From NCBI RefSeq assembly GCF_004349105.1, contig NZ_SMLB01000008.1, positions 62,001-126,000 on the forward strand: 64,000 bases of DNA, written 5' to 3'. Positions 1 to 64,000 of this stretch are shown in pieces. Source of the stretch: Jiangella aurantiaca (GTDB lineage Bacteria; Actinomycetota; Actinomycetes; Jiangellales; Jiangellaceae). Numbering within the stretch: the stretch's first letter is position 1; every line of letters begins with the position of its first letter. Position numbers and translations under genes: made by a program. The notes under the pieces are model-generated. The model was given only the letters and a program-made list of their open reading frames with translations. It was not told the DNA's origin and did not search any database.

Positions 1-267
1 ACCTTCGTCGACGGCGTCGAGGCGGCGGTCGAGCGGGCGAAGCGGATCGCCGGCGACACGAACGTCACGATCGCCAGCGCGAACATCACCCAGCAGGCGC
101 TCGCGCTCGGCCTGCTCGACGAGGTGTGCGTCAGCCTGGTGCCGGTGCTGTTCGGGGAGGGGATCCCGTACTTCTCGACGCTCGAGGGCGGGCACCAGCT
201 ACTCGAGGACCCGGTCGTCGTCCAGGGCCGGCGCGCCCTGCACCTGCGCTACCCCGTCCGCCGCTAG
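1..267 (+). CDS. RibD C-terminal / dihydrofolate reductase-like protein, 3' end only
   Basis: The frame is open from the first base and stops with TAG at 265-267, so only the last 88 residues are present. They read like the C-terminus of the RibD_C/DHFR-like reductase family: a segment ASANITQQALALGLLDEV followed by SLVPVLFGEG, the usual end of the nucleotide-binding fold where the family has a 'G-G-A-x-T-x-x-A-L-x-x-G-L-V-D-E' motif. These proteins reduce pterin- or pyrimidine-like substrates with NADPH, but most stand-alone actinobacterial members have no known substrate. The N-terminus lies outside the window. Confidence 0.8.
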   Translation, partial: TFVDGVEAAVERAKRIAGDTNVTIASANITQQALALGLLDEVCVSLVPVLFGEGIPYFSTLEGGHQLLEDPVVVQGRRALHLRYPVRR

Positions 268-388
268 CTCCCCGCGCCGGGACGCTGACCAGGAACCGAC
301 TGGTTGGGCGGCGTTGGGCCGGGCGCGGAGCTCGTCCGGCCCGGCCCCTTCCGGATCGTCGGCGGCCTGGCTGACCGCCGTGGGCCGA

Positions 389-694
389 TCAGTTGGAGAT
401 GGTCACGGGGACCGTGATGTCCCCCTGTTCGATCTCACACACTGTCTCGGTGTCGCCGCTGCGGTCGACTGCTGTTCCGAGGACGGCGACAGGGCCGACA
501 CTGACACCACAGACGTTGGCCGCAACCTGTGCGGCGACGCCCACCGCGACATCTTCGAGGATCGTGACATCCCCGATGTTCACGTTCACCAGCCCGTCCT
601 GTCGGACCTGAGCCGAGGCGGGAGCTGCGGCCCCAACCGCCAGCATGGCGCTCGCGATCACCGCGACGCCGACCTTCCGGATCGTGCCAGACAT
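389..694 (-). CDS. small secreted protein
   Basis: A 101-residue protein with a clear Sec signal peptide: positive start (MSGTIRKVG), hydrophobic core and an AxA cleavage site near residue 29 (PASAQ). The mature part of about 72 residues is rich in V, N, D and G (GLVNVNIGDVTI, then repeated V-A-V stretches) and holds two cysteines that could form a disulfide. A GGAGG ribosome site lies about 7 bases before the ATG. It resembles small actinobacterial exported proteins with NVN-type beta repeats (chaplin- or rodlin-like composition), but I cannot assign a family. The function is unknown; a cell-surface role is a guess. Confidence 0.75.
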   Translation of the reverse strand: MSGTIRKVGVAVIASAMLAVGAAAPASAQVRQDGLVNVNIGDVTILEDVAVGVAAQVAANVCGVSVGPVAVLGTAVDRSGDTETVCEIEQGDITVPVTISN

Positions 695-850
695 GGTCTC
701 ACCTCCGGGCGAGTTGAGGATTCCAATTACCCGCCACTACCCGTGCGATCGCGGCCCATTCGTACTGATTTGGGCGATATATCCCGACGACCTTGCCCAC
801 CATCGCCGATGCTCGGTCCCGACCGCGCACGCGAGACGACGACGACCGCG

Positions 851-1324
851 ATGGATGACGCCGGGTTCTCGGCGCGGAAGATCGCTGACCAGCTGGCGTT
901 CCGCGATGTGGTGGACGGCGAAACCATAGGCTGCCGGATGGCGTCTGTTGGCGCTCGCCAGGCCGCCGCCGAGCTGCTGCAGCTCGTGAACGTGGCACAA
1001 CAGGCAATGTGGACACCGGAGCTGCTGGCCGACGTGCGCGAGCGCTACCTACCCGGAGCCACCGATGCCGAGATCATCGAACGGCTGACCCGGCTGGCCG
1101 AACGCGACAGCGGCTTGGAACTGCGCACGTCTGGTCGGCTGTTCCCCCAGGACGGCCAGGCGCTCACGGCTGCGGCCCATCGCGAGAAGGTCGAACGCGT
1201 CGCCGTCGCGCTGTCGAATGCCCGGGTGTCGATCACCGATCTTGAGTCCGTGGTCGGTGACCTACGCACGATCCACGCCGCGACGGGGACGACTCGTGAG
1301 GCTCGTGTCGATGGAGCGGGCTGA
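851..1324 (+). CDS. hypothetical protein (157 aa), start uncertain
   Basis: This stretch has the strong third-position G/C bias of real genes here and runs to a stop at 1322-1324. I start it at the ATG at 851; the frame stays open upstream to about 314 but that part lies antisense to the secreted protein gene and has no protein-like composition. The product is mostly helical, with an E/R/D-rich middle (LLADVRERYLPGATDAEIIERL) and no signal peptide or membrane segment. No ribosome site is obvious, so it may be a 5'-truncated remnant. I do not recognise the family. Confidence 0.45.
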   Translation: MDDAGFSARKIADQLAFRDVVDGETIGCRMASVGARQAAAELLQLVNVAQQAMWTPELLADVRERYLPGATDAEIIERLTRLAERDSGLELRTSGRLFPQDGQALTAAAHREKVERVAVALSNARVSITDLESVVGDLRTIHAATGTTREARVDGAG

Positions 1325-1437
1325 CGCCAAAGCTCATTCTCGCGGCCCGGCATCGGGAGCTAGAGGGTCTAGCGCTCCGAGACTGCAGCATGGTTGAATT
1401 GCGACCATTGTCCCATCTCCGCTGGAGGAGTGTGCAA

Positions 1438-1917
1438 ATGAGGAGCAGGGTCCGCATTTTACTGGCGGCAATTCTGACATCGGTGGTCACATTAGTTGCG
1501 TTTGCCGCGACCTCGCAGGCGTCCGGAAGCTGGCAAAGCTTCTCACGGAACAGCGGCTGGTGGTGTTCGGGATGGTCCCAGCACGCCACGTCACCGACTC
1601 TCCGATTTGCGGCGTGCCTAGTCTACTCTTCGGGCGGCGGATCGGCCCGCGCCGCGCTCATAGTGGAAAACACTGGACCCACGACTTGGATCACCCGGGG
1701 CGATGTGGCCCTTAGATGGGGTTCGCTCGAACACTATCTCGATACCAATACATGTGGCGGGACTTACCTTAGTCGAGGATATTCGACGGCATGCTTCACC
1801 GATTGGCACAACATCTGCAGCTTGGCTGACCTTTACAGCCTGGGAACCCTTTCGGCCGGGGCAAGCAGCCAATGGAGGCAAACTCCGGATATAGATCCGG
1901 TATTTTGCGTAGATTGA
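1438..1917 (+). CDS. secreted cysteine-containing protein
   Basis: A 159-residue exported protein. The start at 1438 is chosen because GGAGG lies 10 bases upstream and a signal peptide begins there (MRSRVRILL, hydrophobic run, cleavage near SQA-S at about residue 28). The mature domain has six cysteines (in WWCSGW, AACLV, NTCGG, TACF, NICS and the C-terminal VFCVD), fitting three disulfides, and many aromatic residues. GC content and codon use are visibly lower than in neighbours (ATA, TTA and AAT codons occur), which suggests recent acquisition. I do not recognise the family. Confidence 0.7.
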   Translation: MRSRVRILLAAILTSVVTLVAFAATSQASGSWQSFSRNSGWWCSGWSQHATSPTLRFAACLVYSSGGGSARAALIVENTGPTTWITRGDVALRWGSLEHYLDTNTCGGTYLSRGYSTACFTDWHNICSLADLYSLGTLSAGASSQWRQTPDIDPVFCVD

Positions 1918-2014
1918 TGACGTGTTCGCGCGTGCTGTCTGACCGCAACGGCTGACCCGTCCCCACTCTGGGCCATCCCCCTCATAATTGCCGCCTCAAG
2001 GCCGGAGTGGAGCT

Positions 2015-2070
2015 AGTCAAGGGTCGAGCTTGCTCGATCGCGTAGCGACGGCCGAAGGCCGCCCTTGACT
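2015..2070. repeat. inverted repeat with AGTCAAGGG arms
   Basis: The arms AGTCAAGGG (2015-2023) and CCCTTGACT (2062-2070) are exact complements around a 38-base centre that contains GTCGAGCTTGCTCGATCGC. The unit is bracketed by GGAGTGGAG copies on both sides (around 2003 and 2074). It looks like an actinobacterial intergenic palindromic repeat rather than a terminator, because the secreted protein gene ends about 100 bases away. The type is inferred from structure only. Confidence 0.5.
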
Positions 2071-2226
2071 CGCGGAGTGGAGGCCGGACAATCGCGGCAT
2101 GAGGGGGACGGCCCGACCTCGCAGCTCGCGTGGACGGATCGACCGACGGGCACGCCGCCGCCGACGCCGTCCGATCTGTGCGAGCACGGCGACTCGTCCG
2201 GCTGATCCTTCGCCGGTCGTCGGATC

Positions 2227-2276
2227 ACCAGGCCGGTGACAGGTGAGACACGCTCTCACTTCGTCACCGGCCTGGT
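2227..2276. repeat. long near-perfect hairpin
   Basis: ACCAGGCCGGTGAC (2227-2240) and GTCACCGGCCTGGT (2263-2276) are exact 14-base complements; the inner AGGTGAGA and TCTCACTT extend the stem with little interruption, leaving a loop of about 5 bases. No U-tract follows. It could be a factor-independent terminator of the L-shaped type or a recombination site; nothing in the sequence decides between these. Confidence 0.55.
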
Positions 2277-2622
2277 CGCGTGTGCGCCGCCCGTACGGTG
2301 AGCCCGGAACGGCCGCTAGGCCGCACGCCCGGCGCAGCCGGGAGGGCGGCTGCGGCGAGCGCAGCGAGTCGCCATGACGGAGTAAAGAAAGTTCTCACGG
2401 GGATGCTGGTAGCGGTGACCCCGGCTGGCGGGTGCTGACTCGAGTTCTCACCGGCTGCGTGCCTTCAAGTTGGATCTGTCGCCCCGCTGGTTCGGGGTCA
2501 CCGCCGACCTCGTGGCCGGCGGGTGACCTGATTAGGAGCCTGGGCTCGTCCCTCATCCCCGTGCTGTCCATCGCCTCGCTCACGCGGTCGATCCCCTGTC
2601 GGTGAGTGGAGAAGGGATGCGC

Positions 2623-3190
2623 ATGGGCGAGGACGTCGTGGTCACGGTTGGGGTGGACACCCATACCGATGTGCACGTGGCTGCTGTGTTGGACCAGACC
2701 GGTCGGTTGCTGGGAACCCGAGACTTTTCGGCGACGACCCGCGGCTATGCCCGGCTGGCGACGTGGGTCGAGTCGTACGGGCAGGTGGGGCAGGTGGGCA
2801 TGGAAGGTACTGGCCATTTCGGAGCCAACCTACTGCGGTTCCTCACCGAGTACGGCCTCACCGTGATCGAGGTCGACCGGCCAGACCGCTCGGCGCGCCG
2901 CCGCAACGGCAAATCCGATCCCCTCGACGCCGAGTCCGCTGCCCGTGCCGTGCTGTCAGGACGGGCCAGTGGGACTCCGAAGACTCGCGACGACCAGGTC
3001 GAGATGGTCCGAGCCCTTCGGGTGGCTGGCCGAGGTGCCATGAAAGCCCGGGTCCAGGCCGGCAACCCACCGAGGACTACGTCGCCCGCCGCATCGCCGA
3101 AGGCAAGACCAAGACCGAGATCCTTCGCTGCCTCAAGCGCTACATCGCCCGCGAGACCTACCCGCACCTACAGTCCCTCGGCGCAGCCAA
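2623..3190 (+). pseudogene. IS110-family transposase, internally deleted
   Basis: The N-terminal part in one frame (MGEDVVVTVGVDTHTDVHV) carries the DEDD RuvC-like start typical of IS110 transposases: VGVDTHTD with the first Asp, a GMEGTGHFG segment with the Glu, and the GKSDPLDAESAARA segment with the later Asp pair. At about 3063 homology jumps, in another frame, to the extreme C-terminus of the same family (EDYVARRIAEGKTKTEILRC followed by LKRYIARE). The roughly 200 intervening residues, including the C-terminal serine-containing domain, are gone. The element is therefore a dead remnant produced by an internal deletion and frameshift. Confidence 0.85.
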
Positions 3191-3192
3191 CC

Positions 3193-3525
3193 TCATCGGA
3201 ACTCGTGAACGACCTCGATCTCGCCGATGATGTGGTCGTTGAACTCCTCCAACTGCTCAGCCGGCACCCACAGCTCCAGGATCGTCTGGCCGCCCGCCTG
3301 CCGAACCGGGTAGCGAGCAGCGAACCCGGCGTCGATAGCGAACCGCGTCACATAACCAGCTCCCGACGCCGGCACGTTCCAGTCCCTGGCAATCTTGATC
3401 GCGTACTCCTCGTTGAGCACTGGATAGAAGATCGGCTGATCAGGAAGACGCGGCGGCCACCGCCGCCAACCCGACGCCCTCACCAGCTCCAGCTCCTCCG
3501 GACCAGTCGGACGCCACAAGACCAT
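3193..3525 (-). CDS. ADP-ribosylation/crystallin J1-like protein
   Basis: A 110-residue soluble protein beginning MVLWRPTGPEELELVRASGW and containing QPIFYPVLNEEYA, ARDWNV and ELWVPAEQLEEFN. This is the small actinobacterial and bacterial family usually annotated 'ADP-ribosylation/crystallin J1', whose biochemical role is unknown. I start at the ATG matching the family's conserved LWRPxGxxEL beginning; the frame is open far upstream but that sequence runs antisense to another gene. The stop abuts the 3' end of the IS110 remnant, so the insertion stopped just short of this gene, which looks complete. Confidence 0.8.
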   Translation of the reverse strand: MVLWRPTGPEELELVRASGWRRWPPRLPDQPIFYPVLNEEYAIKIARDWNVPASGAGYVTRFAIDAGFAARYPVRQAGGQTILELWVPAEQLEEFNDHIIGEIEVVHEFR

Positions 3526-3610
3526 CACCTGCTGCCCACCCACGAGCTCCGTCACCAGGCAAGTCTCGCAGACCCCACTCAACAGGTCTTGCGAAATATA
3601 GGAGCGTCCA

Positions 3611-3640
3611 CGCGCCAGCGTCAGCCAGTATCCTGGCGCG
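3611..3640. promoter_or_regulatory. inverted repeat upstream of the crystallin J1-like gene
   Basis: CGCGCCAG (3611-3618) and CTGGCGCG (3633-3640) are exact complements with a 14-base loop, located 85-115 bases before the start of the minus-strand gene ending at 3193. It could be an operator or leader hairpin; no regulator can be named. Confidence 0.3.
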
Positions 3641-3820
3641 GGTGATTCTTGACAGTGGTGTGTCGGCTGATCATTGACGCTAGTCGCCGCGCGCAAAGCG
3701 GCAGATGAGTGTGTTCCTATGCATGGACGGTGCCGGGGGCGGTTGCTGTGCCGCACGGGGGCGGGCATCCTTGAGGCCATAGCGGGGAACCCCTGCACGA
3801 ACTGATCGGGGGCGTGCGAC

Positions 3821-4264
3821 ATGAGCGCCATTGCCCGCGGATTCGCAGCCGCCGCGGTCCCTGGGCTTGTCAGCGCTGGGATCACTAGGGCGCTGATGCG
3901 AGCGGTTGCGCTCGTCGCGAACACTGGGACGCGCTTCAGCGCCGGGGCGTTGATCCTGATCGCGGTTCTCTACATAGTCGCTCTTCTCCCGGGCTGCCTG
4001 GCTCTGGCTGCAAGTCGAGCGCGCTGGCCATGGGTGCTTTTCGGCGCCGGGGTGGCGTTCCTCGGATTCGAAGCGGTCGTCATCGGACTTCAGGAAACGG
4101 AGGCTGCTCACGACCTCACGCCAGCTCGGTGGGTCGTGCTCGTGCTGGTGCTCGTGGCCATGCTCCTCACCTATGCGGCCCAAGCAGTTGTCGCGGCCCG
4201 GTGGGCGCGCCGTGGACTCCCCGGATCCGCTTATGCCTCCGCCCGGCAGCGGACAAGTCGGTGA
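3821..4264 (+). CDS. hypothetical membrane protein
   Basis: A 147-residue protein (MSAIARGFAAAAV) with about three hydrophobic membrane segments near residues 42-62, 68-88 and 102-122, followed by a basic C-terminal tail (ARWARRG and an Arg-ending terminus). The positive-inside pattern suggests the tail is cytoplasmic. GC and codon use are typical of the chromosome. It is monocistronic and I do not recognise the family; small actinobacterial membrane proteins of this kind are usually unannotated. Confidence 0.7.
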   Translation: MSAIARGFAAAAVPGLVSAGITRALMRAVALVANTGTRFSAGALILIAVLYIVALLPGCLALAASRARWPWVLFGAGVAFLGFEAVVIGLQETEAAHDLTPARWVVLVLVLVAMLLTYAAQAVVAARWARRGLPGSAYASARQRTSR

Positions 4265-4682
4265 CTCCCTTCCGTCCCCAACGCGGAGTGGGTGTCGCCC
4301 ATCGGCACCGCTCTCCGACTTGGCAGGCCCAACGCGCCTGCAGCGTCCTCAATTCGGCAGATCCGTGTAGTGCCAACGGGGAGCGCCGGTACCGGGCGTG
4401 AGCGTCAAACATCAGCTGAGACAGATCCGTCAAGCATCAGGTGATTCAAGACAGCCAGCGTCAGCCAGCGTCACCGGGCCGGGCGGGGTGGGGAGACGCC
4501 GCGCGCCGTCCGCTGGCCGCTGCGGGAGCTGGCGCGACGCGTCTCGGTTGGCCGATGTGCGGCCCGCCGCGGCCGAGGCATTGGAGCGTGCACTTGGAGA
4601 GGCCGCCACGGAGGAAAACTGTGGGTAAAGTGTGGCCTCGCGCCTGGGGCGTGATAGCCATCTGGCCTGTTACCTTGGGGTT
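4265..4682. other. 418-base intergenic region
   Basis: No open frame here has coding character or a ribosome site. A 10-base tandem duplication (CAGCCAGCGT at 4452-4461 and 4462-4471) is the only structure noticed. The region lies between the membrane protein and the 3' end of tRNA-Asn. Confidence 0.5.
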
Positions 4683-4758
4683 TGGCTCCCGCACCTGGAC
4701 TCGAACCAGGAACCCTCTGATTAACAGTCAGATGCTCTGCCAATTGAGCTATGCGGGA
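4683..4758 (-). tRNA. tRNA-Asn (GTT)
   Basis: Read on the minus strand the gene folds fully: acceptor TCCCGCA pairs with TGCGGGA, the D arm is GCTC/GAGC, the anticodon stem is TCTGA/TCAGA with loop CTGTTAA giving anticodon GTT, and the T arm is CCTGG-TTCGAGT-CCAGG. The discriminator is G and a CCA end is encoded. Length is 76 nt. No integrase or attachment-site duplication was seen beside it. Confidence 0.97.
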
Positions 4759-4956
4759 TCGGCGAACCGAACGTTCCGGCCGACGCTGAACCTTACCAGG
4801 CGAGGCGCCCCGGATCCCAATCGGTTCCGGTGCCCGGCCGCTTGGCACGGTGGGCCACGTCCTTGGCACGGCTAGGCGTCGCTGGCGTGATCGGATTGTC
4901 CGGTTCGGAGCGATGCTCAAGCGTGCCGAGGCACGCCACCCCGGCCCCAGCCTGGC

Positions 4957-5775
4957 TCAACCCAAGACGTGTTCCTCGTAGCGCTTGCGCATCAGCGCGA
5001 CCACCTCGTCGGGGTCGGCGGCCCAGAGGTCGGCGTTGAAGATCTCGACCTCGATCGGGCCGTCGTAACCGGCCGCCTCGACCAGCCGGCGGAAGTACCG
5101 GAAGTCGATGTGGCCGTCGCCCATCATGCCGCGCGACAGCAACGCGTCCGCCGGGAACGGGGTGATCCAGTCGCATACCTGGAAGCTGGCGATCCGGCCC
5201 GCCGCCCGCGCGATGGCAGCCTCGACGTTCGGGTCCCACCAGACGTGGAAGGTGTCGACGACGACTCCCACCGACGACGGGGCGAACGGCGCGGCCATGT
5301 CGAGCGCCTGGTCGAGCGTCGACAGCACGCCGCGGTCGGCGCAGTACAGCGGGTGCATGGGCTCCAGCGCCAGCCGGACACCTGCGGCCTCGGCGTGCGG
5401 CACCAGCGCGCCCACCCCGTCGGCGACACGGGCGCGGGCGCCGCCGAGGTCGCGCGAGCCGTCGGGCAGCCCGCCGACCACCATCACCAGGCAGTCCGCG
5501 CCCAGCGCGGCCGCCTCGTCGATCGCCCGCCGGTTGTCGTCCAGGGCGGCATCCCGCGCGGTCCCCGGGAACGCGGTGATGAACCCGCCCCGGCACAGGG
5601 ACGACACCCGCAGCCCGGCGTCGGCCACCAGCCGCGCCGCCTCTGCGACGCCGCAGTCGTGCACCGGCTCGCGCCATAGCCCGATCGACCCGATCCCGGC
5701 CCGGACGCACCCGTCGACGGCCTCGGCGACGGACCAGCGCTCCGTCGTCCGCTGGTTCAGCGACAGCCGGTCCAT
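4957..5775 (-). CDS. sugar phosphate isomerase/epimerase (xylose isomerase-like TIM barrel)
   Basis: A 272-residue AP-endonuclease-2/xylose-isomerase-like TIM barrel. Visible motifs are LALEPMHP (metal-ligand Glu), VVVDTFHVWWDPN (Asp/His ligands), MMGDGHIDF and the C-terminal IEVEIFN glutamate. It is the third gene of an operon; its ATG overlaps the stop of the DUF993 gene by one base, so the three products are probably made together. By family it would isomerise or epimerise a keto-sugar acid or inosose derivative. The substrate is unknown; it is less like IolE than the protein at 18124. Confidence 0.85.
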   Translation of the reverse strand: MDRLSLNQRTTERWSVAEAVDGCVRAGIGSIGLWREPVHDCGVAEAARLVADAGLRVSSLCRGGFITAFPGTARDAALDDNRRAIDEAAALGADCLVMVVGGLPDGSRDLGGARARVADGVGALVPHAEAAGVRLALEPMHPLYCADRGVLSTLDQALDMAAPFAPSSVGVVVDTFHVWWDPNVEAAIARAAGRIASFQVCDWITPFPADALLSRGMMGDGHIDFRYFRRLVEAAGYDGPIEVEIFNADLWAADPDEVVALMRKRYEEHVLG

Positions 5776-6935
5776 CACGCCACCCCGTACGTCGCCAGCA
5801 GCGAGGACAGCCGCGCCGCCGCCAAGGACGGATCGGGGAACAGCCCGGCCGCGTCGGCCAGCTCGAACGTGCGCACCAGGTGGGGGAGCGACCGCGCGCT
5901 CTGCAGCCCGCCGACCATGACGAACCCCGGCTGCAGGCCGGACAGCCAGGCGAGGAACGCGATGCCGGCCTTGTAGTAATAGGTCGGCTCGCCGAACACC
6001 TGGCGGGCCAGCGGCACGGTCGGCGCGAACGCCGCCTCGTACGCCTCCGGGTCGCCGCGGTCCAGCGCCTGCAGCGCGGCCGACGCCGCCGGTGCGATGG
6101 CGGCGAAGATCCCCAGCAGCGCGTCCGACGAACCGCGGATCAGCGACGGATAGTTGTAGTCGTCGCCGGTGTACAGCCGCACCCCGGCGGGCAGCCGCGA
6201 CCGCAGCTCCTCCTCGAACCGGGCGTCCAGCAGCGACACCTTGATGCCGTCGACCTTCGCCGCGTGGTCCGCGATCAGCGCCACCACGTGGTCGGCCGCG
6301 ACGCTCACATCGTCGGCGCCCCAGTAGCCGGCCAACGCGGGGTCGAACATCGGGCCCAGCCAGTGCAGGATCACCGGGGCGGACGACTGCGGGAGCAGCC
6401 GGTCGTAGACCTTCCGGTAGTCGTCGGGACCGGTCGCGACGGCGGCCAGCTGCCGGCTGGCCATGAGGATGACCTGGGCGCCGGCGCCCTCGACGACCTC
6501 CAGCTGCTCCTCGTAGGCGGCCGTCACCTCGTCGACGCTCCCGGCGGCGCCGGTGAGCTGGTCGGTCCCCGCCCCGGCCGCGATCCGGCCGCCGGCGGCG
6601 CGCGCCTCGGCCGCGCTGCGCCGGATCAGCTCCTGCGTCGCCGCCCAGTCCAGGCCCATGCCGCGCTGCGCGGTGTCCATCGCCTCGGCGACGCCCAGCC
6701 CGTACGACCACAGGTGCCGCCGGAACGCCAGCGTGTGCTCCCAGTCGACGACGGCGGGCGCGCCGGGCCGGTTCTCGCCCAGCGGGTCGGCGACGACGTG
6801 GGCGGCGGCGAACGCCACCCGCGACCTGATCGGCGACGAAGGCCGCTCCCAGGAGCGCGGCTCGCTCAGCGTGTACGGGCGCAGCGCACCGTCCGCGCCC
6901 GGCAGCCGCACGACCGCGCCACCGCCGCCGCTCAC
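5775..6935 (-). CDS. dihydrodipicolinate synthase family protein (DUF993)
   Basis: A 386-residue protein of the DUF993 group, distantly related to DapA-type class I aldolases. Recognisable segments are VDWEHTLAFRRHLWSYGLGVAEAMDTAQRGMGLDW, cited here as motif blocks VDWEHT and MDTAQRGMG, then GAGTDQL, HWLGPMF, VDGIKVSLLD (a candidate Schiff-base Lys) and LYTGDDYNYP. I use the GTG at 6935, which overlaps the upstream stop as GTGA. The family occurs with oxidoreductase and isomerase partners, as here, suggesting retro-aldol cleavage of an oxidised sugar; the actual reaction is not established. Confidence 0.85.
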   Translation of the reverse strand: MSGGGGAVVRLPGADGALRPYTLSEPRSWERPSSPIRSRVAFAAAHVVADPLGENRPGAPAVVDWEHTLAFRRHLWSYGLGVAEAMDTAQRGMGLDWAATQELIRRSAAEARAAGGRIAAGAGTDQLTGAAGSVDEVTAAYEEQLEVVEGAGAQVILMASRQLAAVATGPDDYRKVYDRLLPQSSAPVILHWLGPMFDPALAGYWGADDVSVAADHVVALIADHAAKVDGIKVSLLDARFEEELRSRLPAGVRLYTGDDYNYPSLIRGSSDALLGIFAAIAPAASAALQALDRGDPEAYEAAFAPTVPLARQVFGEPTYYYKAGIAFLAWLSGLQPGFVMVGGLQSARSLPHLVRTFELADAAGLFPDPSLAAARLSSLLATYGVA

Positions 6936-8083
6936 AGCGTCAGCTCCGGCAGCTCGACCCGGCCGCCGTCGTTCGACGACTGCAGCCCGGCCTGCGCCAG
7001 CCGGACGCCGCGGGCGCCGGCGAGGAAGTCGTACGGGTGCGGCGCGTCCTCCTCGACGTGCCGCACGAACTGCTCCCACTGCGCCTTGAAGCCGTTCTGC
7101 GGCGGCGTGTTGTCCGGCACCTCCTGCCACTGGTCGCGGTAGCGCTGCTCGTCGGCGAGGTCGGGGTTCCACGTCGGCCGGGGCGTCGCGGTGCGCGGCT
7201 GGATGACGCAGTGGTGCAGCCCGGCGACGGCGCTGCCGAGAGTGCCGTCGACCTGCAGCTCCAGCAGCTCGTCGCGGTGCACGCGGACCGCCCACGACGA
7301 GTTGAACTGGGCGATCACCCCGCCGGCCAGCTCGAAGATCGCGTACGCGGCGTCGTCGGCCGTGACGTCGTAGCGGCGGCCGCGCTCGTCCCACCGCTCC
7401 GGGATGTGCGTGACCGCCTTCGCCGTCACCGCCTCGACCCGGCCGAACAGGTTCGTCAGCACATAGTCCCAGTGGCAGAACATGTCGACGACGATGCCGC
7501 CGCCGTCCTCGGCGCGGTAGTTCCAGCTCGGCCGCTGCGCCTCCTGCCAGTCGCCCTCGAACACCCAGTAGCCGAACTCGCCGCGGACGGACAGGATGCG
7601 GCCGAAGAACCCGCTGTCGATCAGCCGGCGCAGCTTGAGCAGCCCGGGCAGGAACAGCTTGTCGTGCACGACGCCGTTCTTCACGCCCGCGGTCTTGGCC
7701 TGCTTGGCCAGCGTCAGCGCGCCCTCGACGGTCTCGGACACCGGCTTCTCGGTGTAGATGTGCTTGCCGGCGTCGATCGCCTTGACGATCGACTCCTCGC
7801 GCACCGAGGTGAGCTGGGCGTCGAAATAGACGACGTTCGCGGCGTCGCCGAGCGCGGCGTCGAGGTCGGTCGTCCACCGTTCCAGGCCGTGCCGGGTCGC
7901 GATGTCGCGCAGCTTCTCCTCGTTGCGGCCCACCAGGACCGGATCGAGCGTGACGCGGGAGCCGTCGGACAGCTCGACCCCGCCTTGCTCGTTGATCGCG
8001 AGGACCGACCGCACGAGATGCTGCCGGTACCCCATCCGGCCGGTGACGCCGTTCATCACGACACCGAGCGACTTGACTGCCAT
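6932..8083 (-). CDS. Gfo/Idh/MocA family oxidoreductase
   Basis: A 383-residue NAD(P)-dependent sugar dehydrogenase, first gene of a three-gene operon. The start has an unusual Rossmann motif, VVMNGVTGRMGYRQH (GxxGRMG rather than GxGxxG); the family EKP motif is present (IYTEKPVSET), as is the GGGIVVDMFCHWDYVL segment with the catalytic His region. Such enzymes oxidise a ring hydroxyl of a sugar, inositol or sugar acid. It probably supplies the substrate of the DUF993 aldolase-like partner. GGAGG precedes the ATG, and a LacI-type box lies within 26 bases of the start. Confidence 0.9.
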   Translation of the reverse strand: MAVKSLGVVMNGVTGRMGYRQHLVRSVLAINEQGGVELSDGSRVTLDPVLVGRNEEKLRDIATRHGLERWTTDLDAALGDAANVVYFDAQLTSVREESIVKAIDAGKHIYTEKPVSETVEGALTLAKQAKTAGVKNGVVHDKLFLPGLLKLRRLIDSGFFGRILSVRGEFGYWVFEGDWQEAQRPSWNYRAEDGGGIVVDMFCHWDYVLTNLFGRVEAVTAKAVTHIPERWDERGRRYDVTADDAAYAIFELAGGVIAQFNSSWAVRVHRDELLELQVDGTLGSAVAGLHHCVIQPRTATPRPTWNPDLADEQRYRDQWQEVPDNTPPQNGFKAQWEQFVRHVEEDAPHPYDFLAGARGVRLAQAGLQSSNDGGRVELPELTL

Positions 8084-8095
8084 GCCACCTCCTGT

Positions 8096-8109
8096 GGAAA
8101 GCGCTTGCC
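8096..8109. promoter_or_regulatory. LacI-family operator candidate A
   Basis: GGAAAGCGCTTGCC, with the palindromic core AAGCGCTT, lies 13 bases before the oxidoreductase start. It matches the general LacI/CcpA-type operator shape (a CG-centred core). Two similar sites are at 8218 and 9450. The lacI-family gene at 8391-9431 is the obvious candidate regulator. Confidence 0.65.
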
Positions 8110-8217
8110 CATCACCGTACGGCGTCGCGGCGCGGGCGCGCAAGCTCTCGTCTGACGGGGATGACACCAGGTGGCGGGCGGTTCGAGGTCGATTCGTCGT
8201 CCCACCTGGCCAAATCC

Positions 8218-8231
8218 GGAAGGCGCTTACC
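8218..8231. promoter_or_regulatory. LacI-family operator candidate B
   Basis: GGAAGGCGCTTACC shares 12 of 14 positions with the site at 8096 and lies 122 bases further upstream of the same operon. Paired sites would permit looping repression. Confidence 0.55.
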
Positions 8232-8278
8232 CGCCGACCGTTGAACCGCGACACCACGGTCGCCGCGCCCACCGGACC

Positions 8279-8349
8279 GTTGATCTTGGAGTTCTTCGGG
8301 CATCTATCGGACATTCCACCCGCAATTGCCGAACAACTCCAAGATCAAC
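8279..8349. repeat. 71-base palindromic intergenic repeat, copy 1
   Basis: GTTGATCTTGGAGTT at the left and AACTCCAAGATCAAC at the right are exact 15-base complements; inside them CTTCGG/CCGAAC and a CATCTATCGGACATT segment follow. A second copy with almost the same sequence is at 32385-32460. Here it lies about 40 bases beyond the stop of the minus-strand lacI-family gene, so it may also act as its terminator. The rest of the 8084-8390 gap holds the two operators. Confidence 0.8.
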
Positions 8350-8390
8350 AAGGGTGGCGTCGCCCGGATGAGGCTCGTCGCCCCGAACGA

Positions 8391-9431
8391 TCAGGCCGGC
8401 GAGGGGCGGGTGCTCTGCCGGAGGACGACCTCGCCCTTGATGCGCCGCGTGCTCGGCTTGGTCCGCTCGGCGGCGCTGAGCACCAGCTCGAACGCCGTCG
8501 CGCCGACCTTCTCCAGCGGCAGCCGGACGGTCGTCAGCGCCGGGTTGACGTCGCGCAGGGTGCTGATGTCGTCGAAGCCGGCGAGGCCGAGGTCGCGAGG
8601 GATCTCCAGGCCGTGCTCGCGGGCGGCGGCCATCGCACCGACCGCCATGACGTCGTTGACGGCGAAGACGCAGTCGAGCTCGCCGATGCGGTCGAGCAGC
8701 GTGCTCATGGCCTGGTGGCCGCCGTCGCGGGTGAAGGCGCCGTGGACGACGAACGCGGGGTCGAGGTCGACGCCGGAGCGGCCGAGACCCTCGCGGAACC
8801 CGTGGACGCGGTCGCGGGCGGTGAGCAAGGCGTCGGGGCCGGCCAGCACGCCGAACCGCCGGTAGCCGAGGCCGACGAGCTCCGTGGCGAGGTCGCGGGC
8901 GCCGAGCCGGTTCTCGATGACGACGGTGTCGACCGGCAGCTGCTTCTGCGAGATCGCGACGACGTTGCCGCCGTCGTTCTCGAAGATGTCGATCTCGCGG
9001 CGCAGGGCGTCGGCGACCGGGCTGTCGTCCATGCGGCTGCCGGCCAGGATGACGGCGCGGCTGCGCTGGCCGCGCAGCGCGACGAGGTAGTCGACCTCGC
9101 GCTCGGGGCGACGCAGCGTGCTGCCGAGCGTCACCAGAACCTGGTGCCCCTCGGCGGCCTCCATGACGCCTGCGGCGATGGAGGAGAAGTACGGGTCGGC
9201 GATGTCGTGCACCACCAGCCCGACGACGTTGGTGCGGCCGCGCGCCATGGCCTGGGCCTGCGCGTTGGCGGCGTAGTTGAGGCTGCGGGCGGCGGCGAGC
9301 ACCCGCTCGCGGAGGTCGTCGCCGACCCTGCGGGTGCTGCCGTTCAGGGCGCGCGACGCCGTGGCCAGCGAGACGCCCGCCCGGGCCGCGACGTCCATCA
9401 GCGTGACCGAACCGCGCGGTTGCTCGGCCAT
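8391..9431 (-). CDS. LacI family transcriptional regulator
   Basis: A 346-residue regulator. The helix-turn-helix is at residues 9-31 (VTLMDVAARAGVSLATASRA), followed by the hinge helix region (VLAAARSLNYAANAQAQAMA) and a periplasmic-binding-protein-like sensor domain to the end (GLAGFDDISTL is the usual C-terminal motif). The ATG at 9431 is chosen because the HTH begins eight residues later as usual; an upstream in-frame ATG would add 11 residues. A LacI-type palindrome sits 19 bases upstream, consistent with autoregulation, and two like sites precede the oxidoreductase-DUF993-isomerase operon. Confidence 0.92.
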   Translation of the reverse strand: MAEQPRGSVTLMDVAARAGVSLATASRALNGSTRRVGDDLRERVLAAARSLNYAANAQAQAMARGRTNVVGLVVHDIADPYFSSIAAGVMEAAEGHQVLVTLGSTLRRPEREVDYLVALRGQRSRAVILAGSRMDDSPVADALRREIDIFENDGGNVVAISQKQLPVDTVVIENRLGARDLATELVGLGYRRFGVLAGPDALLTARDRVHGFREGLGRSGVDLDPAFVVHGAFTRDGGHQAMSTLLDRIGELDCVFAVNDVMAVGAMAAAREHGLEIPRDLGLAGFDDISTLRDVNPALTTVRLPLEKVGATAFELVLSAAERTKPSTRRIKGEVVLRQSTRPSPA

Positions 9432-9449
9432 GTGTCTCCCGTCTCCGTA

Positions 9450-9462
9450 GGAATGCGCTTCC
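9450..9462. promoter_or_regulatory. LacI-family operator candidate C
   Basis: GGAATGCGCTTCC, a near-perfect palindrome around GCGC, lies just upstream of the lacI-family start codon. It is one base shorter at its centre-to-edge spacing than the sites at 8096 and 8218 but shares the GGAA-GCGCTT-CC frame. It suggests autoregulation. Confidence 0.55.
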
Positions 9463-9526
9463 ACGATAGACCGCCGAGCCCGGTCCGGATCGCAGGACGA
9501 CGCCGGGCGTGCTTCGTCAGCATGTT

Positions 9527-9544
9527 AGTTTGTCTAGACAAACT
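9527..9544. promoter_or_regulatory. perfect 18-base palindrome in front of the iol operon
   Basis: AGTTTGTCTAGACAAACT is a perfect palindrome ending 13 bases before the iolG start. It contains GTCTAGAC, which fits the GT-N-TA-N-AC consensus of HutC-subfamily GntR regulators. The same GTCTAGAC core occurs at 31500-31511 beside a HutC-type gntR gene. Its position overlapping the likely promoter and ribosome region suggests repression. Confidence 0.7.
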
Positions 9545-9557
9545 GGAAGGAGCGGGC

Positions 9558-10559
9558 ATGCGCGTGGGGTTCGTCGGGGTCGGCCGCATCGGGGCGGCGC
9601 ATGCACAGGTGGTGCGCGACCATCCGGCCGTGACGGCTGTCCTGGTGGCCGACGCCGATCCGGTCCGGGCCCGCAAGGTCGCCGACGAGCTCGGCGTCGA
9701 GGCCGTGGCCACGACGGCCGACGCGTTCCGCGACGTCGACGCCGTCGTCATCGCGGCCGCCACGTCCGCGCACGCCGAGCTGATGATCGCCGCCGCGGCG
9801 GCCGGGCTGCCGGTCTTCTGCGAGAAGCCGGTCGCCGCCGACGTCGCCGGGACGCGCGCCGTCCTGGCCGCCGTCGAATCAGCGGGCGTGCCGACCCAGA
9901 TCGGCTTCCAGCGCCGGTTCGACGCCGGCTACGTCGCCGCGAGGCGGGCCGTGCGCGACGGCGCCCTCGGCGAGGTCCGCCGCCTCCACCTCATCACCGC
10001 CGACGCCGAGCCGCCGCACCCGTCGTACGTCCCGACGTCCGGCGGCATCTTCCGCGACTGCCACATCCACGACTTCGACATCCTGCGCTGGGTGACCGGC
10101 CGCGAGGTGTCGACGGTGTACGCGACCGGCGCGAACCGCGGCGCCGAGGTCTTCGAGGCCAGCGGCGACGTCGACGAGTCGGCCGCCGTTCTGACGCTCG
10201 ACGACGGCACGCTGGCGACCCTGCAGGGCTCGCGCTACAACGGCGCCGGCTACGACGTGCGGATGGAGGTCGCGGGCACGGCCGGCACGCACGTCGTCGG
10301 CCTGGACGACCAGGCCGCGCTGACGTCCGCCGAACCCGGCGTCGTCTTCCCCGAAGGCACGCCGTTCCGCGAGTTCTGGTCCCGCTTCCGGCCCGCCTAC
10401 GAGGCCGAGATCGCCGCGTTCGTCGACGTCGCGCGCGGCGAGCGGGAGAGCCCGTGCACCGCCGCCGACGCGCTGGAGAGCTTCTACGTCGCCGAGGCCG
10501 CCACCCTCTCCCGGCAGGAGGGTCGCGCCGTCACCGTCGAGGAGGTGCGGACCCGATGA
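9558..10559 (+). CDS. iolG: inositol 2-dehydrogenase (Gfo/Idh/MocA family)
   Basis: A 333-residue NAD-dependent dehydrogenase that oxidises myo-inositol to scyllo-inosose. The Rossmann motif GVGRIG is at residues 7-12, EKP at 89-91, and the catalytic DCHIHDFD segment near residue 173 matches inositol dehydrogenases (Asp/His pair). GGAAGGAG lies 8 bases before the ATG. It is the first gene of the six-gene iol operon, and the next gene overlaps its stop (ATGA). Family members act on other polyols too, but the operon context makes inositol by far the likeliest. Confidence 0.9.
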   Translation: MRVGFVGVGRIGAAHAQVVRDHPAVTAVLVADADPVRARKVADELGVEAVATTADAFRDVDAVVIAAATSAHAELMIAAAAAGLPVFCEKPVAADVAGTRAVLAAVESAGVPTQIGFQRRFDAGYVAARRAVRDGALGEVRRLHLITADAEPPHPSYVPTSGGIFRDCHIHDFDILRWVTGREVSTVYATGANRGAEVFEASGDVDESAAVLTLDDGTLATLQGSRYNGAGYDVRMEVAGTAGTHVVGLDDQAALTSAEPGVVFPEGTPFREFWSRFRPAYEAEIAAFVDVARGERESPCTAADALESFYVAEAATLSRQEGRAVTVEEVRTR

Positions 10560-11512
10560 CGGCACACGAGGTGCTCACCATCGGGCGGGTCGGCGTCGAC
10601 ATCTACCCGAATCAGGCCGGCGTCGGACTGGAGGACGTCACCACGTTCACCAAGTACCTCGGCGGCTCGGCCACCAACGTCGCCGTCGCCGCCGCCCGGC
10701 ACGGACGCCGGTCCGCCGTCATCACCCGCACCGGCGCCGACCCGCTCGGCCGGTTCGTCCACCGGGCGCTGACGGGGTACGGCGTCGACGACCGCTTCGT
10801 GACCGCGGTCGACGGCCTGGCGACGCCGGTGACGCTGTGCGAGATCTTCCCGCCGGACGACTTCCCGATCTACTTCTACGGCCGCACGCCGACCGCGCCG
10901 GACCTCCAGATCACCACGGACGAGCTGGACCTCGACGCAGTCCGCGGCGCCGGCATCTTCTGGGCGACGGTGACCGGCCTGTGCCAGGAACCCAGCCGCT
11001 CGGCCACCCTGGCGGCGCTGGAGGCCCGCGGCCGGACCGGCATCACCGTCCTCGACCTCGACTACCGGCCGATGTTCTGGGAGTCGCGCGAGACGGCCCG
11101 GCCGATCGTCCAGGAGGCGCTGCGGCACGTCACGCACGCCGTCGGCAACCTGGACGAATGCGAGACGGCGGTCGGCACCCGCGACCCGCACGCGGCCGCC
11201 CGGAGGCTGCGCGAGGAGCACGGCGTCGCCGTCGCCGTCGTCAAGCAGGGCCCGAAGGGCGTGCTCGCCGTCGACGACACCGGCGAGTACGAGGTGCCGC
11301 CGATCCCCGTCGACGTGCTCAACGGGCTGGGAGCTGGCGACGCGTTCGGCGGCGCGCTGTGCGACCAGCTGCTGGCCGGCCGCCCGCTGAGCGAGGCCGT
11401 CCGGTTCGCCAACGCCGCCGGCGCGATCGTCGCGACCCGGCTGGCCTGCTCCGACGCCATGCCGACGACGGCCGAGGTGGCCGCGTTCCTGGAGGGTGCC
11501 GATGTCCGCTGA
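10556..11512 (+). CDS. iolC: 5-dehydro-2-deoxygluconokinase
   Basis: A 318-residue PfkB-family sugar kinase that phosphorylates 5-dehydro-2-deoxy-D-gluconate in inositol catabolism. The N-terminal family motif is YLGGSATNVAVAAARHG and the C-terminal signature is NGLGAGDAFGGAL, with the catalytic Asp in GAGD. The start ATG overlaps the iolG stop, and its own stop overlaps the next start, so translation is coupled. The segment DLDYRPMFW is characteristic of IolC-type kinases. Confidence 0.92.
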   Translation: MTAHEVLTIGRVGVDIYPNQAGVGLEDVTTFTKYLGGSATNVAVAAARHGRRSAVITRTGADPLGRFVHRALTGYGVDDRFVTAVDGLATPVTLCEIFPPDDFPIYFYGRTPTAPDLQITTDELDLDAVRGAGIFWATVTGLCQEPSRSATLAALEARGRTGITVLDLDYRPMFWESRETARPIVQEALRHVTHAVGNLDECETAVGTRDPHAAARRLREEHGVAVAVVKQGPKGVLAVDDTGEYEVPPIPVDVLNGLGAGDAFGGALCDQLLAGRPLSEAVRFANAAGAIVATRLACSDAMPTTAEVAAFLEGADVR

Positions 11513-12389
11513 CCAGTTGCGCGCGATCGTCGAGACGCGCATCCACCGGCCGGAGGCGATCGCCGCGGCCGCCGCCGCGCGCAAACGCCCCGACTCGCTG
11601 CTCGGACCGACCGGCAAGCTCATGGTCATTGCGGCCGACCACCCGGCGCGCGGAGCGCTGCGGGCCGGTCGCGACGCGCTGGCGATGGCCGACCGCGGCG
11701 AGCTGCTGGACCGCCTGGTGGTCGCGCTCGGCCGGCCCGGGGTCAACGGCGTACTCGCCACGGCGGACGTGCTCGAGGACCTGCTGCTGCTCGGCGCGCT
11801 GGACGGCAAGGTCGTGGTCGGCTCGATGAACCGTGGCGGCCTGGCCGGCACGGTGTTCGAGGTCGACGACCGGTTCACCGGCTACGACGCCGCGGGCATC
11901 GACACCATGGGCTTCGAGATGGGCAAGATGCTGCTGCGCATCGACCCCGACGACCCGGCGACGGCGCCCACACTGGAGGCGTGCGCGCACGCCGTCGACG
12001 GGCTGGCCGCCCGCGGGAAGGTGGCGCTGGTCGAGCCGTTCATCTCGCACCGCGTCGACGGCCGGCTGCGCAACGACCTGTCCACCGAGGCGGTGATCCG
12101 CTCGGTGACGGTCGCCGCGGGCCTGGGCAACACGTCGGCCTACACCTGGCTGAAGCTGCCGGTGGTCGACGACGACCCGGCCGGCATGGAGCGAGTGCTG
12201 GCGGCGTCGACGCTGCCGGCGGTGCTGCTCGGCGGCGAGGTCCCGGACGACCCGGACGCGGCGTTCCGGCAGTGGGAGAAGGTCCTGCGGCTGCCGACGG
12301 CGCTCGGCCTGGTGGTCGGGCGGACGCTGCTCTACCCGCCGGACGGCGACGTCGCGGCGGCGGTCGACACGGCGGTGAGCCTGCTATGA
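11502..12389 (+). CDS. Cgl0158-type aldolase of the iol operon
   Basis: A 295-residue (beta/alpha)8 protein of the Cgl0158 family, usually labelled deoxyribose-phosphate aldolase-like and found in actinobacterial iol operons. It begins with a helical part and then KLMVIAADHPARG, GVLATADVLEDLLLLG, GSMNRGGLAG, ALVEPF and TSAYTWLKLPVV, whose lysine is a plausible Schiff-base residue. By position it replaces IolJ, cleaving 2-deoxy-5-keto-gluconate 6-phosphate into DHAP and malonate semialdehyde. That role is inferred from context. I start at 11502 after GGAGGG; the frame overlaps iolC by 11 bases. Confidence 0.85.
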   Translation: MSADQLRAIVETRIHRPEAIAAAAAARKRPDSLLGPTGKLMVIAADHPARGALRAGRDALAMADRGELLDRLVVALGRPGVNGVLATADVLEDLLLLGALDGKVVVGSMNRGGLAGTVFEVDDRFTGYDAAGIDTMGFEMGKMLLRIDPDDPATAPTLEACAHAVDGLAARGKVALVEPFISHRVDGRLRNDLSTEAVIRSVTVAAGLGNTSAYTWLKLPVVDDDPAGMERVLAASTLPAVLLGGEVPDDPDAAFRQWEKVLRLPTALGLVVGRTLLYPPDGDVAAAVDTAVSLL

Positions 12390-13282
12390 GCCAGTGGTAC
12401 CACCCGGCCGGCAGCGCCGCTCGCGGCCCGTACGCCGTCGAGCTGACCCCGGCCACCGTCGAGGGCTGGCGGTGGACGTCGCTGCGGGTGCTCGAACTGG
12501 GACCGGGGGAGACGCACAGCTTCCAGTCCGGCGCCGAGGAGCTGTTCGTGCTGCCGCTCAGTGGCGGCGGCACGGTGGTCGTCGACGGCGAGCGGTTCGA
12601 GCTGACCGGCCGGCCGGACGTGTTCAGCGGCCCGTCCGACACCGTCTACGCACCGCGCGACGCGTCCGTGACCGTCACCGCCGCCGGCCACGACGCCGAC
12701 GGCGCCCGGTTCGCGCTGCCGGCCGCGCCGTGCACGACCCGGCCGGTCGCCCGTTACATCCCCGCCAGCGACGTCGCCGTCGAGATCCGCGGCGCCGGCA
12801 ACGCCACCCGGCAGGTGCACAACTTCGGGTCGGCGGACACCTTCGACGCTGACCGGCTGATCGCCGTCGAGGTGATCACGCCGGCCGGCAACTGGTCGTC
12901 GTACCCGCCGCACAAGCATGACGAGGACCGGCCCGGCGTGGAGTCGGAGCTGGAGGAGATCTACTATTTCGAGGTCGGCGCCGGCCCGGCCGGTCCCGGT
13001 TTCGGCTACCACCGCGTCTACGGCACCGACGACCGGCCGATCGACGTGCTGACCGAGGTGCGCACCGGCGACGTCGTCCTGGTGCCGCACGGCTGGCACG
13101 GCCCGTCGGTGGCCGCGCCCGGCTACCACCTGTACTACCTGAACGTCATGGCCGGTCCCGGCACCACGCGCGAGTGGCTGATCAGCGACGATCCCGCGCA
13201 CGCCTGGGTACGCGACGAGTGGGCGGCGCAGGACGCCGACCCCCGTCTCCCGATGGGACGCATCACGGAGGAGCAGCGATGA
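12386..13282 (+). CDS. iolB: 5-deoxy-glucuronate isomerase
   Basis: A 298-residue double-cupin protein that isomerises 5-deoxy-glucuronate to 5-dehydro-2-deoxygluconate. The metal-binding cupin motif is SSYPPHKHDEDRP followed by ELEEIYYFE, and the second half has VLVPHGWHGPSVAAPGYHLYYLNVMAGP, quoted as motif blocks VPHGWHGP and YLNVMAGP, both diagnostic for IolB. ATG overlaps the previous stop and the stop overlaps the iolD start. Length is normal for the family. Confidence 0.94.
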   Translation: MSQWYHPAGSAARGPYAVELTPATVEGWRWTSLRVLELGPGETHSFQSGAEELFVLPLSGGGTVVVDGERFELTGRPDVFSGPSDTVYAPRDASVTVTAAGHDADGARFALPAAPCTTRPVARYIPASDVAVEIRGAGNATRQVHNFGSADTFDADRLIAVEVITPAGNWSSYPPHKHDEDRPGVESELEEIYYFEVGAGPAGPGFGYHRVYGTDDRPIDVLTEVRTGDVVLVPHGWHGPSVAAPGYHLYYLNVMAGPGTTREWLISDDPAHAWVRDEWAAQDADPRLPMGRITEEQR

Positions 13283-15189
13283 GGCTGACGGTCGCGCAGG
13301 CCACGGTCCGGTTCCTGGCCGCGCAGTTCACCGAGCGCGACGGCGTCGAACACCGGTTGATCGAGGGCTGCTTCGGCATCTTCGGGCACGGCAACGTGGC
13401 CGGCCTCGGGCAGGCGCTGCTGGAGGCCGAGCTGGCCGACCCCGACGGGCTGCCATACCACCAGGCCCGCAACGAGCAGGGCATGGTGCACGCGGCGGTC
13501 GGCTACGCCCGCATGCGCAACCGGCTGTCGACGCTGGCCTGCACGTCGTCCATCGGGCCGGGCGCGACGAACATGGTCACCGGCGCGGCGCTGGCGACGA
13601 TCAACCGGCTGCCGGTGCTCCTGCTGCCGGGGGACGTGTTCGCGACCCGCGTCGCCGACCCCGTCCTGCAGCAGCTCGAGATCCCGCACGCGCCGGACGT
13701 CACCGTCAACGACGCGTTCCGGCCGGTGTCGCGGTTCTTCGACCGCGTCTGGCGGCCAGAGCAGCTGCCGGCCGCGCTACTCGGCGCGATGCGGGTGCTC
13801 ATCGACCCGGCCGAGACCGGCGCCGTCACGCTGGCGATGCCGCAGGACGTGCAGGCCGAGGCGTACGACTGGCCGGCCGAGCTGTTCGCTCGCCGCGTCT
13901 GGCACGTGCCGCGCGCCGTCCCGGAGCCGGCCGCGCTGGCCCGCGCCGCTGCCCTCATCAAGGGTGCGCGGCGGCCACTCATCGTCGCCGGCGGCGGCGT
14001 CATCTACAGCGAGGCCACCGCCGCGCTGCGGGCGTTCGCCGAGGCCACCGGCATCCCGGTCGCCGAGACCCAGGCCGGCAAGGGCAGCCTGCCGTACGAC
14101 CACCCGCTCGCGCTCGGCGCCGTCGGCGCGACGGGGACGCCGGGCGCCAACCGGTTCGCCCGGTCGGCGGACGTGGTGATCGGGATCGGCACCCGGTACA
14201 GCGACTTCACGACGGCGTCTCGGACGGCGTTCCAGGACCCCGGCGTGCGGTTCGTCAACGTCAACGTCGCTGCGTTCGACGGCGCCAAGCACGCCGGCCT
14301 GCCGGTCGTTGCGGATGCGCGCGCGGCCCTCGAGGCCCTGACGGACGCGCTGACCGGCTGGTCGGTGCCTGACGAGCACCGCGAGGCCGCGGCCACCGCG
14401 AACGCCGAGTGGGACGCCGTCGTCACCGCCGCCTACACCACGGCACACCAGCCGCTGCCCGCGCAGACCGAGGTGATCGGCGCGGTCAACGAGGTCAGCG
14501 CGCCGCGCGACGTCGTGCTCAACGCGGCCGGCTCGATGCCTGGCGAGCTGCACAAGCTCTGGCGCACCCGCGACCCGAAGGGCTACCACGTCGAGTACGG
14601 CTACTCGACCATGGGCTACGAGATCGCCGCGGGCGTCGGCGTCCGCATGGCAGCACCGGACCGGGACGTGTTCGTGCTCGTCGGCGACGGCTCGTACCTG
14701 ATGATGGCGCAGGAGCTGGTGACCGCCGTCCAGGAGCGGATCAAGATCGTGGCGGTGCTGGTGCAGAACCACGGGTTCGCCTCGATCGGCTCACTGTCGG
14801 AGTCGCTCGGCTCGCAGCGGTTCGGCACCGCCTACCGCTACCGATCCGGGGAGAGCGGCCGGCTGGACGGCGACGTGCTCCCGGTCGACCTCGCCGCCAA
14901 CGCGGCCAGCCTGGGCGTGCGGGTCGTGCGCGTGACGTCGGTCGACGAGTTGCGCGCGGCGCTGCGCGACGCCAAGGCGGCACCGGCCGACGGCGGCCCG
15001 ATCCTGATCCACGTCGAGACGGACCCGCTGGCCGGCGCGCCTGACAGCGACTCGTGGTGGGACGTGCCGGTCAGCGAGACGGCGGCGCTGGACACCACCC
15101 GCGCGGCGCGCGCGGAGTACGAGCGGCAGAAGAAGGCACAGCGGCCGCTGGTCGGCCCGCCCGGCAGCACAGAGGAGAACGGCGCATGA
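13279..15189 (+). CDS. iolD: 3D-(3,5/4)-trihydroxycyclohexane-1,2-dione hydrolase
   Basis: A 636-residue thiamine-diphosphate enzyme that opens the inositol-derived dione ring. The N-terminal TPP Pyr domain contains GIFGHGNVAGLGQAL and the ribose-end glutamate in ARNEQGMVHAA; the C-terminal PP domain has the metal/TPP motif GDGSYLMMAQELVTA ending with QNHGFASIG, i.e. GDG...N. Length and order match IolD rather than acetolactate synthase. Start and stop both overlap neighbouring iol genes by four bases. Confidence 0.95.
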   Translation: MRLTVAQATVRFLAAQFTERDGVEHRLIEGCFGIFGHGNVAGLGQALLEAELADPDGLPYHQARNEQGMVHAAVGYARMRNRLSTLACTSSIGPGATNMVTGAALATINRLPVLLLPGDVFATRVADPVLQQLEIPHAPDVTVNDAFRPVSRFFDRVWRPEQLPAALLGAMRVLIDPAETGAVTLAMPQDVQAEAYDWPAELFARRVWHVPRAVPEPAALARAAALIKGARRPLIVAGGGVIYSEATAALRAFAEATGIPVAETQAGKGSLPYDHPLALGAVGATGTPGANRFARSADVVIGIGTRYSDFTTASRTAFQDPGVRFVNVNVAAFDGAKHAGLPVVADARAALEALTDALTGWSVPDEHREAAATANAEWDAVVTAAYTTAHQPLPAQTEVIGAVNEVSAPRDVVLNAAGSMPGELHKLWRTRDPKGYHVEYGYSTMGYEIAAGVGVRMAAPDRDVFVLVGDGSYLMMAQELVTAVQERIKIVAVLVQNHGFASIGSLSESLGSQRFGTAYRYRSGESGRLDGDVLPVDLAANAASLGVRVVRVTSVDELRAALRDAKAAPADGGPILIHVETDPLAGAPDSDSWWDVPVSETAALDTTRAARAEYERQKKAQRPLVGPPGSTEENGA

Positions 15190-16682
15190 GAACCATCGAG
15201 CACTGGATCGGCGGCGGTACGACGCGGGCCGACTCGACCCGCACCGCGCCGGTGTGGAACCCGGCGACCGGGCAGCAGCAGGCCGAGGTGCTGCTGGCCG
15301 AGCCGGTGGACGTCGATCTCGCGGTGTCGACCGCCGCGAAGGCGTTCGAGAGCTGGTCGCAGACGTCGCTCACCAAGCGGACCAAGGTGCTGTTCGCATT
15401 CCGGGAGCTGGTCTCCCGGCACGCCCAGGAGCTGGCCGAGATCATCGCCGACGAGCACGGCAAGGTGGTGTCCGACGCGCTCGGCGAAGTGCAGCGCGGC
15501 CTCGAGGTGGTCGAGTTCGCCTGCGGCATCCCGCACCTGCTCAAGGGCGACTACTCCGACCAGGTCTCGACCGGCGTCGACGTGTACGGCTTCCGCGAGC
15601 CGTTGGGCGTCGTCGCCGGCATCACGCCGTTCAACTTCCCGGTGATGGTGCCGATGTGGATGCACCCGGTCGCCATCGCCTGCGGCAACGCGTTCGTGCT
15701 GAAGCCGAGCGAGCGGGACCCGTCGGCGTCGATGCTGGTGGCGAGGTTGTGGGCGGAGGCGGGTCTGCCCGAGGGCGTGTTCACCGTCGTCCACGGCGAC
15801 AAGACCGCCGTCGACGCGCTGCTGGACCACCCGGAGGTCGCAGCGGTGTCGTTCGTCGGGTCGACCCCGATCGCGCGGTACATCCACCAGCGCGCCAACG
15901 CGAACGGCAAGCGGGTGCAGGCGCTCGGCGGGGCGAAGAACCACGCCGTCGTGCTGCCCGACGCCGACCTCGGCTTCGCCTCCGACCACCTGGTCGCGGC
16001 GGCGATGGGCTCGGCCGGGGAGCGGTGTATGGCGATCTCGGCGGCTGTCGCCGTCGGGACCGGCGCCGACCAGCTGGTCGATGTCGTCGCGGCGAAGGCG
16101 AGGGCGGTCCGCGTCGGCCCCGGGCGCGAGGAGGCCAGCGAGATGGGGCCGGTCGTCACCGCCGCCGCTCGCGACCGGATCACCGGCTACGTCGACTCCG
16201 GTGAGCAGCAGGGCGCGACGGTGGCCGTCGACGGGCGCGGGCTGGTGGTGCCCGGCCACGAGGACGGCTTCTTCGTCGGCCCGACCGTGCTCGACCACGT
16301 CACGCCGTCGATGGACGTGTACCGCGACGAGATCTTCGGTCCGGTGCTGTCCGTCGTCCGCGCGTCCGACGTCGACGAGGCGATCGCGCTGATCAACGCG
16401 AACCCGTACGGCAACGGCACGGCCATCTTCACCAGCTCCGGCGAGGCGGCGCGGCGGTTCCAGCGCGGCGTGCAGGTCGGCATGATCGGCATCAACGTGC
16501 CCATCCCGGTGCCGATGGCGTACTACTCCTTCGGCGGCTGGAAGGACTCGCTGTTCGGCCAGTCGCACGTCCACGGCCCGGAGGGGATCGCCTTCTACAC
16601 CCGGGCCAAGGTCGTGACGGCCCGCTGGCCACACGTCGACCACCCGATCGCCGCCAGCTACCACTTCCCGACCACGTCCTGA
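15186..16682 (+). CDS. iolA: methylmalonate-semialdehyde / malonate-semialdehyde dehydrogenase (CoA-acylating)
   Basis: A 498-residue aldehyde dehydrogenase that converts malonate semialdehyde to acetyl-CoA (and methylmalonate semialdehyde to propionyl-CoA). MmsA/IolA-type features are the TPFNFPVMVPMWMHP motif, GAKNHAVVLPDAD, and the catalytic cysteine in SAGERCMAIS; it lacks the general-base Glu of ordinary ALDHs as is typical of CoA-acylating members. It is the last gene of the iol operon. The name mmsA is equally used for such proteins. Confidence 0.94.
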   Translation: MRTIEHWIGGGTTRADSTRTAPVWNPATGQQQAEVLLAEPVDVDLAVSTAAKAFESWSQTSLTKRTKVLFAFRELVSRHAQELAEIIADEHGKVVSDALGEVQRGLEVVEFACGIPHLLKGDYSDQVSTGVDVYGFREPLGVVAGITPFNFPVMVPMWMHPVAIACGNAFVLKPSERDPSASMLVARLWAEAGLPEGVFTVVHGDKTAVDALLDHPEVAAVSFVGSTPIARYIHQRANANGKRVQALGGAKNHAVVLPDADLGFASDHLVAAAMGSAGERCMAISAAVAVGTGADQLVDVVAAKARAVRVGPGREEASEMGPVVTAAARDRITGYVDSGEQQGATVAVDGRGLVVPGHEDGFFVGPTVLDHVTPSMDVYRDEIFGPVLSVVRASDVDEAIALINANPYGNGTAIFTSSGEAARRFQRGVQVGMIGINVPIPVPMAYYSFGGWKDSLFGQSHVHGPEGIAFYTRAKVVTARWPHVDHPIAASYHFPTTS

Positions 16683-16716
16683 CGATTTCGCCGCGTTCGG
16701 CGGGCCATCAGGAGGC

Positions 16717-16768
16717 CTTCTGGTGCATCACCACGCATGCAATCGTGTTGAGGCTCGGGTGATCCTGG
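16717..16768. repeat. dispersed intergenic repeat, copy 1
   Basis: The segment CACGCATGCAATCGTGTTGA with following GGCTCGGGTGATCCTGGGTG is about 70% identical over some 50 bases to the reverse complement of 25405-25460. It creates short spurious open frames in both places. It lies between the iol operon and the sigma factor terminator. Confidence 0.45.
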
Positions 16769-16841
16769 GTGACGTCGTCACTCTGGATGCCGGTGCCGTG
16801 GCCGCGTGGCGTGGTCGCGAAGGTATTGCGCGGACGTGGAA

Positions 16842-16875
16842 CGGGCCCGGTCCCCTCACGCGAGGGCCGGGCCCG
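16842..16875. terminator. bidirectional hairpin terminator
   Basis: CGGGCCCGG (16842-16850) and CCGGGCCCG (16867-16875) are exact complements, with CCCTC/GAGGG extending the stem inward around a four-base loop region. It lies just beyond the stop of the minus-strand sigma factor gene and downstream of the plus-strand iol operon, so it can serve both. There is no U-tract, as is common in actinobacteria. Confidence 0.75.
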
Positions 16876-16892
16876 AACGGTGGGCGGAGGAC

Positions 16893-17873
16893 TCAGCTGG
16901 CCCAGGCCATCAGCGACTCGTTGCGGCGCGGGTCGCGCAGCAGCATGAGCGCGTGCTTCTCGAGCTGGCGCACCCGCTCGCGGGACACGCCGACCTCGTC
17001 GGCGACGTCCTGGAGCGTGTGCTCGTGGCCGTCGACCAGGCCGTAACGCATGCCGATGATCTTCGCCTCGCGCGTGGGCAGCGAGTCGAGGACGGTACGC
17101 AGCTGCTCGCTGAGCGCCCGCCGCTCGACCAGGTCGGAGGCCTGGACGGCGTCGTCGTCCTCGATCAGCTCGCCGATGCTGGACTCGCCGTCGTCGCCGA
17201 TGGGGGTGTCGAGGCTGAGTGGGTCGCGGGCGACCCGGCGCAGCTCGACGACCTTCTCGACCGGCAGCCCGGCCTCCTCGGCGACCTCCTCGACCGTCGG
17301 GTCGCGGCCGAGCAGCCGCTGCAGGTCGCGGTCGATGCGGTGCAGCTTGGCGACCGTCTCGGACACGTGCACGGGCAGCCGCACGGTGCGGGTCTGCTCG
17401 GCCAGGCCGCGCTGGATGGCCTGGCGGATCCACCACGTGGCGTAGGTGGAGAACTTGAAGCCCTTGGCGTAGTCGAACTTCTCGACCGCTCGGATCAGGC
17501 CGAGGTTGCCCTCCTGGATGACGTCGAGGAACGGCAGCCCGCGGCCGGACAGCTTGCGCGCCACCGACACGACCAGCCGCAGGTTGGCGCGGATCATGTG
17601 GTCGCGCGCGGCCTGGCCGTCGCGGACCAGCGCCTCGAGCTCGGCCTTGTAGGACGGCGTCAGCTTGCGCTTGGTGGGCAGGGCACCGGCCAGCAGCTGC
17701 TCGGCGTACACACCGGTCTCGATGCGCTTGGCCAGCTCGACCTCCTCGGCCGCGGTGAGCAGCGGCGTCGAGCCCAGTTGCGCGAGGTAGCGGCCGACGA
17801 GGTCGGGCTCGCCCTCGGAACGCGCCTGACGACGCCGCGGCGTCGCGCTGGTGGCCTTGGGTGCAGCTGCCAT
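16893..17873 (-). CDS. RNA polymerase sigma-70 factor (group 1/2, SigB/HrdD type)
   Basis: A 326-residue sigma factor with complete regions 1.2 ([16 protein letters not shown]), 2 ([55 protein letters not shown]), 3 ([15 protein letters not shown]) and 4 ([20 protein letters not shown]). It lacks the long acidic N-terminal extension of the primary sigma, so it is most like the actinobacterial SigB/HrdD non-essential relatives that recognise the same promoters. The start at 17873 is the first ATG with sensible N-terminal composition; the frame is open further upstream. A LexA-like palindrome lies 62 bases before it. Confidence 0.93.
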
Positions 17874-17934
17874 GGGTCCCCCTCGAGGTCGACTCAGCGT
17901 TCGGACCGTACCCGCACGATCAGCGAACATACGT

Positions 17935-17946
17935 TCACAACGCACC
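17935..17946. promoter_or_regulatory. LexA-like (SOS box) palindrome
   Basis: GAACATACGTTC, preceded by C, fits the actinobacterial/Bacillus SOS box form CGAAC-N4-GTTC. It lies 62 bases upstream of the sigma factor start and about 180 bases before the plus-strand IolE-like gene. A match of this length can arise by chance, so LexA control is only a suggestion. Confidence 0.45.
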
Positions 17947-18080
17947 AGGACCCACAAAGATTCCGCGACCCTCTGGGCAGGAGAGAAATCTCATGATAAA
18001 GACGCTCCCGCGCAGGCCCGGCCGCCGCGGCGCCCGAATCGCGGACCCTGCGGGACATGGCAGGCTGACCGTACGTACTG

Positions 18081-18092
18081 TTGTCAGGACAA
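18081..18092. promoter_or_regulatory. TTGTC-AG-GACAA operator candidate
   Basis: TTGTCAGGACAA has the same half-sites as the palindrome in front of iolG (TTTGTCTAGACAAA), differing at the two central bases. It lies 32 bases before the start of the IolE-like gene, so the two operons may share a regulator. Confidence 0.55.
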
Positions 18093-18123
18093 AGTCAGCG
18101 CCGACGATTGGGGAATGGTGGCG

Positions 18124-19026
18124 ATGAAGGGCATTGCCGGTGCGCCGGTGAGCTTCGGCGTCTTCGAGCTGACGGCGGACCAGCCGCTACCGGACCCGAA
18201 GGAGATCCTCGGCCCGCTGCACGACCTCGGGTACGACGGCGTCGACCTCGGCCCGGTCGGCTGGCTGGGCCGCGGCGACGAGCTGCGCCGGCGGCTGCGC
18301 GACCACGAGCTGGTGCTCGTGGGCGGCTGGGTCGACCTGCCGTTCACCGACGACGACGCGTTCCGGGCGGCGCTGCCGGCGCTCGACGACGCGCTGGAGA
18401 TCTTCGTGGCGGCCGCGGAACTGGACCCGTCGCGTCCCCCGCTGCCGACGCTCGCCGACTCGGGCAGCGAACTGCGCCGGGCCAACCCGGGCGGCGCCGC
18501 GCCGGGACTCGCGCTCGACGACGCCGGCTGGACGCGGCTGGCGCGCAACGTCGAGACCGCGGCCGCTCGCGTGCGCGCAGCCGGCCTCGAGCCCACGTTC
18601 CACCACCATGCCTGCACGTACGTCGAAACGCCCGCCGAGATCGACGAGTTCCTGGCCCGCACCGACGTCGGCCTGACCTTCGACACCGGCCACCTGCTCA
18701 TCGGCGGCGGCGACCCGGTCGAGGGCTGGCGGCGCTGGGGCTCGCGGATCAACCACCTGCACCTCAAGGACGCCAGCACCGCCGTGCTCGACCAGGTCGT
18801 CCGGGAGAAGGCCGGCATGCGCGCGGTCTGGGAGCGGCGCGCGTTCGTCGAGCTCCGCGCCGGCGACCTCGACCTCGACGGCTTCATGGACGCCGTCGTC
18901 GAGAGCGGCTTCGGCGGCTGGCTGGTGGTCGAGCAGGACGTCGTGCCATCGCCGTCCGACCCGCCGGGACGGGTGATCGACGACCAGCGCGCCAACCGCG
19001 AGGCGCTGCGCAGGTGGCTGCCATGA
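18124..19026 (+). CDS. IolE-like sugar phosphate isomerase/epimerase
   Basis: A 300-residue TIM-barrel protein (xylose-isomerase-like). The opening MKGIAGAPVSFGVFEL, LGYDGVDLGPVGWLG and LVLVGGWVDLPF resemble inosose dehydratases; metal-binding positions occur in PTFHHHACTYVE, GLTFDTGHLLIGGGDP, NHLHLKDAS and the terminal WLVVEQDV glutamate. The ATG at 18124 is preferred over in-frame ATG/GTG codons at 18115-18120 because of the GGGG ribosome site spacing. As the main iol operon lacks iolE, this gene could supply 2-keto-myo-inositol dehydratase activity; the alternative is a role with its mannosidase neighbours. Confidence 0.8.
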   Translation: MKGIAGAPVSFGVFELTADQPLPDPKEILGPLHDLGYDGVDLGPVGWLGRGDELRRRLRDHELVLVGGWVDLPFTDDDAFRAALPALDDALEIFVAAAELDPSRPPLPTLADSGSELRRANPGGAAPGLALDDAGWTRLARNVETAAARVRAAGLEPTFHHHACTYVETPAEIDEFLARTDVGLTFDTGHLLIGGGDPVEGWRRWGSRINHLHLKDASTAVLDQVVREKAGMRAVWERRAFVELRAGDLDLDGFMDAVVESGFGGWLVVEQDVVPSPSDPPGRVIDDQRANREALRRWLP

Positions 19027-20180
19027 GCGACCGCGTTCGGCTGGCCGTCGCCGGCCTCGGCGCCATCGCGCAATCCGTGCACCTGCCGCTGATCGCCCGC
19101 CGCTGGGACCTGTTCGAGCTGGTCGCCGTCTGTGACCTGGCGCCGTCGCTGCGCGCCGACGTAGGCGAGCAGTACGGCGTCCCGGAGGACCGGCGCTACG
19201 CCGACGCCGGCCGGATGGTCGAGGAGAGCGGCGCCGACGGCGTCGTCCTGCTGACCTCCGGCTCGCATGGCGACGTCGCGCTGCGCGCGCTGCGGGCCGG
19301 TGTCGCCGTCTTCTGCGAGAAGCCGCTGACCTACACCGTCGCCGAGGCCGACGCGCTGGCCGCCGCCGAGGAGGAGCTGGGCCGGCCGGGGCTGCTGCTG
19401 GCGTACATGAAGGAGCACGACGAGGCCGTCTGGCAGCTGGGTGAGCGGCTGGCCGGCATCGACGACGTCCGCGCCGTCGAGGTCGAGGTGCTGCACCCGA
19501 CCGGCCAGTCGCAGCTGGCCTACGCCAACCTGCGGCCGGCGCCGCTCGACGTCGACCCGGACGCCGTCAGCCGGCTGGCGGTGGAGTCCGGCCGGCTGCT
19601 CGACGCCGCCATCGGCGCCGGCACGTCCGACCGGCTGCGGCACCTGTACGCGAACGTCGTGCTCGGCAGCATCGTGCACAACACGTCGCTGCTGCGGGCG
19701 GTGTTCGGCGGGCTGGTGAGCGTCGACGGCGCACGGCAGTGGCCGGACGGCGCGCAGCCCGGGCGCGGTCCCGGCTCGGTCGAGGTGACCGGCGAGCTGC
19801 CCGGCGCCGTCCGGGCCCGGATGAGCTGGCACTACCTGCCCGACTACCCGGCCTACACCGAGACGCTGACGGTGCACCACGGCAGAGGCTCGCTGCGGGT
19901 GACCTTCGGAACGCCGTACGTGCTGAACAACCCGACCCGGCTCGAGGTGGTGGAGGCGCCACCGGCCGGTATGGCCGCGGGCGGCGAGGTGCGCTCGGTG
20001 TTCACGTCCACCGGCGAGTCGTTCGAGAACGAGCTGGCCGACTTCCACCGCATGGTGACGGCGGGCGAGCCGCCGCGCGCGGGCGTCGCCGAGGGCCGCG
20101 CGGACATCCTGACGAGCCAGCGGATCGTCCGGCTGCTGGCCGGCGACGAGCCGGTGAGCGGCGAGGCGGCCCGCGCATGA
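19023..20180 (+). CDS. Gfo/Idh/MocA family oxidoreductase
   Basis: A 385-residue NAD(P)-dependent oxidoreductase. The Rossmann motif is AVAGLGAIAQSVHLP, with VFCEKPLTYTV as the EKP motif; the C-terminal domain is longer than in IolG and contains HNTSLLRAVFGGL. It starts within the stop of the IolE-like gene (ATGA) and its own stop overlaps the mannosidase start, so the three are cotranslated. A ring oxidation of a sugar released by the glycosidase is plausible, since several Gfo/Idh/MocA members work with glycosidases, but no substrate can be assigned. Confidence 0.85.
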   Translation: MSDRVRLAVAGLGAIAQSVHLPLIARRWDLFELVAVCDLAPSLRADVGEQYGVPEDRRYADAGRMVEESGADGVVLLTSGSHGDVALRALRAGVAVFCEKPLTYTVAEADALAAAEEELGRPGLLLAYMKEHDEAVWQLGERLAGIDDVRAVEVEVLHPTGQSQLAYANLRPAPLDVDPDAVSRLAVESGRLLDAAIGAGTSDRLRHLYANVVLGSIVHNTSLLRAVFGGLVSVDGARQWPDGAQPGRGPGSVEVTGELPGAVRARMSWHYLPDYPAYTETLTVHHGRGSLRVTFGTPYVLNNPTRLEVVEAPPAGMAAGGEVRSVFTSTGESFENELADFHRMVTAGEPPRAGVAEGRADILTSQRIVRLLAGDEPVSGEAARA

Positions 20181-22897
20181 GCGCCGACCCGAAGATCGTC
20201 CTCGTCCCGCACACCCACTGGGACCGCGAATGGTACGAGCCGTTCCAGGTGTTCCGGCTGAAGCTGGCCGACGTGCTCGACGACGTGCTCGCGCGGGCCG
20301 AGGCGGACCCGGACTTCCGGTTCACCCTCGACGGCCAGTTCGCCGCCGTCGACGACTACCTGGAGCTGCGCCCGGAGAACCGGCACCGGGTCGCCGAGCT
20401 GGTCCGGCAGGGCCGGCTGTCCGTCGGACCCTGGTACATCCTGCTCGACGAGTTCCTGTGCTCCGGCGAGACGATCGTGCGCAACCTCGAGCTGGGCTGG
20501 CAGGGCGCTGAGGCGCTCGGTGGCGCGATGCCTGTGGGCTACCTGCCGGACATGTTCGGCCACACCGCGCAGATGCCGCAGATCCTGGCCCGCGCCGGCA
20601 TCGAGCACGCCAGCCTGTGGCGCGGTGCGCCCGGCGCGTTGAACCGGCACGCCTTCCGCTGGGAAGCGCCCGACGGCAGCGCGGTGCGGGTGGAGTACCT
20701 GTTCGACGGATACGGGAACGCGCTTGACCTGTTCGCGATCCCGGCCCGGCTGGGCGAGGCCGTCGCGGCGTACTGCGACGAGACCCGGTCCTGGTACGGC
20801 GACGACCCGGTGCTCGGCATGCTCGGCACCGACCACTCCGCGCCGCGGCCGGACCTCATGGAGCTGGTCAGCGGGCCCGGCGGTGCCGGGCTGACCATCG
20901 CCGGGCTGGCGGAGTACGTCACCCGGTTCCGGACCGACGACCCGGGCCTGCCGGTTGTGGTCGGCGAGCTGCGCAGCCACGCTCGCGGCAACATCCTGCC
21001 CGGCGTCATCTCGATCCGGATCGGGCTCAAGCAGGCGATGGCCCGGGCCGAGCGCGTGGTCGGTGAGGCCGAGGCGCTCGCGGCGCAGTTCCAGCCCGCG
21101 GCCGACTACCGCGAGGCGTTCCTGCTGGCCTGGCGGAAGATCGTCGAGTGCACGGCGCACGACTCCGTCACCGGCTGCGGCGTCGACGAGACCGCCGGCC
21201 AGGTCGCGGGCCGGCTGGCCGAGGCCGAACAGGCCGGCCGGGCGGTCCGCTCGGCGGTGCTGCGGTCGATCGCGGCCCGGGTGCCTGCCGACGCGCACGC
21301 CGTCGTCAACACCGTCCCGTGGCCGCGCACCGTCCTGGCCGAGCTGGACGTCGCCGCGCCCGCCACCGACCGGCCGGTGACCGCCGAGCTGCCGGACGGG
21401 ACGCCGCTGCCGGTGCAGGAGCTGAGCCGCTCGGAGACGGTGCTGGGCGACGAGAAGCTGGCCGCCGCCGACCTGGAGAAGGTGATCCGCCGCATCCACG
21501 GCCGAGAGCTGTTCGGCCAGCAGATCGAGTCCTACGCCGTCGCGCCGGGCACGCTGGACTTCGAGGTGGCCCGGGTGCCGTCGGCGCCGGAGTTCGACCT
21601 CGCGGCGCTGCGCGCGGAGCTGGCGACGGTCGTCGCGTCCGCCGAGGCTTCAGGTGAGTGGCGGGTCCGCACGGTCGCGCAGCAGCGGCGGCGGGTGCTG
21701 GTCGCCGTCCCGCTGGACGCGTCCGGGCAGGTCGCGGTGCGGGCCGGCCAGGACGGCGCGCCCGTGGACGCGCCCGACGCGGTGGAGGTGGCCGATCGGT
21801 CGCTGTCGTCGTCGCACGTGCGGGTGGACGTGGACGGCGACGGCACGCTGACCGTCCAGGGCGCCGACGGGACCGTCCTCACCGGCGTCGGCCGGCTGGT
21901 GTCCGGCGGCGACCGCGGCGACAGCTACAACTACGGCCCGCCGGCCGCCGACGTGCCGGTCGACGCGCCGTCGTCGGTGACGGTGACGGTCGACGAGCAC
22001 GGCCCGCTGCGAGGCGTGCTGCGGGTGGTGCGGACGTACGACTGGCCGGTGGGGCTGTCGGCTGACGTGGACGTGCGGGCCGCCGAGACGGTGCCGGTCG
22101 AGGTGACGATGCTGGTCGAGGTCCGGTCCGGCGAGCCGCTCGTGCGGCTGGACGTGTCGTTCGTCAACCCCGCGCGCGACCACCGGGTCCGGCTGCACGT
22201 GCCGCTGCCCGCGCCGGTCACGGAGTCGGCGGCCGACGGGCAGTTCGCGGTGACGGCGCGCGGGCTGACATCCGAGGGCGGCTGGGGCGAGTACCCGCTG
22301 CCGACGTTCCCGGCGTCGTCGTTCGTGTCCGCCGGTCCGGCGACCGTGCTGCTGGACCACGTCACTGAGTACGAGCTGGTGGATGACGGCGCGGAGCTGG
22401 CGCTGACGCTGCTGCGCGCGGTCGGCTGGATGAGCGTCAACCTCCATCCGCTGCGTGACGAGCCGGCCGGGTCGGAGTTCCCGGTGCCCGGCGCTCAGTA
22501 CGTCGGCGTCCCGGTGCGGGCGCGGCTGGCGGTCGTGCCGCGCGCCGGCGGGTGGGGTGCGGCGGCGGCGCCTCGGCGCGCCGAGGAGTTCCGGCACGAT
22601 GCGCTGGTGGCGCCGGGCCTGGCCGCCACGGGCGGTGAGCTGCCGCCGTCGTCATCGGGCCTTGGCGTCAGCGGGCCGGGCGTCGTCGCGTCGTCGATCC
22701 GGGCACGCGGCGACGAGGTCGAGGTGCGGCTGGTCGCCATGTCCGCCGCCCCGACGACGGGCACCGTCACGGGGGCGTTCGTCACGGCCTGGCGGACCGA
22801 CCTGCTCGGGCGCGCGCTGGAGCCGCTACCCGTCGACGGCGACCGCGTCGACGTCGAGCTGGGACCGTGGGAGATCGCGACGATCAGGGTGTCGTGA
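20177..22897 (+). CDS. alpha-mannosidase, glycoside hydrolase family 38
   Basis: A 906-residue GH38 enzyme. The N-terminal (beta/alpha)7 domain starts VPHTHWDREWYEPFQ (zinc ligands His and Asp), contains VGYLPDMFGHTAQMPQIL with the catalytic nucleophile Asp, and LGTDHSAPRP. The Zn ligand His further on is in ECTAHDSVTGCG. C-terminal beta-sandwich domains follow. No signal peptide, so it acts in the cytoplasm on imported oligosaccharides or mannosides. It overlaps the convergent ABC exporter gene by 14 bases at its 3' end. Confidence 0.93.
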   Translation: MSADPKIVLVPHTHWDREWYEPFQVFRLKLADVLDDVLARAEADPDFRFTLDGQFAAVDDYLELRPENRHRVAELVRQGRLSVGPWYILLDEFLCSGETIVRNLELGWQGAEALGGAMPVGYLPDMFGHTAQMPQILARAGIEHASLWRGAPGALNRHAFRWEAPDGSAVRVEYLFDGYGNALDLFAIPARLGEAVAAYCDETRSWYGDDPVLGMLGTDHSAPRPDLMELVSGPGGAGLTIAGLAEYVTRFRTDDPGLPVVVGELRSHARGNILPGVISIRIGLKQAMARAERVVGEAEALAAQFQPAADYREAFLLAWRKIVECTAHDSVTGCGVDETAGQVAGRLAEAEQAGRAVRSAVLRSIAARVPADAHAVVNTVPWPRTVLAELDVAAPATDRPVTAELPDGTPLPVQELSRSETVLGDEKLAAADLEKVIRRIHGRELFGQQIESYAVAPGTLDFEVARVPSAPEFDLAALRAELATVVASAEASGEWRVRTVAQQRRRVLVAVPLDASGQVAVRAGQDGAPVDAPDAVEVADRSLSSSHVRVDVDGDGTLTVQGADGTVLTGVGRLVSGGDRGDSYNYGPPAADVPVDAPSSVTVTVDEHGPLRGVLRVVRTYDWPVGLSADVDVRAAETVPVEVTMLVEVRSGEPLVRLDVSFVNPARDHRVRLHVPLPAPVTESAADGQFAVTARGLTSEGGWGEYPLPTFPASSFVSAGPATVLLDHVTEYELVDDGAELALTLLRAVGWMSVNLHPLRDEPAGSEFPVPGAQYVGVPVRARLAVVPRAGGWGAAAAPRRAEEFRHDALVAPGLAATGGELPPSSSGLGVSGPGVVASSIRARGDEVEVRLVAMSAAPTTGTVTGAFVTAWRTDLLGRALEPLPVDGDRVDVELGPWEIATIRVS

Positions 22898-24683
22898 CCG
22901 GCTGCGGACCGGTGGCGATGCGAAGGGCCGCGACCAGCTCACGGTAGAGCTCGTCGGCCGCGAGCAGCTCCTGGTGGGTGCCGACGGCGCGGACCCGGCC
23001 GGCCTCCAGCAGCAGGATCTGGTCCGCGTCGACGACCGTCGACAGCCGGTGCGCGATCGTGACGACGGCGCCGGTGGTGGCCTGGCGGCGGATGCCCTCG
23101 GCGACCGCGGCCTCGCTCAGCCCGTCCAGCTGCGCCGTGGCCTCGTCGAGCAGCAGCAGTTCCGCGTCGGCGGCCAGGGCGCGCGCCAGGGCGACTCGCT
23201 GCCGCTCGCCGCCGGACATCGTCGTTGGTGAGAGCAGGGTGTCCAGGCCGTGCTCCAGCTCACGGACCCGCTGGTCCAGCCGGACCGTGGCGAGGGCCGC
23301 CCACAGCTCGTCCTCGGTGGCGTCCGGCGCGGCGTAGCCGAGGTTCTCGCGCAGCGTGCCGGGGACGAGCGGGGTGTCCTGCTCGACGTAGGCGATGCGG
23401 CTGCGCAGGTCGGCCAACGTCCAGTCGGCGAACGGCCGGCCGTCGAGCACGATCTCGCCGCCCTGCGGCTGCAGGAACTTCAGCAGCAGCGAGAAGATCG
23501 TGGTTTTGCCGGCGCCGGACGGCCCGATGATCGCGGTGTGCCCGTGCCGCGGGATGGTGAGGCTGACGCCGGCGAGCGCCGGCGCGGCCTCGGGGGAGTA
23601 GCGGAACTCGACGTCGCGCAGCTCCAGGGCGGCGTCCGCTCTGAGCTGGGTCGGCGCCGGGGCTGCCGTCGGTGCGTCCGTCTCCGTCGCCATCGCGTCG
23701 ATCTCGCCGATGCGGGCGGCCGCGGCGAGGCCGGACTGGACCGATGTCAGGCTCATCGTCAGCAGCATGACGGGCATCATCAGCTGGAACGCGTAGAGCA
23801 GGAACGCGACCAGCGTGGTCACCGTCATGTGGCCGGCAGCCACCCGGTAGGCGCCGACGCCGAGGATGAGCATGACGGCGAGGTTGATGCCGCCGCCGGT
23901 GATGGTCCACGCCCACGCCTCGAGCTTGACCGCGCGGATGCTCTTCTCCGCCGATCGCTCCGCGTGCCGGGCGATGCGACTGGTCTCGCGGGCCTCGGCC
24001 CGGGCCGCCTTGACGGTGCGCAGCGCGCGCAGCACGCCCTCGAGCCGGCCACCGAGCGCGCCGATCTCCTCCTGCGCCTCCTGCTGCGCCTTGGCCAGTT
24101 TTGGCATCAGCAGGGCGGCGAGGATGGCGACCACGACGATGACGCCCAGGGTGGTTGCGAGCAGCACGAGGTCGAGGTACGCCATCAGCGCCAGCGCGCC
24201 GACCAGCCCGACCAGGCCGTTGACGGCGTTGACCATGCTCGACGTGGTCGCCTCGCGGATCAGCATCGTGTCGGACGTGACCCGGGTGACCATCTCGCCG
24301 GCGCTGCGCGAGCCAAGCTCAGTCACCTTGGTGCGCAGCAGGTGGCGGACCATGCCGGTACGGGCGGCCAGGATGATGCGCTCGGCCAGCGTCCCCAGCA
24401 GGATCGTCTGCACCAGCCCGATCACGGCGCCGGCGACAAGCAGCACCGCCAGCAGCGTGACCGGCCCGCGCAGCGACGCGTCGACCTCGAGGCCGTCGAG
24501 GACGCTCTTCGTCACCAGCGGCGTGACCAGCTCAGCCCCGGTTCCGAGCAGGCCGAGCAGCAGGCCGGCGACCAGGACGCGCTGGTGGGGCCGCGCATAC
24601 GACCAGAGCAGCCGGACCTTCGCCCTCGTCGGCAGCTCGGGGGTGGGTCGCTCCTCGGCGGGCGGACTGTATGGGACGCTCAT
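22884..24683 (-). CDS. ABC exporter, fused membrane and ATPase domains
   Basis: A 599-residue half-transporter of the MDR/lipid exporter class. Six membrane segments occupy about residues 35-320; the ATPase domain has Walker A GPSGAGKTT, signature MSGGERQRVALARAL and Walker B LLLLDEATAQLD followed by the H-loop AHRLSTV. It would work as a homodimer exporting a hydrophobic or toxic compound. A divergently transcribed TetR gene starts 79 bases away and is its likely repressor, as in many drug-efflux pairs. The substrate is unknown. Confidence 0.92.
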   Translation of the reverse strand: MSVPYSPPAEERPTPELPTRAKVRLLWSYARPHQRVLVAGLLLGLLGTGAELVTPLVTKSVLDGLEVDASLRGPVTLLAVLLVAGAVIGLVQTILLGTLAERIILAARTGMVRHLLRTKVTELGSRSAGEMVTRVTSDTMLIREATTSSMVNAVNGLVGLVGALALMAYLDLVLLATTLGVIVVVAILAALLMPKLAKAQQEAQEEIGALGGRLEGVLRALRTVKAARAEARETSRIARHAERSAEKSIRAVKLEAWAWTITGGGINLAVMLILGVGAYRVAAGHMTVTTLVAFLLYAFQLMMPVMLLTMSLTSVQSGLAAAARIGEIDAMATETDAPTAAPAPTQLRADAALELRDVEFRYSPEAAPALAGVSLTIPRHGHTAIIGPSGAGKTTIFSLLLKFLQPQGGEIVLDGRPFADWTLADLRSRIAYVEQDTPLVPGTLRENLGYAAPDATEDELWAALATVRLDQRVRELEHGLDTLLSPTTMSGGERQRVALARALAADAELLLLDEATAQLDGLSEAAVAEGIRRQATTGAVVTIAHRLSTVVDADQILLLEAGRVRAVGTHQELLAADELYRELVAALRIATGPQPVTTP

Positions 24684-24694
24684 GGTCGCACAAT

Positions 24695-24708
24695 GACACG
24701 TCGGTGTC
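24695..24708. promoter_or_regulatory. inverted repeat between exporter and TetR genes
   Basis: GACACGTCGGTGTC has exact GACAC/GTGTC arms and lies 12 bases before the exporter start. A wider pair, ATGGGAC (24671-24677) and GTCCCAT (24706-24712), spans the exporter start codon. Either could be bound by the TetR protein; the rest of the gap is AT-rich with promoter-like runs around 24715-24750. Confidence 0.45.
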
Positions 24709-24762
24709 CCATTTTCAAGTGTTCATGTTCTATTATGGCGAGCACATGTAATGTAACGAGAC

Positions 24763-25326
24763 GTGACGACGACCGACTCCGGCGTGCGCCAGCGCACGCG
24801 GCGGGCCATCCTCGAGGCGGCCGCCGCCGTGTGGGCGCGCGACTTCTCCGCGTCCCTCGGCGACATCGCCGACCGCGCCGAGGTCAGCCGCAGCACCCTG
24901 CACCGCTACTTCCCGGAGCGCCAGGCCCTCGTCGACGCGTTGCTGATCGACTCGCAGGCGCGGCTGGAAGAAGCCTGGAACGGGGCGCTCGCGGTGTCCA
25001 GCACCGCCATCGAGACGGTCGAGAACATCATGGCCGCCATCGTCGACCTCGCCGACCAGATCCTCTTCCTCTTCAGCGACCCCACCCGCTTCGTCGGCAA
25101 CCCGCACTGGACCTCCGACGAGGACGACGGCCTGCCCGACCTCCTCCGCGCCGCCCAGAGCGACGGCGAGCTGGACCCGGACATCGATCCGCACTTCGTC
25201 ATGGGCGTCATGTACTCGCTCATCTACGTCACGGCCGAGTCCGTGGCGTCGGGCACGTTGCCGCGCCACAAGGCCGCGGAGACCGCGGTGCGCATCTTCC
25301 GCCACGGCCTCTCGCCGCGCAGCTGA
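24763..25326 (+). CDS. TetR family transcriptional regulator
   Basis: A 187-residue regulator with the N-terminal TetR helix-turn-helix at about residues 28-50 (GDIADRAEVSRSTLHRYFPE) and a helical C-terminal ligand domain without recognisable family. The GTG start is 79 bases from the divergent exporter start. Without a strong ribosome site the start is slightly uncertain. It probably represses the exporter until a substrate binds. Confidence 0.88.
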   Translation: MTTTDSGVRQRTRRAILEAAAAVWARDFSASLGDIADRAEVSRSTLHRYFPERQALVDALLIDSQARLEEAWNGALAVSSTAIETVENIMAAIVDLADQILFLFSDPTRFVGNPHWTSDEDDGLPDLLRAAQSDGELDPDIDPHFVMGVMYSLIYVTAESVASGTLPRHKAAETAVRIFRHGLSPRS

Positions 25327-25355
25327 GCCCGCCGGCGAGGCGTTCGGCCCTCGAC

Positions 25356-25490
25356 GAGGCATCCATGCCTGGCGAACCGTGAAGACGCCTGGTGAAGTGC
25401 ACCCGGCAGGGCCATCACCAGGATTTCTCCAGCGTCGACACGATTACACGCGTAGTGCGACACGAGTTTCCGTGCTGAACGTGATCATTT
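25356..25490. repeat. dispersed intergenic repeat, copy 2
   Basis: This interval carries an imperfect palindrome AGGCATCCATGCCT (25357-25370), a GCCTGGTGAAG segment, the 50-base segment related to 16717-16768 in reverse, and GCTGAACGTGATCATTT near 25474. The first two and the last recur at 41545-41598. It fills most of the gap between the TetR and YjbR genes; no gene is apparent. Confidence 0.45.
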
Positions 25491-25535
25491 CGGGCCGGAG
25501 GGGGTCAGCGGAGCCCGGGTGAGAGACTGCTGGGC

Positions 25536-25886
25536 ATGGTGACCATGGAGGATGTGAGGGAGTCGGCGCTGCGGTTCCCGGAGGCAGAGGAGTCGACTCA
25601 CTTCGGCATGGCCGCGTTCAAGGTCGACGGACGGACCTTCGTGGGCCCGGAGCGCGATGAGCGGACGCTAGGCGTGGCCGTCGCTCTAAGGACTGCCGTC
25701 GGGCTGATCGCCGAGGAACCGGACATGTTCGAGGAGATCTGGCGTCCGGGCCCGCAGCCGAGCTTCGTCGGCGTGCGCGTCGCCCTCGCGGACATCGACC
25801 GCGACCGGCTGGACGAACTCGTCGAGGCCGCCTGGCGGCACAAGGCGCCGAAGCAGACCGTCGCCGCCTACGACGAAACCCGCTGA
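25536..25886 (+). CDS. MmcQ/YjbR family DNA-binding protein
   Basis: A 116-residue protein of the YjbR/CyaY-like fold: the pattern ALRFPEAEESTHFGMAAFKV near the start, a central beta segment FVGVRV and the C-terminal LVEAAWRHKAPKQ (the family has W-R-x-x-A-P-K). The family is annotated as DNA-binding on structural grounds, but no cellular role is known. It stands alone. An internal ATG three codons in is an equally possible start. Confidence 0.85.
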   Translation: MVTMEDVRESALRFPEAEESTHFGMAAFKVDGRTFVGPERDERTLGVAVALRTAVGLIAEEPDMFEEIWRPGPQPSFVGVRVALADIDRDRLDELVEAAWRHKAPKQTVAAYDETR

Positions 25887-25901
25887 CGCGTTCCGGGACG
25901 G

Positions 25902-27104
25902 CTACGGAGCCACGGCGACGACGGCGGCCATCGGGGTCTCGAGCCGGTGCGGGCCGTCGGCGCCGGGGAACCTCGCCAGCTCGCCACGCACTACCTGCCG
26001 CCGACCCCACACATCCGCCAGCAGCAGCCCGTCCGCGCCCAGTGCGACCAGCTCGCCGTCCACCCGCAGCAGCACCGGGTCGTCGACCGACCAGGCGAGC
26101 GCCGTCCGGCCGGCCCGCAGCGCCTCCATCACGTCCTCGACCGAAGGTGACGCCGCCGCGACCCAGGTGACCGGGCACCCGACCGGAGCGTCGCCCGGCC
26201 GGTGGAAGTCCGAGCCGCCGATCGGCACGGTCGCCGACCCCCACGCGTTCCACCAGGCCAGCGGCCCGGTCCATTCCGGCGCGAGCCAGGACGAGTGGAA
26301 GATCTCCGCCAGCGGCGGCCTCTGATCCAGCGGATGCTGCCACGAGCAGTCCCCGCCCAGCGGATGGTTGATCGACAGCAGCCCGCCATGCGCCTCGACG
26401 AACGAGACCCACGACGATGGCGGCTCGCGGAAGTCGACCCACGGGATGGGGCCGAACGCGTTCGCGTGGCCGCGGTCGGTCGTCACCTCCTGGCCGGGCA
26501 GCAGCGTCACCCCGTACCGATCGCCTACGGACGGCAGCAGAGCGTGGTGGCTCACCGTGTTGTGATCGGTGACGGCGAGCACGTCCAGACCTGCCCCCGC
26601 AGCCAAGGACGCCAAACCAGCGACAGGCAGTGAGCCGTCGGAGTGCAGCGTGTGGGCATGGAAGTCGCAGGCCAGCCAGGTCAGCCCGGCATCGGCCGGC
26701 AACGAACGACGCGGCCTGCCCGCGGACGCCGGCACCGGCGGCCCGTCCGGCTCCGGGTCCAGCGGCGCCGACGCGTCGTCCAACGACACTGTCACCGAGA
26801 CCGGCACCCCAGCGGCCGGCACCCGGTACAGCCCGAGCACCACCGACCACTCGCCCGGCTCCAGCGGCCCGGCGACGTACCCCGGCGTCGCCGCGTCGGC
26901 GGTCAGCGTGAATCGCCGCCGCGCGCCACCGGACCAGCCGCGCCACCCGGCCGCGCCCTCGCAGCCCAGGTCGATCACCGCGCTTTCACCCGAGTACGAC
27001 AACGACACGTGCACCGACGACGTCCCGTCCGGCACCTCGAACGGCACGGTCAGGTACGGCGACGCCGCACGATCACCAGGCATCAGGCGCCGCGACAGCA
27101 GCAC
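25902..27104 (-). CDS. PHP-domain metal-dependent hydrolase (CehA/McbA type)
   Basis: A 400-residue protein with an N-terminal beta domain (residues 1-135) and a C-terminal PHP domain: CDFHAHTLHSDGS, LAVTDHNTVSHHALL, LLPGQEVTTDRGHANAFG, LLSINHPLGGD and the final PIGGSDFHRPGD supply the metal-binding His, Asp and Glu residues. The GTG at 27104 has AAGGGG 7 bases upstream. It follows the sugar ABC transporter operon by 63 bases and is probably co-transcribed, hydrolysing a phosphoester or carboxyl ester of the imported substrate. The exact reaction is unknown. Confidence 0.85.
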   Translation of the reverse strand: MLLSRRLMPGDRAASPYLTVPFEVPDGTSSVHVSLSYSGESAVIDLGCEGAAGWRGWSGGARRRFTLTADAATPGYVAGPLEPGEWSVVLGLYRVPAAGVPVSVTVSLDDASAPLDPEPDGPPVPASAGRPRRSLPADAGLTWLACDFHAHTLHSDGSLPVAGLASLAAGAGLDVLAVTDHNTVSHHALLPSVGDRYGVTLLPGQEVTTDRGHANAFGPIPWVDFREPPSSWVSFVEAHGGLLSINHPLGGDCSWQHPLDQRPPLAEIFHSSWLAPEWTGPLAWWNAWGSATVPIGGSDFHRPGDAPVGCPVTWVAAASPSVEDVMEALRAGRTALAWSVDDPVLLRVDGELVALGADGLLLADVWGRRQVVRGELARFPGADGPHRLETPMAAVVAVAP

Positions 27105-27167
27105 TGATTCCCCTTTCCCTTCTTGGACTCGCCGCCGCCGGGGGACCTCGCGGTCGGCCTGACACCG

Positions 27168-28261
<1,094 letters not shown>

Positions 28262-28262
<1 letters not shown>

Positions 28263-29083
28263 CAGCGCTTGATCCCTCCGTGGAAGCGGAAGCCGTAGCG
28301 GCGGTTCACGAACAGGTACATGACCACCACCGGTATCGAGAAGAGCAGGGAGAACGTCGAGATCAGGGCGAGGTTGGGCTGCCCGCCCTCGGTGTAGAAG
28401 GTGAACATGACGACGGCAGCCGGCTGCCGGTCGGGGGAGCGGAGCAGGATGAACGGCACCAGGAAGTTGCCCCACACCTGCACCACCGCCCAGACGGCGA
28501 TCGTGGCCAGCCCCGGACGGGCGATGGGGACGACGACGTGCCGCAGGATCTGCAGCGACGACGCGCCGAACACCCGCGCCGACTCCTCGTACGACCGCGG
28601 CGTCGAGTCCATGAAGTCCTTCAGGATGAAGATCGCCGTCGGCAGCAGCCCGCCGGTCAGCACCAGCACGACGCCGAGCTGCCGGTCGATCAGCCCCAGC
28701 TCCGTCATCAGCAGGAACGTCGGCACCATGGCCGCCGTCCCGGTCACGATCGACGACAGCAGGAGCAGCAGGTAGAGCAGCGTGTCGCGGCCGGGGATGC
28801 GGACCCGGGACAGCGCATACGACGCCAGCGCGGCCAGCACCAGCGTGATCGCCATCGTCCCGGCGGCGATCACCACCGAGTTGCCCAGTGACCGCATCGC
28901 GTACGGGTTGTCCCACAGGGTGCGGAAGTTCTCCAGCGTGAAGTCCGGCAGCGACACCTGCACCGTCGGCGCGGCGTCGAACGGCGCCGACAGCAGCCAC
29001 AGCAGCGGCAGCGCGAAGAACACGAACACGAAGCCGGCGAAGACGTACCGGCCGATGACGCCCAACGAGGCGCGGACGGTCAT
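28262..29083 (-). CDS. carbohydrate ABC transporter permease (MalG type)
   Basis: A 273-residue inner-membrane permease with six hydrophobic segments, an N-terminal short cytoplasmic end and the EAA-loop motif ESARVFGASSLQILRHVVVP before the fifth segment, where it contacts the ATPase. It overlaps the MalF-type gene by 4 bases and the ATPase gene by 1 base. It imports the ligand of the lipoprotein encoded at 30014-31438. Confidence 0.93.
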
Positions 29084-30039
29084 GACCGGCGCTCCCTCAG
29101 CAGTCGCAGGTACACCGACGCCACGATCAGGTTGATGATGATCATGATGAGCGAGAGCGCCGCGCCCTGGCCGAGCGAGCCGTCGCGCAGCGCCACTCGG
29201 TAGATGTAGACGCCGAGGATCTCGGTGCGTCCCTGCGGCCCGCCGGCGGTGATCAGGTACGGCGCGAACACGTTGAACGTCCACAACGTGATCAGCAGCG
29301 TGTTGGTCAGGATGTGGCCGCGGATGTTCGGCAGCACGACGTCGCGCAGGGTGGCGAACGTGCCGGCGCCGGCCATTCGGGCGGTCTCGAACTGCGACGG
29401 CGGCACCGACGCCAGTGCCGAGCTGAACAGCAGCATCGAGAAGGCCGTGCCGTTCCAGATGTTGAAGACGATGATCGACTGCATCGGGTACTCGAGCAGC
29501 CACGCCGTGCCGTCGGTCCCGAGCAGCGCATTCAGCGTGCCCTCGCGCCGGTCCAGCAGCGCCAGCCACAGGAACGCCACCACCGACGCCGGGATGATCC
29601 ACGCCAGCAGGACCACCGTCTCCAGCACCGACCGCACCGCCGGCCGCAACCTCCGCGCCGTCCACGCCAGCGCGAACCCCAGCACCGACTGACCGATGAT
29701 CGCGGAGAAGAACACGAACACCAGTGTCAGCATCAGCGAGTTGCGGAACGCCGGGTCGCTCAGCGCGTCGGTGTAGTTCTCGGTGCCGACGAACTCCGGC
29801 TCGGCCGCCGCCAGCCCGGTCAGCCGCCAGTTGGTCAGGCCCAGGTAGAGCGTCCAGACCGCCGGGAAGACCAGGAAGATGGCGATGACCAGCATCGCCG
29901 GCGCGACGAACCCGGTCGCCCGCCAGCGCCCGAGCCCGGCGGCGTCGCCGTCGTCGACATGGGCCCGGCGGGCACCGCCCTCCGGTGCGGAGGGGGCACC
30001 CGCCGGGTCGACGTCAGTCGGCGATGGAACCGTCGTCAC
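29080..30039 (-). CDS. carbohydrate ABC transporter permease (MalF type)
   Basis: A 319-residue permease. About 50 hydrophilic residues precede six membrane segments; the EAA motif is QFETARMAGAGTFATLRDVVLP-like (blocks FETARMAGAG and LPNIRGH). The GTG start at 30039 overlaps the binding-protein gene by 26 bases, which is longer than usual, so a start a few codons downstream is possible. It pairs with the MalG-type permease next to it. Confidence 0.9.
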   Translation of the reverse strand: MTTVPSPTDVDPAGAPSAPEGGARRAHVDDGDAAGLGRWRATGFVAPAMLVIAIFLVFPAVWTLYLGLTNWRLTGLAAAEPEFVGTENYTDALSDPAFRNSLMLTLVFVFFSAIIGQSVLGFALAWTARRLRPAVRSVLETVVLLAWIIPASVVAFLWLALLDRREGTLNALLGTDGTAWLLEYPMQSIIVFNIWNGTAFSMLLFSSALASVPPSQFETARMAGAGTFATLRDVVLPNIRGHILTNTLLITLWTFNVFAPYLITAGGPQGRTEILGVYIYRVALRDGSLGQGAALSLIMIIINLIVASVYLRLLRERRS

Positions 30040-31438
30040 CGACGATGCCCTCCAGTTCGCTCTGGTACGCGTCCGCCGCCTCCTCCGGTGGCGTACCGGC
30101 CGCCACCGCCGCGGTCGCGTTCTGCAGCGCCACCGACACCTGCGGGTAGATGGCGAGCGCGGGCCGGTAGGCGGTGATCGGCAGGACCTCTTCGGCGATG
30201 AAGCTCATCAGCGGGTCGCCGGCCAAGGCCTGGGCGTTGACGTCGTCGCGCGGGGTGATCCGCGCGCCGCCGCCTGCGATCAGAGCCTCGAACGCCTCGG
30301 GGGAGTTCATGAACGTCAGCAGCTCCCAGGCCTGCTGCGGGAACTCGGTGTTCGGGTTGATGACCCGGCCGGTGCCGCCGGACATGCTGACGAAGTCCTG
30401 GCCGTTGATGCCTGCGCCGGGCTCGCGGGCCGGGATCTTCGCCCAGCCGACCACCTGGTCGCGGTTCGTCATCGGCGCGATGCCGCCGTCGGGGTTGATG
30501 ACCGAGCGCCACAGGTAGTCGCCCTCGATCAGCATGCCGAGCTGACCGCTGGCGAACAGCTGGAACGAGGTGTCGCGTCCCTGGGCTTCCTGCTGCAGCA
30601 GCGGGTCGCCGAGCTGCTCCTCGCCGTAGACCTGCGCGTAGAAGTCGAGCACCTGGGTGACACCCTCGGTCGCGCCGGTCCAGGTGTCGTCGGCCCAGAT
30701 CTCTTCGCCGGTGCCGACCAGCAGCGGCAGGAAGCCCTGCATGGTCGTCGCCTCACCCATGGGGACGCCGGCGTTGATCTGCAGCGGGGTGACACCCTCG
30801 ATCTGCTTGAGCGCCCGCGCGGCCTCGAGGATCTCGTCCCAGCTGGTCGGCTGCCAGTCCTCGGGCAAGCCGGCCTGGGCGAACAGCTCCTTGTTGAAGT
30901 AGATGACGCGCCCGTCGGTGCCGACCGGGATGCCGTAAGCCTGGTCGTCGAACGTCATGGACTGCTGGACGGCCTCGGGGATCTGGTCCCAGCCGTCCCA
31001 TTCCTCGACGGCGTCGCCGGCGACGTCGCTGAGCGGGGCGATGTAGCCCGCCTCGGCGAACTCGCCGGTCCAGATGCCATCGATACTGATGATGTCGCCG
31101 CCCGCACCGGACTGCAGGTCCAGGGCGATCTTCGTCTTGTAGTCCTCGTCGTCGACGCCGTTCTCCTCGAACTCGATCGTGACGTCGACGCCCTTCTCCT
31201 CCTGCATGGCGATGAACTCTGGGATCACGTAGTCGGTGATCCACGTCGCGCCCTCGGAGTTCTTGCCGCCGACGATGGAGTTGTCGGTGATGGTGAGCGT
31301 GACCTCGGTGGCGTCGGCGTTCTGCAAGGGGTCGCCGCCCGCGGTGCCGCCGCCGTCGTCGTCGCTTCCGCACGCCGCAAGGACGAGCGCCGCTGCGAGC
31401 AGGCCGGCCGTGCCGCCGAGCCCGGTGTTGATCCTCAT
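30014..31438 (-). CDS. extracellular sugar-binding lipoprotein
   Basis: A 474-residue solute-binding protein (MalE/UgpB cluster B). The lipobox is LVLAAC at residues 18-23, followed by the usual Gly/Asp-rich linker, then a two-lobed domain with YGIPVGTDGRVIYFNKELFAQAG, cited as block TDGRVIYFNKE, and FASGQLGMLIEGDY. Anchored outside the membrane, it delivers the sugar to the permeases downstream. It is divergent from the GntR-type regulator gene, 183 bases away, with dre-like palindromes between. Confidence 0.93.
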   Translation of the reverse strand: MRINTGLGGTAGLLAAALVLAACGSDDDGGGTAGGDPLQNADATEVTLTITDNSIVGGKNSEGATWITDYVIPEFIAMQEEKGVDVTIEFEENGVDDEDYKTKIALDLQSGAGGDIISIDGIWTGEFAEAGYIAPLSDVAGDAVEEWDGWDQIPEAVQQSMTFDDQAYGIPVGTDGRVIYFNKELFAQAGLPEDWQPTSWDEILEAARALKQIEGVTPLQINAGVPMGEATTMQGFLPLLVGTGEEIWADDTWTGATEGVTQVLDFYAQVYGEEQLGDPLLQQEAQGRDTSFQLFASGQLGMLIEGDYLWRSVINPDGGIAPMTNRDQVVGWAKIPAREPGAGINGQDFVSMSGGTGRVINPNTEFPQQAWELLTFMNSPEAFEALIAGGGARITPRDDVNAQALAGDPLMSFIAEEVLPITAYRPALAIYPQVSVALQNATAAVAAGTPPEEAADAYQSELEGIVGDDGSIAD

Positions 31439-31482
31439 CGATCCTCCAGAGCAGCCGAACCTCGATGTCCGGCTGTCAGATT

Positions 31483-31498
31483 GTCATGACTTTATGAC
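31483..31498. promoter_or_regulatory. GTCAT-N6-ATGAC inverted repeat
   Basis: GTCATGACTTTATGAC has exact GTCAT/ATGAC arms and begins with the self-complementary GTCATGAC. It lies 45 bases before the binding-protein start, close to the GTCTAGAC palindrome at 31500. A related element ATGTCATAACAT is at 31571-31582, nearer the gntR gene. All are candidate operator parts for the divergent promoters. Confidence 0.4.
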
Positions 31499-31499
31499 G

Positions 31500-31511
31500 A
31501 GGTCTAGACCT
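31500..31511. promoter_or_regulatory. DasR-like operator (AGGTCTAGACCT)
   Basis: The perfect palindrome AGGTCTAGACCT matches the core of the DasR response element (GGTCTAGACC), the site of HutC-subfamily GntR regulators. It lies between a sugar-binding protein gene and a HutC-type regulator gene, 62 bases from the former. The iol palindrome at 9527 shares its GTCTAGAC centre. Confidence 0.7.
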
Positions 31512-31621
31512 TCCATGAGCTGTGACCTCACTGGAATCTCGGACGCCGTGTCACACGGGTCGCTCGGCAAATGTCATAACATACTGACGTACGCATCAGC
31601 CAAGGTGAAGGGGGTTTCGGC

Positions 31622-32365
31622 GTGGCCGAGGGGATCCCGGAGCTCGTGGTCGATCGCACCAGCCCCGTGCCGCTGTACTTCCAGGTGGCCCAGCACCTCG
31701 AGCAGCTGATCGAGTCCGGTACGTACCCACCCGGCACCCGGCTCGACAACGAGATCCAGCTCGCCGACCAGCTCGGCCTGTCCCGCCCGACCATGCGACG
31801 CGCCATCGAGTACCTCGTCGACCGAGGCCTGCTGGTGCGCAAGCGCGGCGTCGGCACCCAGGTGGTGCAGCCCAAGGTGCGCCGCCCGGTCGAGCTGTCC
31901 AGCCTCTACGACGACCTCACCGCGGCCGGCAAGAAGCCGCGGACGGAGATCCTCTCCTTCGAGGTGCAGGAGCCCGCCGAGGTGGTGGCCGAGGCGCTCG
32001 GACTGGACCACGGCGCCCAGGTGTACGCCATCCGCCGGCTGCGGTTCACCGGCGACGAGCCACTGTCGATCATGAGCAACTACGTGCCCGCCGGCCTCGT
32101 CCGGCTGGACCCGGACGCCCTGGAGCGGACCGGCCTGTACTCGTTGATCCGCGCGGCCGGCATCAACCTCAAGATCGCGACGCAGACCATCGGCGGCCGC
32201 GCCGCCCGGGCGGCCGAGGCCCGGTTGCTCGGCGAGCACCCCGGCGCGCCGCTGCTCACCATGACCCGGGTCGCCTACGACGAGACCGGCCGCGCCGTCG
32301 AGTACGGCTCGCACCTCTACCGGGCGTCGATGTACACCTTCGAGCTGACGCTGACGACGACCTAG
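31622..32365 (+). CDS. GntR family regulator, HutC/DasR subfamily (UTRA domain)
   Basis: A 247-residue regulator. The N-terminal winged helix (residues 10-80: PLYFQVAQHLEQLIESG, TRLDNEIQLADQLGLSRPTM, RRAIEYLVDRGLLVRKRGVG) is followed by a UTRA effector domain with LSSLYDDLTAAGKKP and the terminal YGSHLYRASMYTFEL pattern. UTRA domains bind sugar phosphates or similar small molecules. The GTG start follows AAGGGGG. It is divergent from the sugar transporter operon and probably controls it; shared palindromes suggest it may also control the iol and IolE-like operons. Confidence 0.92.
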   Translation: MAEGIPELVVDRTSPVPLYFQVAQHLEQLIESGTYPPGTRLDNEIQLADQLGLSRPTMRRAIEYLVDRGLLVRKRGVGTQVVQPKVRRPVELSSLYDDLTAAGKKPRTEILSFEVQEPAEVVAEALGLDHGAQVYAIRRLRFTGDEPLSIMSNYVPAGLVRLDPDALERTGLYSLIRAAGINLKIATQTIGGRAARAAEARLLGEHPGAPLLTMTRVAYDETGRAVEYGSHLYRASMYTFELTLTTT

Positions 32366-32384
32366 CCCCGAGCGCGCCCACCCG

Positions 32385-32460
32385 GTGTTGATCTTGGAGT
32401 TCTTCGGCCATCTATCGGACATTTCGGTCCGGGATTGCCGAACAACTCCAAGATCAACAC
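32385..32460. repeat. 76-base palindromic intergenic repeat, copy 2
   Basis: GTGTTGATCTTGGAGTT and AACTCCAAGATCAACAC are exact 17-base complements; the interior CTTCGGCCATCTATCGGACATT is nearly identical to the copy at 8279-8349, while the centre between the arms differs. It lies exactly between two convergent genes (stops at 32365 and 32471), where it could terminate both. Confidence 0.85.
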
Positions 32461-32470
32461 TGCGGACGTG

Positions 32471-33631
32471 TCAGCGACGGTCCCGGAGGCGGTCGAGCAG
32501 GTCCGGGGCGAGTGCGCCGAAGCCCGTCGACGCCCAGGGCTCGACGCCCGCGTCCATGTAGTGCACCACGGTGTCACCGGTCGGCAGGTCGAGCATCTCC
32601 GGCTCGCGCCGCTTGCCGATGTCGCGCCGGCACGCCCCGCAGCAGGGCACGTCGCGGGTACCGGCCGAGGTCCGCCACGTCGCCTTCGTGGTCGCCGGGC
32701 CGTGCAGCGGGTTGAAGAAGCAGGACACCGCGGGCGTCCACGACCGGCCGTCGGCGGCGTGGCTCAACGCGTCGTCGCCACGGCGGGCCAGGACCAGCGC
32801 GCCGATCGCGTCGGCGGCGTCGTCGGAGCGGTCCAGGATCGCCGTCGCCGCCTGGTAGTGGTCGAGCGCGGCGGCCCACGTCGCGCCGTCGTCGCCGTGC
32901 TCGATCTCCAGCTCACGGATCCGCTCGCCCAGCGCCGCGGTCTCGGTCTCGGCGCGGCGGCGCCACTCCCGGGTCTGCGCCGACGAGATCCGGCGCAGCG
33001 CCCGCCGCTTGAGCGCGACCTCGCCCCGCGGCCGCCGGCGCCGCAGCAGGATGACGGCGGCGACGACGACGGCCAGCGCGACGCCGACGCCGATCGCGAC
33101 CGGCGGGTCCATCCCCAGGATCTGCGACGACCCGCCGTCGCCGGTGCTCGTCACGGCCTCCTGCCGCTCGGGGAACTGCTCCTCGTACTCCTGCCGCGCG
33201 TTGCCTCCGGTGAACACCTCGACCGTCTCGACCAGCTGGAGACCGAGGTCGCTCGGGTAGCGGTCGCCGGCCACGTACGTCGCCAGCGCGTCCTCGTTGT
33301 CCGTCGTCACGTTGTAGCTGGTCGCCTCGACGGACCAGCCGAAGTCGACCGATCCGCGGGAGACGAAGTAGACGCCGTCGCGTTCGTTCTCCGGCAGTTC
33401 GCGGTACACGAGCGACACCAGTTGATTGGCCGACACGTCCGCGCCGTGGTTCAACGGCACGGCCAGCACGTGCACCGCCGGGTCGGCGCCGTCGACCAGT
33501 GCGGTGATCTCGGCCAGCTGCTCAGCGGCGATGGTCTCCGCCACCGCTTGGTCGACGTGGACGCCGTCGTCGGCCAGGTCGGCCGCGATGGCCGCCGGGT
33601 CCGGCTGGTAGGTGACCTCGTCGCCGCTCAC
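32471..33631 (-). CDS. unrecognised membrane protein with C-terminal CxxC domain
   Basis: A 386-residue protein, third of a three-gene operon. About 175 residues of mixed alpha/beta sequence (AVHVLAVPLNHGADVS, YFVSRGSVDFGW) precede one membrane segment near residues 176-198 and a basic stop-transfer run RRRRPRGEV. The second half is helical and ends with SCFFNPLHGPA and VPCCGACRRD, four cysteines that may bind a metal. The same C-F-x-N-P-L-H-G plus C-x-x-C arrangement occurs in the first gene of the operon. No signal peptide is evident. The GTG start overlaps the upstream stop. I do not know this family. Confidence 0.75.
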   Translation of the reverse strand: MSGDEVTYQPDPAAIAADLADDGVHVDQAVAETIAAEQLAEITALVDGADPAVHVLAVPLNHGADVSANQLVSLVYRELPENERDGVYFVSRGSVDFGWSVEATSYNVTTDNEDALATYVAGDRYPSDLGLQLVETVEVFTGGNARQEYEEQFPERQEAVTSTGDGGSSQILGMDPPVAIGVGVALAVVVAAVILLRRRRPRGEVALKRRALRRISSAQTREWRRRAETETAALGERIRELEIEHGDDGATWAAALDHYQAATAILDRSDDAADAIGALVLARRGDDALSHAADGRSWTPAVSCFFNPLHGPATTKATWRTSAGTRDVPCCGACRRDIGKRREPEMLDLPTGDTVVHYMDAGVEPWASTGFGALAPDLLDRLRDRR

Positions 33632-34278
33632 GCCGCCGCCTTCCTCCGTCGTGCCAGTGCCCAGCCGACCAGCCCCAGCAGCCCGGCGCCGATACCGCTG
33701 AAGCCGCCGATGACCAGGCCGGCCGCGATCGTCTCGCCGGCGCCGCCCCAGTAGTCGCTGCCGGTGTCCTCGCCCAGGGTGTACTCCCGCCCGTCGTTCT
33801 CCGCGATCTCCTCCAGCAGCCGGGCGGTCTCCGCCGCGCTGGTCCAGGCGCCGTCGAGGGCGCCGTAGACGGAGAAGTACTCGGCGGTGATGCCGACGTC
33901 CGTGCTGTACACGTCGTCGTCCGGACTGACCTCGATGTACAGCCCGGGCCGGTCGGTGAGTGCGCCGATCTGGTGCAGTACGTCGGCGGGCGAGTCGTAG
34001 CCGGCCTGACGGCTGTTCGGCCAGACGACGAGGAAGACCTGCGGGTCCGACGCGGCCGCCGCGGCGTCGAGCCGGCCCAGCTCCTGCTCGGTGAACAGGT
34101 CCTCGACGCTGGGGTCGACGTAGACGTGCGTGTCGGCGAGCACCGCCGCCGCGGCTCGCGCCCGCTCCGCCAGCGGCGGGTCCGGCGTGACGGTGGGAGC
34201 GGCGAGCCACCACGCGACGGCGCCGCCCGCTGCCGCGCAGACGAGCGTGATCAGCAGCCCTACCAGGCGGCGCCTCAT
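33628..34278 (-). CDS. unrecognised membrane protein
   Basis: A 216-residue protein, middle gene of the operon. An N-terminal membrane segment or signal (RRRLVGLLITLVCAAAGGAVAWWLAA region, residues 4-28) leads to an extracytoplasmic domain of about 150 residues (THVYVDPSVED, VFLVVWPNSRQAGYD, GLYIEVSPDDD) and a C-terminal membrane segment near 185-210 with a short basic tail. The domain pattern (a strand followed by helix and strand, with 'VYVDP' near the start) resembles the outer domains of its two operon neighbours, so the three seem to be paralogues. No CxxC tail here. Confidence 0.75.
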   Translation of the reverse strand: MRRRLVGLLITLVCAAAGGAVAWWLAAPTVTPDPPLAERARAAAAVLADTHVYVDPSVEDLFTEQELGRLDAAAAASDPQVFLVVWPNSRQAGYDSPADVLHQIGALTDRPGLYIEVSPDDDVYSTDVGITAEYFSVYGALDGAWTSAAETARLLEEIAENDGREYTLGEDTGSDYWGGAGETIAAGLVIGGFSGIGAGLLGLVGWALARRRKAAA

Positions 34279-35483
34279 CGGCGTGCACTCCGATCGTCGA
34301 GGACCTGTGCGGCGAGGTCGCCGACCAGCGCGCCGAAGCCCGTCCGCGCCCAGACGGTGGACGTCTCGGCGTACGGCGCCCAGCCACGCCACCGGCGGTT
34401 GACGGCGAGGAACCGGCCCTGCGCGCGGGCGCAGTCGCGGCACACCGGCGCGTCGATGGACGAGCCGTCCACTCGGACCGTCCTCTGCGCTTCGCCGTGC
34501 AGCGGGTTGACGAAGCACGGACGGTACGGCGGCCGCTTGGGTGAGCCGGCCCGCTCGACCTCCCGGACGGCGACAGCGGCCAGCACGGTCGCGCCGACGG
34601 CGTCCAACGGGTCGCCGGTCTCGAGGACTCGGTCGCCGGCCTCGACGGCGTCTGCCGCAGCCGACCCGGCGGGTGACGTCAGCCGTGCGGCCGGCAATCC
34701 GGCCAGCCGCCGCCGCGCCTCGTCCAGCCGCCGCCGAGCGATGTCGGCGATATCGCCGGGCACCGGCGTGTACGCAGGCCGCCGGCGCTTCACCACGCCC
34801 CGGCCCACCGGTTCCGCCCGGGCCACGACCAGCGTGATGATCGTGCCGGCGACGAGCACACCGAACACCGTCGCGATCAGCGCCACCCGGCGGCCGGCGG
34901 CCGCGTCGGCGCGGTCGTGGTCCGACTCCGGCAGGATCGCCCACGGCTGGGCCGCGTACTCGTCGACGACGTCGTCTGGCAGCGCCTCGGCCGGCGCGGC
35001 CGCCCAGCGCAGCGTCAGCACCGCCTCGAACAGCGCCGACGCCCGCGGGTACTCGCCCGGCGCGTTCGACTCCGCCCGTTCGATCGCGTGCGTGACCGGC
35101 GCCAGGTAGGCGTCGTCGAGCTCGTCGTCGCCCCAGGACTGGGTGTAGGAGATGCCCTCACGGAACTCGACGTGGTAGAGCCCATCGCCCAGCTCGGCCC
35201 GGAACAGCGCGGCCGCCTGCTCCGCGACGGAGTCGGTGCCCGCCATGTCGGCAGGGGTGTCGGCCAGCACGACGTAGACGGGCAGGTCGAGGCCGGCGGC
35301 GGCTGCGGTGAGCACGTCGTGCGCACGCTCGGAGTCGCCCATGCCCATCGACGGCTGCACCAGGATCGGGTCGGTCCGCAGCTGCTCGACGATCTCCGCG
35401 ACGGTGTCCGCGTGCTCGTCGTCGGCGGCGGCCGGTGCCCCCAGCAGCAGCGCGGCGGCGGTCAAGGAGGGGAGGAGGGGCAC
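34275..35483 (-). CDS. unrecognised secreted/membrane protein with C-terminal CxxC domain
   Basis: A 402-residue protein, first gene of the operon. Signal peptide at residues 1-20 (LPSLTAAALLLGAPAAA), extracytoplasmic alpha/beta domain to about 195 (ILVQPSMGMGDS, LPVYVVLADTPADMAG), one membrane segment near 202-223 and a cytoplasmic half with CFVNPLHGEAQ followed by APVCRDCARAQGRF: a four-Cys motif like that of the third gene. GGAGG precedes the GTG start. The outer domain faintly recalls TPM-type domains, but I would not claim it. Function unknown. Confidence 0.75.
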   Translation of the reverse strand: MPLLPSLTAAALLLGAPAAADDEHADTVAEIVEQLRTDPILVQPSMGMGDSERAHDVLTAAAAGLDLPVYVVLADTPADMAGTDSVAEQAAALFRAELGDGLYHVEFREGISYTQSWGDDELDDAYLAPVTHAIERAESNAPGEYPRASALFEAVLTLRWAAAPAEALPDDVVDEYAAQPWAILPESDHDRADAAAGRRVALIATVFGVLVAGTIITLVVARAEPVGRGVVKRRRPAYTPVPGDIADIARRRLDEARRRLAGLPAARLTSPAGSAAADAVEAGDRVLETGDPLDAVGATVLAAVAVREVERAGSPKRPPYRPCFVNPLHGEAQRTVRVDGSSIDAPVCRDCARAQGRFLAVNRRWRGWAPYAETSTVWARTGFGALVGDLAAQVLDDRSARR

Positions 35484-35515
35484 CGGGACAGCCTACTGAC
35501 CTCGGCACACGCGCG

Positions 35516-35578
35516 TGTCAGCGGCCGTGTCAGCGCCATGTCAGCGTCGCCTCACGGCCGCGTCAGCCGGCCCGTCGA
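35516..35578 (+). promoter_or_regulatory. direct-repeat SARP-type binding site before the exporter genes
   Basis: Exact TGTCAGCG copies begin at 35516, 35528 and 35539, spaced 12 and 11 bases, followed by a degenerate copy (CCTCACGG near 35550) and GCGTCAGCC near 35570. About 11-base spacing of heptamer direct repeats is the hallmark of SARP/OmpR-type activator sites placed just before the -10 box. The gene for a large SARP (37360-40623) is in the same locus. Confidence 0.65.
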
Positions 35579-35619
35579 GAGTGGTCGCATCACCACCGCG
35601 ACACACGAAACGAGGAGCC

Positions 35620-36603
35620 ATGACACTCGACCGACCGACGGCCATCGCCGCGACCGGCCTGCGCAAGTCGTACGGCGAGCAGACCGTCCTCGACGGCATC
35701 GACATCTCCGTCCCTGAAGGCACGGTCTTCTCCTTGCTCGGCCCGAACGGCGCCGGCAAGACCACCACCGTCCAGATCCTCTCCACGCTGATCGAGGCCG
35801 ACGGCGGCAGCGTCCGCGTCGCGGGCCACGACCTGGCGACCGACGCCGACGGCATCCGCGGCGCGATCGGCGTCACCGGCCAGTTCTCCGCCGTCGACAA
35901 CCTGCTGACCGGCGAGGAGAACCTGCTCCTCATGGCCGACCTCAACCACCTGGACCGGCGCGAGGGCCGGCGGCGGACGGCGGAGCTGCTGGAGCGGTTC
36001 GACCTGGTGGACGCCGCCAAGAAGACACCGGCACTGTACTCCGGCGGCATGCGCCGCAAGCTCGACCTGGCGATGACGCTGGTCGGCGACCCCAAGGTGA
36101 TCTTCCTGGACGAGCCGACGACGGGCCTGGACCCGCGAACCCGGCGCATCATGTGGGACGCCATCCGCGGGCTCGTCGCCGGCGGCGTCACGATCTTCCT
36201 CACCACGCAGTACCTGGAGGAGGCAGACGAGCTGGCCGACCGGATCGCGCTGCTCGACCACGGAAAGATCGTCGCCGAGGGCACGTCCGACGAGCTGAAG
36301 CGGCTCATCCCGGGCGGGCACATCCGGCTGCAGTTCACCGACCCGGCCGAGCTGGACCAGGCCGCCCGCACGTTCGCCGGCTCCACCCGCGACGACGCGG
36401 CGCTGGCCCTGCAGGTCCCCAGCGACGGCGACGTTGACTCGCTGCGAGCCGTCCTCGACCACCTCGACGTCGCCTCCATCGAGGTCGCGTCGCTCACCGT
36501 GCACACCCCCGACCTCGACGACGTCTTCCTCGCACTGACCGGCCGGCCGGCCGAGTCAGCCGCCGACGCCGACGACACCCAGCAGAAGGAGACCGTCCGA
36601 TGA
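35620..36603 (+). CDS. DrrA-type ABC exporter ATP-binding protein
   Basis: A 327-residue ATPase of the daunorubicin-resistance type. Walker A is LLGPNGAGKTTTVQIL, signature LYSGGMRRKLDLAMTL, Walker B VIFLDEPTTGLDPRTR and H-loop LTTQYLEEADELADR; the long C-terminal tail ends LDDVFLALTGR as in DrrA. CGAGGAG lies just before the ATG. It pairs with the permease whose start overlaps its stop. Together they would export a hydrophobic compound or lipid; the substrate is not predictable. Confidence 0.93.
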   Translation: MTLDRPTAIAATGLRKSYGEQTVLDGIDISVPEGTVFSLLGPNGAGKTTTVQILSTLIEADGGSVRVAGHDLATDADGIRGAIGVTGQFSAVDNLLTGEENLLLMADLNHLDRREGRRRTAELLERFDLVDAAKKTPALYSGGMRRKLDLAMTLVGDPKVIFLDEPTTGLDPRTRRIMWDAIRGLVAGGVTIFLTTQYLEEADELADRIALLDHGKIVAEGTSDELKRLIPGGHIRLQFTDPAELDQAARTFAGSTRDDAALALQVPSDGDVDSLRAVLDHLDVASIEVASLTVHTPDLDDVFLALTGRPAESAADADDTQQKETVR

Positions 36604-37391
36604 GTGCCCTCGCCCTCGCTGCCCGCGACTCGCGCACCATGCTGCGCCGCAACATGCGCCGGTGGGCCCGCTACCCGGCGATGACCGTGCAGCTGATCGC
36701 CCTCCCGGTGATCATGCTGCTGATGTTCGCCTTCGTCTTCGGCGAGACGCTCGGCGCCGGGCTCGGAGGTGCGGCCGGCGACCGCGGCGACTACATCGAA
36801 TACCTCGTCCCCGGCATCCTCCTGATGACGGTGGCCGCCGCGATCCAGGGCACGGCGATCTCCGTCGCCATGGACATGCACGAGGGCATCATCGCCCGGT
36901 TCCGCACCATGGCGATCTCGCGTGGCGCGGTGCTCACCGGGCACGTGATCGGCAGCTTCCTGCAGACGCTGGTCGGCCTGGCCATCGTGTTCGGGGTGGC
37001 GCTGCTGATCGGCTTCCGGCCCGACGCGAACATGGCGGAGTGGGTCGCCGCCGTAGGCCTGCTCTGCTTGTTCGCCATCGCGCTGACCTGGCTCGCCGTC
37101 GCGATGGGCCTGCAGGCGAAGAGCGTCGAGACCGCGAGCAACACGCCGACGCTCCTGGTGTTGCTGCCGTTCCTGGGCAGTGGGTTCGTCCCGACCGACT
37201 CGATGCCGGCCGGCCTGCGCTGGTTCGCCGAGTACCAGCCGTTCAGCCCGGTGATCGAGACGCTGCGCGGCCTGCTGCTGGGCACCGAGATCGGCAACAA
37301 CGGCGTCCTCGCCTTGGGCTGGACCGCGGTGATCGGGGTGCTCGGCTACTTCTGGGCGCTCAAGCTGTTCCGCCGCCCGCCGGTCCGCTGA
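36600..37391 (+). CDS. DrrB-type ABC-2 transporter permease
   Basis: A 263-residue permease with six hydrophobic segments and ABC-2 features: an N-terminal cytoplasmic helix (SRTMLRRNMRRWARYP), YLVPGILLMTVAAA, and the final FLGSGFVPTDSMPAGLRWFAEYQPFSPVIE pattern (block YQPFSPVIETLRGLLLG). It overlaps the DrrA-type gene by 4 bases. Its last 32 bases overlap the 3' end of the convergent SARP gene, a tight arrangement that helps keep the three genes together. Confidence 0.92.
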   Translation: MSALALAARDSRTMLRRNMRRWARYPAMTVQLIALPVIMLLMFAFVFGETLGAGLGGAAGDRGDYIEYLVPGILLMTVAAAIQGTAISVAMDMHEGIIARFRTMAISRGAVLTGHVIGSFLQTLVGLAIVFGVALLIGFRPDANMAEWVAAVGLLCLFAIALTWLAVAMGLQAKSVETASNTPTLLVLLPFLGSGFVPTDSMPAGLRWFAEYQPFSPVIETLRGLLLGTEIGNNGVLALGWTAVIGVLGYFWALKLFRRPPVR

Positions 37392-40300
37392 TCGGCCGGC
37401 CCTCCTGGGCCAGCACCGAAGCGGCCAGCTCGCGCAGCCAGGAGTAGGCCGCGTCGCCGTCCAGGCCGGCAAGCTCCCGCTCCGTCTCGGCGAGCAGTTC
37501 CGAGGCCGCCCCGTCGCCCAGTGCGGCGCGGGCGGCCTCGTCGGCGTGTACGCCCCCGGGAGCGGACCGGTCGAGCCCGCCGGCCAGCACCTCGACGGCG
37601 GCCAGCAGCCGGACGGCGTCGGCCGGCCGGCCCCGGCGCAGCGCGTGGTCGGCGATCCCGACCAGCACCGTCCCGACCGTCTCCTCGTCGCTGTCGTCGC
37701 TGCCCAGGACGGCCGCCAGCGCTTCCGCTCGGGCTGCGGCCGCGGCGTCCCACCTCCCCTCCTCGGCGTCCAGCCAGGCCTGGAGCTCCAGCATGATGGC
37801 CCGGAACACCGGGTGGACCGGGACGTCCCGCAGCAGCGCGCGCGCACGGGCCAGCTGCTGCCGCGCGGTGACGGTATCGCTCGCCCAGATGGCGAGGCCG
37901 GCGCGGTGGAGCGCCATGATGGCCAGGCCGTCGGGCCAGGCGACCTGCTCGGCGTCGCGCTCGGCCCGCGCGACCTCGGCGGCGCTGCCGGCCCGGTCGC
38001 CGGCCAGCCACCGCAGCTGGGCGAGCCGGCTGCGCATCATGACGATGTCGTCGACGGTGCCGATCTCGCTGATGGCGACGATGGCCTGCTCGTACTGCTC
38101 GATGGCCCGCTTCAGCTCGCCGCGCCGGGCGTACAGGTCCGCGAGCGTGGTGAGCGCGTACGAGATGCCCCACCGCTCGCCGACGGCGCGGAACTCGGCG
38201 AGCGCCTGGGTGAGGTCGGCCTCCCGCTCCTGGGCCGGCAGCATCTGTGCCCGCGTCAGCCGCGCCTGGGCACGGAACCACGGGTCGGGGTCCTCCAGCA
38301 GCGGCGCCAGTGCGTCGGCGAGGCTCGTGAGCGGATCATGCTCGGGGTCGAGGATCACGCTCAACGGGTCCATGAACCGCAGGAACGGCCCGGGCTTCTC
38401 GACGCCGGCGGCCAGCTCGCGGGCCTGGCGTACCCAGTCTGCGGCCTCCCTGAGGTCGCCCACCCCGCTGGTGATCAGAAAGGTGACGACGGCGCACGCG
38501 GTGGCCCGTGCCTCGAGGTCGGTGGGGCCGGGCACGGCCAGCGCCTGGATCGCCAGCTCGATCCCGTCGTTCTTGTGGCCGCTGAGCCACCAGTACCAGC
38601 CGCAGGCCGCCACCAGCCGTACCGCGTTCTCGGCGTCGCCGGCGGCGCTCGCACGGCGCAGTGCCACCGTGATGTCGTCGTGCACCGCGCGCATCCGGCG
38701 CAGCCACTCCAGCTGCTCGGCACGATGCAGGTGCGGTTCGGCGGTCTCGGCCAGCTCGATCAGCCAGCCGATGTGCGCCCGCCGGACGGTGTCGAGCTCG
38801 CCCACCTCGTCCAGTCGCTCCAGGCCGTACGCCTTGATGGTCTCGAGCAGCCGGTACCGGGGCGCGTCGCCGTCGTCGTCGACCACCACCAGCGACTTGT
38901 CGCTGAGGGAGCTCAGCTCGGCGAGGACGTCGGCGCCGTCGCCGCACACCTGCGCCGCGGCCTCCGCCGTCGCGCCGCCGGCGAACACCGCGAGCCGGCG
39001 CAGCGCGACGCGTTCGGGCTCGGGCAGCAGGCCCCAGCTCCAGTCGACGACGGCGCGCAGCGTCTGGTGGCGGGGTAGCGCGGTACGGCTGCCGCCGGTG
39101 AGCAGCCGGAATCGGTCGTCCAGCCGGGCGGCCAGCTGCTCGGCGGTCATGGTGCGCAGCCGGGCCGCGGCCAGCTCGATGGCCAGCGGCATGCCGTCGA
39201 GCGCGCGGCCGATGCGGGCGACGGCGTGCGCGTCGGCGTCGGTGACGGCGAAGCCCGGGCGGACGGCGCGGGCGCGGTCGACGAGCAGCCGGACGGCGTC
39301 GAAGCCCAGCAGGTCACCGGCGTCGCCGTCGCGCTCGGGCGGCAGCGCCAGCGGCTCGACCGGCCAGACCGCCTCGCCGGTGATGCCGAGCGGCTCGCGG
39401 CTGGTCGCGAGGATGCGCAGGTCAGGGCATTCGCCGAGGAGCCGGTCGGCCAGCGCCGCGGCGGCGTCGATGACGTGCTCGCAGTTGTCCAGCAGCAGCA
39501 GGGCGGTCCGGGTCCGCAGCGCCGCGACCAGGCGGCCGGTGGCGTCGTCGGTGCTGACGCCGAACGTCTGGTCGCGCAGGTCGAGGGCGCCGAGCACCGC
39601 GGCGGGCAGGTCGGCGTCATTGGCCACCGGGGCCAGCTCGATCAGCCAGACGCCGTCGGGCATCCGGTCCACCAGTCCTCGCGACGCCTCGCCGGCCAGC
39701 CGGGTCTTGCCCGACCCGCCCGGCCCGGTGAGCGTCGTCAGCCGGTACTCGCCGATTAGGTCGCGCACCCGGGCGACGTCGGCGTCGCGGCCGATGAAGC
39801 TGGTCAGCGCGGTACGCAGGTTGGTCCGCGGCGGGGCCGGGGACGCAGCCGCCGGTGGCGCGGGCCGTGCCGGTTCGGGGGCGTTCTCGTGCAGCTCACC
39901 GCGCAGGATGGCCGTGTGCAGGGCGGCGAGCTCGGCGGACGGGTCGGTGCCCAGTTCGTCGGCGAGCGCCTCACGGATCCGCTCGTAGGCCGCGAGCGCC
40001 TCCGCCGGGCGGCCGGCCGCGACCAGCGCCCGCATCAGTTGCCCGGCCAGCCGCTCTCGCAGCGGGTACTCGGCGACCAGCGTGGTCAGTTCGGTGGTCA
40101 GCCCGGCGCCGCGGCCCAGGCGCATTGCCGCGTCGGCGCGGTCCTCCGTCGCCGTCAGGCGCAGCTCCTCCAGCCGCGCCCGCGGCGCCTCGAAGAACTC
40201 CGACTCCGCGACGTCCAGCAGCGCCGGGCCGCGCCACAGCGCCAGCGCTGCCAGCAGCCTGTCCTCCACCGCGGCGTCGCCGGACGCGGACCGGGCGGCC

Positions 40301-40623
40301 GCGACCTGCCGCTCGAACCGCGCGGCGTCGACGGCGTCGGGGTCCAGCGCCAGCCGGTAGCCGGCCGGATGCGACTCGATCGCCAGTCCCGGCAGCGCCC
40401 GCCGCAGCCGCGACACCAGCGCCTGCAGCGCGTTCGCCGCGCCGGCCGGCGGCTCGTCGCCCCAGATGCCGTCGACCAGCTGGGCCGCCGGGACCAGCCG
40501 GCCCGGCTCGAGCGCCAGGATGATCAGCAGCGTGCGCAGCCGCGCGCCGGCCACGTAGATCGACGAGCCGGCGTCGTCGAGGACCTCCAGCGGTCCCAGG
40601 ATCCCGATGCGCACCGGACGCAT
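37360..40623 (-). CDS. large SARP (AfsR-like) regulator: BTAD, NB-ARC and helical repeats
   Basis: A 1087-residue regulator. Residues 1-95 form an OmpR-type winged helix (VRIGILGPLEVLDDAG, RLRTLLIILALEPG, ANALQALVSRLRRALPG); 97-245 a bacterial transcriptional activation domain (LWRGPALLDVAESEF, YEYPLRERL-like); about 275-560 an NB-ARC ATPase with Walker A TGPGGSGKTRLAGE and Walker B ALLLLDNCEHV; the rest is TPR-like helices. Such AfsR-class proteins activate adjacent export or metabolite genes. The direct repeats at 35516 before the drrA-type gene are the probable target. Confidence 0.92.
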   Translation of the reverse strand: MRPVRIGILGPLEVLDDAGSSIYVAGARLRTLLIILALEPGRLVPAAQLVDGIWGDEPPAGAANALQALVSRLRRALPGLAIESHPAGYRLALDPDAVDAARFERQVAAARSASGDAAVEDRLLAALALWRGPALLDVAESEFFEAPRARLEELRLTATEDRADAAMRLGRGAGLTTELTTLVAEYPLRERLAGQLMRALVAAGRPAEALAAYERIREALADELGTDPSAELAALHTAILRGELHENAPEPARPAPPAAASPAPPRTNLRTALTSFIGRDADVARVRDLIGEYRLTTLTGPGGSGKTRLAGEASRGLVDRMPDGVWLIELAPVANDADLPAAVLGALDLRDQTFGVSTDDATGRLVAALRTRTALLLLDNCEHVIDAAAALADRLLGECPDLRILATSREPLGITGEAVWPVEPLALPPERDGDAGDLLGFDAVRLLVDRARAVRPGFAVTDADAHAVARIGRALDGMPLAIELAAARLRTMTAEQLAARLDDRFRLLTGGSRTALPRHQTLRAVVDWSWGLLPEPERVALRRLAVFAGGATAEAAAQVCGDGADVLAELSSLSDKSLVVVDDDGDAPRYRLLETIKAYGLERLDEVGELDTVRRAHIGWLIELAETAEPHLHRAEQLEWLRRMRAVHDDITVALRRASAAGDAENAVRLVAACGWYWWLSGHKNDGIELAIQALAVPGPTDLEARATACAVVTFLITSGVGDLREAADWVRQARELAAGVEKPGPFLRFMDPLSVILDPEHDPLTSLADALAPLLEDPDPWFRAQARLTRAQMLPAQEREADLTQALAEFRAVGERWGISYALTTLADLYARRGELKRAIEQYEQAIVAISEIGTVDDIVMMRSRLAQLRWLAGDRAGSAAEVARAERDAEQVAWPDGLAIMALHRAGLAIWASDTVTARQQLARARALLRDVPVHPVFRAIMLELQAWLDAEEGRWDAAAAARAEALAAVLGSDDSDEETVGTVLVGIADHALRRGRPADAVRLLAAVEVLAGGLDRSAPGGVHADEAARAALGDGAASELLAETERELAGLDGDAAYSWLRELAASVLAQEGRPISGPAGGGTA

Positions 40624-40650
40624 TCTGCCGCAGCGGCCCCGCGTCTCCGT

Positions 40651-41466
40651 CTAAGCGCGCAGCTCGGCGATGACGGCGTCGCTGTACGGCGGCCAGGCCT
40701 CGGCCGCCCACCGGCCGAAGTCGCGGCCGGCGAGTGCGATGCAGGCGGCGCCCAGGTCGGGGTCGACCCACAGGAACGTGCCGGCCTGGCCGAAGTGGCC
40801 GAACGTGCGCGGCGAGTTGGTGGTCCCCGTCCAGTGCGGCGACTTGCCGTCGCGGATCTCGAAGCCGAGGCCCCAGTCGTTGGGACTTTGCATGCCGAAC
40901 CCGGGCAGGACGCCGACCAGGCCGGGAAACCGCACCGTCGTCGCCTGCTGGACGGTCGACGGGTCCAGCAGCGTCGGCGCCTGCAGTTCGGCGGCGAAGC
41001 GGACGAGGTCGGCGACGGTCGAGCTGGCGCCGGCGGCCGGCGACCCCTCGTAGACCGTCTCCGTCATGCCGAGCGGTTCGAGCAGGCCGTCGCGGACGTA
41101 CTCGGCGAACGGGATGCCGGAGCGCTTCGCGACGTGGTCGGCCAGCTGCTCGAAGCCGGCGTTGGAGTACAGCCGCCGCCTGCCGGGCGCCCAGGCCGCC
41201 TTGTGCTCGTCGAAGGCCAGGCCGGACGTGTGCGCCAGCAGGTGCGCGACGGTGGAGCCCTCGGGCCCGGCGGGGTCGTCGAGGTGGACGGCGCCCTCCT
41301 CGACGGCGATGAGCGCGGCGTACGCGGTGATCGGCTTGGTCACCGAGGCCAGCCGGAAGAGCCGGTGCTGGTCGCCGTAGGCCCCGGCCACCGTGCCGTC
41401 GGCTCGTACCACCGCCGTCGCCGCGTGGTCGACCGGCCACTGCTCCACGATCCGCACGCTCTCCAT
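40651..41466 (-). CDS. beta-lactamase family serine hydrolase
   Basis: A 271-residue class C-type serine hydrolase. The catalytic S-x-x-K is in RLASVTKPITAY, the Y-x-N motif in RRLYSNAGFEQLAD, and the third motif is HFGQAGTFLWVDP. No signal peptide, so it is cytoplasmic. The family includes esterases, D-aminopeptidases and EstB-like enzymes; the substrate is unknown. It is monocistronic, 28 bases from the SARP gene start and on the same strand. Confidence 0.88.
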   Translation of the reverse strand: MESVRIVEQWPVDHAATAVVRADGTVAGAYGDQHRLFRLASVTKPITAYAALIAVEEGAVHLDDPAGPEGSTVAHLLAHTSGLAFDEHKAAWAPGRRRLYSNAGFEQLADHVAKRSGIPFAEYVRDGLLEPLGMTETVYEGSPAAGASSTVADLVRFAAELQAPTLLDPSTVQQATTVRFPGLVGVLPGFGMQSPNDWGLGFEIRDGKSPHWTGTTNSPRTFGHFGQAGTFLWVDPDLGAACIALAGRDFGRWAAEAWPPYSDAVIAELRA

Positions 41467-41544
41467 GCGCCCGACCTTACGCGTCGCACGCACCGCGATC
41501 ATTGCGCGCGTGGGCGGCCGTCGGCCTAGGCGTGTTCCCGCTTG

Positions 41545-41564
41545 ACCAGGCATGCATGCCTGGT
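41545..41564. repeat. perfect 20-base palindrome in intergenic repeat, copy 3
   Basis: ACCAGGCATGCATGCCTGGT is exactly self-complementary. With the following GAAGC segment and GCTCAACGTGGTCATTT (41582-41598) it parallels the interval 25356-25490. It sits between the start of the serine hydrolase gene and the stop of the M3 peptidase gene. Confidence 0.5.
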
Positions 41565-41596
41565 GAAGCGGTATCAACCCTGCTCAACGTGGTCAT

Positions 41597-43642
41597 TTAC
41601 TGGGTGAGGCCGCGGCGGACGAGCAGGGGCTCGATCTGCGGGTCGCGGCCGCGGAAGGTGCGGAACGCCTCCATCGCGTCCACGCTGCCACCGCGCGACA
41701 GCAGCTCGCGCCGGAAGTGGTCGCCGTTCGGGCGGACCAGGCCGCCGTTCTCCTTGAACCACTCGACGGTGTCGGCGTCGAGGACCTCGCTCCAGATGTA
41801 GGAGTAGTAGCCCGCGCTGTAGCCGCCGGCGAAGATGTGCGCGAAGTACGACGTGCGGTAACGCGGCGGCACCGACTCCAGCGCCACCCCGGCCTGCGAC
41901 AACGCCTCGGCCTCGAACGCCAGCGGATCGTCGACGACGGTGCCGGGCGCTATCTCGTGCCAGGCGAGGTCGAGCAGCGTCGCCGCCAGGTACTCCGTCG
42001 TCGCGAAGCCCTCGCCCCAGATCTGCGAGTCGAGCAGCCGCTGGACCAGCTCCTGGGGGAGCGGCTCGCCGGTCTCGTGGTGGACGGCGTAGTTGGCCAG
42101 CACCTCGGGCCAGACCGCCCACATCTCGTTGACCTGCGACGGGAACTCGACGAAGTCGCGCAGCACGCTGGTGCCGGAGAACGTCGGGTACGTGACGTCG
42201 GAGAACAGGCCGTGCAGGGCGTGGCCGAACTCGTGGAACATGGTGTTGACCTCGTCGAACGTCAGCAGCGCGGGCTCGCCGGCCGGCGGCTTGACGATGT
42301 TGAGGTTGTTGACGACGACCGGCTTGGTGCCCAGCAGCTTGGACTGGTCGACGAACGAGTTCATCCAGGCCCCGCCGCGTTTGGAGTCGCGGGTGAAGAA
42401 GTCGCCGATGAACAGGCCGAGCCCGCTGCCGTCCTCGTCGAACACCTCGAAGACACGGGCGTCGGGATGGTACGCGACGAGGTCGGGCCGCTCGGTGAAC
42501 GACAGCCCGTACAGCTTCCCGGCCGCGTAGAACACGCCGTCGCGCAGCACGCGGTCCAGCTCGAAGTACGGCCGCAGCTGCGCGGCGTCGATGTCGTAGG
42601 TCTGCCGACGCACCTTGTCGGAGTAGTGCGCCCAGTCCCACGCCCGCAGCTCGAACTCGTCGCCGATGGCCTCCTGCAGCTTCGCCGCCTCGGCGTGCGC
42701 GTTGGCGACGGCGGCCGGCGTGAGCTTGCCGAGCATGTCGTGGACGGCTGCGGGCGTCTTCGCCGTCCGGTCCTCCAGCACGTAGGTCGCGTGGTCGGGG
42801 TGGCCGAACAGCGCCGCCCGCTCGGCCCGCAGCGTCGCGAGGCGCACGGCGGTCGCGCGGGTGTCGTGTTCGTTGCCGTTGGCGCCGCGGCTCACCGACG
42901 CGCGGTGGATGCGCTCGCGCAGCGTCCGGTCGGTGAGTGACGTCAGCACCGGCTGGCCGCTGGGCAGCACGAGCGTGATGACGTACTTCCCCTCCAGGCC
43001 GCGCTCGCGGGCCGCCTCGGCCGCGGCCGTGACGGCGTCGGCGGACAGCCCGGCGAGCTGGGCGGCGTCGTCGACGACGACGGCGGAGGCGTTGGTGTCG
43101 GCGAGCAGGTCGTTCTGGAACTTCGTCTCCAGCGCGGACAGCTCCTCGTTGATCTCCCGCAGCCGCGCCTGCTGTTCCGCGGTCAGCCCGGCGCCGGCCC
43201 GGACGAAGTCGAGGTGGTAGCGCTCGAGCAGCCGCCGCGACTCCGGGTCGAGCTCGTCGGCCGACGGCAGCACCGCCTCGATCCGCGCGAACAGCCGGTC
43301 GTCGAGGTGGATGGCGTCGGAGTGCGCGGCCAGCTTGGGCGACACCTCGGCCTGGATGGCCTGGATCTCCTCGTCCGCGTCGGACGACGCCTGGTTGAAG
43401 AACACCGCCGCCACCCGCTGCAGGAGCTGCCCGGACCGCTCGAGCGCCACGACGGTGTTCTCGAACGTCGGCGGCTCAGGGTTGGTGGCGATCGCCTCGA
43501 CCTCGGCCAGCTGCTCGGACATGCCGCGCTCGAACGCCGGCCGGTAGTGGGCGGTCTCGATGCGCTCGAACGGCGGCAGCCGGTAAGGCAGCTCGCTGAT
43601 CGCGAAGAACGGATTCTGGGCTTCCGCGCCGGGGATGTGCAT
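41597..43642 (-). CDS. M3 family metallopeptidase (oligopeptidase / Dcp type)
   Basis: A 681-residue zinc peptidase. The zinc motif is MFHEFGHALHGLF (HExxH) with the third ligand in the following FVEFPSQVNEMW glutamate, typical of M3A enzymes such as peptidyl-dipeptidase Dcp and oligopeptidase A. C-terminal substrate-binding elements FAHIFAGGYSAGYYSYIWSEVLDAD (block GGYSAGYYSYIWSE) are intact. No signal peptide; it degrades peptides in the cytoplasm. Length fits Dcp. Confidence 0.94.
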   Translation of the reverse strand: MHIPGAEAQNPFFAISELPYRLPPFERIETAHYRPAFERGMSEQLAEVEAIATNPEPPTFENTVVALERSGQLLQRVAAVFFNQASSDADEEIQAIQAEVSPKLAAHSDAIHLDDRLFARIEAVLPSADELDPESRRLLERYHLDFVRAGAGLTAEQQARLREINEELSALETKFQNDLLADTNASAVVVDDAAQLAGLSADAVTAAAEAARERGLEGKYVITLVLPSGQPVLTSLTDRTLRERIHRASVSRGANGNEHDTRATAVRLATLRAERAALFGHPDHATYVLEDRTAKTPAAVHDMLGKLTPAAVANAHAEAAKLQEAIGDEFELRAWDWAHYSDKVRRQTYDIDAAQLRPYFELDRVLRDGVFYAAGKLYGLSFTERPDLVAYHPDARVFEVFDEDGSGLGLFIGDFFTRDSKRGGAWMNSFVDQSKLLGTKPVVVNNLNIVKPPAGEPALLTFDEVNTMFHEFGHALHGLFSDVTYPTFSGTSVLRDFVEFPSQVNEMWAVWPEVLANYAVHHETGEPLPQELVQRLLDSQIWGEGFATTEYLAATLLDLAWHEIAPGTVVDDPLAFEAEALSQAGVALESVPPRYRTSYFAHIFAGGYSAGYYSYIWSEVLDADTVEWFKENGGLVRPNGDHFRRELLSRGGSVDAMEAFRTFRGRDPQIEPLLVRRGLTQ

Positions 43643-43651
43643 GGACGCACG

Positions 43652-44767
43652 CTACCCGAGCAGCGGCGACGGTTCGCGGCCCGGCTCGTCGGCCAGCGGG
43701 ACCGCCGCCGGCCGCGCGGCCGTCTCGGTGACGCCGACGGCGTGGCCCTCGCGCGCCGATGCGAGCACCGACTCCATGACGTCGAGGACGTGCAGGGCGA
43801 GAGCGCCGCTCGTCCGGACGTCGGCCGCCGACGGCGCCGTCATGAGCTCGGCGACGCCGAGGCCGCGCCCGCCCGTCGTGTACCCGGCCGCGACCGGCAG
43901 TACCTCCCAGTCCGGCCCGCCGAGCCGGTGCAGCAGCACGTCGCCGTCGAAGTGGTTGGGATCGGGGACGACCAGCGAGCCGTCGGAGCCGTGCACCTCG
44001 ATCCGCTCCGCCCGCGTAGCGACGGCGTCGAAGCTCATCGTGATGGTCGACAGCGCGCCGGACGCGTGCGTGAGCACGCCTGTGACGTGCGTGGCGACGT
44101 CGACGGGGATCCGCTCGCCGGCCCGCGGCCCCCGCCCGATCGTCCGGGTGTCGCGCGGCATGTTGCCGGCGCCCAGCACCGACGCGACCGGCCCGAGCAG
44201 CGTGACCAGCGCCGTCACGTAGTACGGGCCCATGTCCAGCAGCGGCCCGCCGCCGGCGGTGTAGTAGAAGTCCGGGTTCGGGTGCCAGCGCTCGTGACCC
44301 GGGCAGGCGAAGGTCGCCGTCGCCGCCGTCGGCAGTCCGATCAGCCCGGCATCGATCGCGTGCCGCGCCGTCTGGACACCGGTGCCCAGGACGGTGTCGG
44401 GCGCGGCGCCGACGCGCACCCCGGCCCGGTCGGCGGCCGCGAGGATGCGCCGTCCCTCGTCCACCGTCACCGCGAGCGGCTTCTCGTTGTAGACGGCCTT
44501 GCCGGCTGCGATCGCCGCCAGCGCGACGGGCGTGTGCCCGGCCGGGGGAGTGAGGTTGAGGACGACGTCGACGGCGGGGTCGGCGACCAGCTCGGCCAGG
44601 GACGTCGCCGGCACTCCGTCGAGGTCCGCGACCGCCGCCCGAGCCCGCTCCCCGTCCAGGTCGGCGACCGCGGCCACGCGCACGGCCCTGAGCCTGCGCA
44701 GCGTGTCGAGGTACTGCCCGAAGATCGCCCCGGCCCCGACGATCCCGACGCCTATCGACTCGCCCAC
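43652..44767 (-). CDS. Gfo/Idh/MocA family oxidoreductase
   Basis: A 371-residue NAD(P)-dependent oxidoreductase: GIVGAGAIFGQYLDTLR Rossmann motif, YNEKPLAVTVDEG and GGGPLLDMGPYYVTALVTLLG, the typical family catalytic region. It is the third gene of an operon with a ThuA protein and an L-fuconolactonase-like amidohydrolase. The GTG start lies within the ThuA gene's last 16 bases. Context suggests oxidation of an aldose or sugar acid. Confidence 0.88.
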   Translation of the reverse strand: MGESIGVGIVGAGAIFGQYLDTLRRLRAVRVAAVADLDGERARAAVADLDGVPATSLAELVADPAVDVVLNLTPPAGHTPVALAAIAAGKAVYNEKPLAVTVDEGRRILAAADRAGVRVGAAPDTVLGTGVQTARHAIDAGLIGLPTAATATFACPGHERWHPNPDFYYTAGGGPLLDMGPYYVTALVTLLGPVASVLGAGNMPRDTRTIGRGPRAGERIPVDVATHVTGVLTHASGALSTITMSFDAVATRAERIEVHGSDGSLVVPDPNHFDGDVLLHRLGGPDWEVLPVAAGYTTGGRGLGVAELMTAPSAADVRTSGALALHVLDVMESVLASAREGHAVGVTETAARPAAVPLADEPGREPSPLLG

Positions 44768-45444
44768 AGAAGCCCCCTCTCGACGATGGTCCGCACGTTC
44801 GCGTCGGCCAGGACGTCCGGCTGGTGGCCGGGAGTCGCGACGAACACCCGGCCCGCGCCCCATTCGCGGGTCCAGACCGCCGGGCAGCGGACCGGGCGGT
44901 GCCACGGCTGGTCCGGCCGGGCCGGGTGCGTGGTGGTCGCGAGCACGTCGCTGTACCCGTCGGTGAGCACCCAGTACTGCTCGGTCTCCAGCTCGAAGTC
45001 GGCGAGGCCGGCGACGATCGGGTGGCCGGCCCGCTCCGGCACGATCTCGATGCGGTGCCGCAGGTAGTGGTTCTCCTGGGCGCCCGGCACGCACTCGCCG
45101 GCCGGCCGGCTCGGATGGGTCGCGAACTGGCCGCCGACCAGGTGCAGGTAGTCGGAACTGGCGCGGAACGCGTCGACGATGCCGCCGTGCCAGCCGGCGA
45201 ACCCGGTGCCGGCCCGCACCGCCGCCGCCAGCCCGGCCAGCTGCTCGGCGCCGATCTCGCCCATGGTCCAGCACTGCACGACGAGGTCGGTGCCGGCCAT
45301 GGCCGCTGCGTCGGTGTAGGCGTCCAGCGAGTCGGAGACTCGCACGTCGAACCCGGCCTCGCGCAGGAACGGAATGAACAGCTCGGTCGACTCCACCGGC
45401 GCGTGTCCGTCCCAGCCGCCTCGGACGACCAGCGCGTTCCTCAT
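44752..45444 (-). CDS. ThuA-domain protein
   Basis: A 230-residue ThuA-like (glutamine amidotransferase-fold) protein. Typical segments are VVRGGWDGHAPVESTELF, FAGWHGGIVDAFRAS, YLHLVGGQFATHP and the C-terminal WTREWGAGRVFVATPGHQPDVL (block GAGRVFVATPGH). ThuA proteins occur in disaccharide and sugar-derivative catabolism; their chemistry is not settled. It overlaps both neighbours by a few bases, so the three genes form one translational unit. Confidence 0.88.
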   Translation of the reverse strand: MRNALVVRGGWDGHAPVESTELFIPFLREAGFDVRVSDSLDAYTDAAAMAGTDLVVQCWTMGEIGAEQLAGLAAAVRAGTGFAGWHGGIVDAFRASSDYLHLVGGQFATHPSRPAGECVPGAQENHYLRHRIEIVPERAGHPIVAGLADFELETEQYWVLTDGYSDVLATTTHPARPDQPWHRPVRCPAVWTREWGAGRVFVATPGHQPDVLADANVRTIVERGLLWASR

Positions 45445-46280
45445 CGTGCTCCTCTCTCCTCGATCGTGAGGCGGTAGAACCGCCGCGCCGTGGCCGACCG
45501 CAGCTGCTCGGCGACCTCCGGCCCGTAACCGTCGACGACCTCGACCAGGGCCGACCACACCGGGTCGAACCCGCCGGCCAGCTCCGCGATCGGCCAGTCG
45601 CTGCCCAGCATCAGCCGCTCCGGCCCGAACGCCTCGACGGCGTGGTCGACCCAGGGCCGCAGGTCGGTGCCCGGCTCGGGGTAGAGGCCGGACACCTTCG
45701 CGTACACCCGCGGGTTCGCCGCGACGGCCGCCAGCAGCTCGCGCCACGGTCCGGCGTCGCCGCCGAACGGCGGCTTGGCCAGGTGGTCGACGACGACGCG
45801 CAGCTCCGGCAGCCGCTCGCTCAGCTCCAGCAGCACCTCCAGATGCCGGGGCAGCACGGCGACCAGGTCGAACGGTACGTCCGCACGCTCGAGCACCCGC
45901 AGCCCGTCGATGACGGCGGGCTGCAGCAGCCAGTCCGGGTCGGGCCGGTCGTGGATGAGGTTGCGGATGCCGACGAAGCCGGGCCGGGCCGCCAGCTCGG
46001 CGAGCCGGTCCTCGGCCCGGGCCGGGTCGTCCAGCGGCACGTAGCCGACGATGCCGAGCACGGCGGGGAACTCCGCGGCGACGGCGAACATCGCGTCGGT
46101 GTCCTCGTCGCTGTCGGCCGACTGCACCAGCACCGTCCCGTCGATGCCGTGCCGCTCAAGGTGCGGCGCCAGGTGCTCCGGGCCGTAGTGCCGGTGGATG
46201 ACGGCGTCGGCCGGATCCATCCACGGATAGGCGACCGCTGCCGGGTCCCAGAAGTGCTGGTGCGCGTCGATCAGCGGCAT
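45441..46280 (-). CDS. amidohydrolase, L-fuconolactonase-like
   Basis: A 279-residue TIM-barrel amidohydrolase of COG3618. Motifs: IDAHQHFWDP at the start, GIRNLIHDRPDPDWLL in the middle, VVDHLAKPPFGG and MLGSDWPIAELAGG near the end. Relatives hydrolyse sugar lactones such as L-fucono- or L-rhamnono-lactone, which would be the product of an oxidoreductase like the one in the same operon. First gene of the operon, divergent from an aldose epimerase 104 bases away. Confidence 0.88.
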   Translation of the reverse strand: MPLIDAHQHFWDPAAVAYPWMDPADAVIHRHYGPEHLAPHLERHGIDGTVLVQSADSDEDTDAMFAVAAEFPAVLGIVGYVPLDDPARAEDRLAELAARPGFVGIRNLIHDRPDPDWLLQPAVIDGLRVLERADVPFDLVAVLPRHLEVLLELSERLPELRVVVDHLAKPPFGGDAGPWRELLAAVAANPRVYAKVSGLYPEPGTDLRPWVDHAVEAFGPERLMLGSDWPIAELAGGFDPVWSALVEVVDGYGPEVAEQLRSATARRFYRLTIEERGAR

Positions 46281-46384
46281 GCGGCTCCTCCATGGCGTCG
46301 ATGGCGTCGCGGGCAGGCTACCCGCCGCGGGCCCCGCTACAGTGACCACCGCCGGCCGACGGATCGCCGGCGCGAGGAGAGCCT

Positions 46385-47308
46385 GTGGACCCCACATCCG
46401 GCACGGCCCAGCGAGCCACGCACGTGCTCGAGCTCGGCACCACGCGCGCGGTCGTCTCCGAGTACGCCGCCGCGCTGCGGTCGCTGACGGTCGGCGGGAC
46501 GGAGCTGATCGAGCCGCACGTCACCGACGGGCCGCCGCCGCTGGCCGCCGGCGCCGTCCTCGTGCCCTGGCCCAACCGCGTCGACGGCGGGCGCTGGCCG
46601 CTCAACGGCGTCGAGCAGCAGTTGGAGGTCACCGAGCCGGCGGCCGGGCACGCGGTCCACGGCCTGCTCACGCGCACCCGGTACGGCCGCGATTCGCACA
46701 CCGCGGCGTCGGTCACGCTGGCCGCTCCCATCGCCCCGCAGCCGGGCTACCCGTTCACGCTCGACACCTCGGTCGAGTACGAGCTCACGCCCGACGGCGT
46801 CGTCGTGCGGCACCGGCTGCGCAACGCCGGCACCGACCCCGCACCTGGAGCGCTGGGCATCCACCCGTACCTGCGCATCGGCGACGTCCCGGTCCGTGAC
46901 CTCACGCTCACCATCCCGGGCGGTCGCGCGTTCCGCCTCGACGACCGCAACATCCCCACCGGCACGTTCGACGTCACCGGCACCCACCACGACCTGCGCG
47001 GCGGCGTCCGCGTCGGCGACGGCCCCGAACACAGCTGCTTCACCGACCTCGCCGTCAGCGGTGGCGTCGTGACCAGCTCGCTGCGCGCGCCCGACGGCCG
47101 CACGCTCGAGCTGTGGCAGGAGCCAGCGTTCGGCTATGTGCAGCTGTGGGTCACCGACTACTTCCCCGGCCCGGACGGCCCCGCCGACGCCGTCGCCGTC
47201 GAGCCGATGACGGCACCACCCAACGCGCTGCGCACCGGCGAGGCGCTGCGCTGGCTGCTGCCCGACGAGTCGTGGACGCTGACCTGGGGGTTGCGGCTGC
47301 TGCCCTGA
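46385..47308 (+). CDS. aldose 1-epimerase
   Basis: A 307-residue galactose mutarotase-like protein. The substrate arginine and histidines appear in LVPWPNRVDGGRWPLNGV, AVHGLLTRTRY and LGIHPYLRIGD, and the catalytic glutamate in VAVEPMTAPPNALRTGEALR (block VAVEPMTAPPNAL). GTG start after GAGGAGAG. It interconverts alpha and beta anomers of an aldose in the cytoplasm. Being divergent from the lactonase operon, it may serve the same sugar pathway. Confidence 0.92.
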   Translation: MDPTSGTAQRATHVLELGTTRAVVSEYAAALRSLTVGGTELIEPHVTDGPPPLAAGAVLVPWPNRVDGGRWPLNGVEQQLEVTEPAAGHAVHGLLTRTRYGRDSHTAASVTLAAPIAPQPGYPFTLDTSVEYELTPDGVVVRHRLRNAGTDPAPGALGIHPYLRIGDVPVRDLTLTIPGGRAFRLDDRNIPTGTFDVTGTHHDLRGGVRVGDGPEHSCFTDLAVSGGVVTSSLRAPDGRTLELWQEPAFGYVQLWVTDYFPGPDGPADAVAVEPMTAPPNALRTGEALRWLLPDESWTLTWGLRLLP

Positions 47309-47335
47309 CGCTCCGCGAGCCCGTAGGGTGGCGGG

Positions 47336-48286
47336 ATGAGCGCTGACGAGGAACGCGACGGCGTCCCGCTGACCCACCTCGACCAGCCGCTGTCCGACGG
47401 TGAGGACGCCACCAAGCGCGACCTCGTCGACTACCTCGACGCCGTGCACGAGCGGATCCTGCCCGAGCTGGCGGACCGGCCGCTGTCGGTGGTCCGGGTC
47501 CGGCCCGGCCAGCCCGGCTTCATGCAGAAGAACGTGCCCAAGTACGCGCCGTCGTGGATCCCGACGGTCCAGGTGTGGGCGCAGGCGTCCAAGCGCGAGG
47601 TGTCGTACGCGCTGTGCAACGACCGCCGCACGCTGCTGTGGTTCGCCAACCAGCGGGCCGTCGAATACCACCCGACGCTGGTGCGGGCCGAGCAGTGGGA
47701 GGTGCCGACGCACCTCATCCTCGACATCGACCCGCCCGAGGGCGAGCCGTTCGCCGTCGCCGCGGCCGCCGCGCACCTCGTCCGCCGGGCGCTGGAGAAC
47801 GACGGCCTCGCCGGCGCGGTGAAGACCAGCGGCTCGAAGGGCATGCACATCTTCGTGCCGCTGGAGCCGCAGACGCACGAGGACGTCGCCGCCGCCACCC
47901 GCGCGCTGGCCGCTCGCGCCGAGCGGCTGGACCCGTCGCTGGCCACCACCGCGTACATCAAGGAGGACCGCGGGGGGAAGGTGTTCCTCGACTCCACCCG
48001 GTCCGGCGGCGCCACCGTCGTCGCCGCGTACAGCCCGCGGCTGCGGCCGGGCCTGCCGGTGTCGTTCCCGGTCGCCTGGGACGCTCTCGACTCCGTCACG
48101 CCGCGGGACTTCACCATCCACACCGTCCCCGGCCTCCTCGGCGACGCCGACCCGTGGGCGGCGGCCATGCCGGAGCCGCAGCGGCTGCCCGCCGACCTCG
48201 TCGAGGAAGGCCACACCATTCCCGTCGCCAGGGTCGCCGCCATGCACGAGGGCAAGCGACGCGCCCGGGAGCGGCAGGAGCGGTAG
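47336..48286 (+). CDS. stand-alone LigD-type polymerase domain (PrimPol, DNA repair)
   Basis: A 316-residue archaeo-eukaryotic primase-like domain as in the polymerase part of LigD. Motifs: GFMQKNVPKYAPSWIPTV, YALCNDRRTLLWFANQ, the catalytic DxD in HLILDIDPPEGEPF, the SGSKGMHIFVPL nucleotide-binding motif and YSPRLRPGLPVSFPVAWDAL near the end. It lacks ligase and nuclease domains, as is common in actinobacteria. It would fill gaps, preferring ribonucleotides, in non-homologous end joining. Its stop codon lies inside a tandem repeat. Confidence 0.92.
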   Translation: MSADEERDGVPLTHLDQPLSDGEDATKRDLVDYLDAVHERILPELADRPLSVVRVRPGQPGFMQKNVPKYAPSWIPTVQVWAQASKREVSYALCNDRRTLLWFANQRAVEYHPTLVRAEQWEVPTHLILDIDPPEGEPFAVAAAAAHLVRRALENDGLAGAVKTSGSKGMHIFVPLEPQTHEDVAAATRALAARAERLDPSLATTAYIKEDRGGKVFLDSTRSGGATVVAAYSPRLRPGLPVSFPVAWDALDSVTPRDFTIHTVPGLLGDADPWAAAMPEPQRLPADLVEEGHTIPVARVAAMHEGKRRARERQER

Positions 48287-48365
48287 CGGCCGGCCGCGAG
48301 CTCTGACGTCAGTCCCTCATGAAAGCGGTAGCGGCCGGCCGCGAGGTCTGACGTCAGTCCCTCAT
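48280..48365. repeat. 45-base tandem duplication
   Basis: Units 48280-48320 and 48325-48365 are identical over 41 bases except for one change (C at 48301, G at 48346), with a 4-base linker. Each unit holds two palindromes: GCGGCCGGCCGC and TGACGTCA. The first copy includes the LigD-type gene's stop codon, and the second ends five bases before the cold-shock promoter. Confidence 0.9.
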
Positions 48366-48370
48366 CAAAA

Positions 48371-48398
48371 TTGCGGCCGCTCAGCGGCGTGCTAAGGT
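48371..48398 (+). promoter_or_regulatory. candidate promoter of the cold-shock gene
   Basis: TTGCGG (48371-48376) and TAAGGT (48393-48398) are separated by 16 bases, a fair match to a primary-sigma promoter. That leaves a 5' leader of about 35-40 bases before the cspA-like ATG, with GGAAGAGGAG as ribosome site. Confidence 0.5.
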
Positions 48399-48440
48399 CT
48401 GCGGCGGCTGTAGACCACCCAGGAAGAGGAGCAACACAGC

Positions 48441-48644
48441 ATGGCGCAGGGCACTGTGAAGTGGTTCAACGGCGAGAAGGGCTTCGGCTTCATCGAGCAG
48501 GACGGCGGCGGCGCGGACGTCTTCGTCCACTACAGCGCGATCGCCTCGAGCGGTTTCCGCACGCTCGAGGACAACGCGCGGGTCGAGTTCGACATCACGC
48601 AGGGTCAGAAGGGCCCGCAGGCGGAGAACGTCCGCCCCATCTGA
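48441..48644 (+). CDS. cspA: cold-shock protein
   Basis: A 67-residue CspA-type OB-fold protein. RNP1 is KGFGFIE (residues 16-22) and RNP2 is DVFVHYSAI (30-38), the aromatic residues that stack on single-stranded RNA or DNA. It acts as an RNA chaperone. A strong GGAAGAGGAG precedes the ATG. Length and sequence are normal for the family. Confidence 0.96.
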
Positions 48645-48679
48645 GCCTTCAGCAGCGGCGCCGCGCCCGGTCTGGGACC

Positions 48680-50338
48680 TCAGGCCGGGACGGTGCCGCC
48701 CATGATCTCCGCGCGCAGTGGCCAGTGTGACCAGTAGGCGCCCGTGTAACCCAGCTCGGTGAGCCGCAGCAGGAACGGGTTGTCCGCGTAGTTGTTGTCC
48801 TCCGGCGACAGGCCGGGTGCCGTCGGCAGCATCACCCGCGGGCGGTCGTGCAGCGGCACCCATTCCCACAGCAGCTCGAGGCTGGTCAGCCAGCGGTCGC
48901 CCGGATGGGTGTTCCGGGCGCCCTCGGGCAGCGCGGGGGAGAAGTAGTACACCGGCCGGAACCCGCCCATCGGGTCGAACATGAACTGCCGCTCGTACTC
49001 CACCCGGCTGTGGCACTGGCCCAGCGTCGACAGCAGGATCGGCGCCGTCGCCGTGTTCGACTGCACGCCGGGGACGGCGCGCGTGCCGCCGCTGCGGGCG
49101 GCGAGGTCGCGGCCGAGCGGGGAGTACGGGAACGCGCGGATGCCCAGTGTGAACCCGACCACGGTGGCGTCCAGAGAGAGCAGCCCGTCGACGCAGTCGC
49201 GCATCGTCTCGGCCGTCTCACCGGGCATGCCGAGCAGCGCCTCGACCATCGTCAGCATCCCGTACTGCTTCGCCAGCTCGCACAGGCGCTCGAGGTCGGC
49301 GTAGCCGTAGAAGCGGGTGCCGCGCCCGGTCACCTTCCAGCCGTCCAGGACGTCGTCGCGGACGTGGTCCGGCGCGACGTTGATGCCCGCGCAGCCCGCT
49401 TCGGCCAGCAGTTGCGCGTACTCCTCGTCGAACGGCGCCGGCTGCACGTAGATCCACAGCCGCAGGTCGTGCAGCGGCGAGTACCGGTCGGCCCGCTTTC
49501 GGCGGACGATCTCGCGCAGCACCGCCTTGCTGTGCGCGATGTTGAGGTTGAACTCGCTGTCGGTGGTGTGCAGGTCGTGCACGCCCTGCGCCGTCAGCAG
49601 CTCCATCTCGTCGACGACGGCGGTCTCGGCGCGGCGGGCGAACCGGTTGCCCTTGGCATCGGGCTCGACACAGTGGGCGCAGGCGAACGTGCAGCCGTTC
49701 TTCGTCAGGATGTTGCCCAGCCCGCCGCGTTGGTAGTAGGCGAGGTTGTCGACCTTGCGCGGCACGCCGGAGCGGCGCGTGTACGGCGTCGCCCGGTTCA
49801 CCAGGTCGACCCGGCCGTCGGCCGTCAACGGCGTGCGGTGCGGTATCTGCCGGACGTCGCCCTTGCCGAGGTTGATGATGAGCCCCGGCACCTTCGCCGG
49901 CGAGTCGCCGTTCGCCAGCATCGTCGCCAGCTCGACCAGCGTCACCTCGCCCGGCCCCTTGACGCCGTAGTCGATGCCGAACCAGTCCACCAGCGCGAAC
50001 GGCATCGACGAGAACCCCACCCCGCCGCCCACGATCGGCGCCGTCGTCCAGCGCTGGACCTCGCGCACGATGTCTCGGTGCGAGTCGAGGAAGACCCGCT
50101 GCTCCTGCGGGTAGATGGTGTCCGTGTTCCGGAACGTCATGCCCACCAGCAGCGGCCGGCGCTCGGCGAAGTAGGTCGCGACGGTGTGCCGCCACCGGTC
50201 GCGCAGCAGCGTCAGGTCGACGACGTCCACCTCGAACCCGGCCGCCTCCAGCGACGTGGTGAGGATGTCGAGCGCGTACGGCGTGATGGGCGGGTGCACA
50301 AGGTTCGGGTTCACCAACGTGACGAGCGGGCCGTTCAC
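48680..50338 (-). CDS. B12-binding radical SAM enzyme, TsrM-like tryptophan 2-C-methyltransferase
   Basis: A 552-residue class B radical SAM protein. Residues 1-150 form the cobalamin-binding domain (PPITPYALDILTTSLEAAGF, PIVGGGVGFSSMPFALVDWF) without the DxHxxG cobalamin-ligand motif, and with Arg70 in GMTFRNTD, both as in TsrM. The cluster-binding motif is CTFACAHC at 216-223 (C-x3-C-x2-C), followed by HTTDSEFNLNIAHSK. TsrM methylates C2 of tryptophan in thiostrepton biosynthesis. No thiopeptide genes are near; the next minus-strand gene is a tryptophanase. GTG start with GGGGAGG upstream. The assignment rests on remembered family sequence. Confidence 0.85.
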   Translation of the reverse strand: MNGPLVTLVNPNLVHPPITPYALDILTTSLEAAGFEVDVVDLTLLRDRWRHTVATYFAERRPLLVGMTFRNTDTIYPQEQRVFLDSHRDIVREVQRWTTAPIVGGGVGFSSMPFALVDWFGIDYGVKGPGEVTLVELATMLANGDSPAKVPGLIINLGKGDVRQIPHRTPLTADGRVDLVNRATPYTRRSGVPRKVDNLAYYQRGGLGNILTKNGCTFACAHCVEPDAKGNRFARRAETAVVDEMELLTAQGVHDLHTTDSEFNLNIAHSKAVLREIVRRKRADRYSPLHDLRLWIYVQPAPFDEEYAQLLAEAGCAGINVAPDHVRDDVLDGWKVTGRGTRFYGYADLERLCELAKQYGMLTMVEALLGMPGETAETMRDCVDGLLSLDATVVGFTLGIRAFPYSPLGRDLAARSGGTRAVPGVQSNTATAPILLSTLGQCHSRVEYERQFMFDPMGGFRPVYYFSPALPEGARNTHPGDRWLTSLELLWEWVPLHDRPRVMLPTAPGLSPEDNNYADNPFLLRLTELGYTGAYWSHWPLRAEIMGGTVPA

Positions 50339-50444
50339 TTACGCCTCCCCGGGGATGGAGTCGATCAACCAGCCTGACACCCGGGCCGGGCCGTGGGGAG
50401 GGGGCCGATTTCCGGCCTCCATGAGACGCAGCTCTGACCTGCAC

Positions 50445-50462
50445 GTTTTCGCAAACTGGACA
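50445..50462 (+). promoter_or_regulatory. shared XRE-promoter motif, copy 1
   Basis: GTTTTCGCAAACTGGACA matches CTTTTCGCAAAGTGGACA (minus strand, 55634-55651) at 16 of 18 positions. Both lie upstream, in the same orientation, of related XRE regulator genes (62 and 98 bases). TTTCGCAAA is nearly palindromic and TGGACA resembles a -35 box. An inverted repeat CAGGACG/CGTCCTG follows at 50462-50488. Confidence 0.55.
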
Positions 50463-50523
50463 GGACGCTTCGCGTTCCGTCCTGGCATTTGCATGCGCAA
50501 CTGATCAGGCTCGATGTGTGAAG

Positions 50524-50817
50524 ATGATCGTCCGCACCGCAGGCGTGACGTCCCCCGAACAGACCGTCGGCTCGGTCATCCGGCAGGCCCGCTGCCGGCT
50601 CGGCTACAGCCAGTACGGCATCGCCGACGAACTCGCCCGGATCTCCGGCAATGGCTCGCTCACCCGCGACGAGGTCGCCCGCTGGGAACGGGGCAAACGC
50701 ATCCCCGGCCCGTACTGGCGGCAGTGGATCAGCCAGGTCCTGGACGTGGGCTCGACGGACCTGGAGCGGGCCGCCCGGGCGGCGCGGCAGGCTCGCCGGG
50801 CGCGAGTACCGCAGTGA
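50524..50817 (+). CDS. small XRE-type helix-turn-helix regulator
   Basis: About 97 residues. The helix-turn-helix is SVIRQARCRLGYSQYGIADELA (roughly residues 16-37) and continues DEVARWERGKRIPGPYWRQW, closely similar to the N-terminus of the regulator at 54064-55536 (ARWERGRQVPRREWRQW). It is thus a DNA-binding-only relative of that protein. I start at ATG 50524; a GTG two codons upstream is possible. Its 3' end overlaps the convergent tryptophanase gene by 89 bases. It probably regulates the tsrM-tryptophanase locus. Confidence 0.8.
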   Translation: MIVRTAGVTSPEQTVGSVIRQARCRLGYSQYGIADELARISGNGSLTRDEVARWERGKRIPGPYWRQWISQVLDVGSTDLERAARAARQARRARVPQ

Positions 50818-52153
50818 AGTGCCGCAGCGGCCCGGTCTGCTCGACGATCCGGTAATCCGGGATCTCCGCCGCCTTCGCCACCACGGTGCCCGCCGTCTCG
50901 GCGACGTACTCGAGATGGCTCTTGGTGTAGACCCTCCTGGGGAGGGCGAACCGGACCAGCTCGCGCGGCGCCGGCAGGTCGTCGCCGCCGTCCGGATGGG
51001 GCCGGCCGAACACCAGGGTCCCCAGCTCGGACACCCGCACGGCACCGGCCAGGTACAGCTCGTTGGCCAGCGCCGTCGCCGGAAGCCGGTGCGGCGGCAC
51101 GTGTGGCAGCAGCGCCGCGGCGTCGACGTACACGGCGTGGCAGCCGGTCGGCTGCAGGACCGGCAGTCCGGCCTCGGCCAGCCGGTCGCCGAACCAGCGC
51201 GCGGTCTGCGCGCGGTAGCGCAGGTAGTCCGGGTCGGTCACCTCGAGCAGGCCCTGGGCCAGCACGTCCAGGTCGCGGCCGGCCAGCCCGCCGTACGTCG
51301 GGAATCCCTCGACCTCGATCAGCTGGTCGCGGCAGCGGCGCGCCAGCTCGGCGTCGCGCAGCGCTATCAGGCCGCCGATGTTCGCCACGCCGTCCTTCTT
51401 CAGACTCGCCCAGCAGCCGTCGGCCAGCGCGAACACCTCGCGCGCGACGTCGCGGGGCGGCCGGCCGGCGTGCGCGGGGTCACGCTCGGTGATGAGGTAG
51501 GCGTTCTCCGCGAACCGCGACGCGTCCAGCAGCAGCGTCACGCCGTGCCGGTCGCACAGCCGGCGGACCGCGGTCACGTTGTCCATCGACACCGGCTGCC
51601 CGCCACCGGCGTTGTTCGTGACCGTCAATACCACGCAGCGCACGCGGGCGCCGTCGGGACCTGACAGCAGCTCCCGCAGCGCGGGGACGGAGATATCGCC
51701 GCCGAACGGCGCGGGGGCGTCGTGCTCCGCCGGGAGGTCGACGGCGACCGCGCCGGCCGCCTCCACGCTGGCCCGCGTCGTGTCGAAGTGGGTGTTGGCG
51801 ACGGAGACGTCGCCGGGCCGCAGCAGCCGGCCGAGCAGGATCCGCTCGGCCGCCCGGCCCTGGTGCGCCGGGATCACCTCGGGGTACCCGGTGAGCTCGC
51901 GCACCACCGTCTCGAACCGCTCGTACGAGCGCGCACCCGCATACGACTCGTCGCCGGTCATCAGGGCCGCCCACTGCGCCGCTGACATCGCGCTCGTCCC
52001 GGAGTCGGTGAGCAGGTCGATCGTGATCGCCCGGGCCGGCACCCGGAACAGGTTGAAACCGGCGTCGCTGAGCATGCGGCGGCGTTCGAGCAGGCTGGGG
52101 AACGGGATCGGCTCGACGGCCTTGATGCGGAACGGCTCCATGAACGCGGGCAC
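50729..52153 (-). CDS. tnaA: tryptophanase / beta-eliminating lyase
   Basis: A 474-residue PLP enzyme aligning along its length with tryptophanase: MEPFRIKAVEPIPFPS, IDLLTDSGTSAMS, GDESYAGARSYERFE, IPAHQGRAAERIL, NNAGGGQPVSM, SRFAENAYLI, the PLP lysine in SLKKDGVANIGG (Lys253), EGFPTYGGLAGRD and RHFTAVL near the end. Tyrosine phenol-lyase is the close alternative. It cleaves tryptophan to indole, pyruvate and ammonia. The GTG at 52153 is chosen for the GGAGGG nine bases upstream. The 25-residue Pro-rich tail after RHFTAVL overlaps the XRE gene. Confidence 0.88.
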   Translation of the reverse strand: MPAFMEPFRIKAVEPIPFPSLLERRRMLSDAGFNLFRVPARAITIDLLTDSGTSAMSAAQWAALMTGDESYAGARSYERFETVVRELTGYPEVIPAHQGRAAERILLGRLLRPGDVSVANTHFDTTRASVEAAGAVAVDLPAEHDAPAPFGGDISVPALRELLSGPDGARVRCVVLTVTNNAGGGQPVSMDNVTAVRRLCDRHGVTLLLDASRFAENAYLITERDPAHAGRPPRDVAREVFALADGCWASLKKDGVANIGGLIALRDAELARRCRDQLIEVEGFPTYGGLAGRDLDVLAQGLLEVTDPDYLRYRAQTARWFGDRLAEAGLPVLQPTGCHAVYVDAAALLPHVPPHRLPATALANELYLAGAVRVSELGTLVFGRPHPDGGDDLPAPRELVRFALPRRVYTKSHLEYVAETAGTVVAKAAEIPDYRIVEQTGPLRHFTAVLAPGEPAAPPGRPAPGPSSPRPGPG

Positions 52154-52246
52154 CGGCGCACTCCCTCCGCCGTCCGGACTGTCACGTCCGAGTGTGGGCG
52201 TCCGGGGACACGCCTGGCAGGGGCCAGTTTCGCAGATGACCGACAC

Positions 52247-52275
52247 TGTGACACTTTCGGCGCTATTGTGACACT
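52247..52275. promoter_or_regulatory. AraC-type direct repeats between tryptophanase and araC genes
   Basis: TGTGACACT occurs at 52247-52255 and 52267-52275, a 20-base period that places both on the same helix face, as AraC-family dimers require; ACCGACACTG just before is a third, degenerate copy. The repeats lie between divergent starts at 52153 and 52390. Confidence 0.6.
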
Positions 52276-52389
52276 CCATGGGGGTGACGGGTGGAGGAGC
52301 AGGGACTAGCCTGCGAATCGATCTTGTCTGATTTTTGCGGATCCACGGTGCGGTGCCGTACGGGGGGAGCGCCCGCGGGGGAGACCACC

Positions 52390-53370
52390 ATGACGACTGT
52401 GCCGCTCGACCGATATCCGTTGTTCACGTCACACGATCTGGACCATGCGCGCGACGTGGTCGGGCGGATCTTCACGCCGCACCGGCTCGACCTGCTCGGC
52501 CGGTCCACCGAGCTGAGCGCCCAGATGAACACGCGCCGCATCGAGCGCGTCGCCGCGAACTACATCACCTACGGCGGCGACGTCCTCATCCAGCCCGGCG
52601 AGCTGGGCTCGTTCTTCGTCGTTCAAGTGCCGCTGTCCGGCCGTAGCCTGGTCCGGTACGGCGGCGAGGAGCTGCTGTCCACCCCGGACGTCGCCTCCGT
52701 GATCTCGCCGACGGTGCCGCTGACGCAGCGCTGGTCGGCCGACTGCGCGCAGCTCATCCTGCGAGTGGAGCGGTCGGCGCTCGAGGCACACCTGCGCACC
52801 ATCATCGAGGCGCCCCTGCCGGAGCCGATCCGGTTCGAGCCGAGCATGGACGTGCGCTCCGGGTCGGGGCGGCGCTGGCTGTCGGTGTTCCGGCTGCTGG
52901 TCGATGAGCTGGACCGGCCCGACGACAGCCTGATCAACTGGCAGGTCGTAGCGGCGGAGTACGAGGACTGGCTGATGACCGGCCTGCTGAGGGCCCAGCC
53001 GAACAACTACTCCGAACTGCTCGACGCACCGACGCGCTCGCCCGTCCCGCACCGTGCGGTGTCGATCGCGCGCGACTACATCGAGAGCCACCCGGAGTGG
53101 CGGCACACCGTGACGAGCCTGGCCAAAGAGGCGCGGGTCGGCGTGCGGGCGCTCCAGATCGCGTTCCGCCAGCACATGGGCACGACGCCGCGGGCCTACC
53201 TGACCCAGGTCCGCATGCAGCGCGCCCACGAGGAGCTGCTCGCCGCCCAGCGCGACATGACCACGGTGAACAGCGTGGTCGCGAGGTGGGGCCTGGGCCA
53301 TCCCGGCCGCTTCGCCAGGGCGTACTACGCCCTCTTCGGTGAGTTGCCGTCAGAGACACTCGCGCGGTGA
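52390..53370 (+). CDS. AraC family transcriptional regulator
   Basis: A 326-residue regulator. The N-terminal cupin-like sensor (about residues 1-210, with NYITYGGDVLIQPGELGSFF and SPTVPLTQRWSADCAQLILRV) belongs to the AraC_binding_2 type, and the C-terminal double helix-turn-helix has HTVTSLAKEARVGVRALQIAF, GTTPRAYLTQVRMQRAHEEL and VARWGLGHPGRFARAYYALFGELPSE. It is divergent from the tryptophanase gene and probably controls it. The next gene encodes a paralogue of its sensor domain only. Confidence 0.92.
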   Translation: MTTVPLDRYPLFTSHDLDHARDVVGRIFTPHRLDLLGRSTELSAQMNTRRIERVAANYITYGGDVLIQPGELGSFFVVQVPLSGRSLVRYGGEELLSTPDVASVISPTVPLTQRWSADCAQLILRVERSALEAHLRTIIEAPLPEPIRFEPSMDVRSGSGRRWLSVFRLLVDELDRPDDSLINWQVVAAEYEDWLMTGLLRAQPNNYSELLDAPTRSPVPHRAVSIARDYIESHPEWRHTVTSLAKEARVGVRALQIAFRQHMGTTPRAYLTQVRMQRAHEELLAAQRDMTTVNSVVARWGLGHPGRFARAYYALFGELPSETLAR

Positions 53371-53399
53371 ATGGGCGGCGCCATGACCCGGACACGGAC

Positions 53400-54035
53400 A
53401 TGAGCGCCGCGCCACTGGACCGCTTCCCGGTCCTGCGCTCGGCCGACGTCGAGCACACCCGGGAGGTCATCTACCACTTCGTCCACCGCCACCCGATCGA
53501 GCTGGTGCGGCCCGACGACGGCCTCGACGCGTGCATCAACGGCCGGCGGCTCGACCGCATCGGGGCCGCCTACCTGGCGTTCGGCGCCGAGACCCGCACC
53601 GATCCCGGCCGGCTGGACTTCTACCTGCTCCAGCTCGTGCTCTCCGGGTCGTACACGGTGTGGCTGGGCGACCGCGAGATCCGGGCGGAGCCGGGCGCGG
53701 CGGTCGTGCTGTCGCCCGGCGACGACGTCCGCACCTGGTGGTCCGCCGACTGCGGGCTGCTGTGCTTCCGGATAGGCGCGGCGGACTACCGCGACCACCT
53801 CGCCGGGCTGCTGGCCCGTCCACTGGATGAGGAGCTGCGGTTCGAGCCCGAGATGGACCTGCTCCACGGGCGCGGCCGCGATCTCAACGTCGGCATCATC
53901 CGGCCGCTCACCCAGCGGCTCAACCAGGTGTTCGGGCTGATCGCCCACTCCGTCCTGGCCCGGCAGCTGGAGGACACGCTGCTCACCGGGCTGCTGCGGG
54001 CTCAGCCGCACACGTACTCGGGCTCGCTCGGCTGA
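53400..54035 (+). CDS. AraC sensor-domain paralogue lacking the helix-turn-helix
   Basis: A 211-residue protein homologous to the sensor half of the preceding AraC regulator: APLDRFPVLRSADVEHTREV matches VPLDRYPLFTSHDLDHARDV, WWSADCGLLCFRI matches RWSADCAQLILRV, and the end DTLLTGLLRAQPHTYS matches DWLMTGLLRAQPNNYS, after which it stops just where the DNA-binding domain would begin. I start at ATG 53400 by alignment with the paralogue; a GTG at 53367, overlapping the araC stop, is the alternative. It may heterodimerise with the regulator or sequester ligand. It is intact, not frameshifted. Confidence 0.8.
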   Translation: MSAAPLDRFPVLRSADVEHTREVIYHFVHRHPIELVRPDDGLDACINGRRLDRIGAAYLAFGAETRTDPGRLDFYLLQLVLSGSYTVWLGDREIRAEPGAAVVLSPGDDVRTWWSADCGLLCFRIGAADYRDHLAGLLARPLDEELRFEPEMDLLHGRGRDLNVGIIRPLTQRLNQVFGLIAHSVLARQLEDTLLTGLLRAQPHTYSGSLG

Positions 54036-54063
54036 GGCGGCTCCGGCCGCCCGGGCGTCGGCG

Positions 54064-55536
54064 TCAGCCGAACAGGTCGAGCTGCGGGGCGAGGATGCGG
54101 GCCTCGTCCACCAGCGACCGGACGGCGGGCAATGCCGCTCCGACGTCGGCGACGGTGACCCGGTTGTCGCGGCCGACCGGGCGGCCCAGGCTCAGCTGCC
54201 GCTGGCGCAGCAGCTCGAGGTGCCCGAACCGGTCGCCGAACTGCGCGATGACGCACCGCCCGACGACGTCGCCGTCGGCGCCCGGTGCGGGGCGGAGTCC
54301 CTGTGCGGCCAGCAGTCCGCAGCCCACCAGCTGTGCCGCCTGGCAGACCAGCACGAACGCCGAGCCGGCCGACGCCGCCATGACGTCCTCCGCTGCCGTC
54401 AGGTGGTGTGCGGCCAGGTCGAGGTAGGGCCGGGCGTCGGCGGCCGGCCCGCTGAACAGCTCCAGCCGGTTGCCGGCCAGCAGCTCGGCGACGACGTCGG
54501 CGCCGGCCGGCCATGTGCCGGTCCCGGCCGACACGCAGTCGGCGGCCGCCGGCGGCGCGACGTGGACGACCGGCAGACTGCCGCGCTGGCGCGGGATCCG
54601 GACCCGCTCCAGCTGGTGCGTCCGCGGCGCGGTCCGCAGCGCCAGGTGCGGGCCGCGGCCGGCCGGTGCGCGGTGAGCGCCGTTCTCCGGCCGTCCGATC
54701 AGGGCGAACGCGACGCGCCGGCGCAGCCGGCGCTCGGCCCGCCGGGCCGCCGCGACCAGCTCCGGCCGGCCGGGCGTGTGGTGCTCGTCGGGGGTGAGCC
54801 GCACCTGGATGACGTCCGGCTCCGGCCCGACGACGCCGGTGAACCGCTCCGCCCAGGTGCCGGTCAGCGCGATCCGTGCGACGCCGGCGACCCGCCCGAA
54901 CTCCTCGCCGACGATCTGCGGCACGCCGTACGTGCCGCGGATCAGCTCGGTGAGCGGGGCGATCGTGGCGCGGTCTGTGGCCGCCCGCATCAGCCGGATG
55001 GCGCCGTCGTTGCGCCGGACCAGGATGCCGGCGTCCTCGAGCAGCTTGGCCTCCTTCGACACCGAGGCGAGCGAGCCGCCTGCGTGTTCGGCGAGCTCCG
55101 TCAGGCTGAAGGCGCGATCGGGGTTCAACAGCGTGGCCGCGAGGATTCCGGCTTGGACGCGCGACCGGAACACCGGCAGCAGTGCCGGGGTGCCCTGCGG
55201 CCGGCGTGCCGTTCCGTTCTGCGGCGGCGGGGTGACCGCCGCCGCGTGTCCCAGCCGGCTCTGCCGCCGGGCCACCGCCGCGCCGGCGTCGAGGCGGTCG
55301 GCCGGGACCTCCAGGACCACGGCGAGCCACTGCCGCCACTCGCGTCGCGGCACCTGCCTGCCGCGCTCCCAGCGGGCGACGCGATCGCGGCCCATCGTGG
55401 GTTTGCCGGAGACCGCCGCGAGACGGTCCGCCAGCGTGTACTGGCTCATGCGCAGGCGTTGCCGGGCTGAGCGGATCATCTGTCCGATGGGCAGATCCGG
55501 GTCGCCGTGAGATTCCGCGTTCATGTCTGCACACAC
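54064..55536 (-). CDS. multidomain XRE regulator with nucleotidyltransferase-like and HEPN-like parts
   Basis: A 490-residue protein. Residues 15-75 are an XRE-type helix-turn-helix (RSARQRLRMSQYTLADRLAA, ARWERGRQVPRREWRQW). Residues 125-185 look like a winged helix (FSLTELAEHAGGSLASVSKEA, LLEDAGILVRRNDGAIRLMR). Residues 200-250 resemble an MNT-type nucleotidyltransferase core (RIALTGTWAERFTGVVGPEPDVIQV), where the usual G-S-W-A and D-x-D are altered to GTWA and DVIQ, so it is probably inactive. The last 150 residues are helical and HEPN-like without a clear R-x4-6-H motif. The stop lies 28 bases from the convergent paralogue gene. The domain calls beyond the HTH are inference. Confidence 0.7.
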   Translation of the reverse strand: MCADMNAESHGDPDLPIGQMIRSARQRLRMSQYTLADRLAAVSGKPTMGRDRVARWERGRQVPRREWRQWLAVVLEVPADRLDAGAAVARRQSRLGHAAAVTPPPQNGTARRPQGTPALLPVFRSRVQAGILAATLLNPDRAFSLTELAEHAGGSLASVSKEAKLLEDAGILVRRNDGAIRLMRAATDRATIAPLTELIRGTYGVPQIVGEEFGRVAGVARIALTGTWAERFTGVVGPEPDVIQVRLTPDEHHTPGRPELVAAARRAERRLRRRVAFALIGRPENGAHRAPAGRGPHLALRTAPRTHQLERVRIPRQRGSLPVVHVAPPAAADCVSAGTGTWPAGADVVAELLAGNRLELFSGPAADARPYLDLAAHHLTAAEDVMAASAGSAFVLVCQAAQLVGCGLLAAQGLRPAPGADGDVVGRCVIAQFGDRFGHLELLRQRQLSLGRPVGRDNRVTVADVGAALPAVRSLVDEARILAPQLDLFG

Positions 55537-55633
55537 CTCTTCCGGAAGCCCTGCTCCGGGGTATTGCGCTGGGCTTCTGCTCGGAGATTACGGCGATCTT
55601 CGCCGCCTCGCCGGTGCAGTTCGCGACGAAGGC

Positions 55634-55651
55634 TGTCCACTTTGCGAAAAG
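55634..55651 (-). promoter_or_regulatory. shared XRE-promoter motif, copy 2
   Basis: On the minus strand this reads CTTTTCGCAAAGTGGACA, the partner of the motif at 50445. It lies 98 bases before the start of the multidomain XRE gene and about 130 bases before the divergent nucleotidyltransferase gene. The rest of the 55537-55781 gap shows no gene. Confidence 0.55.
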
Positions 55652-55781
55652 GGTCGGTTCATCCGATGAGGCCGACGTTTCACCTGGTCAGAGGCGTGTC
55701 TGTGGTCAGAAACTCGTCCCCTGCACGCACCGGCGCGGTGCCGTCACGCTGACCTCAGCAATGCCACTGGGAGTGTGCGAA

Positions 55782-56843
55782 ATGAGCCGACGAGGAATGC
55801 GACTCGACGACATGCTGGCCGGCGACGGCGCGTCGATTCGCGAATGCCTGACCATCATCGACACGCACGACGTGGGGACTGTTTTCGTCGTGGACCATGC
55901 CGGGCGGTTGTCCGGCGTCGTGGGGGAGCGGGAGATCCGGCGGGCGCTGATCTCCGGCGCGCAGCCCGACGACCCCGTCGCGGGCCTCGTCGGCTCGCCG
56001 TCGGCGACCGCCCGGCCGGAGGAGGGCCGGGCCGAGGTCCTCGACGTCATGCGCGCCCTCGGCGTCGGCGAGATCCCCATCGTCGACGGCGACGGCCGCG
56101 TGGTCGGCGTTCACGTCGACACCGACGTCGTCGGGGCCGAGCCGCTGCCGCACTGGGCGGTCGTCATGGCCGGCGGGCGCGGCACCCGCCTGGCGCCGCT
56201 CACCGACGCCGTCCCGAAACCGATGCTGCCGGTCGCGGGCCGGCCGATCCTGGAGCGCATCGTGCTGCACCTGGTCGGGTCGGGGATCCGGCGGATCTTC
56301 CTGTCGGTGAACTACCTCGGCGACATCGTCGAGCAGTACTTCGGCGACGGGACCGCCTACGGGTGCACGATCGACTACCTGCGGGAGGAGCCGGACCGGC
56401 CGCTCGGCACCGGCGGCGCGCTGGGCCTGCTGGACGACCTCGGCGAGCGCCCGGACGCCCCGGTCCTGCTGATGAACGGCGACCTCGTCACCGGCTTCTC
56501 CGTCGCCGACCTGCTGGCGGCGCACGAGGCACTCGGCGGCGTGGCCACCATCGCCACCGCCGAGTACGAGCACCAGATCCCGTTCGGCGTCCTCGAGTCC
56601 GACGCCGGCCGGCTGATCCGGATCGTCGAGAAGCCGCGCCGCTCCTGGGCCGTCAACGCCGGCATCTACGTCCTCTCGCCGTCCCTGATGGCCCGCGTCC
56701 CGCGCGGCAAGCTGTTCCCGATCACCCGCTTGTTCGACGACTGCCTGGCCAGTGGCGAGCGGATCGGCCTCTGGCCGCTGCGCGACTCCTGGCAGGACAT
56801 CGGCCGCCCCGACGAGCTCGCCCACGCCCGCGGTCAGCGCTGA
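55782..56843 (+). CDS. CBS-domain sugar nucleotidyltransferase
   Basis: A 353-residue protein. Residues 1-120 are a CBS pair (CLTIIDTHDVGTVFVVDHAG, LSGVVGEREIRRAL, IPIVDGDGRVVGV); residues 125-353 are an NTP-transferase domain with VVMAGGRGTRLAPLTDAVPK and the sugar-binding GTGGALGLL, LLMNGDLVTG and EKPRRSWAVNAGIYV motifs. The architecture matches guanylyl/CMP-sugar synthases of the type found in glycan and nonulosonate loci. The ATG at 55782 is chosen for GGGAG eight bases upstream. It transfers a nucleotide to a sugar 1-phosphate; the sugar is unknown. It is divergent from the multidomain XRE gene. Confidence 0.85.
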   Translation: MSRRGMRLDDMLAGDGASIRECLTIIDTHDVGTVFVVDHAGRLSGVVGEREIRRALISGAQPDDPVAGLVGSPSATARPEEGRAEVLDVMRALGVGEIPIVDGDGRVVGVHVDTDVVGAEPLPHWAVVMAGGRGTRLAPLTDAVPKPMLPVAGRPILERIVLHLVGSGIRRIFLSVNYLGDIVEQYFGDGTAYGCTIDYLREEPDRPLGTGGALGLLDDLGERPDAPVLLMNGDLVTGFSVADLLAAHEALGGVATIATAEYEHQIPFGVLESDAGRLIRIVEKPRRSWAVNAGIYVLSPSLMARVPRGKLFPITRLFDDCLASGERIGLWPLRDSWQDIGRPDELAHARGQR

Positions 56844-56969
56844 GCAATGCCGTGAGGGCACCGGCGCCCGGACCAACTCGATTGTGCGAATGCCTATTAT
56901 AGTCTGCTGACCTAGGGGCGGACTCCCGTCACGCTAGTCAGCGTGGCGAACGGCGGCCGACCCGAAGAC

Positions 56970-57326
56970 TCACTCGGCTTCCTGGCCCGTCCTCCAGGGG
57001 CGATCTCGGATTGCTGGCGGGAGCAGTTCATCAGGTAGCAGGTCAAGTAATTCGATCTCGAGTGCACGGGAGATGGCCAGTAGCGTAGCGAGCCCGGGGT
57101 TGCCAGGCCCCGGTTGCGGGTTGCCTGACCCGTCGCGAGCGTTGTTTCGCGCGTTCTCGATGTTCTGGATGTGGTTCCGACTGATCTTGGCCAGGTGTGC
57201 TAGTTGTTCCTGGCTGAGCTTTCGGCCGTCATCGGTCTTGAACAAGCCGCGCGCAGCGCGGAGCCTGTCTCCGAGCTTCACGGCAAGCGCCGGCCAATCT
57301 GCCGGGAGCGCGCGCCGTTCCGTCAC
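56970..57326 (-). CDS. XRE family transcriptional regulator
   Basis: A 118-residue regulator with a helix-turn-helix at about residues 35-58 (KLSQEQLAHLAKISRNHIQN) followed by IENARNN, an insert rich in G, N and P, and a second conserved block NPGLATLLAISRALEIELLDL typical of XRE proteins. I use GTG 57326 (MTERRALPADW); the frame extends ten codons further to a TTG. A 20-base palindrome lies 44 bases upstream, suggesting autoregulation. It is divergent from the ABC ATPase genes. Confidence 0.82.
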   Translation of the reverse strand: MTERRALPADWPALAVKLGDRLRAARGLFKTDDGRKLSQEQLAHLAKISRNHIQNIENARNNARDGSGNPQPGPGNPGLATLLAISRALEIELLDLLPDELLPPAIRDRPWRTGQEAE

Positions 57327-57369
57327 GCCATCGAGCCTGGCTGAGCCGGAGAGCAAAGGCAGCCCACAA

Positions 57370-57389
57370 TAGTAGGCATTTGCCCACTA
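57370..57389. promoter_or_regulatory. TAGTAGGCA palindrome upstream of the XRE gene
   Basis: TAGTAGGCATTTGCCCACTA is a 20-base inverted repeat with one mismatched pair. TAGTAGGCAT recurs at 57516-57525, 60-70 bases before the ABC ATPase start. Two copies flanking divergent promoters suggest the XRE protein controls both directions. The remaining part of 57390-57584 shows no gene. Confidence 0.6.
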
Positions 57390-57584
57390 TGATGGGCGCG
57401 GCCTGTATCGAGCTGAGCGAGGTGGCAAGTGGGTCAGTCTGCTGGCGTGTCGGCTGAAGCCCGGGGGTGATGTGCGAGCTTGTGGCGCGGGGGCGTCCCC
57501 TTGCTGTGCATCCTGTAGTAGGCATACGCTACCTGAAATATCAAGTTCACCCCTTGATACGTGATGTTAAGGCGGGGTTCAACT

Positions 57585-58589
57585 ATGAGCCTGAGCGTGA
57601 ACATGCAGCGTCGGCCCGGGTCTCGTCCAGATTCTGACCACGGGGTCCCCATTCTCGGCATCTCGAATCTGACCGTACGGTTCCCGAGGCGCTATGGTGA
57701 CGTCGCTGTCCTCGACCGGGTTGGGCTCAGCATCGGCCCCGGCGAGTCGCTGGCCATCGTCGGCGAGTCTGGCTGCGGCAAATCCCTTCTCGGCCTGGCC
57801 GCCGCGAACATGTTGCCACCGACGGCCGAGGTCGCCGGGGAGGTGCTCTTCCGTGGCCGCGACCTCTACGGCATGCGCGGACGCGAGCGCCGTGCCGTCC
57901 GGGGTGCCGGCATCGGCATCGTCTACCAGGACGCGTTGACCAGCCTCAACCCCGGCATGAGCATCGGTGCGCAGTTGCGCCAGGTGTGTCGGCTGGGGTC
58001 TCCCTACACGCCGGCCGACCTCCTCGACGCGGTCGGACTGCCTGACGCGCGTGTCCTCAAGGCGAAGCCGTACCAGCTGTCCGGCGGGCAGCGGCAGCGG
58101 GTCCTGATCGCGCTCGCGCTGGCCCGCGAGCCCGACCTGCTCATCGCCGACGAGCCCACGACAGCGCTCGACGTCACGGTCGAGTCGAAGATCATCGAGC
58201 TGCTCCAGCGGCTGCAGGCCGAACACGACTTCGCGCTGTTGTTCATCAGCCACGACCTCGCCATTGTCGCCCGGCTGTGCCAGCGGGTCGCCGTCATGTA
58301 TGGCGGCCAGCTGGTCGAGACCGGCCCTACGGCGGAGGTCCTGGCGAATCCGCGGCACCCGTACACCGCTGGGCTGCTCGCCGCGAGCACCAGCCTCGAC
58401 GAGGGCCACGGCACGCTGGCGACCATCCCCGGCTTCGTCCACCCGCCGACCGGGTTCCCCAGCGGCTGCCGGTTCCGCGACCGCTGCTCGCACGCCCAGG
58501 ACGATTGCGCTGTCCGCCCGGCGCTGTCCGCGGGCACGAGACGCCTTGCTTGCCATCACCCCGTCGGCCTGGTGGACGGTGACCGATGA
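57585..58589 (+). CDS. oligopeptide-type ABC transporter ATP-binding protein (DppD/OppD type)
   Basis: A 334-residue ATPase: Walker A VGESGCGKSLLGLA, signature QLSGGQRQRVLIALAL, Walker B LLIADEPTTALDVTVESK and H-loop FISHDLAIVARL; the C-terminal RFRDRCSHAQDDC segment, with cysteines for an iron-sulfur cluster, is typical of Opp/Dpp ATPases. I start at ATG 57585; in-frame GTG/ATG at 57561-57566 would add eight or seven residues. Permease and binding-protein genes normally precede it but are absent here. Confidence 0.9.
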   Translation: MSLSVNMQRRPGSRPDSDHGVPILGISNLTVRFPRRYGDVAVLDRVGLSIGPGESLAIVGESGCGKSLLGLAAANMLPPTAEVAGEVLFRGRDLYGMRGRERRAVRGAGIGIVYQDALTSLNPGMSIGAQLRQVCRLGSPYTPADLLDAVGLPDARVLKAKPYQLSGGQRQRVLIALALAREPDLLIADEPTTALDVTVESKIIELLQRLQAEHDFALLFISHDLAIVARLCQRVAVMYGGQLVETGPTAEVLANPRHPYTAGLLAASTSLDEGHGTLATIPGFVHPPTGFPSGCRFRDRCSHAQDDCAVRPALSAGTRRLACHHPVGLVDGDR

Positions 58590-59410
58590 CGGCCGTCGAC
58601 GCGCCGCGCGCCGCGGACGACGTCGCGGCGGTGCCGATCTTCGAGGGCCGCGACCTCGTCGTCGACTACCACTCCCGCGGGCAGGTGCATCGAGCGCTGA
58701 ACCGGGTTTCCCTCAGCATCGCCGAAGGCGAGGCCGTCGGGCTCATCGGCGAGTCCGGATCCGGCAAGACCACGCTGGCGCGGACGCTGCTGGGGCTGAT
58801 CCGGCCCGTGCACGGCCAGGTGACGTTCCGCGGCCAGGACGTCTACGCCCTGAAGAGCGTTCCGCGCTACCGCATGCTGGGCCGCGACGCCTCCCTGGTG
58901 TTCCAGGATCCGCGTAGCTCGCTCAATCCGCGGCTGACCGTGGGTGCGGTGGTACGTGACCCGCTCACCGTCCAGCGCATCGGCACGCGGGCGCAGCGCG
59001 CTGCCCGGGTCGCCGAGCTGCTCGAGAGCGTTGGGCTCCCGGCCCAGCTGATGAGCCGGCCCGTACGCGCTCTCTCCGGCGGCCAGCTGCAGCGCGTGGC
59101 GCTGGCCCGCGCCCTCGCCGTCGAACCCGGCATCATCGTCGCCGACGAACCCACGTCGGCCCTCGACGTGTCCGTCCAGGCGCAAATCCTCAACCTCATC
59201 CAGCAGGTCCGGGCCACGCGCCGGCTCGCTCTGCTCGTCGTGTCACACGACATCCGCGTCATCCGCTACCTGACAGACCGGACCGCCGTCATGTACAAGG
59301 GCGAGATCGTCGAGCTCGGCCCCACGGCGGAGGTCCACGACCACCCGCAACACGAGTACACCCAGACGCTCCTGACCTCCGTGCCCAGCCTCAGCCGCTG
59401 GCCGGCGTGA
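58586..59410 (+). CDS. oligopeptide-type ABC transporter ATP-binding protein (DppF/OppF type)
   Basis: A 274-residue ATPase starting inside the stop of the DppD-type gene. Walker A IGESGSGKTTLARTL, Q-loop VFQDPRSSLNPRLT, signature ALSGGQLQRVALARAL, Walker B IIVADEPTSALDVSVQ and H-loop VVSHDIRVIRYLT. It lacks the long C-terminal Cys tail of some family members. The two ATPases would drive a permease pair encoded elsewhere. The usual substrates are peptides, nickel or sugars. Confidence 0.9.
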   Translation: MTAVDAPRAADDVAAVPIFEGRDLVVDYHSRGQVHRALNRVSLSIAEGEAVGLIGESGSGKTTLARTLLGLIRPVHGQVTFRGQDVYALKSVPRYRMLGRDASLVFQDPRSSLNPRLTVGAVVRDPLTVQRIGTRAQRAARVAELLESVGLPAQLMSRPVRALSGGQLQRVALARALAVEPGIIVADEPTSALDVSVQAQILNLIQQVRATRRLALLVVSHDIRVIRYLTDRTAVMYKGEIVELGPTAEVHDHPQHEYTQTLLTSVPSLSRWPA

Positions 59411-59485
59411 ACTCGTCCCCTGGCTGATCACCCGTGCGCTCACGACCCTGGGTGGTGACGAACCAGCCCGAGCAAGGGGGCAACA

Positions 59486-59710
59486 GTGACGCGCACGGAT
59501 AGCGACAGCGTTCGGGTCGAGCTGGTGGGCTGCGCCGGCCTCGGCTCCCACATCTCGGTCGATCGATCGGCCGTGGCCGAAGGCCGCCTGAAGATCCAGT
59601 TTGGTGCCGGCTACGAGCACTTCGACCTCGACCACTTCACCGACACCAACGACGACGGCGAACCTGTGGCGGTGTTCGTCTGGACCGACCGCACCTGGAT
59701 CGCCGAGTGA
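59486..59710 (+). CDS. small DUF5988-type protein
   Basis: A 74-residue protein. The pattern VRVELVGCAGLG near the start, then LKIQFGAGYEHFDL and the C-terminal PVAVFVWTDRTWIAE resembles the small actinobacterial DUF5988 family, often found beside biosynthetic genes in streptomycetes. It starts with GTG after AAGGGGG, and its stop overlaps the lyase start. Function unknown; the size suggests an accessory or binding role. Confidence 0.7.
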   Translation: MTRTDSDSVRVELVGCAGLGSHISVDRSAVAEGRLKIQFGAGYEHFDLDHFTDTNDDGEPVAVFVWTDRTWIAE

Positions 59711-60525
59711 GCGGCGACTGGTCGGGCCTGGCCACGGCGCGGTCACTGCTCTTCGTGCCCGGCAACCGCCCCGAGCGGTTCGCCAAGGCGGCCGAGAGCG
59801 GCGCCGACGACATCGTCCTGGACATCGAGGACGCGGTCGCGCCGGACGCCAAACCGGAGGCGCGGAAGAACATCGGCACCTGGCTGGCGAACGGCGGTTC
59901 TGGCGTCGTGCGGATCAACGACCAGGGCACGCCCTGGTACGAGGACGACCTCGCGATGCTCGCGGACTGGCCGTGCGCCGTCATGGTGCCGAAAGTGACG
60001 GCACCGGACCAGGTATGGGAGGTCCTCGACCGGCTGCCGCGCGGATCATGCGTGCTGCCGCTCATCGAGACCGCGGCGGCGGTTCTCGGCGCTCGCACTA
60101 TCTGCTCGGTGCCGGGGACTCTTCGCGCCGTCTTCGGCAATGCCGACCTCGGCCGCGAACTCGGCGTCGACCACGCCGACCCCTCAGCCATGGCCGCGGC
60201 CCGGTCGATGGTCGTGCTCGCCTCCGCCGCCGCGCACCTCCCGCCGCCGGTCGACGGCGTCACGACCGCCTTGACCGATGAGAAGAAGGTCACGATCGAC
60301 TCCGAGCACGCGGTTGGGCTCGGATTCGGTGGCAAGCTCTGCCTGCATCCCCGGCAGGTGCCGGTCGTGAACGCCGCCTTCAGCCCCTCCACTGAAGACG
60401 TCCGCTGGGCCGAAGAGGTCGTCGCCGCTGCCGGCGACGGCTCGGTCGCCGCTCTCGACGGCAACGTGGTCGGCAAACCGATCGTCGATCGGGCACGCCG
60501 GATCCTGCTGCAGGTGCGGGCGTGA
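59707..60525 (+). CDS. CitE-like HpcH/HpaI family CoA-ester lyase
   Basis: A 272-residue TIM-barrel lyase of the CitE/malyl-CoA lyase family. Motifs: RSLLFVPGNRPERFAKAA, DDIVLDIEDAVAPDAKPEAR (acidic metal ligands), VVRINDQG, VMVPKV, LPLIETAAAV and FGNADLGRELG, and a C-terminal GFGGKLCLHPRQV. It cleaves or forms a 3-hydroxyacyl-CoA such as citramalyl- or malyl-CoA. Its neighbours, a MaoC hydratase and a CoA-transferase, fit an itaconate/mesaconate-type C5 dicarboxylate route. GTG start overlapping the upstream stop. Confidence 0.88.
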   Translation: MSGDWSGLATARSLLFVPGNRPERFAKAAESGADDIVLDIEDAVAPDAKPEARKNIGTWLANGGSGVVRINDQGTPWYEDDLAMLADWPCAVMVPKVTAPDQVWEVLDRLPRGSCVLPLIETAAAVLGARTICSVPGTLRAVFGNADLGRELGVDHADPSAMAAARSMVVLASAAAHLPPPVDGVTTALTDEKKVTIDSEHAVGLGFGGKLCLHPRQVPVVNAAFSPSTEDVRWAEEVVAAAGDGSVAALDGNVVGKPIVDRARRILLQVRA

Positions 60526-60590
60526 CGGATGGCACGGTCCAACGACGTCGATCGTCGTCGCCGCGCACGCTAGAATCCTGAATCAGGCGG

Positions 60591-60603
60591 TTCATTAAAT
60601 GAA
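60591..60603. promoter_or_regulatory. TTCATTAAATGAA palindrome
   Basis: A perfect 13-base palindrome, extended by G before and C two bases after, 43 bases upstream of the MaoC gene. The AT-rich symmetric form resembles operators of IclR or FadR-type regulators. No such regulator gene is in the window. It suggests the MaoC-CaiB pair has its own promoter. Confidence 0.45.
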
Positions 60604-60646
60604 ACAGTCGTGTGTGGAGTCTGACGTGTTGTGGCCTGGAGGCGAG

Positions 60647-61183
60647 ATGGCGATCAAGCCCGGCTGGCAGGGGCGTTTCTACGAAGACTTCGAGATCGAT
60701 GACGTGTACCAGCATCCGCTCGGCCGGACGGTGACGGAAGCGGACAACACGTGGTTCTCGCTGCTCACGATGAATACGAATCAGGCGCATTTCAATCACG
60801 AGGTCGGCGCGGCTTCTGAGTTCGGCCGCCAGCTGGTCGTGTCCACGCTCACCATCGCTATCGCGGTCGGGCAGAGCGTGATCGACACGACACAGAATGC
60901 GTTCGCCAACCTCGGGTTGGACGAGGTGCGACTCTCCGCGCCGGTCTACGCGGGTGACACGCTCTGGTCCGAGTCTCTGGTGCTGGAGAAGCGCGATTCG
61001 AAGAGCCGCCCACAAGCGGGAATCGTCGCGGTCAAAACCCGAGCGTTGAACCAGCATGGTCACGAGGTGCTGTCATTCGTCAGGACGTTCTACGTGCACA
61101 AGCGCGGCTCGGACCGAGCTCGCTCGCTCTTCCCCACGGCGATGGAGCCGCTCGCTCGCCGCGGAACGGCGGAAGCCTCGTGA
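60647..61183 (+). CDS. MaoC-like acyl-CoA hydratase
   Basis: A 178-residue hot-dog-fold hydratase. The N-terminus (GRFYEDFEIDDVYQHPLGRTVTEADN) and NQAHFNHEVG correspond to the R-specific hydratase/mesaconyl-CoA hydratase pattern, with the catalytic Asp/His region in this block. The start at 60647 has a perfect GGAGG five bases upstream; an upstream in-frame ATG at 60599 lies inside the palindrome region. It would hydrate itaconyl- or mesaconyl-CoA for the CitE-like lyase. The assignment of substrate is inference. Confidence 0.87.
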   Translation: MAIKPGWQGRFYEDFEIDDVYQHPLGRTVTEADNTWFSLLTMNTNQAHFNHEVGAASEFGRQLVVSTLTIAIAVGQSVIDTTQNAFANLGLDEVRLSAPVYAGDTLWSESLVLEKRDSKSRPQAGIVAVKTRALNQHGHEVLSFVRTFYVHKRGSDRARSLFPTAMEPLARRGTAEAS

Positions 61184-62403
61184 AGCCGCTTGAGGACGTC
61201 CGGATCATCGCGCTCGAACAGTACGGTGCCGGACCGTTCGGTTCCCTGCACCTTGCGCATCTCGGAGCTGACATTATCAAGATCGAGGACCCGTCTGTTG
61301 GCGGCGATGTCGGCCGCTACGTGCCTCCGTTCGCCGAGGGTCGCGACTCGCTCTTCTTCGAGTCGTTCAATCGCAACAAGCGCAGCATCACCCTTGACAT
61401 ACGTCGGCCCGAGGGGCGGGCCGTGTTCGAGGATCTGGTCCGATACTCGGACGCGGTGTACTCGAACCTGCGCGGGGATGTTCCAGCGAAGCTGCGGATC
61501 AGGTACGCGGACCTCGCCCATCTGAACCCAAGGATCGTCTGCTGCTCGCTCAGCGGCTTCGGGATGACGGGGCCGCGAGCGGCCGAGCCAGGTTATGACT
61601 ACATCCTGCAGGGTCTGGCCGGCTGGATGTCGTTGACCGGCGATCCAGACGGCCCGCCCGAGAAGACCGGACTGTCGCTCGTCGATTACAGCGGGGGACT
61701 GGTGGCAGCGATCGCTCTGCTCGGCGGACTTCACGCGGCTCGCCGCGATGGCCTCGGCATGGACTGCGACGTGAGCCTCTTCGACACCGCGATCGCGATG
61801 CTGACCTACCCGGCGACGTGGTATTTGACGGCTGCGCACCGGCCGGCCCGCCTGCGGCGTTCCGCGCACCCGTCGCTGGTACCGTTCCAGATTTTTCCCG
61901 CGAAGGACGGCTGGCTCGTCATCGGCTGCGCCAAAGAGAAGTTCTGGCGCCGGCTGGCCACCGCACTTAGGCGGCCAGACCTCCTTACCGATCCTCGTTT
62001 CGGGACATTCGCGCGCCGGCTGGAGCACCGCGAGGAGCTCCAGGCGATTCTCGATGCCGAGTTCAGGGTGCGGGCCGTGCCTGAATGGCTGGAACTCCTC
62101 ACGGCCGCGGCGGTCCCGTGCGGACCCGTCAACGACGTCGATCAGGCTTTGCGGGACGAGCAGGCTGCTGCGCGCGAGTTGATCGTCACGACGGAACACC
62201 CGCGCTTCGGTACTGTCCGCCAGGTCGCTTCGCCAGTGCGGGTAGGCGACAAGCAGTTCGAGCAGCGACGAGCCCCGCTGCTCGGTGAGGACACCGATTC
62301 AGTTCTTCGCGACGTGCTGGGCTACGACGACTCGGCCATCACCGCGCTGGCCGAGGCCGGAGCGTTTGGGTCGCGGTCCTGGCCGGCGGTGGTGACGGAT
62401 TGA
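61180..62403 (+). CDS. CaiB/BaiF family CoA-transferase
   Basis: A 407-residue type III CoA-transferase. Features: VRIIALEQYGAGPFGSLHLAHLGADIIKIEDP (block GADIIKIEDP), FNRNKRSITLDI, LSGFGMTGPRAAEPGYDYI, and the active-site aspartate in GLGMDCDVSLFDTAIAM. GTG start overlapping the MaoC stop by 4 bases. It would transfer CoA from succinyl-CoA (or similar) to a carboxylic acid, giving the acyl-CoA substrate of the MaoC hydratase. The substrate is inferred from context. Confidence 0.92.
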   Translation: MKPLEDVRIIALEQYGAGPFGSLHLAHLGADIIKIEDPSVGGDVGRYVPPFAEGRDSLFFESFNRNKRSITLDIRRPEGRAVFEDLVRYSDAVYSNLRGDVPAKLRIRYADLAHLNPRIVCCSLSGFGMTGPRAAEPGYDYILQGLAGWMSLTGDPDGPPEKTGLSLVDYSGGLVAAIALLGGLHAARRDGLGMDCDVSLFDTAIAMLTYPATWYLTAAHRPARLRRSAHPSLVPFQIFPAKDGWLVIGCAKEKFWRRLATALRRPDLLTDPRFGTFARRLEHREELQAILDAEFRVRAVPEWLELLTAAAVPCGPVNDVDQALRDEQAAARELIVTTEHPRFGTVRQVASPVRVGDKQFEQRRAPLLGEDTDSVLRDVLGYDDSAITALAEAGAFGSRSWPAVVTD

Positions 62404-62407
62404 CTGG

Positions 62408-64000
62408 TCAAGTGCCGGATGCGATGGCGGACGGGTCCCTCGTGTCGGCCAGCGGAGCTTCCCAGGACCGGGCGAAGGTCTCGAGCCCGTCGATCAGCAC
62501 GGAACCGTCCGCACGGAGGACGTCCCGGCTGCATCGAACGGTGACCGCGACCTCGACGATCTCCCCACTCGTGTAGCGCACAGTGGCTCGGTAGGTTCCT
62601 TCGACCTGCGCCTGTTCTGGGTGCAGCTTCGCGACCCCGGCGTGGAAGAGTGAATCGATCTGGAAGGAATGTCCCTCGTTCGTTCGCAACGGAGGGCTTA
62701 CTGTCCCCACCTCGACTTCGATGGAATCGGCGACCAGGTCACGAGAGATCCGCCGGCGATGGCCCGGGGCGCGTGCGCCGCCAGAATCTGGCGGCTCGGC
62801 GGTGTCGCTGGTCGGAGCAGGGGTGATGTCGACTTCACGACCCACCTCATCGGCCACCACCGGCAGTGAGACGGTCAGTCCTGCGATCTCGAGAGGACGT
62901 GCCTGGAGGAGGGGCGTGAGCCGAGGGAAATCCGCGTCCGAGATGGTGATTCGGATCCGGTCGCCTCGAGGAATCCTGCGCGCGGTCGGACGCAGCGTGA
63001 CCCGGTATTCGTCTGCGACGGAGTCAGGGCAGAGGACGCCTGCAGTAACGAAGGTCGAGCGGCCGAGCGAGTCGACGTGTGCCAAGCGCACGACAAGACG
63101 ACCCGGGGGTGTCGGCGAGAGATCCGCTGGTGCCGGTGCCGTTCGTACACGAACCTCCGGGCGGCCGATGAGCACTGTGTCCTGCGCCACTGGATCCGTA
63201 GTCACGGCCAGCGAGCGCATGTCGTCGTCGTGGTGATCGTGCGGTGGGAGAGCGCCGCTGAACGTCGTGCCCCAGAGCCCGCCCAGAATACCGACGGTGG
63301 GGTCGGGGCGATACACGCCGACAGGTTCCTGAGCACCGCCGGGAGCGGCCATCCGCAGCGTCCCGTCCATGCCGGACATGAATTCTCGGTCGGTCTTCGC
63401 GGGTGGCCAGGTGTCGAATGCGCGCCAGGGCTTCGGTGCTCCTGGGATTCGGACGACGACGGCGGGATCATCGGGTACGCCGTTGGCGACGCCGCGAAGC
63501 CAGTGGTCCCACCAGCGCAGGGCGAGAGGGAGAAAATCGATTGGCTCGAGCGGTGAAACCTGGGGAAGGAAATGGGCCCAGGGGCCCATGAGCAACTTCT
63601 TCGGCCCGGTGAGTTGCTCGAAGGCGCTCACGATGCCTTCACAGTGCAGGTCGAGCCAACCGCCGACGCAAAAGGCCGGAACATCGATGGACGCCATGTC
63701 CACGACCCGGTCGTGCCAGGCTGGGTCACGGGACGCGTGCCGCGCGTAGTCCATGAAGACGGGTTCGGTGCCGTTCAGGCGCCGGTGCCATCGACCGCGT
63801 TCGGCTGGCGATCGATGGTTCAGCAGCGAGGGAAGCAGTTGTAGCGCCAGCATGTAGCCGCCCCGGAACACCATCGAGTGCAGGTCTCCGCGGCTCCCGT
63901 CGGGATGTACGACTTGGCGACTGGGATCGATAGGGCCCTGGATCGGCAGAATCGCCTTGAGCGGCGTCGGCCGTCGGCTCGCAGCGCGAAACGCCATGTA
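62408..64000 (-). CDS. CocE/NonD family hydrolase (X-Pro dipeptidyl-peptidase-like), 5' end missing
   Basis: At least 530 residues of a CocE-type hydrolase; the frame is still open at the window edge. Visible are the lid-region tryptophans (WLDLHCEG with the catalytic Asp, GPWAHFLP with the catalytic His) and the C-terminal jelly-roll domain (LVVRLAHVDSLG, RIPRGDRIRITISDADFPRL). The nucleophile Ser lies upstream of the window. Members hydrolyse acyl esters or amides; some cleave proline dipeptides or cocaine. It is convergent with the CoA-transferase gene, separated by 4 bases. Confidence 0.85.
   Translation of the reverse strand, partial: YMAFRAASRRPTPLKAILPIQGPIDPSRQVVHPDGSRGDLHSMVFRGGYMLALQLLPSLLNHRSPAERGRWHRRLNGTEPVFMDYARHASRDPAWHDRVVDMASIDVPAFCVGGWLDLHCEGIVSAFEQLTGPKKLLMGPWAHFLPQVSPLEPIDFLPLALRWWDHWLRGVANGVPDDPAVVVRIPGAPKPWRAFDTWPPAKTDREFMSGMDGTLRMAAPGGAQEPVGVYRPDPTVGILGGLWGTTFSGALPPHDHHDDDMRSLAVTTDPVAQDTVLIGRPEVRVRTAPAPADLSPTPPGRLVVRLAHVDSLGRSTFVTAGVLCPDSVADEYRVTLRPTARRIPRGDRIRITISDADFPRLTPLLQARPLEIAGLTVSLPVVADEVGREVDITPAPTSDTAEPPDSGGARAPGHRRRISRDLVADSIEVEVGTVSPPLRTNEGHSFQIDSLFHAGVAKLHPEQAQVEGTYRATVRYTSGEIVEVAVTVRCSRDVLRADGSVLIDGLETFARSWEAPLADTRDPSAIASGT

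Follow-up and report, generated by a model that had tools for sequence, protein, structure and literature searches.

What do three overlapping genes without a database name encode, and what might their products do together? The genes lie in a stretch of 64,000 nucleotides from Jiangella aurantiaca, which was analysed as a whole and is called the window here. An earlier note, made from the sequence of the window, had placed three overlapping genes at 32471–35483, and the coordinates proved to be exact. The segment contains three genes on the minus strand, G1, G2, and G3, and each junction is a four-base overlap, i.e. ATGA for G1/G2 and GTGA for G2/G3 (Table 1). None of the three proteins reaches a curated cut-off in Pfam or NCBIfam, and a search of the PDB by sequence returned no relative. 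Two candidate assignments were rejected. PADLOC returned nothing above the cut-off, and its match to Cas12b (E 0.024), which falls on a helical stretch, was taken as chance. The assignment of G3 as a GVDTG sorting-domain protein (NF058571) reached 23.2 bits versus a cut-off of 29, and the matched TM helix is internal, with about 190 residues following it.

Table 1. Features of the three-gene locus, with positions in the window
Feature	Position	Strand	Description and basis
G1	34275..35483	-	402 aa, GTG start; signal peptide, predicted outer TPM-fold domain, one TM helix, predicted cytoplasmic three-helix region, C-x5-H/CxxC tail
G1 predicted outer TPM-fold domain	34953..35402	-	residues ~28-177; AlphaFold2 model and structural alignment
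G1 predicted cytoplasmic tail	34278..34532	-	C323, H329 (CFVNPLHG); C348, C351 (CRDC); probably treble-clef-like; conservation, model secondary structure, motif
G2	33628..34278	-	216 aa; N-terminal hydrophobic segment, predicted outer domain, C-terminal TM helix then RRRK; no zinc tail
G2 predicted outer domain	33829..34179	-	TPM-like only by homology, to the outer domains of G3 and G1
G3	32471..33631	-	386 aa, GTG start; predicted outer TPM-fold domain, one TM helix then RRRR, predicted cytoplasmic three-helix region, C-x5-H/CxxC tail
G3 predicted outer TPM-fold domain	33176..33604	-	residues 10-152; AlphaFold2 block, pLDDT mostly >90
G3 TM helix, then RRRR	33044..33106	-	residues ~176-196; sequence, homologue hydropathy
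G3 predicted cytoplasmic three-helix region	32744..33025	-	residues 203-296; model
G3 predicted cytoplasmic tail	32474..32734	-	invariant C304, H310, C331, C334; conservation and model

The earlier note had also regarded the three products as related proteins with outer domains, and the comparison of the domains agrees with this. When the window was searched with an HMM made from the outer domain of G3, G2 and G1 were recovered with E values of 8e-9 and 2e-7, respectively, and the profile-profile probabilities are 99.4% for G3 and G1, 99.6% for G3 and G2, and 99.3% for G1 and G2. By sequence comparison, the three outer domains are paralogous.

Structure prediction of the outer domains, which the earlier note had proposed as a check, yielded the TPM fold for the models of G1 and G3. 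AlphaFold2 models of G3 (me9c1fe402ab1, mean pLDDT 83.3) and G1 (mce1b86fa2655, mean pLDDT 86.6) were compared by structural alignment (VIA). For G3, ranks 1–7 are all TPM proteins, with Z values of 10.7–12.7, i.e. 3ptj (12.7) and 3pvh (12.5), both TLP18.3, 2kw7 (11.9), 8c7i (Psb32, 11.8), 5anp (BA41, 11.7), 7tbr (11.2), and 2kpt (cg2496, 10.7). Chains of the mycobacterial CIII2CIV2 supercomplex have values of 9.2 (6adq_J), 8.9 (6hwh_O), and 8.4 (8hcr_J). For G1, TLP18.3 is again at the top (3ptj, 10.1), and the values for 5anp (BA41), 2kpt (cg2496), 2kw7 (PG_0361), and 8c7i (Psb32) are 9.5, 9.4, 9.2, and 9.1, respectively; these matches are interspersed with helical-bundle matches to the other region of G1. 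Foldseek is weak alone (best E 0.058), and its top three matches are likewise TPM proteins.

At the level of sequence families, the Pfam TPM model (PF04536) recognises neither G1 nor G2 nor G3. Pfam TPM_phosphatase is touched by 7 of the 64 G1 homologues and is the commonest family there, with a best E of 0.008, which is below the cut-off, and no match to it was found among the G3 homologues scanned. Rv1476 (PF20381) gives a weak match in one G1 homologue (E 0.047). Profiles of G1, G2, and G3 were compared with a canonical TPM set of 28 domains from relatives. The scores are 33.6, 37.8, and 34.2, with nominal probabilities of only 54–83%, versus maxima of 14.4, 15.7, and 18.6 in column shuffles (60 each) and 16.6–17.8 in reversed controls. 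Because the profile scores exceed both types of control and the structural alignments are led by TPM proteins, we conclude that the outer domains are distant members of the TPM superfamily that are missed by Pfam; we consider both the fold and the paralogy very probable. The TPM fold is seen in the models of G1 and G3, and G2 is predicted to be TPM-like by homology. Thus, the earlier view that no family could be recognised holds true for the Pfam and NCBIfam models, but not for the fold of the outer domain.

The locations of the domains were predicted from hydropathy, signal peptides, and the Arg-rich stretches after the TM helices, which together place the outer domains outside the membrane and the tails of G1 and G3 in the cytoplasm. 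Signal peptides are present in G1 and in the Streptomyces homologues. No recognisable signal peptide was found for G3 in Jiangella; its outer domain is put outside on the basis of hydropathy, of positive charges (R197 and R199, just after the TM helix, are nearly invariant), and of homologues that have a signal peptide.

The tails of G1 and G3 had been described as sharing a four-cysteine motif that is likely to bind a metal. The shared CFxNPLHG and CxxC elements were recovered, but the ligand set common to both tails is C-x5-H followed by CxxC, i.e. three Cys and one His; C330 of G3 lies outside the shared motif, and the G1 tail holds only three Cys. Across the 6.6 Mb genome there are just two copies of CFxNPLHG, one each in G1 and G3, and the reversed pattern has no match. 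None of the four G3 positions varies among 59 homologues; in 64 G1 homologues, the three Cys are invariant and H329 is conserved in at least 90%. The window's own G1 row is out of frame in alignment A3 and was excluded from all claims about G1. In the G3 model, C304 and H310 precede a hairpin (315–330), and C331 and C334 are located at the start of a helix (332–339), a layout that resembles a treble-clef finger. The G1 tail may likewise be treble-clef-like, and we infer that both tails bind zinc. The invariant C-H-C-C set supports the metal site as probable and predicted, whereas the count of cysteines in the earlier note was wrong. A structural search gave no PDB match for the zinc tail, which is no evidence for a new fold, and no paper on a CFxNPLHG family was found in the literature.

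Co-occurrence was a further check proposed earlier, and it yielded a consistent picture. Wherever the locus is intact in Jiangellaceae, which is the case in 17 genomes, the trio is contiguous, i.e. adjacent orthologues in the same order were found in 12 of the 12 Jiangella genomes searched, including the window's own, and in five genomes of the next genus; in one more genome, G3 is located at the edge of a contig. The loci closest to the window operon are those of Jiangella species, and dN/dS values versus Jiangella orthologues are 0.24–0.40 for G1 and G3 and 0.54–0.63 for G2. Homologous operons are present in other orders, in Streptomyces, Actinomadura, Actinoallomurus, Nocardioides, Brevibacterium, and others. 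With O for an outer domain and Z for a tail, the architecture is OZ, O, OZ in Jiangellaceae and Nocardioides, and O, OZ, OZ in Actinomadura. About 20 Streptomyces have an O-O-Z fusion followed by O-Z, and Brevibacterium has an O-Z-O fusion followed by O-Z. The two fusions in different orders provide good evidence for a joint function of the G1-type and G2-type parts. The contiguous overlapping genes, the recurrence of the trio in several actinobacterial orders, and the two different fusions argue that the three subunits form one membrane complex, so that this part of the earlier note is now well supported. In Brevibacterium, a gene for a 604-aa protein with no Pfam match lies directly upstream of the O-Z-O fusion (L102, 4025–5839).

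A member of the wider family is present in 33 of the 296 genomes sampled from the phylum. No relative was found on viral contigs, and a plasmid collection gave one Streptomyces match, which is without annotation. The operon set is widespread in soil actinobacteria, and it has neither a name nor a family in Pfam or NCBIfam. The window's genome contains at least six family members, including a tandem pair of paralogues with the motifs CFFDQRHG and CFFDPRHG (L113, 2119–4655, contig C21).

Another paralogue, P4 (L112, L116, L167), is likewise unnamed in Pfam and NCBIfam. It belongs to the same family by tree and HMM, and shares the order of outer domain, TM helix, helical region, and tail. It differs from G1 and G3 in being a single gene, in having CxxD for CxxC, and in its Gly-rich C-terminus; the replacement of the last Cys by Asp speaks against a metal finger. 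In a tree built from the helical region and the tail, G1 proteins form one clade (60 members, support 0.87) and P4 proteins another (36 members, support 1.0), with the G3-type proteins in groups apart from both, which indicates that the split of G1, G3, and P4 predates these genera. In the window's genome, P4 (CFFDPGHGP) is found at the start of L167 (contig C14, 1–14000), where its neighbours are a PPOX-like gene and the gene for an acyl-CoA carboxylase alpha subunit, and the same arrangement recurs in other actinobacteria.

How does the trio compare with characterised systems? No characterised complex matched the three-gene set. The TPM superfamily (PF04536; TLP18.3, Psb32, BA41/BA42, cg2496, YdjH) shares the outer-domain fold (Z 9–12.7) and the predicted extracytoplasmic location of the domain, and the sequence relation to it is weak but shuffle-controlled. 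Unlike its known members, G1–G3 are below the PF04536 cut-off, occur as three paralogues per operon, and have no Gly-rich tail, and G1 and G3 add a predicted cytoplasmic helical region and a C-H-C-C finger after the TM helix. The mycobacterial supercomplex contains a TPM subunit, Msmeg_4692 (PMC8267372), which belongs to an actinobacterial membrane complex and has the fold of the G3 outer domain; in contrast, it is a single small protein of a respiratory complex without a zinc tail. Nothing ties the window operon to respiration, and no respiratory gene is present among those operon neighbours that were identified. Rv1476 is an actinobacterial membrane protein too, but a single gene. This is a real and conserved trio of divergent TPM proteins with predicted cytoplasmic fingers, nameless in the libraries searched.

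Published work links TPM proteins to photosystem II repair and to respiratory complexes; YdjH acts with PspA, and it has been proposed that TPM proteins assist, in the manner of chaperones, when membrane complexes are built (PMC11237479). CcoZ of C. jejuni, a TPM protein modelled on Msmeg_4692, is required for full cbb3 oxidase activity (PMC8267372). A link to phage-shock PspA, suggested by a PSP paper, was considered for the present family and dropped, as no PspA was found beside the P4 locus L116, which was read gene by gene, or among the neighbours scanned.

We favour a scaffold or an assembly and quality-control complex of three TPM subunits with docking by cytoplasmic zinc fingers, a reading that we hold tentatively and put a little short of an even chance. 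Each subunit would position one TPM-fold domain outside the membrane. In G1 and G3, the single TM helix would lead into the cytoplasmic helical region capped by the finger, and G2 would consist of a TPM domain with TM anchors only. The outer domains would hold extracytoplasmic domains of a client, as is thought for TLP18.3, Psb32, and the mycobacterial supercomplex subunit, and the fingers would dock cytoplasmic partners, the client being some membrane-linked protein complex. The choice is based on the published assembly roles of TPM proteins, on the disputed phosphatase label, and on the conserved columns of the outer domain, which are mostly non-polar: among 59 G3 homologues, the columns that hardly vary hold hydrophobic residues, Gly, Pro, or Tyr, and acidic residues exceed 80% only at positions 27, 85, and 138. 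An assembly function may thus be assumed, but a shared fold does not show function, and no assembly client or stress gene adjoins the window copy. Of the sensing or quality-control function suggested earlier, quality control fits the TPM fold and the published chaperone-like views, whereas sensing has no specific support.

A sensor is an unlikely alternative. Outer TPM domains would detect a condition of the envelope and signal through the TM and cytoplasmic helices to zinc fingers that act on a cytoplasmic regulator. The order of outer domain, TM helix, cytoplasmic helices, and finger is indeed that of a receptor, and several paralogues are present per genome. However, the proteins have no kinase, anti-sigma, or regulator domain, and no conserved regulator adjoins the operon across genera. 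Next to the window copy, only local neighbours are present, namely a pair of DrrA/DrrB-type ABC genes in divergent orientation and a regulator of the GntR/UTRA type; the AfsR/SARP-type regulator near this copy is local, too. At 35620–40614, the ABC pair is divergent from G1 and is followed by the gene for this regulator of 1084 aa. Clustering of neighbours showed that the operon itself is the only gene common to the Streptomyces and Actinomadura contexts.

The neighbourhoods in other genera bear on a second and somewhat more improbable alternative, i.e. that an acyl-CoA carboxylase is linked to the membrane through its biotin-carboxylase (alpha) subunit, which the helical regions and zinc tails would bind or position there; the supply of malonyl- or methylmalonyl-CoA would thereby be coupled to the state of the envelope. 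In several orders, the operon is directly preceded, on the same strand, by a biotin-carboxylase/BCCP gene: this holds for Nocardioides, three Phytoactinopolyspora, two Actinomadura, Actinoallomurus, a Streptosporangiales MAG, and others, with gaps of about 10–90 bp in tight cases. In these loci, P4 usually follows the operon. Where P4 occurs without the operon, it is near the biotin-carboxylase gene in the genome of the window (L167) and in seven further genomes. In Phytoactinopolyspora, the second operon copy is the carboxylase-linked one; P. halotolerans and P. limicola each have two operons, one of the window type and one linked to the acyl-CoA carboxylase (L037/L051 and L040/L046). The pattern points to an origin of the trio by tandem duplication in the carboxylase neighbourhood. 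The adjacency is possibly a clue to function, but it may also be inherited gene order, which is a sufficient explanation because LPD and PNP genes are common to the same neighbourhood. Furthermore, the operons of the window, of Streptomyces, and of most Actinomadura have no carboxylase neighbour; that of Actinomadura chibensis (L047, 4080–11949) lies instead between whiA and gap/pgk, a core-gene locus, and most Actinomadura loci have the same gene clusters on their flanks.

We consider it more doubtful still that the outer domains are exported, membrane-anchored enzymes of the TPM phosphatase or nucleotidase type. The Pfam family name TPM_phosphatase points in this direction, and PMC11237479 and PMC13089150 cite works that report phosphatase and ATPase activities of TPM domains. 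The non-polar character of the near-invariant columns and the scarcity of conserved acidic residues argue against an enzyme, and a phosphatase role of TPM has been judged unlikely (PMC12419801). Least likely of all is an undescribed actinobacterial TPM and zinc-finger complex of three subunits that would span the membrane, hold extracytoplasmic clients outside and an acyl-CoA carboxylase or another metabolic enzyme inside, and would tie envelope assembly to precursor supply.

The analysis provides a predicted fold and a testable role for three genes that are blank in Pfam and NCBIfam across Streptomyces, Actinomadura, and other actinobacteria, i.e. in groups that are heavily studied for antibiotics. 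The function of TPM domains is disputed, phosphatase versus assembly chaperone. A dedicated complex of three TPM subunits with inner zinc fingers would, if true, be a clean place to settle this dispute, and the two-gene fusion operons are available for this in tractable Streptomyces.

Follow-up and report, generated by a model that had tools for sequence, protein, structure and literature searches.

An HTH-less AraC-type sensor encoded directly behind its full-length relative in Jiangella: a candidate partner subunit

The window, the whole 64,000-nt stretch of Jiangella aurantiaca DNA that was analysed, encodes a full-length AraC-family regulator (P1) and, directly behind it, a second protein (P2) that has the sensor domain of this family and no HTH. 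The P1-P2 pair is conserved in most of Jiangella, P2 is under purifying selection and belongs to a separate clade of HTH-less sensors, and a set of direct repeats upstream of P1 is conserved as well. P2 likely functions as a partner of P1. We assign a probability of roughly 0.55 to the reading that P2 is a functional HTH-less partner subunit that heterodimerises with P1 and restrains or tunes it. The features of the locus are as follows:

48680–50338, minus strand: B12 radical SAM enzyme, tryptophan 2-C-methyltransferase family (TIGR04428, 944 bits, cut-off 500)
50729–52279, minus strand: tryptophanase / tyrosine phenol-lyase family enzyme, divergent from P1 (PF01212, 1.7e-66; NCBIfam)
52247–52288, plus strand: candidate P1 operator, three direct repeats between the divergent genes (TGTGAC-N14-TGTGAC-N11-GTGAC; pattern matches)
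52390–53370, plus strand: P1, full-length AraC-family regulator, 326 aa (Pfam PF14525, 6.6e-47, and HTH_18, 1e-18)
53400–54035, plus strand: P2, HTH-less AraC_binding_2 protein, 211 aa (PF14525, 3e-31; HTH none)
54064–55536, minus strand: convergent, syntenic regulator-like protein (MarR/HTH_20 matches weak, below cut-off)

P2 is an AraC sensor domain that ends before the HTH

The P2 frame is open from its ATG and its product matches AraC_binding_2 (PF14525) with 108.9 bits, above the curated cut-off of 27, over profile positions 9–172 of 173, which places it among the sensor domains of this family. Pfam at E 0.01 gives for P2 this domain and a weaker, overlapping AraC_binding match only; neither an HTH nor a LuxR-type autoinducer-binding domain was found. 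P1 has the C-terminal AraC HTH of an AraC-family transcriptional regulator and P2 does not. The two proteins are identical at 79 of 209 positions (38%; BLASTP, E 4e-44), and with P2 as the query they are the only two matches in the own genome at E 0.001. The description in the initial annotation, of an intact protein that aligns with the sensor half of the preceding regulator and is translationally close to it, is borne out by this alignment, by the AraC_binding_2 domain in both proteins and by the 29-nt spacing between them.

That P2 ends before the DNA-binding domain, as had also been stated, agrees with the position of its C-terminus, which falls in the linker: in the P1 model, confidence is low over residues 214–219 and helices resume at 222. 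In-frame reading downstream of P2 met stops and no HTH recognisable by eye. Since the convergent gene ends at 54064, 28 bp from the P2 stop (54035), there is no room for an HTH remnant between them.

Alternative starts were considered for three of the genes. P2 could also be read from a GTG at 53367, which is in frame and overlaps the stop codon of P1. Homology of P2 begins at the ATG (53400), however, and judging by the P1-P2 gap lengths the equivalent GTG lies in another frame in G001, G011 and G006. For P1 an in-frame GTG is found also at 52291, and the ortholog starts agree with 52390. Homology of the divergent enzyme starts near residue 46, so its start is probably the ATG at 52141.

Distribution of the pair in Jiangella and relatives

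Conservation of the pair at homologous loci, proposed earlier as a check, was examined in 12 Jiangella genomes, the own one (G000) included. P2 lies directly behind P1 in eight of them (G000, G001, G003, G005, G006, G007, G009 and G011), with gaps of 29, 26, 29, 31, 31, 17, 4 and 5 nt; all eight P2 frames are open and have similar ends (211–219 aa). The convergent gene adjoins the pair in relatives too. G004 and G010 carry P1 without an intact P2, and in G008 P2 is absent and P1 is broken into two overlapping frames (L043:7971-8953), which is either a real break or an assembly error. Neither gene was found in G002. The methyltransferase of G002 is represented by its C-terminal third only (L148:7089-7637, near a contig end), and no tryptophanase or P1 match was present near this remnant on the contig piece examined.

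Outside Jiangella, six P1 loci, from two genera, lack P2. Some genomes can therefore dispense with P2. Matches to P2 remnants behind P1 in G010, G008, G021, G012, G015 and G017 were weak, with a best E of 0.012 among the first four matches listed for each. Genus g5 has four solo sensors that are not directly behind P1; in two of its genomes a protein without Pfam match stands directly before the solo (L044:10475-11389, L045:8325-8981). Two g5 genomes also have the mirror image of P2, namely open reading frames with an AraC-type HTH and no sensor domain (L045:2225-2818, L050:9762-10172), and a 77-aa frame at L049:5444-5677, near a complete solo, resembles the C-terminal part of solo sensors. 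A contig search returned an 86% match in Jiangella endophytica and two weak partial matches in Alcanivoracaceae-type records.

The HTH-less sensors form one clade

According to the initial annotation, an HTH in all homologues of related genomes would mark P2 as a truncated pseudogene; an HTH was present in none of the 11 solo proteins scanned. In a tree with 17 full-length proteins of Jiangellaceae, from which G008 and the two HTH-only frames were left out, all twelve HTH-less sensors, from Jiangella and genus g5, fall into a single clade (98/95). Eleven solos, a solo with a masked stretch being omitted, stay together (97/98) after addition of eight full-length outgroup proteins. A recent origin of P2 by truncating duplication of P1 is rejected by both trees. 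Long branches make an old age of the clade probable, within trees that are unrooted.

We also surveyed 345 genomes of the class with a solo profile, scoring the best 8 candidates per genome. None of the 42 matches outside Jiangellaceae had an open frame shorter than 329 aa, and the short frames proved to be the 12 solos, the broken P1 of G008 (in two pieces) and, in G020, a fragment of 97 aa. In the PF14525 survey, none below 314 aa was seen outside the family among the matches listed for the class sample (mostly 10 candidates per genome scored), and the own P2 was the only short one among 9 matches listed for the phylum sample. A common architecture was rejected, as short solo frames outside Jiangellaceae were not seen among the matches listed. 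Orphan sensors of other AraC subfamilies may occur elsewhere.

Selection and residue conservation

In four pairs, dN/dS of P2 is 0.26–0.43 with upper 95% limits of 0.42–0.67 (Nei-Gojobori), and in each pair 0 of 1000 bootstraps reached at least 1. P1 gives 0.13–0.25 in the same pairs, and over all 28 pairs the ranges are 0.26–0.69 for P2 and 0.13–0.36 for P1. These values, below 1 but above those of P1, indicate that P2 is constrained, though less than P1. Likewise, 52 of 210 alignment columns are invariant in P2 vs. 100 in P1, so P2 evolves faster. The earlier preference for a functional protein rather than decay is supported by these values, the open frames and the tight spacing.

Comparison of the eight species revealed 42 positions conserved alike in P1 and P2 (in at least 7 of 8 species in each protein) and 15 conserved differently. 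Region 184–207 holds 9 conserved-alike positions among 24 vs. 33 among 186 elsewhere (Fisher p 0.031, a single uncorrected test) and none of the 15 type-specific differences. Helix 157–174 has no excess of conserved-alike positions (5 of 18, p 0.37). Eleven of the 15 type-specific differences lie before residue 127, in the barrel half.

Predicted structure of P2

AlphaFold2 models were obtained with pLDDT 92.1 and pTM 0.89 for P2 and with pLDDT 89.2 and pTM 0.64 for P1. The predicted fold of P2 is that of an AraC regulatory domain; its model contains all elements of the P1 sensor, both post-barrel helices included. In AraC-type proteins the helices after the barrel form the dimer. The nearest solved fold to the P2 model is CuxR (PDB 5nla; Z 17.5, rmsd 3.1, 179 residues), an AraC-like activator that is also nearest to the P1 sensor (Z 17.6); unlike P2 it is a full regulator, and the identities are 14% and 10%. 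BgaR (Z 12.5), ExsA (Z 10.5) and AraC (Z 10.0) follow. Sigma-1 receptor rows from Foldseek (TM under 0.4) were taken as a shared cupin barrel only. A PDB sequence search matched the HTH half alone (18 sequences).

Metabolic context and the candidate operator

The methyltransferase-family enzyme scores above the TIGR04428 cut-off, which assigns it to the tryptophan 2-C-methyltransferase family. The divergent enzyme reaches 556.9 bits for the NCBIfam tryptophanase subfamily (cut-off 285) and falls short of the equivalog cut-offs for tryptophanase and tyrosine phenol-lyase. The TIGR04428 cut-off is exceeded in 15 of the 345 genomes of the class, all Jiangellaceae; each of them also has, close by, a tryptophanase-family gene and a homologue of P1 (broken in G008), and in 8 of the 15 P2 adjoins P1. 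P1 probably controls tryptophan chemistry, and the enzyme pair points to a pathway that perhaps leads from 2-methyltryptophan to a 2-methylindole-like product. This context was missed in the initial annotation. The best NCBIfam match of both P1 (149 bits) and P2 (41 bits) is AndR, the anthranilate 1,2-dioxygenase regulator (NF041686), but both scores are far below its cut-off of 350 bits and the proteins are not AndR.

An alignment upstream of P1 revealed a repeated GTGAC. In the window, the triple direct repeat has one match at up to 2 mismatches vs. 0.01 expected, and in the own genome the related repeat pattern occurs once, at the same place. An exact match to TGTGAC-N14-TGTGAC-N9-12-GTGAC occurs once per genome in 10 of the 12 Jiangella genomes, in every case upstream of P1; none of the 12 contains an exact match to the reversed control pattern. 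G004 and G010 keep the triple repeat without an intact P2; upstream of the G008 P1 the first two repeats are kept and the third is changed. The first two repeats have a period of 20 bp, which fits an AraC-type protein.

At 2 mismatches, all 12 Jiangella genomes, including G002, which lacks P1, show a second place where the first two repeats are perfect but the third is changed; in the own genome it lies at G000:C26:36957-36998, with two TGTGAC 20 bp apart. Its near-identical letters across genomes suggest a conserved coding sequence. Other scattered matches occur, most of them in G002, and the reversed control gives 1 in all. One site per genome is therefore true for exact matches only, and the second place together with the other matches makes a wider regulon possible. 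Six Jiangellaceae genomes outside Jiangella gave 6 matches at 2 mismatches, none of them located at P1 (control 1).

Apparent exchange at the locus in G009 and G004

The rpoB-region tree unites G009, G010 and G004 in a clade (100/100), which groups with G008, G005 and G007 (SH-aLRT 98.6, bootstrap 78) apart from G003/G006. The methyltransferase tree, in which G008 was not included, likewise sets G009, G010 and G004 apart from G003/G006. In the P1 tree, these three group with G006 (90/94), and in the P2 tree G009 groups with G003/G006 (100/100). The conflict of the P1 and P2 trees with the rpoB-region tree suggests that G009 received both genes together. The convergent neighbour gene of G009 has the same foreign affinity (99/97), so the exchanged block was not the P1-P2 pair alone. 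It seems from these trees that G009 received P1, P2 and the convergent neighbour together and kept both P1 and P2.

Behind the foreign-type P1 of G004 we found a P2 relic of about 210 of 633 bp, scoring as protein 35.0 bits vs. a maximum of 24.6 in 200 shuffles. By DNA it is nearest to the G000-type P2 (E 9e-24, 9e-21, 1e-18, 1e-18 and 4e-6 for G000, G005, G007, G011 and G001, vs. 1e-6, 8e-5 and 0.002 for G003, G006 and G009), whereas the P1 of G004 is of the G009/G006 type. Protein scores of the relic separate the types poorly (35.0 for G000, 33.9 for G003, 31.2 for G009). P2 of G004 may have decayed after losing its matching P1, which as one event is suggestive only, or the exchange itself could have cut P2 directly.

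Proposed role of P2 and alternative explanations

We propose that P1 binds the direct repeats at 52247–52288 and would thereby control both the tryptophanase-family gene divergent from it and the P1-P2 operon to which it belongs, from which the two proteins would be made side by side. P2, predicted to fold like an AraC sensor and to retain the C-terminal helix through which members of the family pair, would then form P1:P2 heterodimers with a single DNA-binding half. Such a dimer would not occupy two repeats together, and P2 would thus restrain or threshold P1. The effect is possibly ligand-dependent, as the barrel residues differ from those of P1. Our estimate, slightly better than even, balances the tight P1-P2 order, the solo clade, selection, the shared helix residues, the repeats, the G004 relic and precedents in another family against the persistence of P1 and the repeats without P2 in G004 and G010, the g5 solos apart from P1 and the faster evolution of P2. 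Of the dedicated partner suggested by the initial annotation, the partnership has circumstantial support in gene order, shared last-helix residues and one apparent gene swap; the occurrence of P1 without P2 in two Jiangella genomes and at six loci of two other genera speaks against a strict partnership.

Possible, but distinctly less probable than partnership by restraint, is that P2 is a co-sensor helping P1, the heterodimer reading a second signal (e.g. a pathway product) needed for full activation. The sensor fold is predicted intact, purifying selection acts on P2, and the 15 differently conserved positions fall mostly before residue 127. Yet in G004 and G010 P1, the repeats and the enzymes persist although no intact P2 is present, so P2 is not needed there, and lowered DNA occupancy is the simpler effect of an HTH-less subunit. 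It is rather improbable that P2 acts without P1, as a stand-alone AraC-fold ligand sink or as partner of another protein. The four related g5 solos, two of which follow an uncharacterised gene, would fit this, but P1-P2 order and tight spacing are kept in all eight Jiangella genomes with P2, and G009 has P1 and P2 of the G003/G006 type together, though the neighbour gene too. That P2 is a truncated P1 duplicate on its way to decay would be consistent with its faster evolution and its absence in G004 (relic), G010 and G008; the eight open frames, the low dN/dS (far under 1) of four pairs, the shared HTH-free end and membership in one clade with solos of genus g5 make it very improbable. Loss of the HTH by assembly or sequencing error can practically be dismissed, since eight assemblies show similar P2 ends and the window has a syntenic convergent gene just 28 bp further on; nothing was found in favour of such an error.

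Under the preferred partner reading, P2 would work most like TrlR and CerN, which belong to another family. In Agrobacterium tumefaciens, TrlR is described as a TraR paralogue without DNA-binding domain that blocks TraR via inactive TrlR:TraR dimers (PMC3907764). P2 resembles it as a transcription-factor paralogue minus the DNA-binding domain; TrlR is a LuxR-family protein of the Ti plasmid that is opine-induced, whereas P2 is an AraC-family sensor directly behind its full-length relative, and its inhibitory effect is proposed by analogy. CerN of Cereibacter sphaeroides, described as an HTH-less LuxR homologue that with AHL interferes with CerM binding to DNA (PMC11655674), is likewise an HTH-less relative of a regulator; it differs from P2 by its family, its role in quorum sensing and its known ligand. 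P2 shares with such HTH-less antagonists the retained sensor/dimer domain and the absence of a DNA-binding domain. For an HTH-less AraC sensor acting as a partner, no AraC-family precedent was found among the records listed from open-licence PMC papers.

In the LuxR family, paralogues without an HTH are documented to disable their relatives; if the partner reading is true, the conserved P2 behind its full-length relative would show the same trick arising in the AraC family. A wider picture, which we hold tentatively and consider unlikely as a whole, is that the HTH-less AraC sensors of Jiangellaceae are an old family of their own. In Jiangella they would provide an additional ligand-gated subunit with different tuning, and a single control site would be set both by the ratio of P1 to P2 and by two signals derived from tryptophan (e.g. 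substrate and product of the 2-methyltryptophan / tryptophanase pair), which would amount to an AraC-family analogue, in bacteria, of eukaryotic microproteins. The locus may reveal the signal and the product of a tryptophan methylation / tryptophanase pathway for which we found no characterisation in these bacteria, and testing should be simple, as the expected regulon is small, with a single exact operator match in each genome. Two genes flanking the locus, at 50518–50817 and 54064–55536, have a related N-terminal HTH (about 45–57% identity, as seen in cross matches at the loci of relatives).
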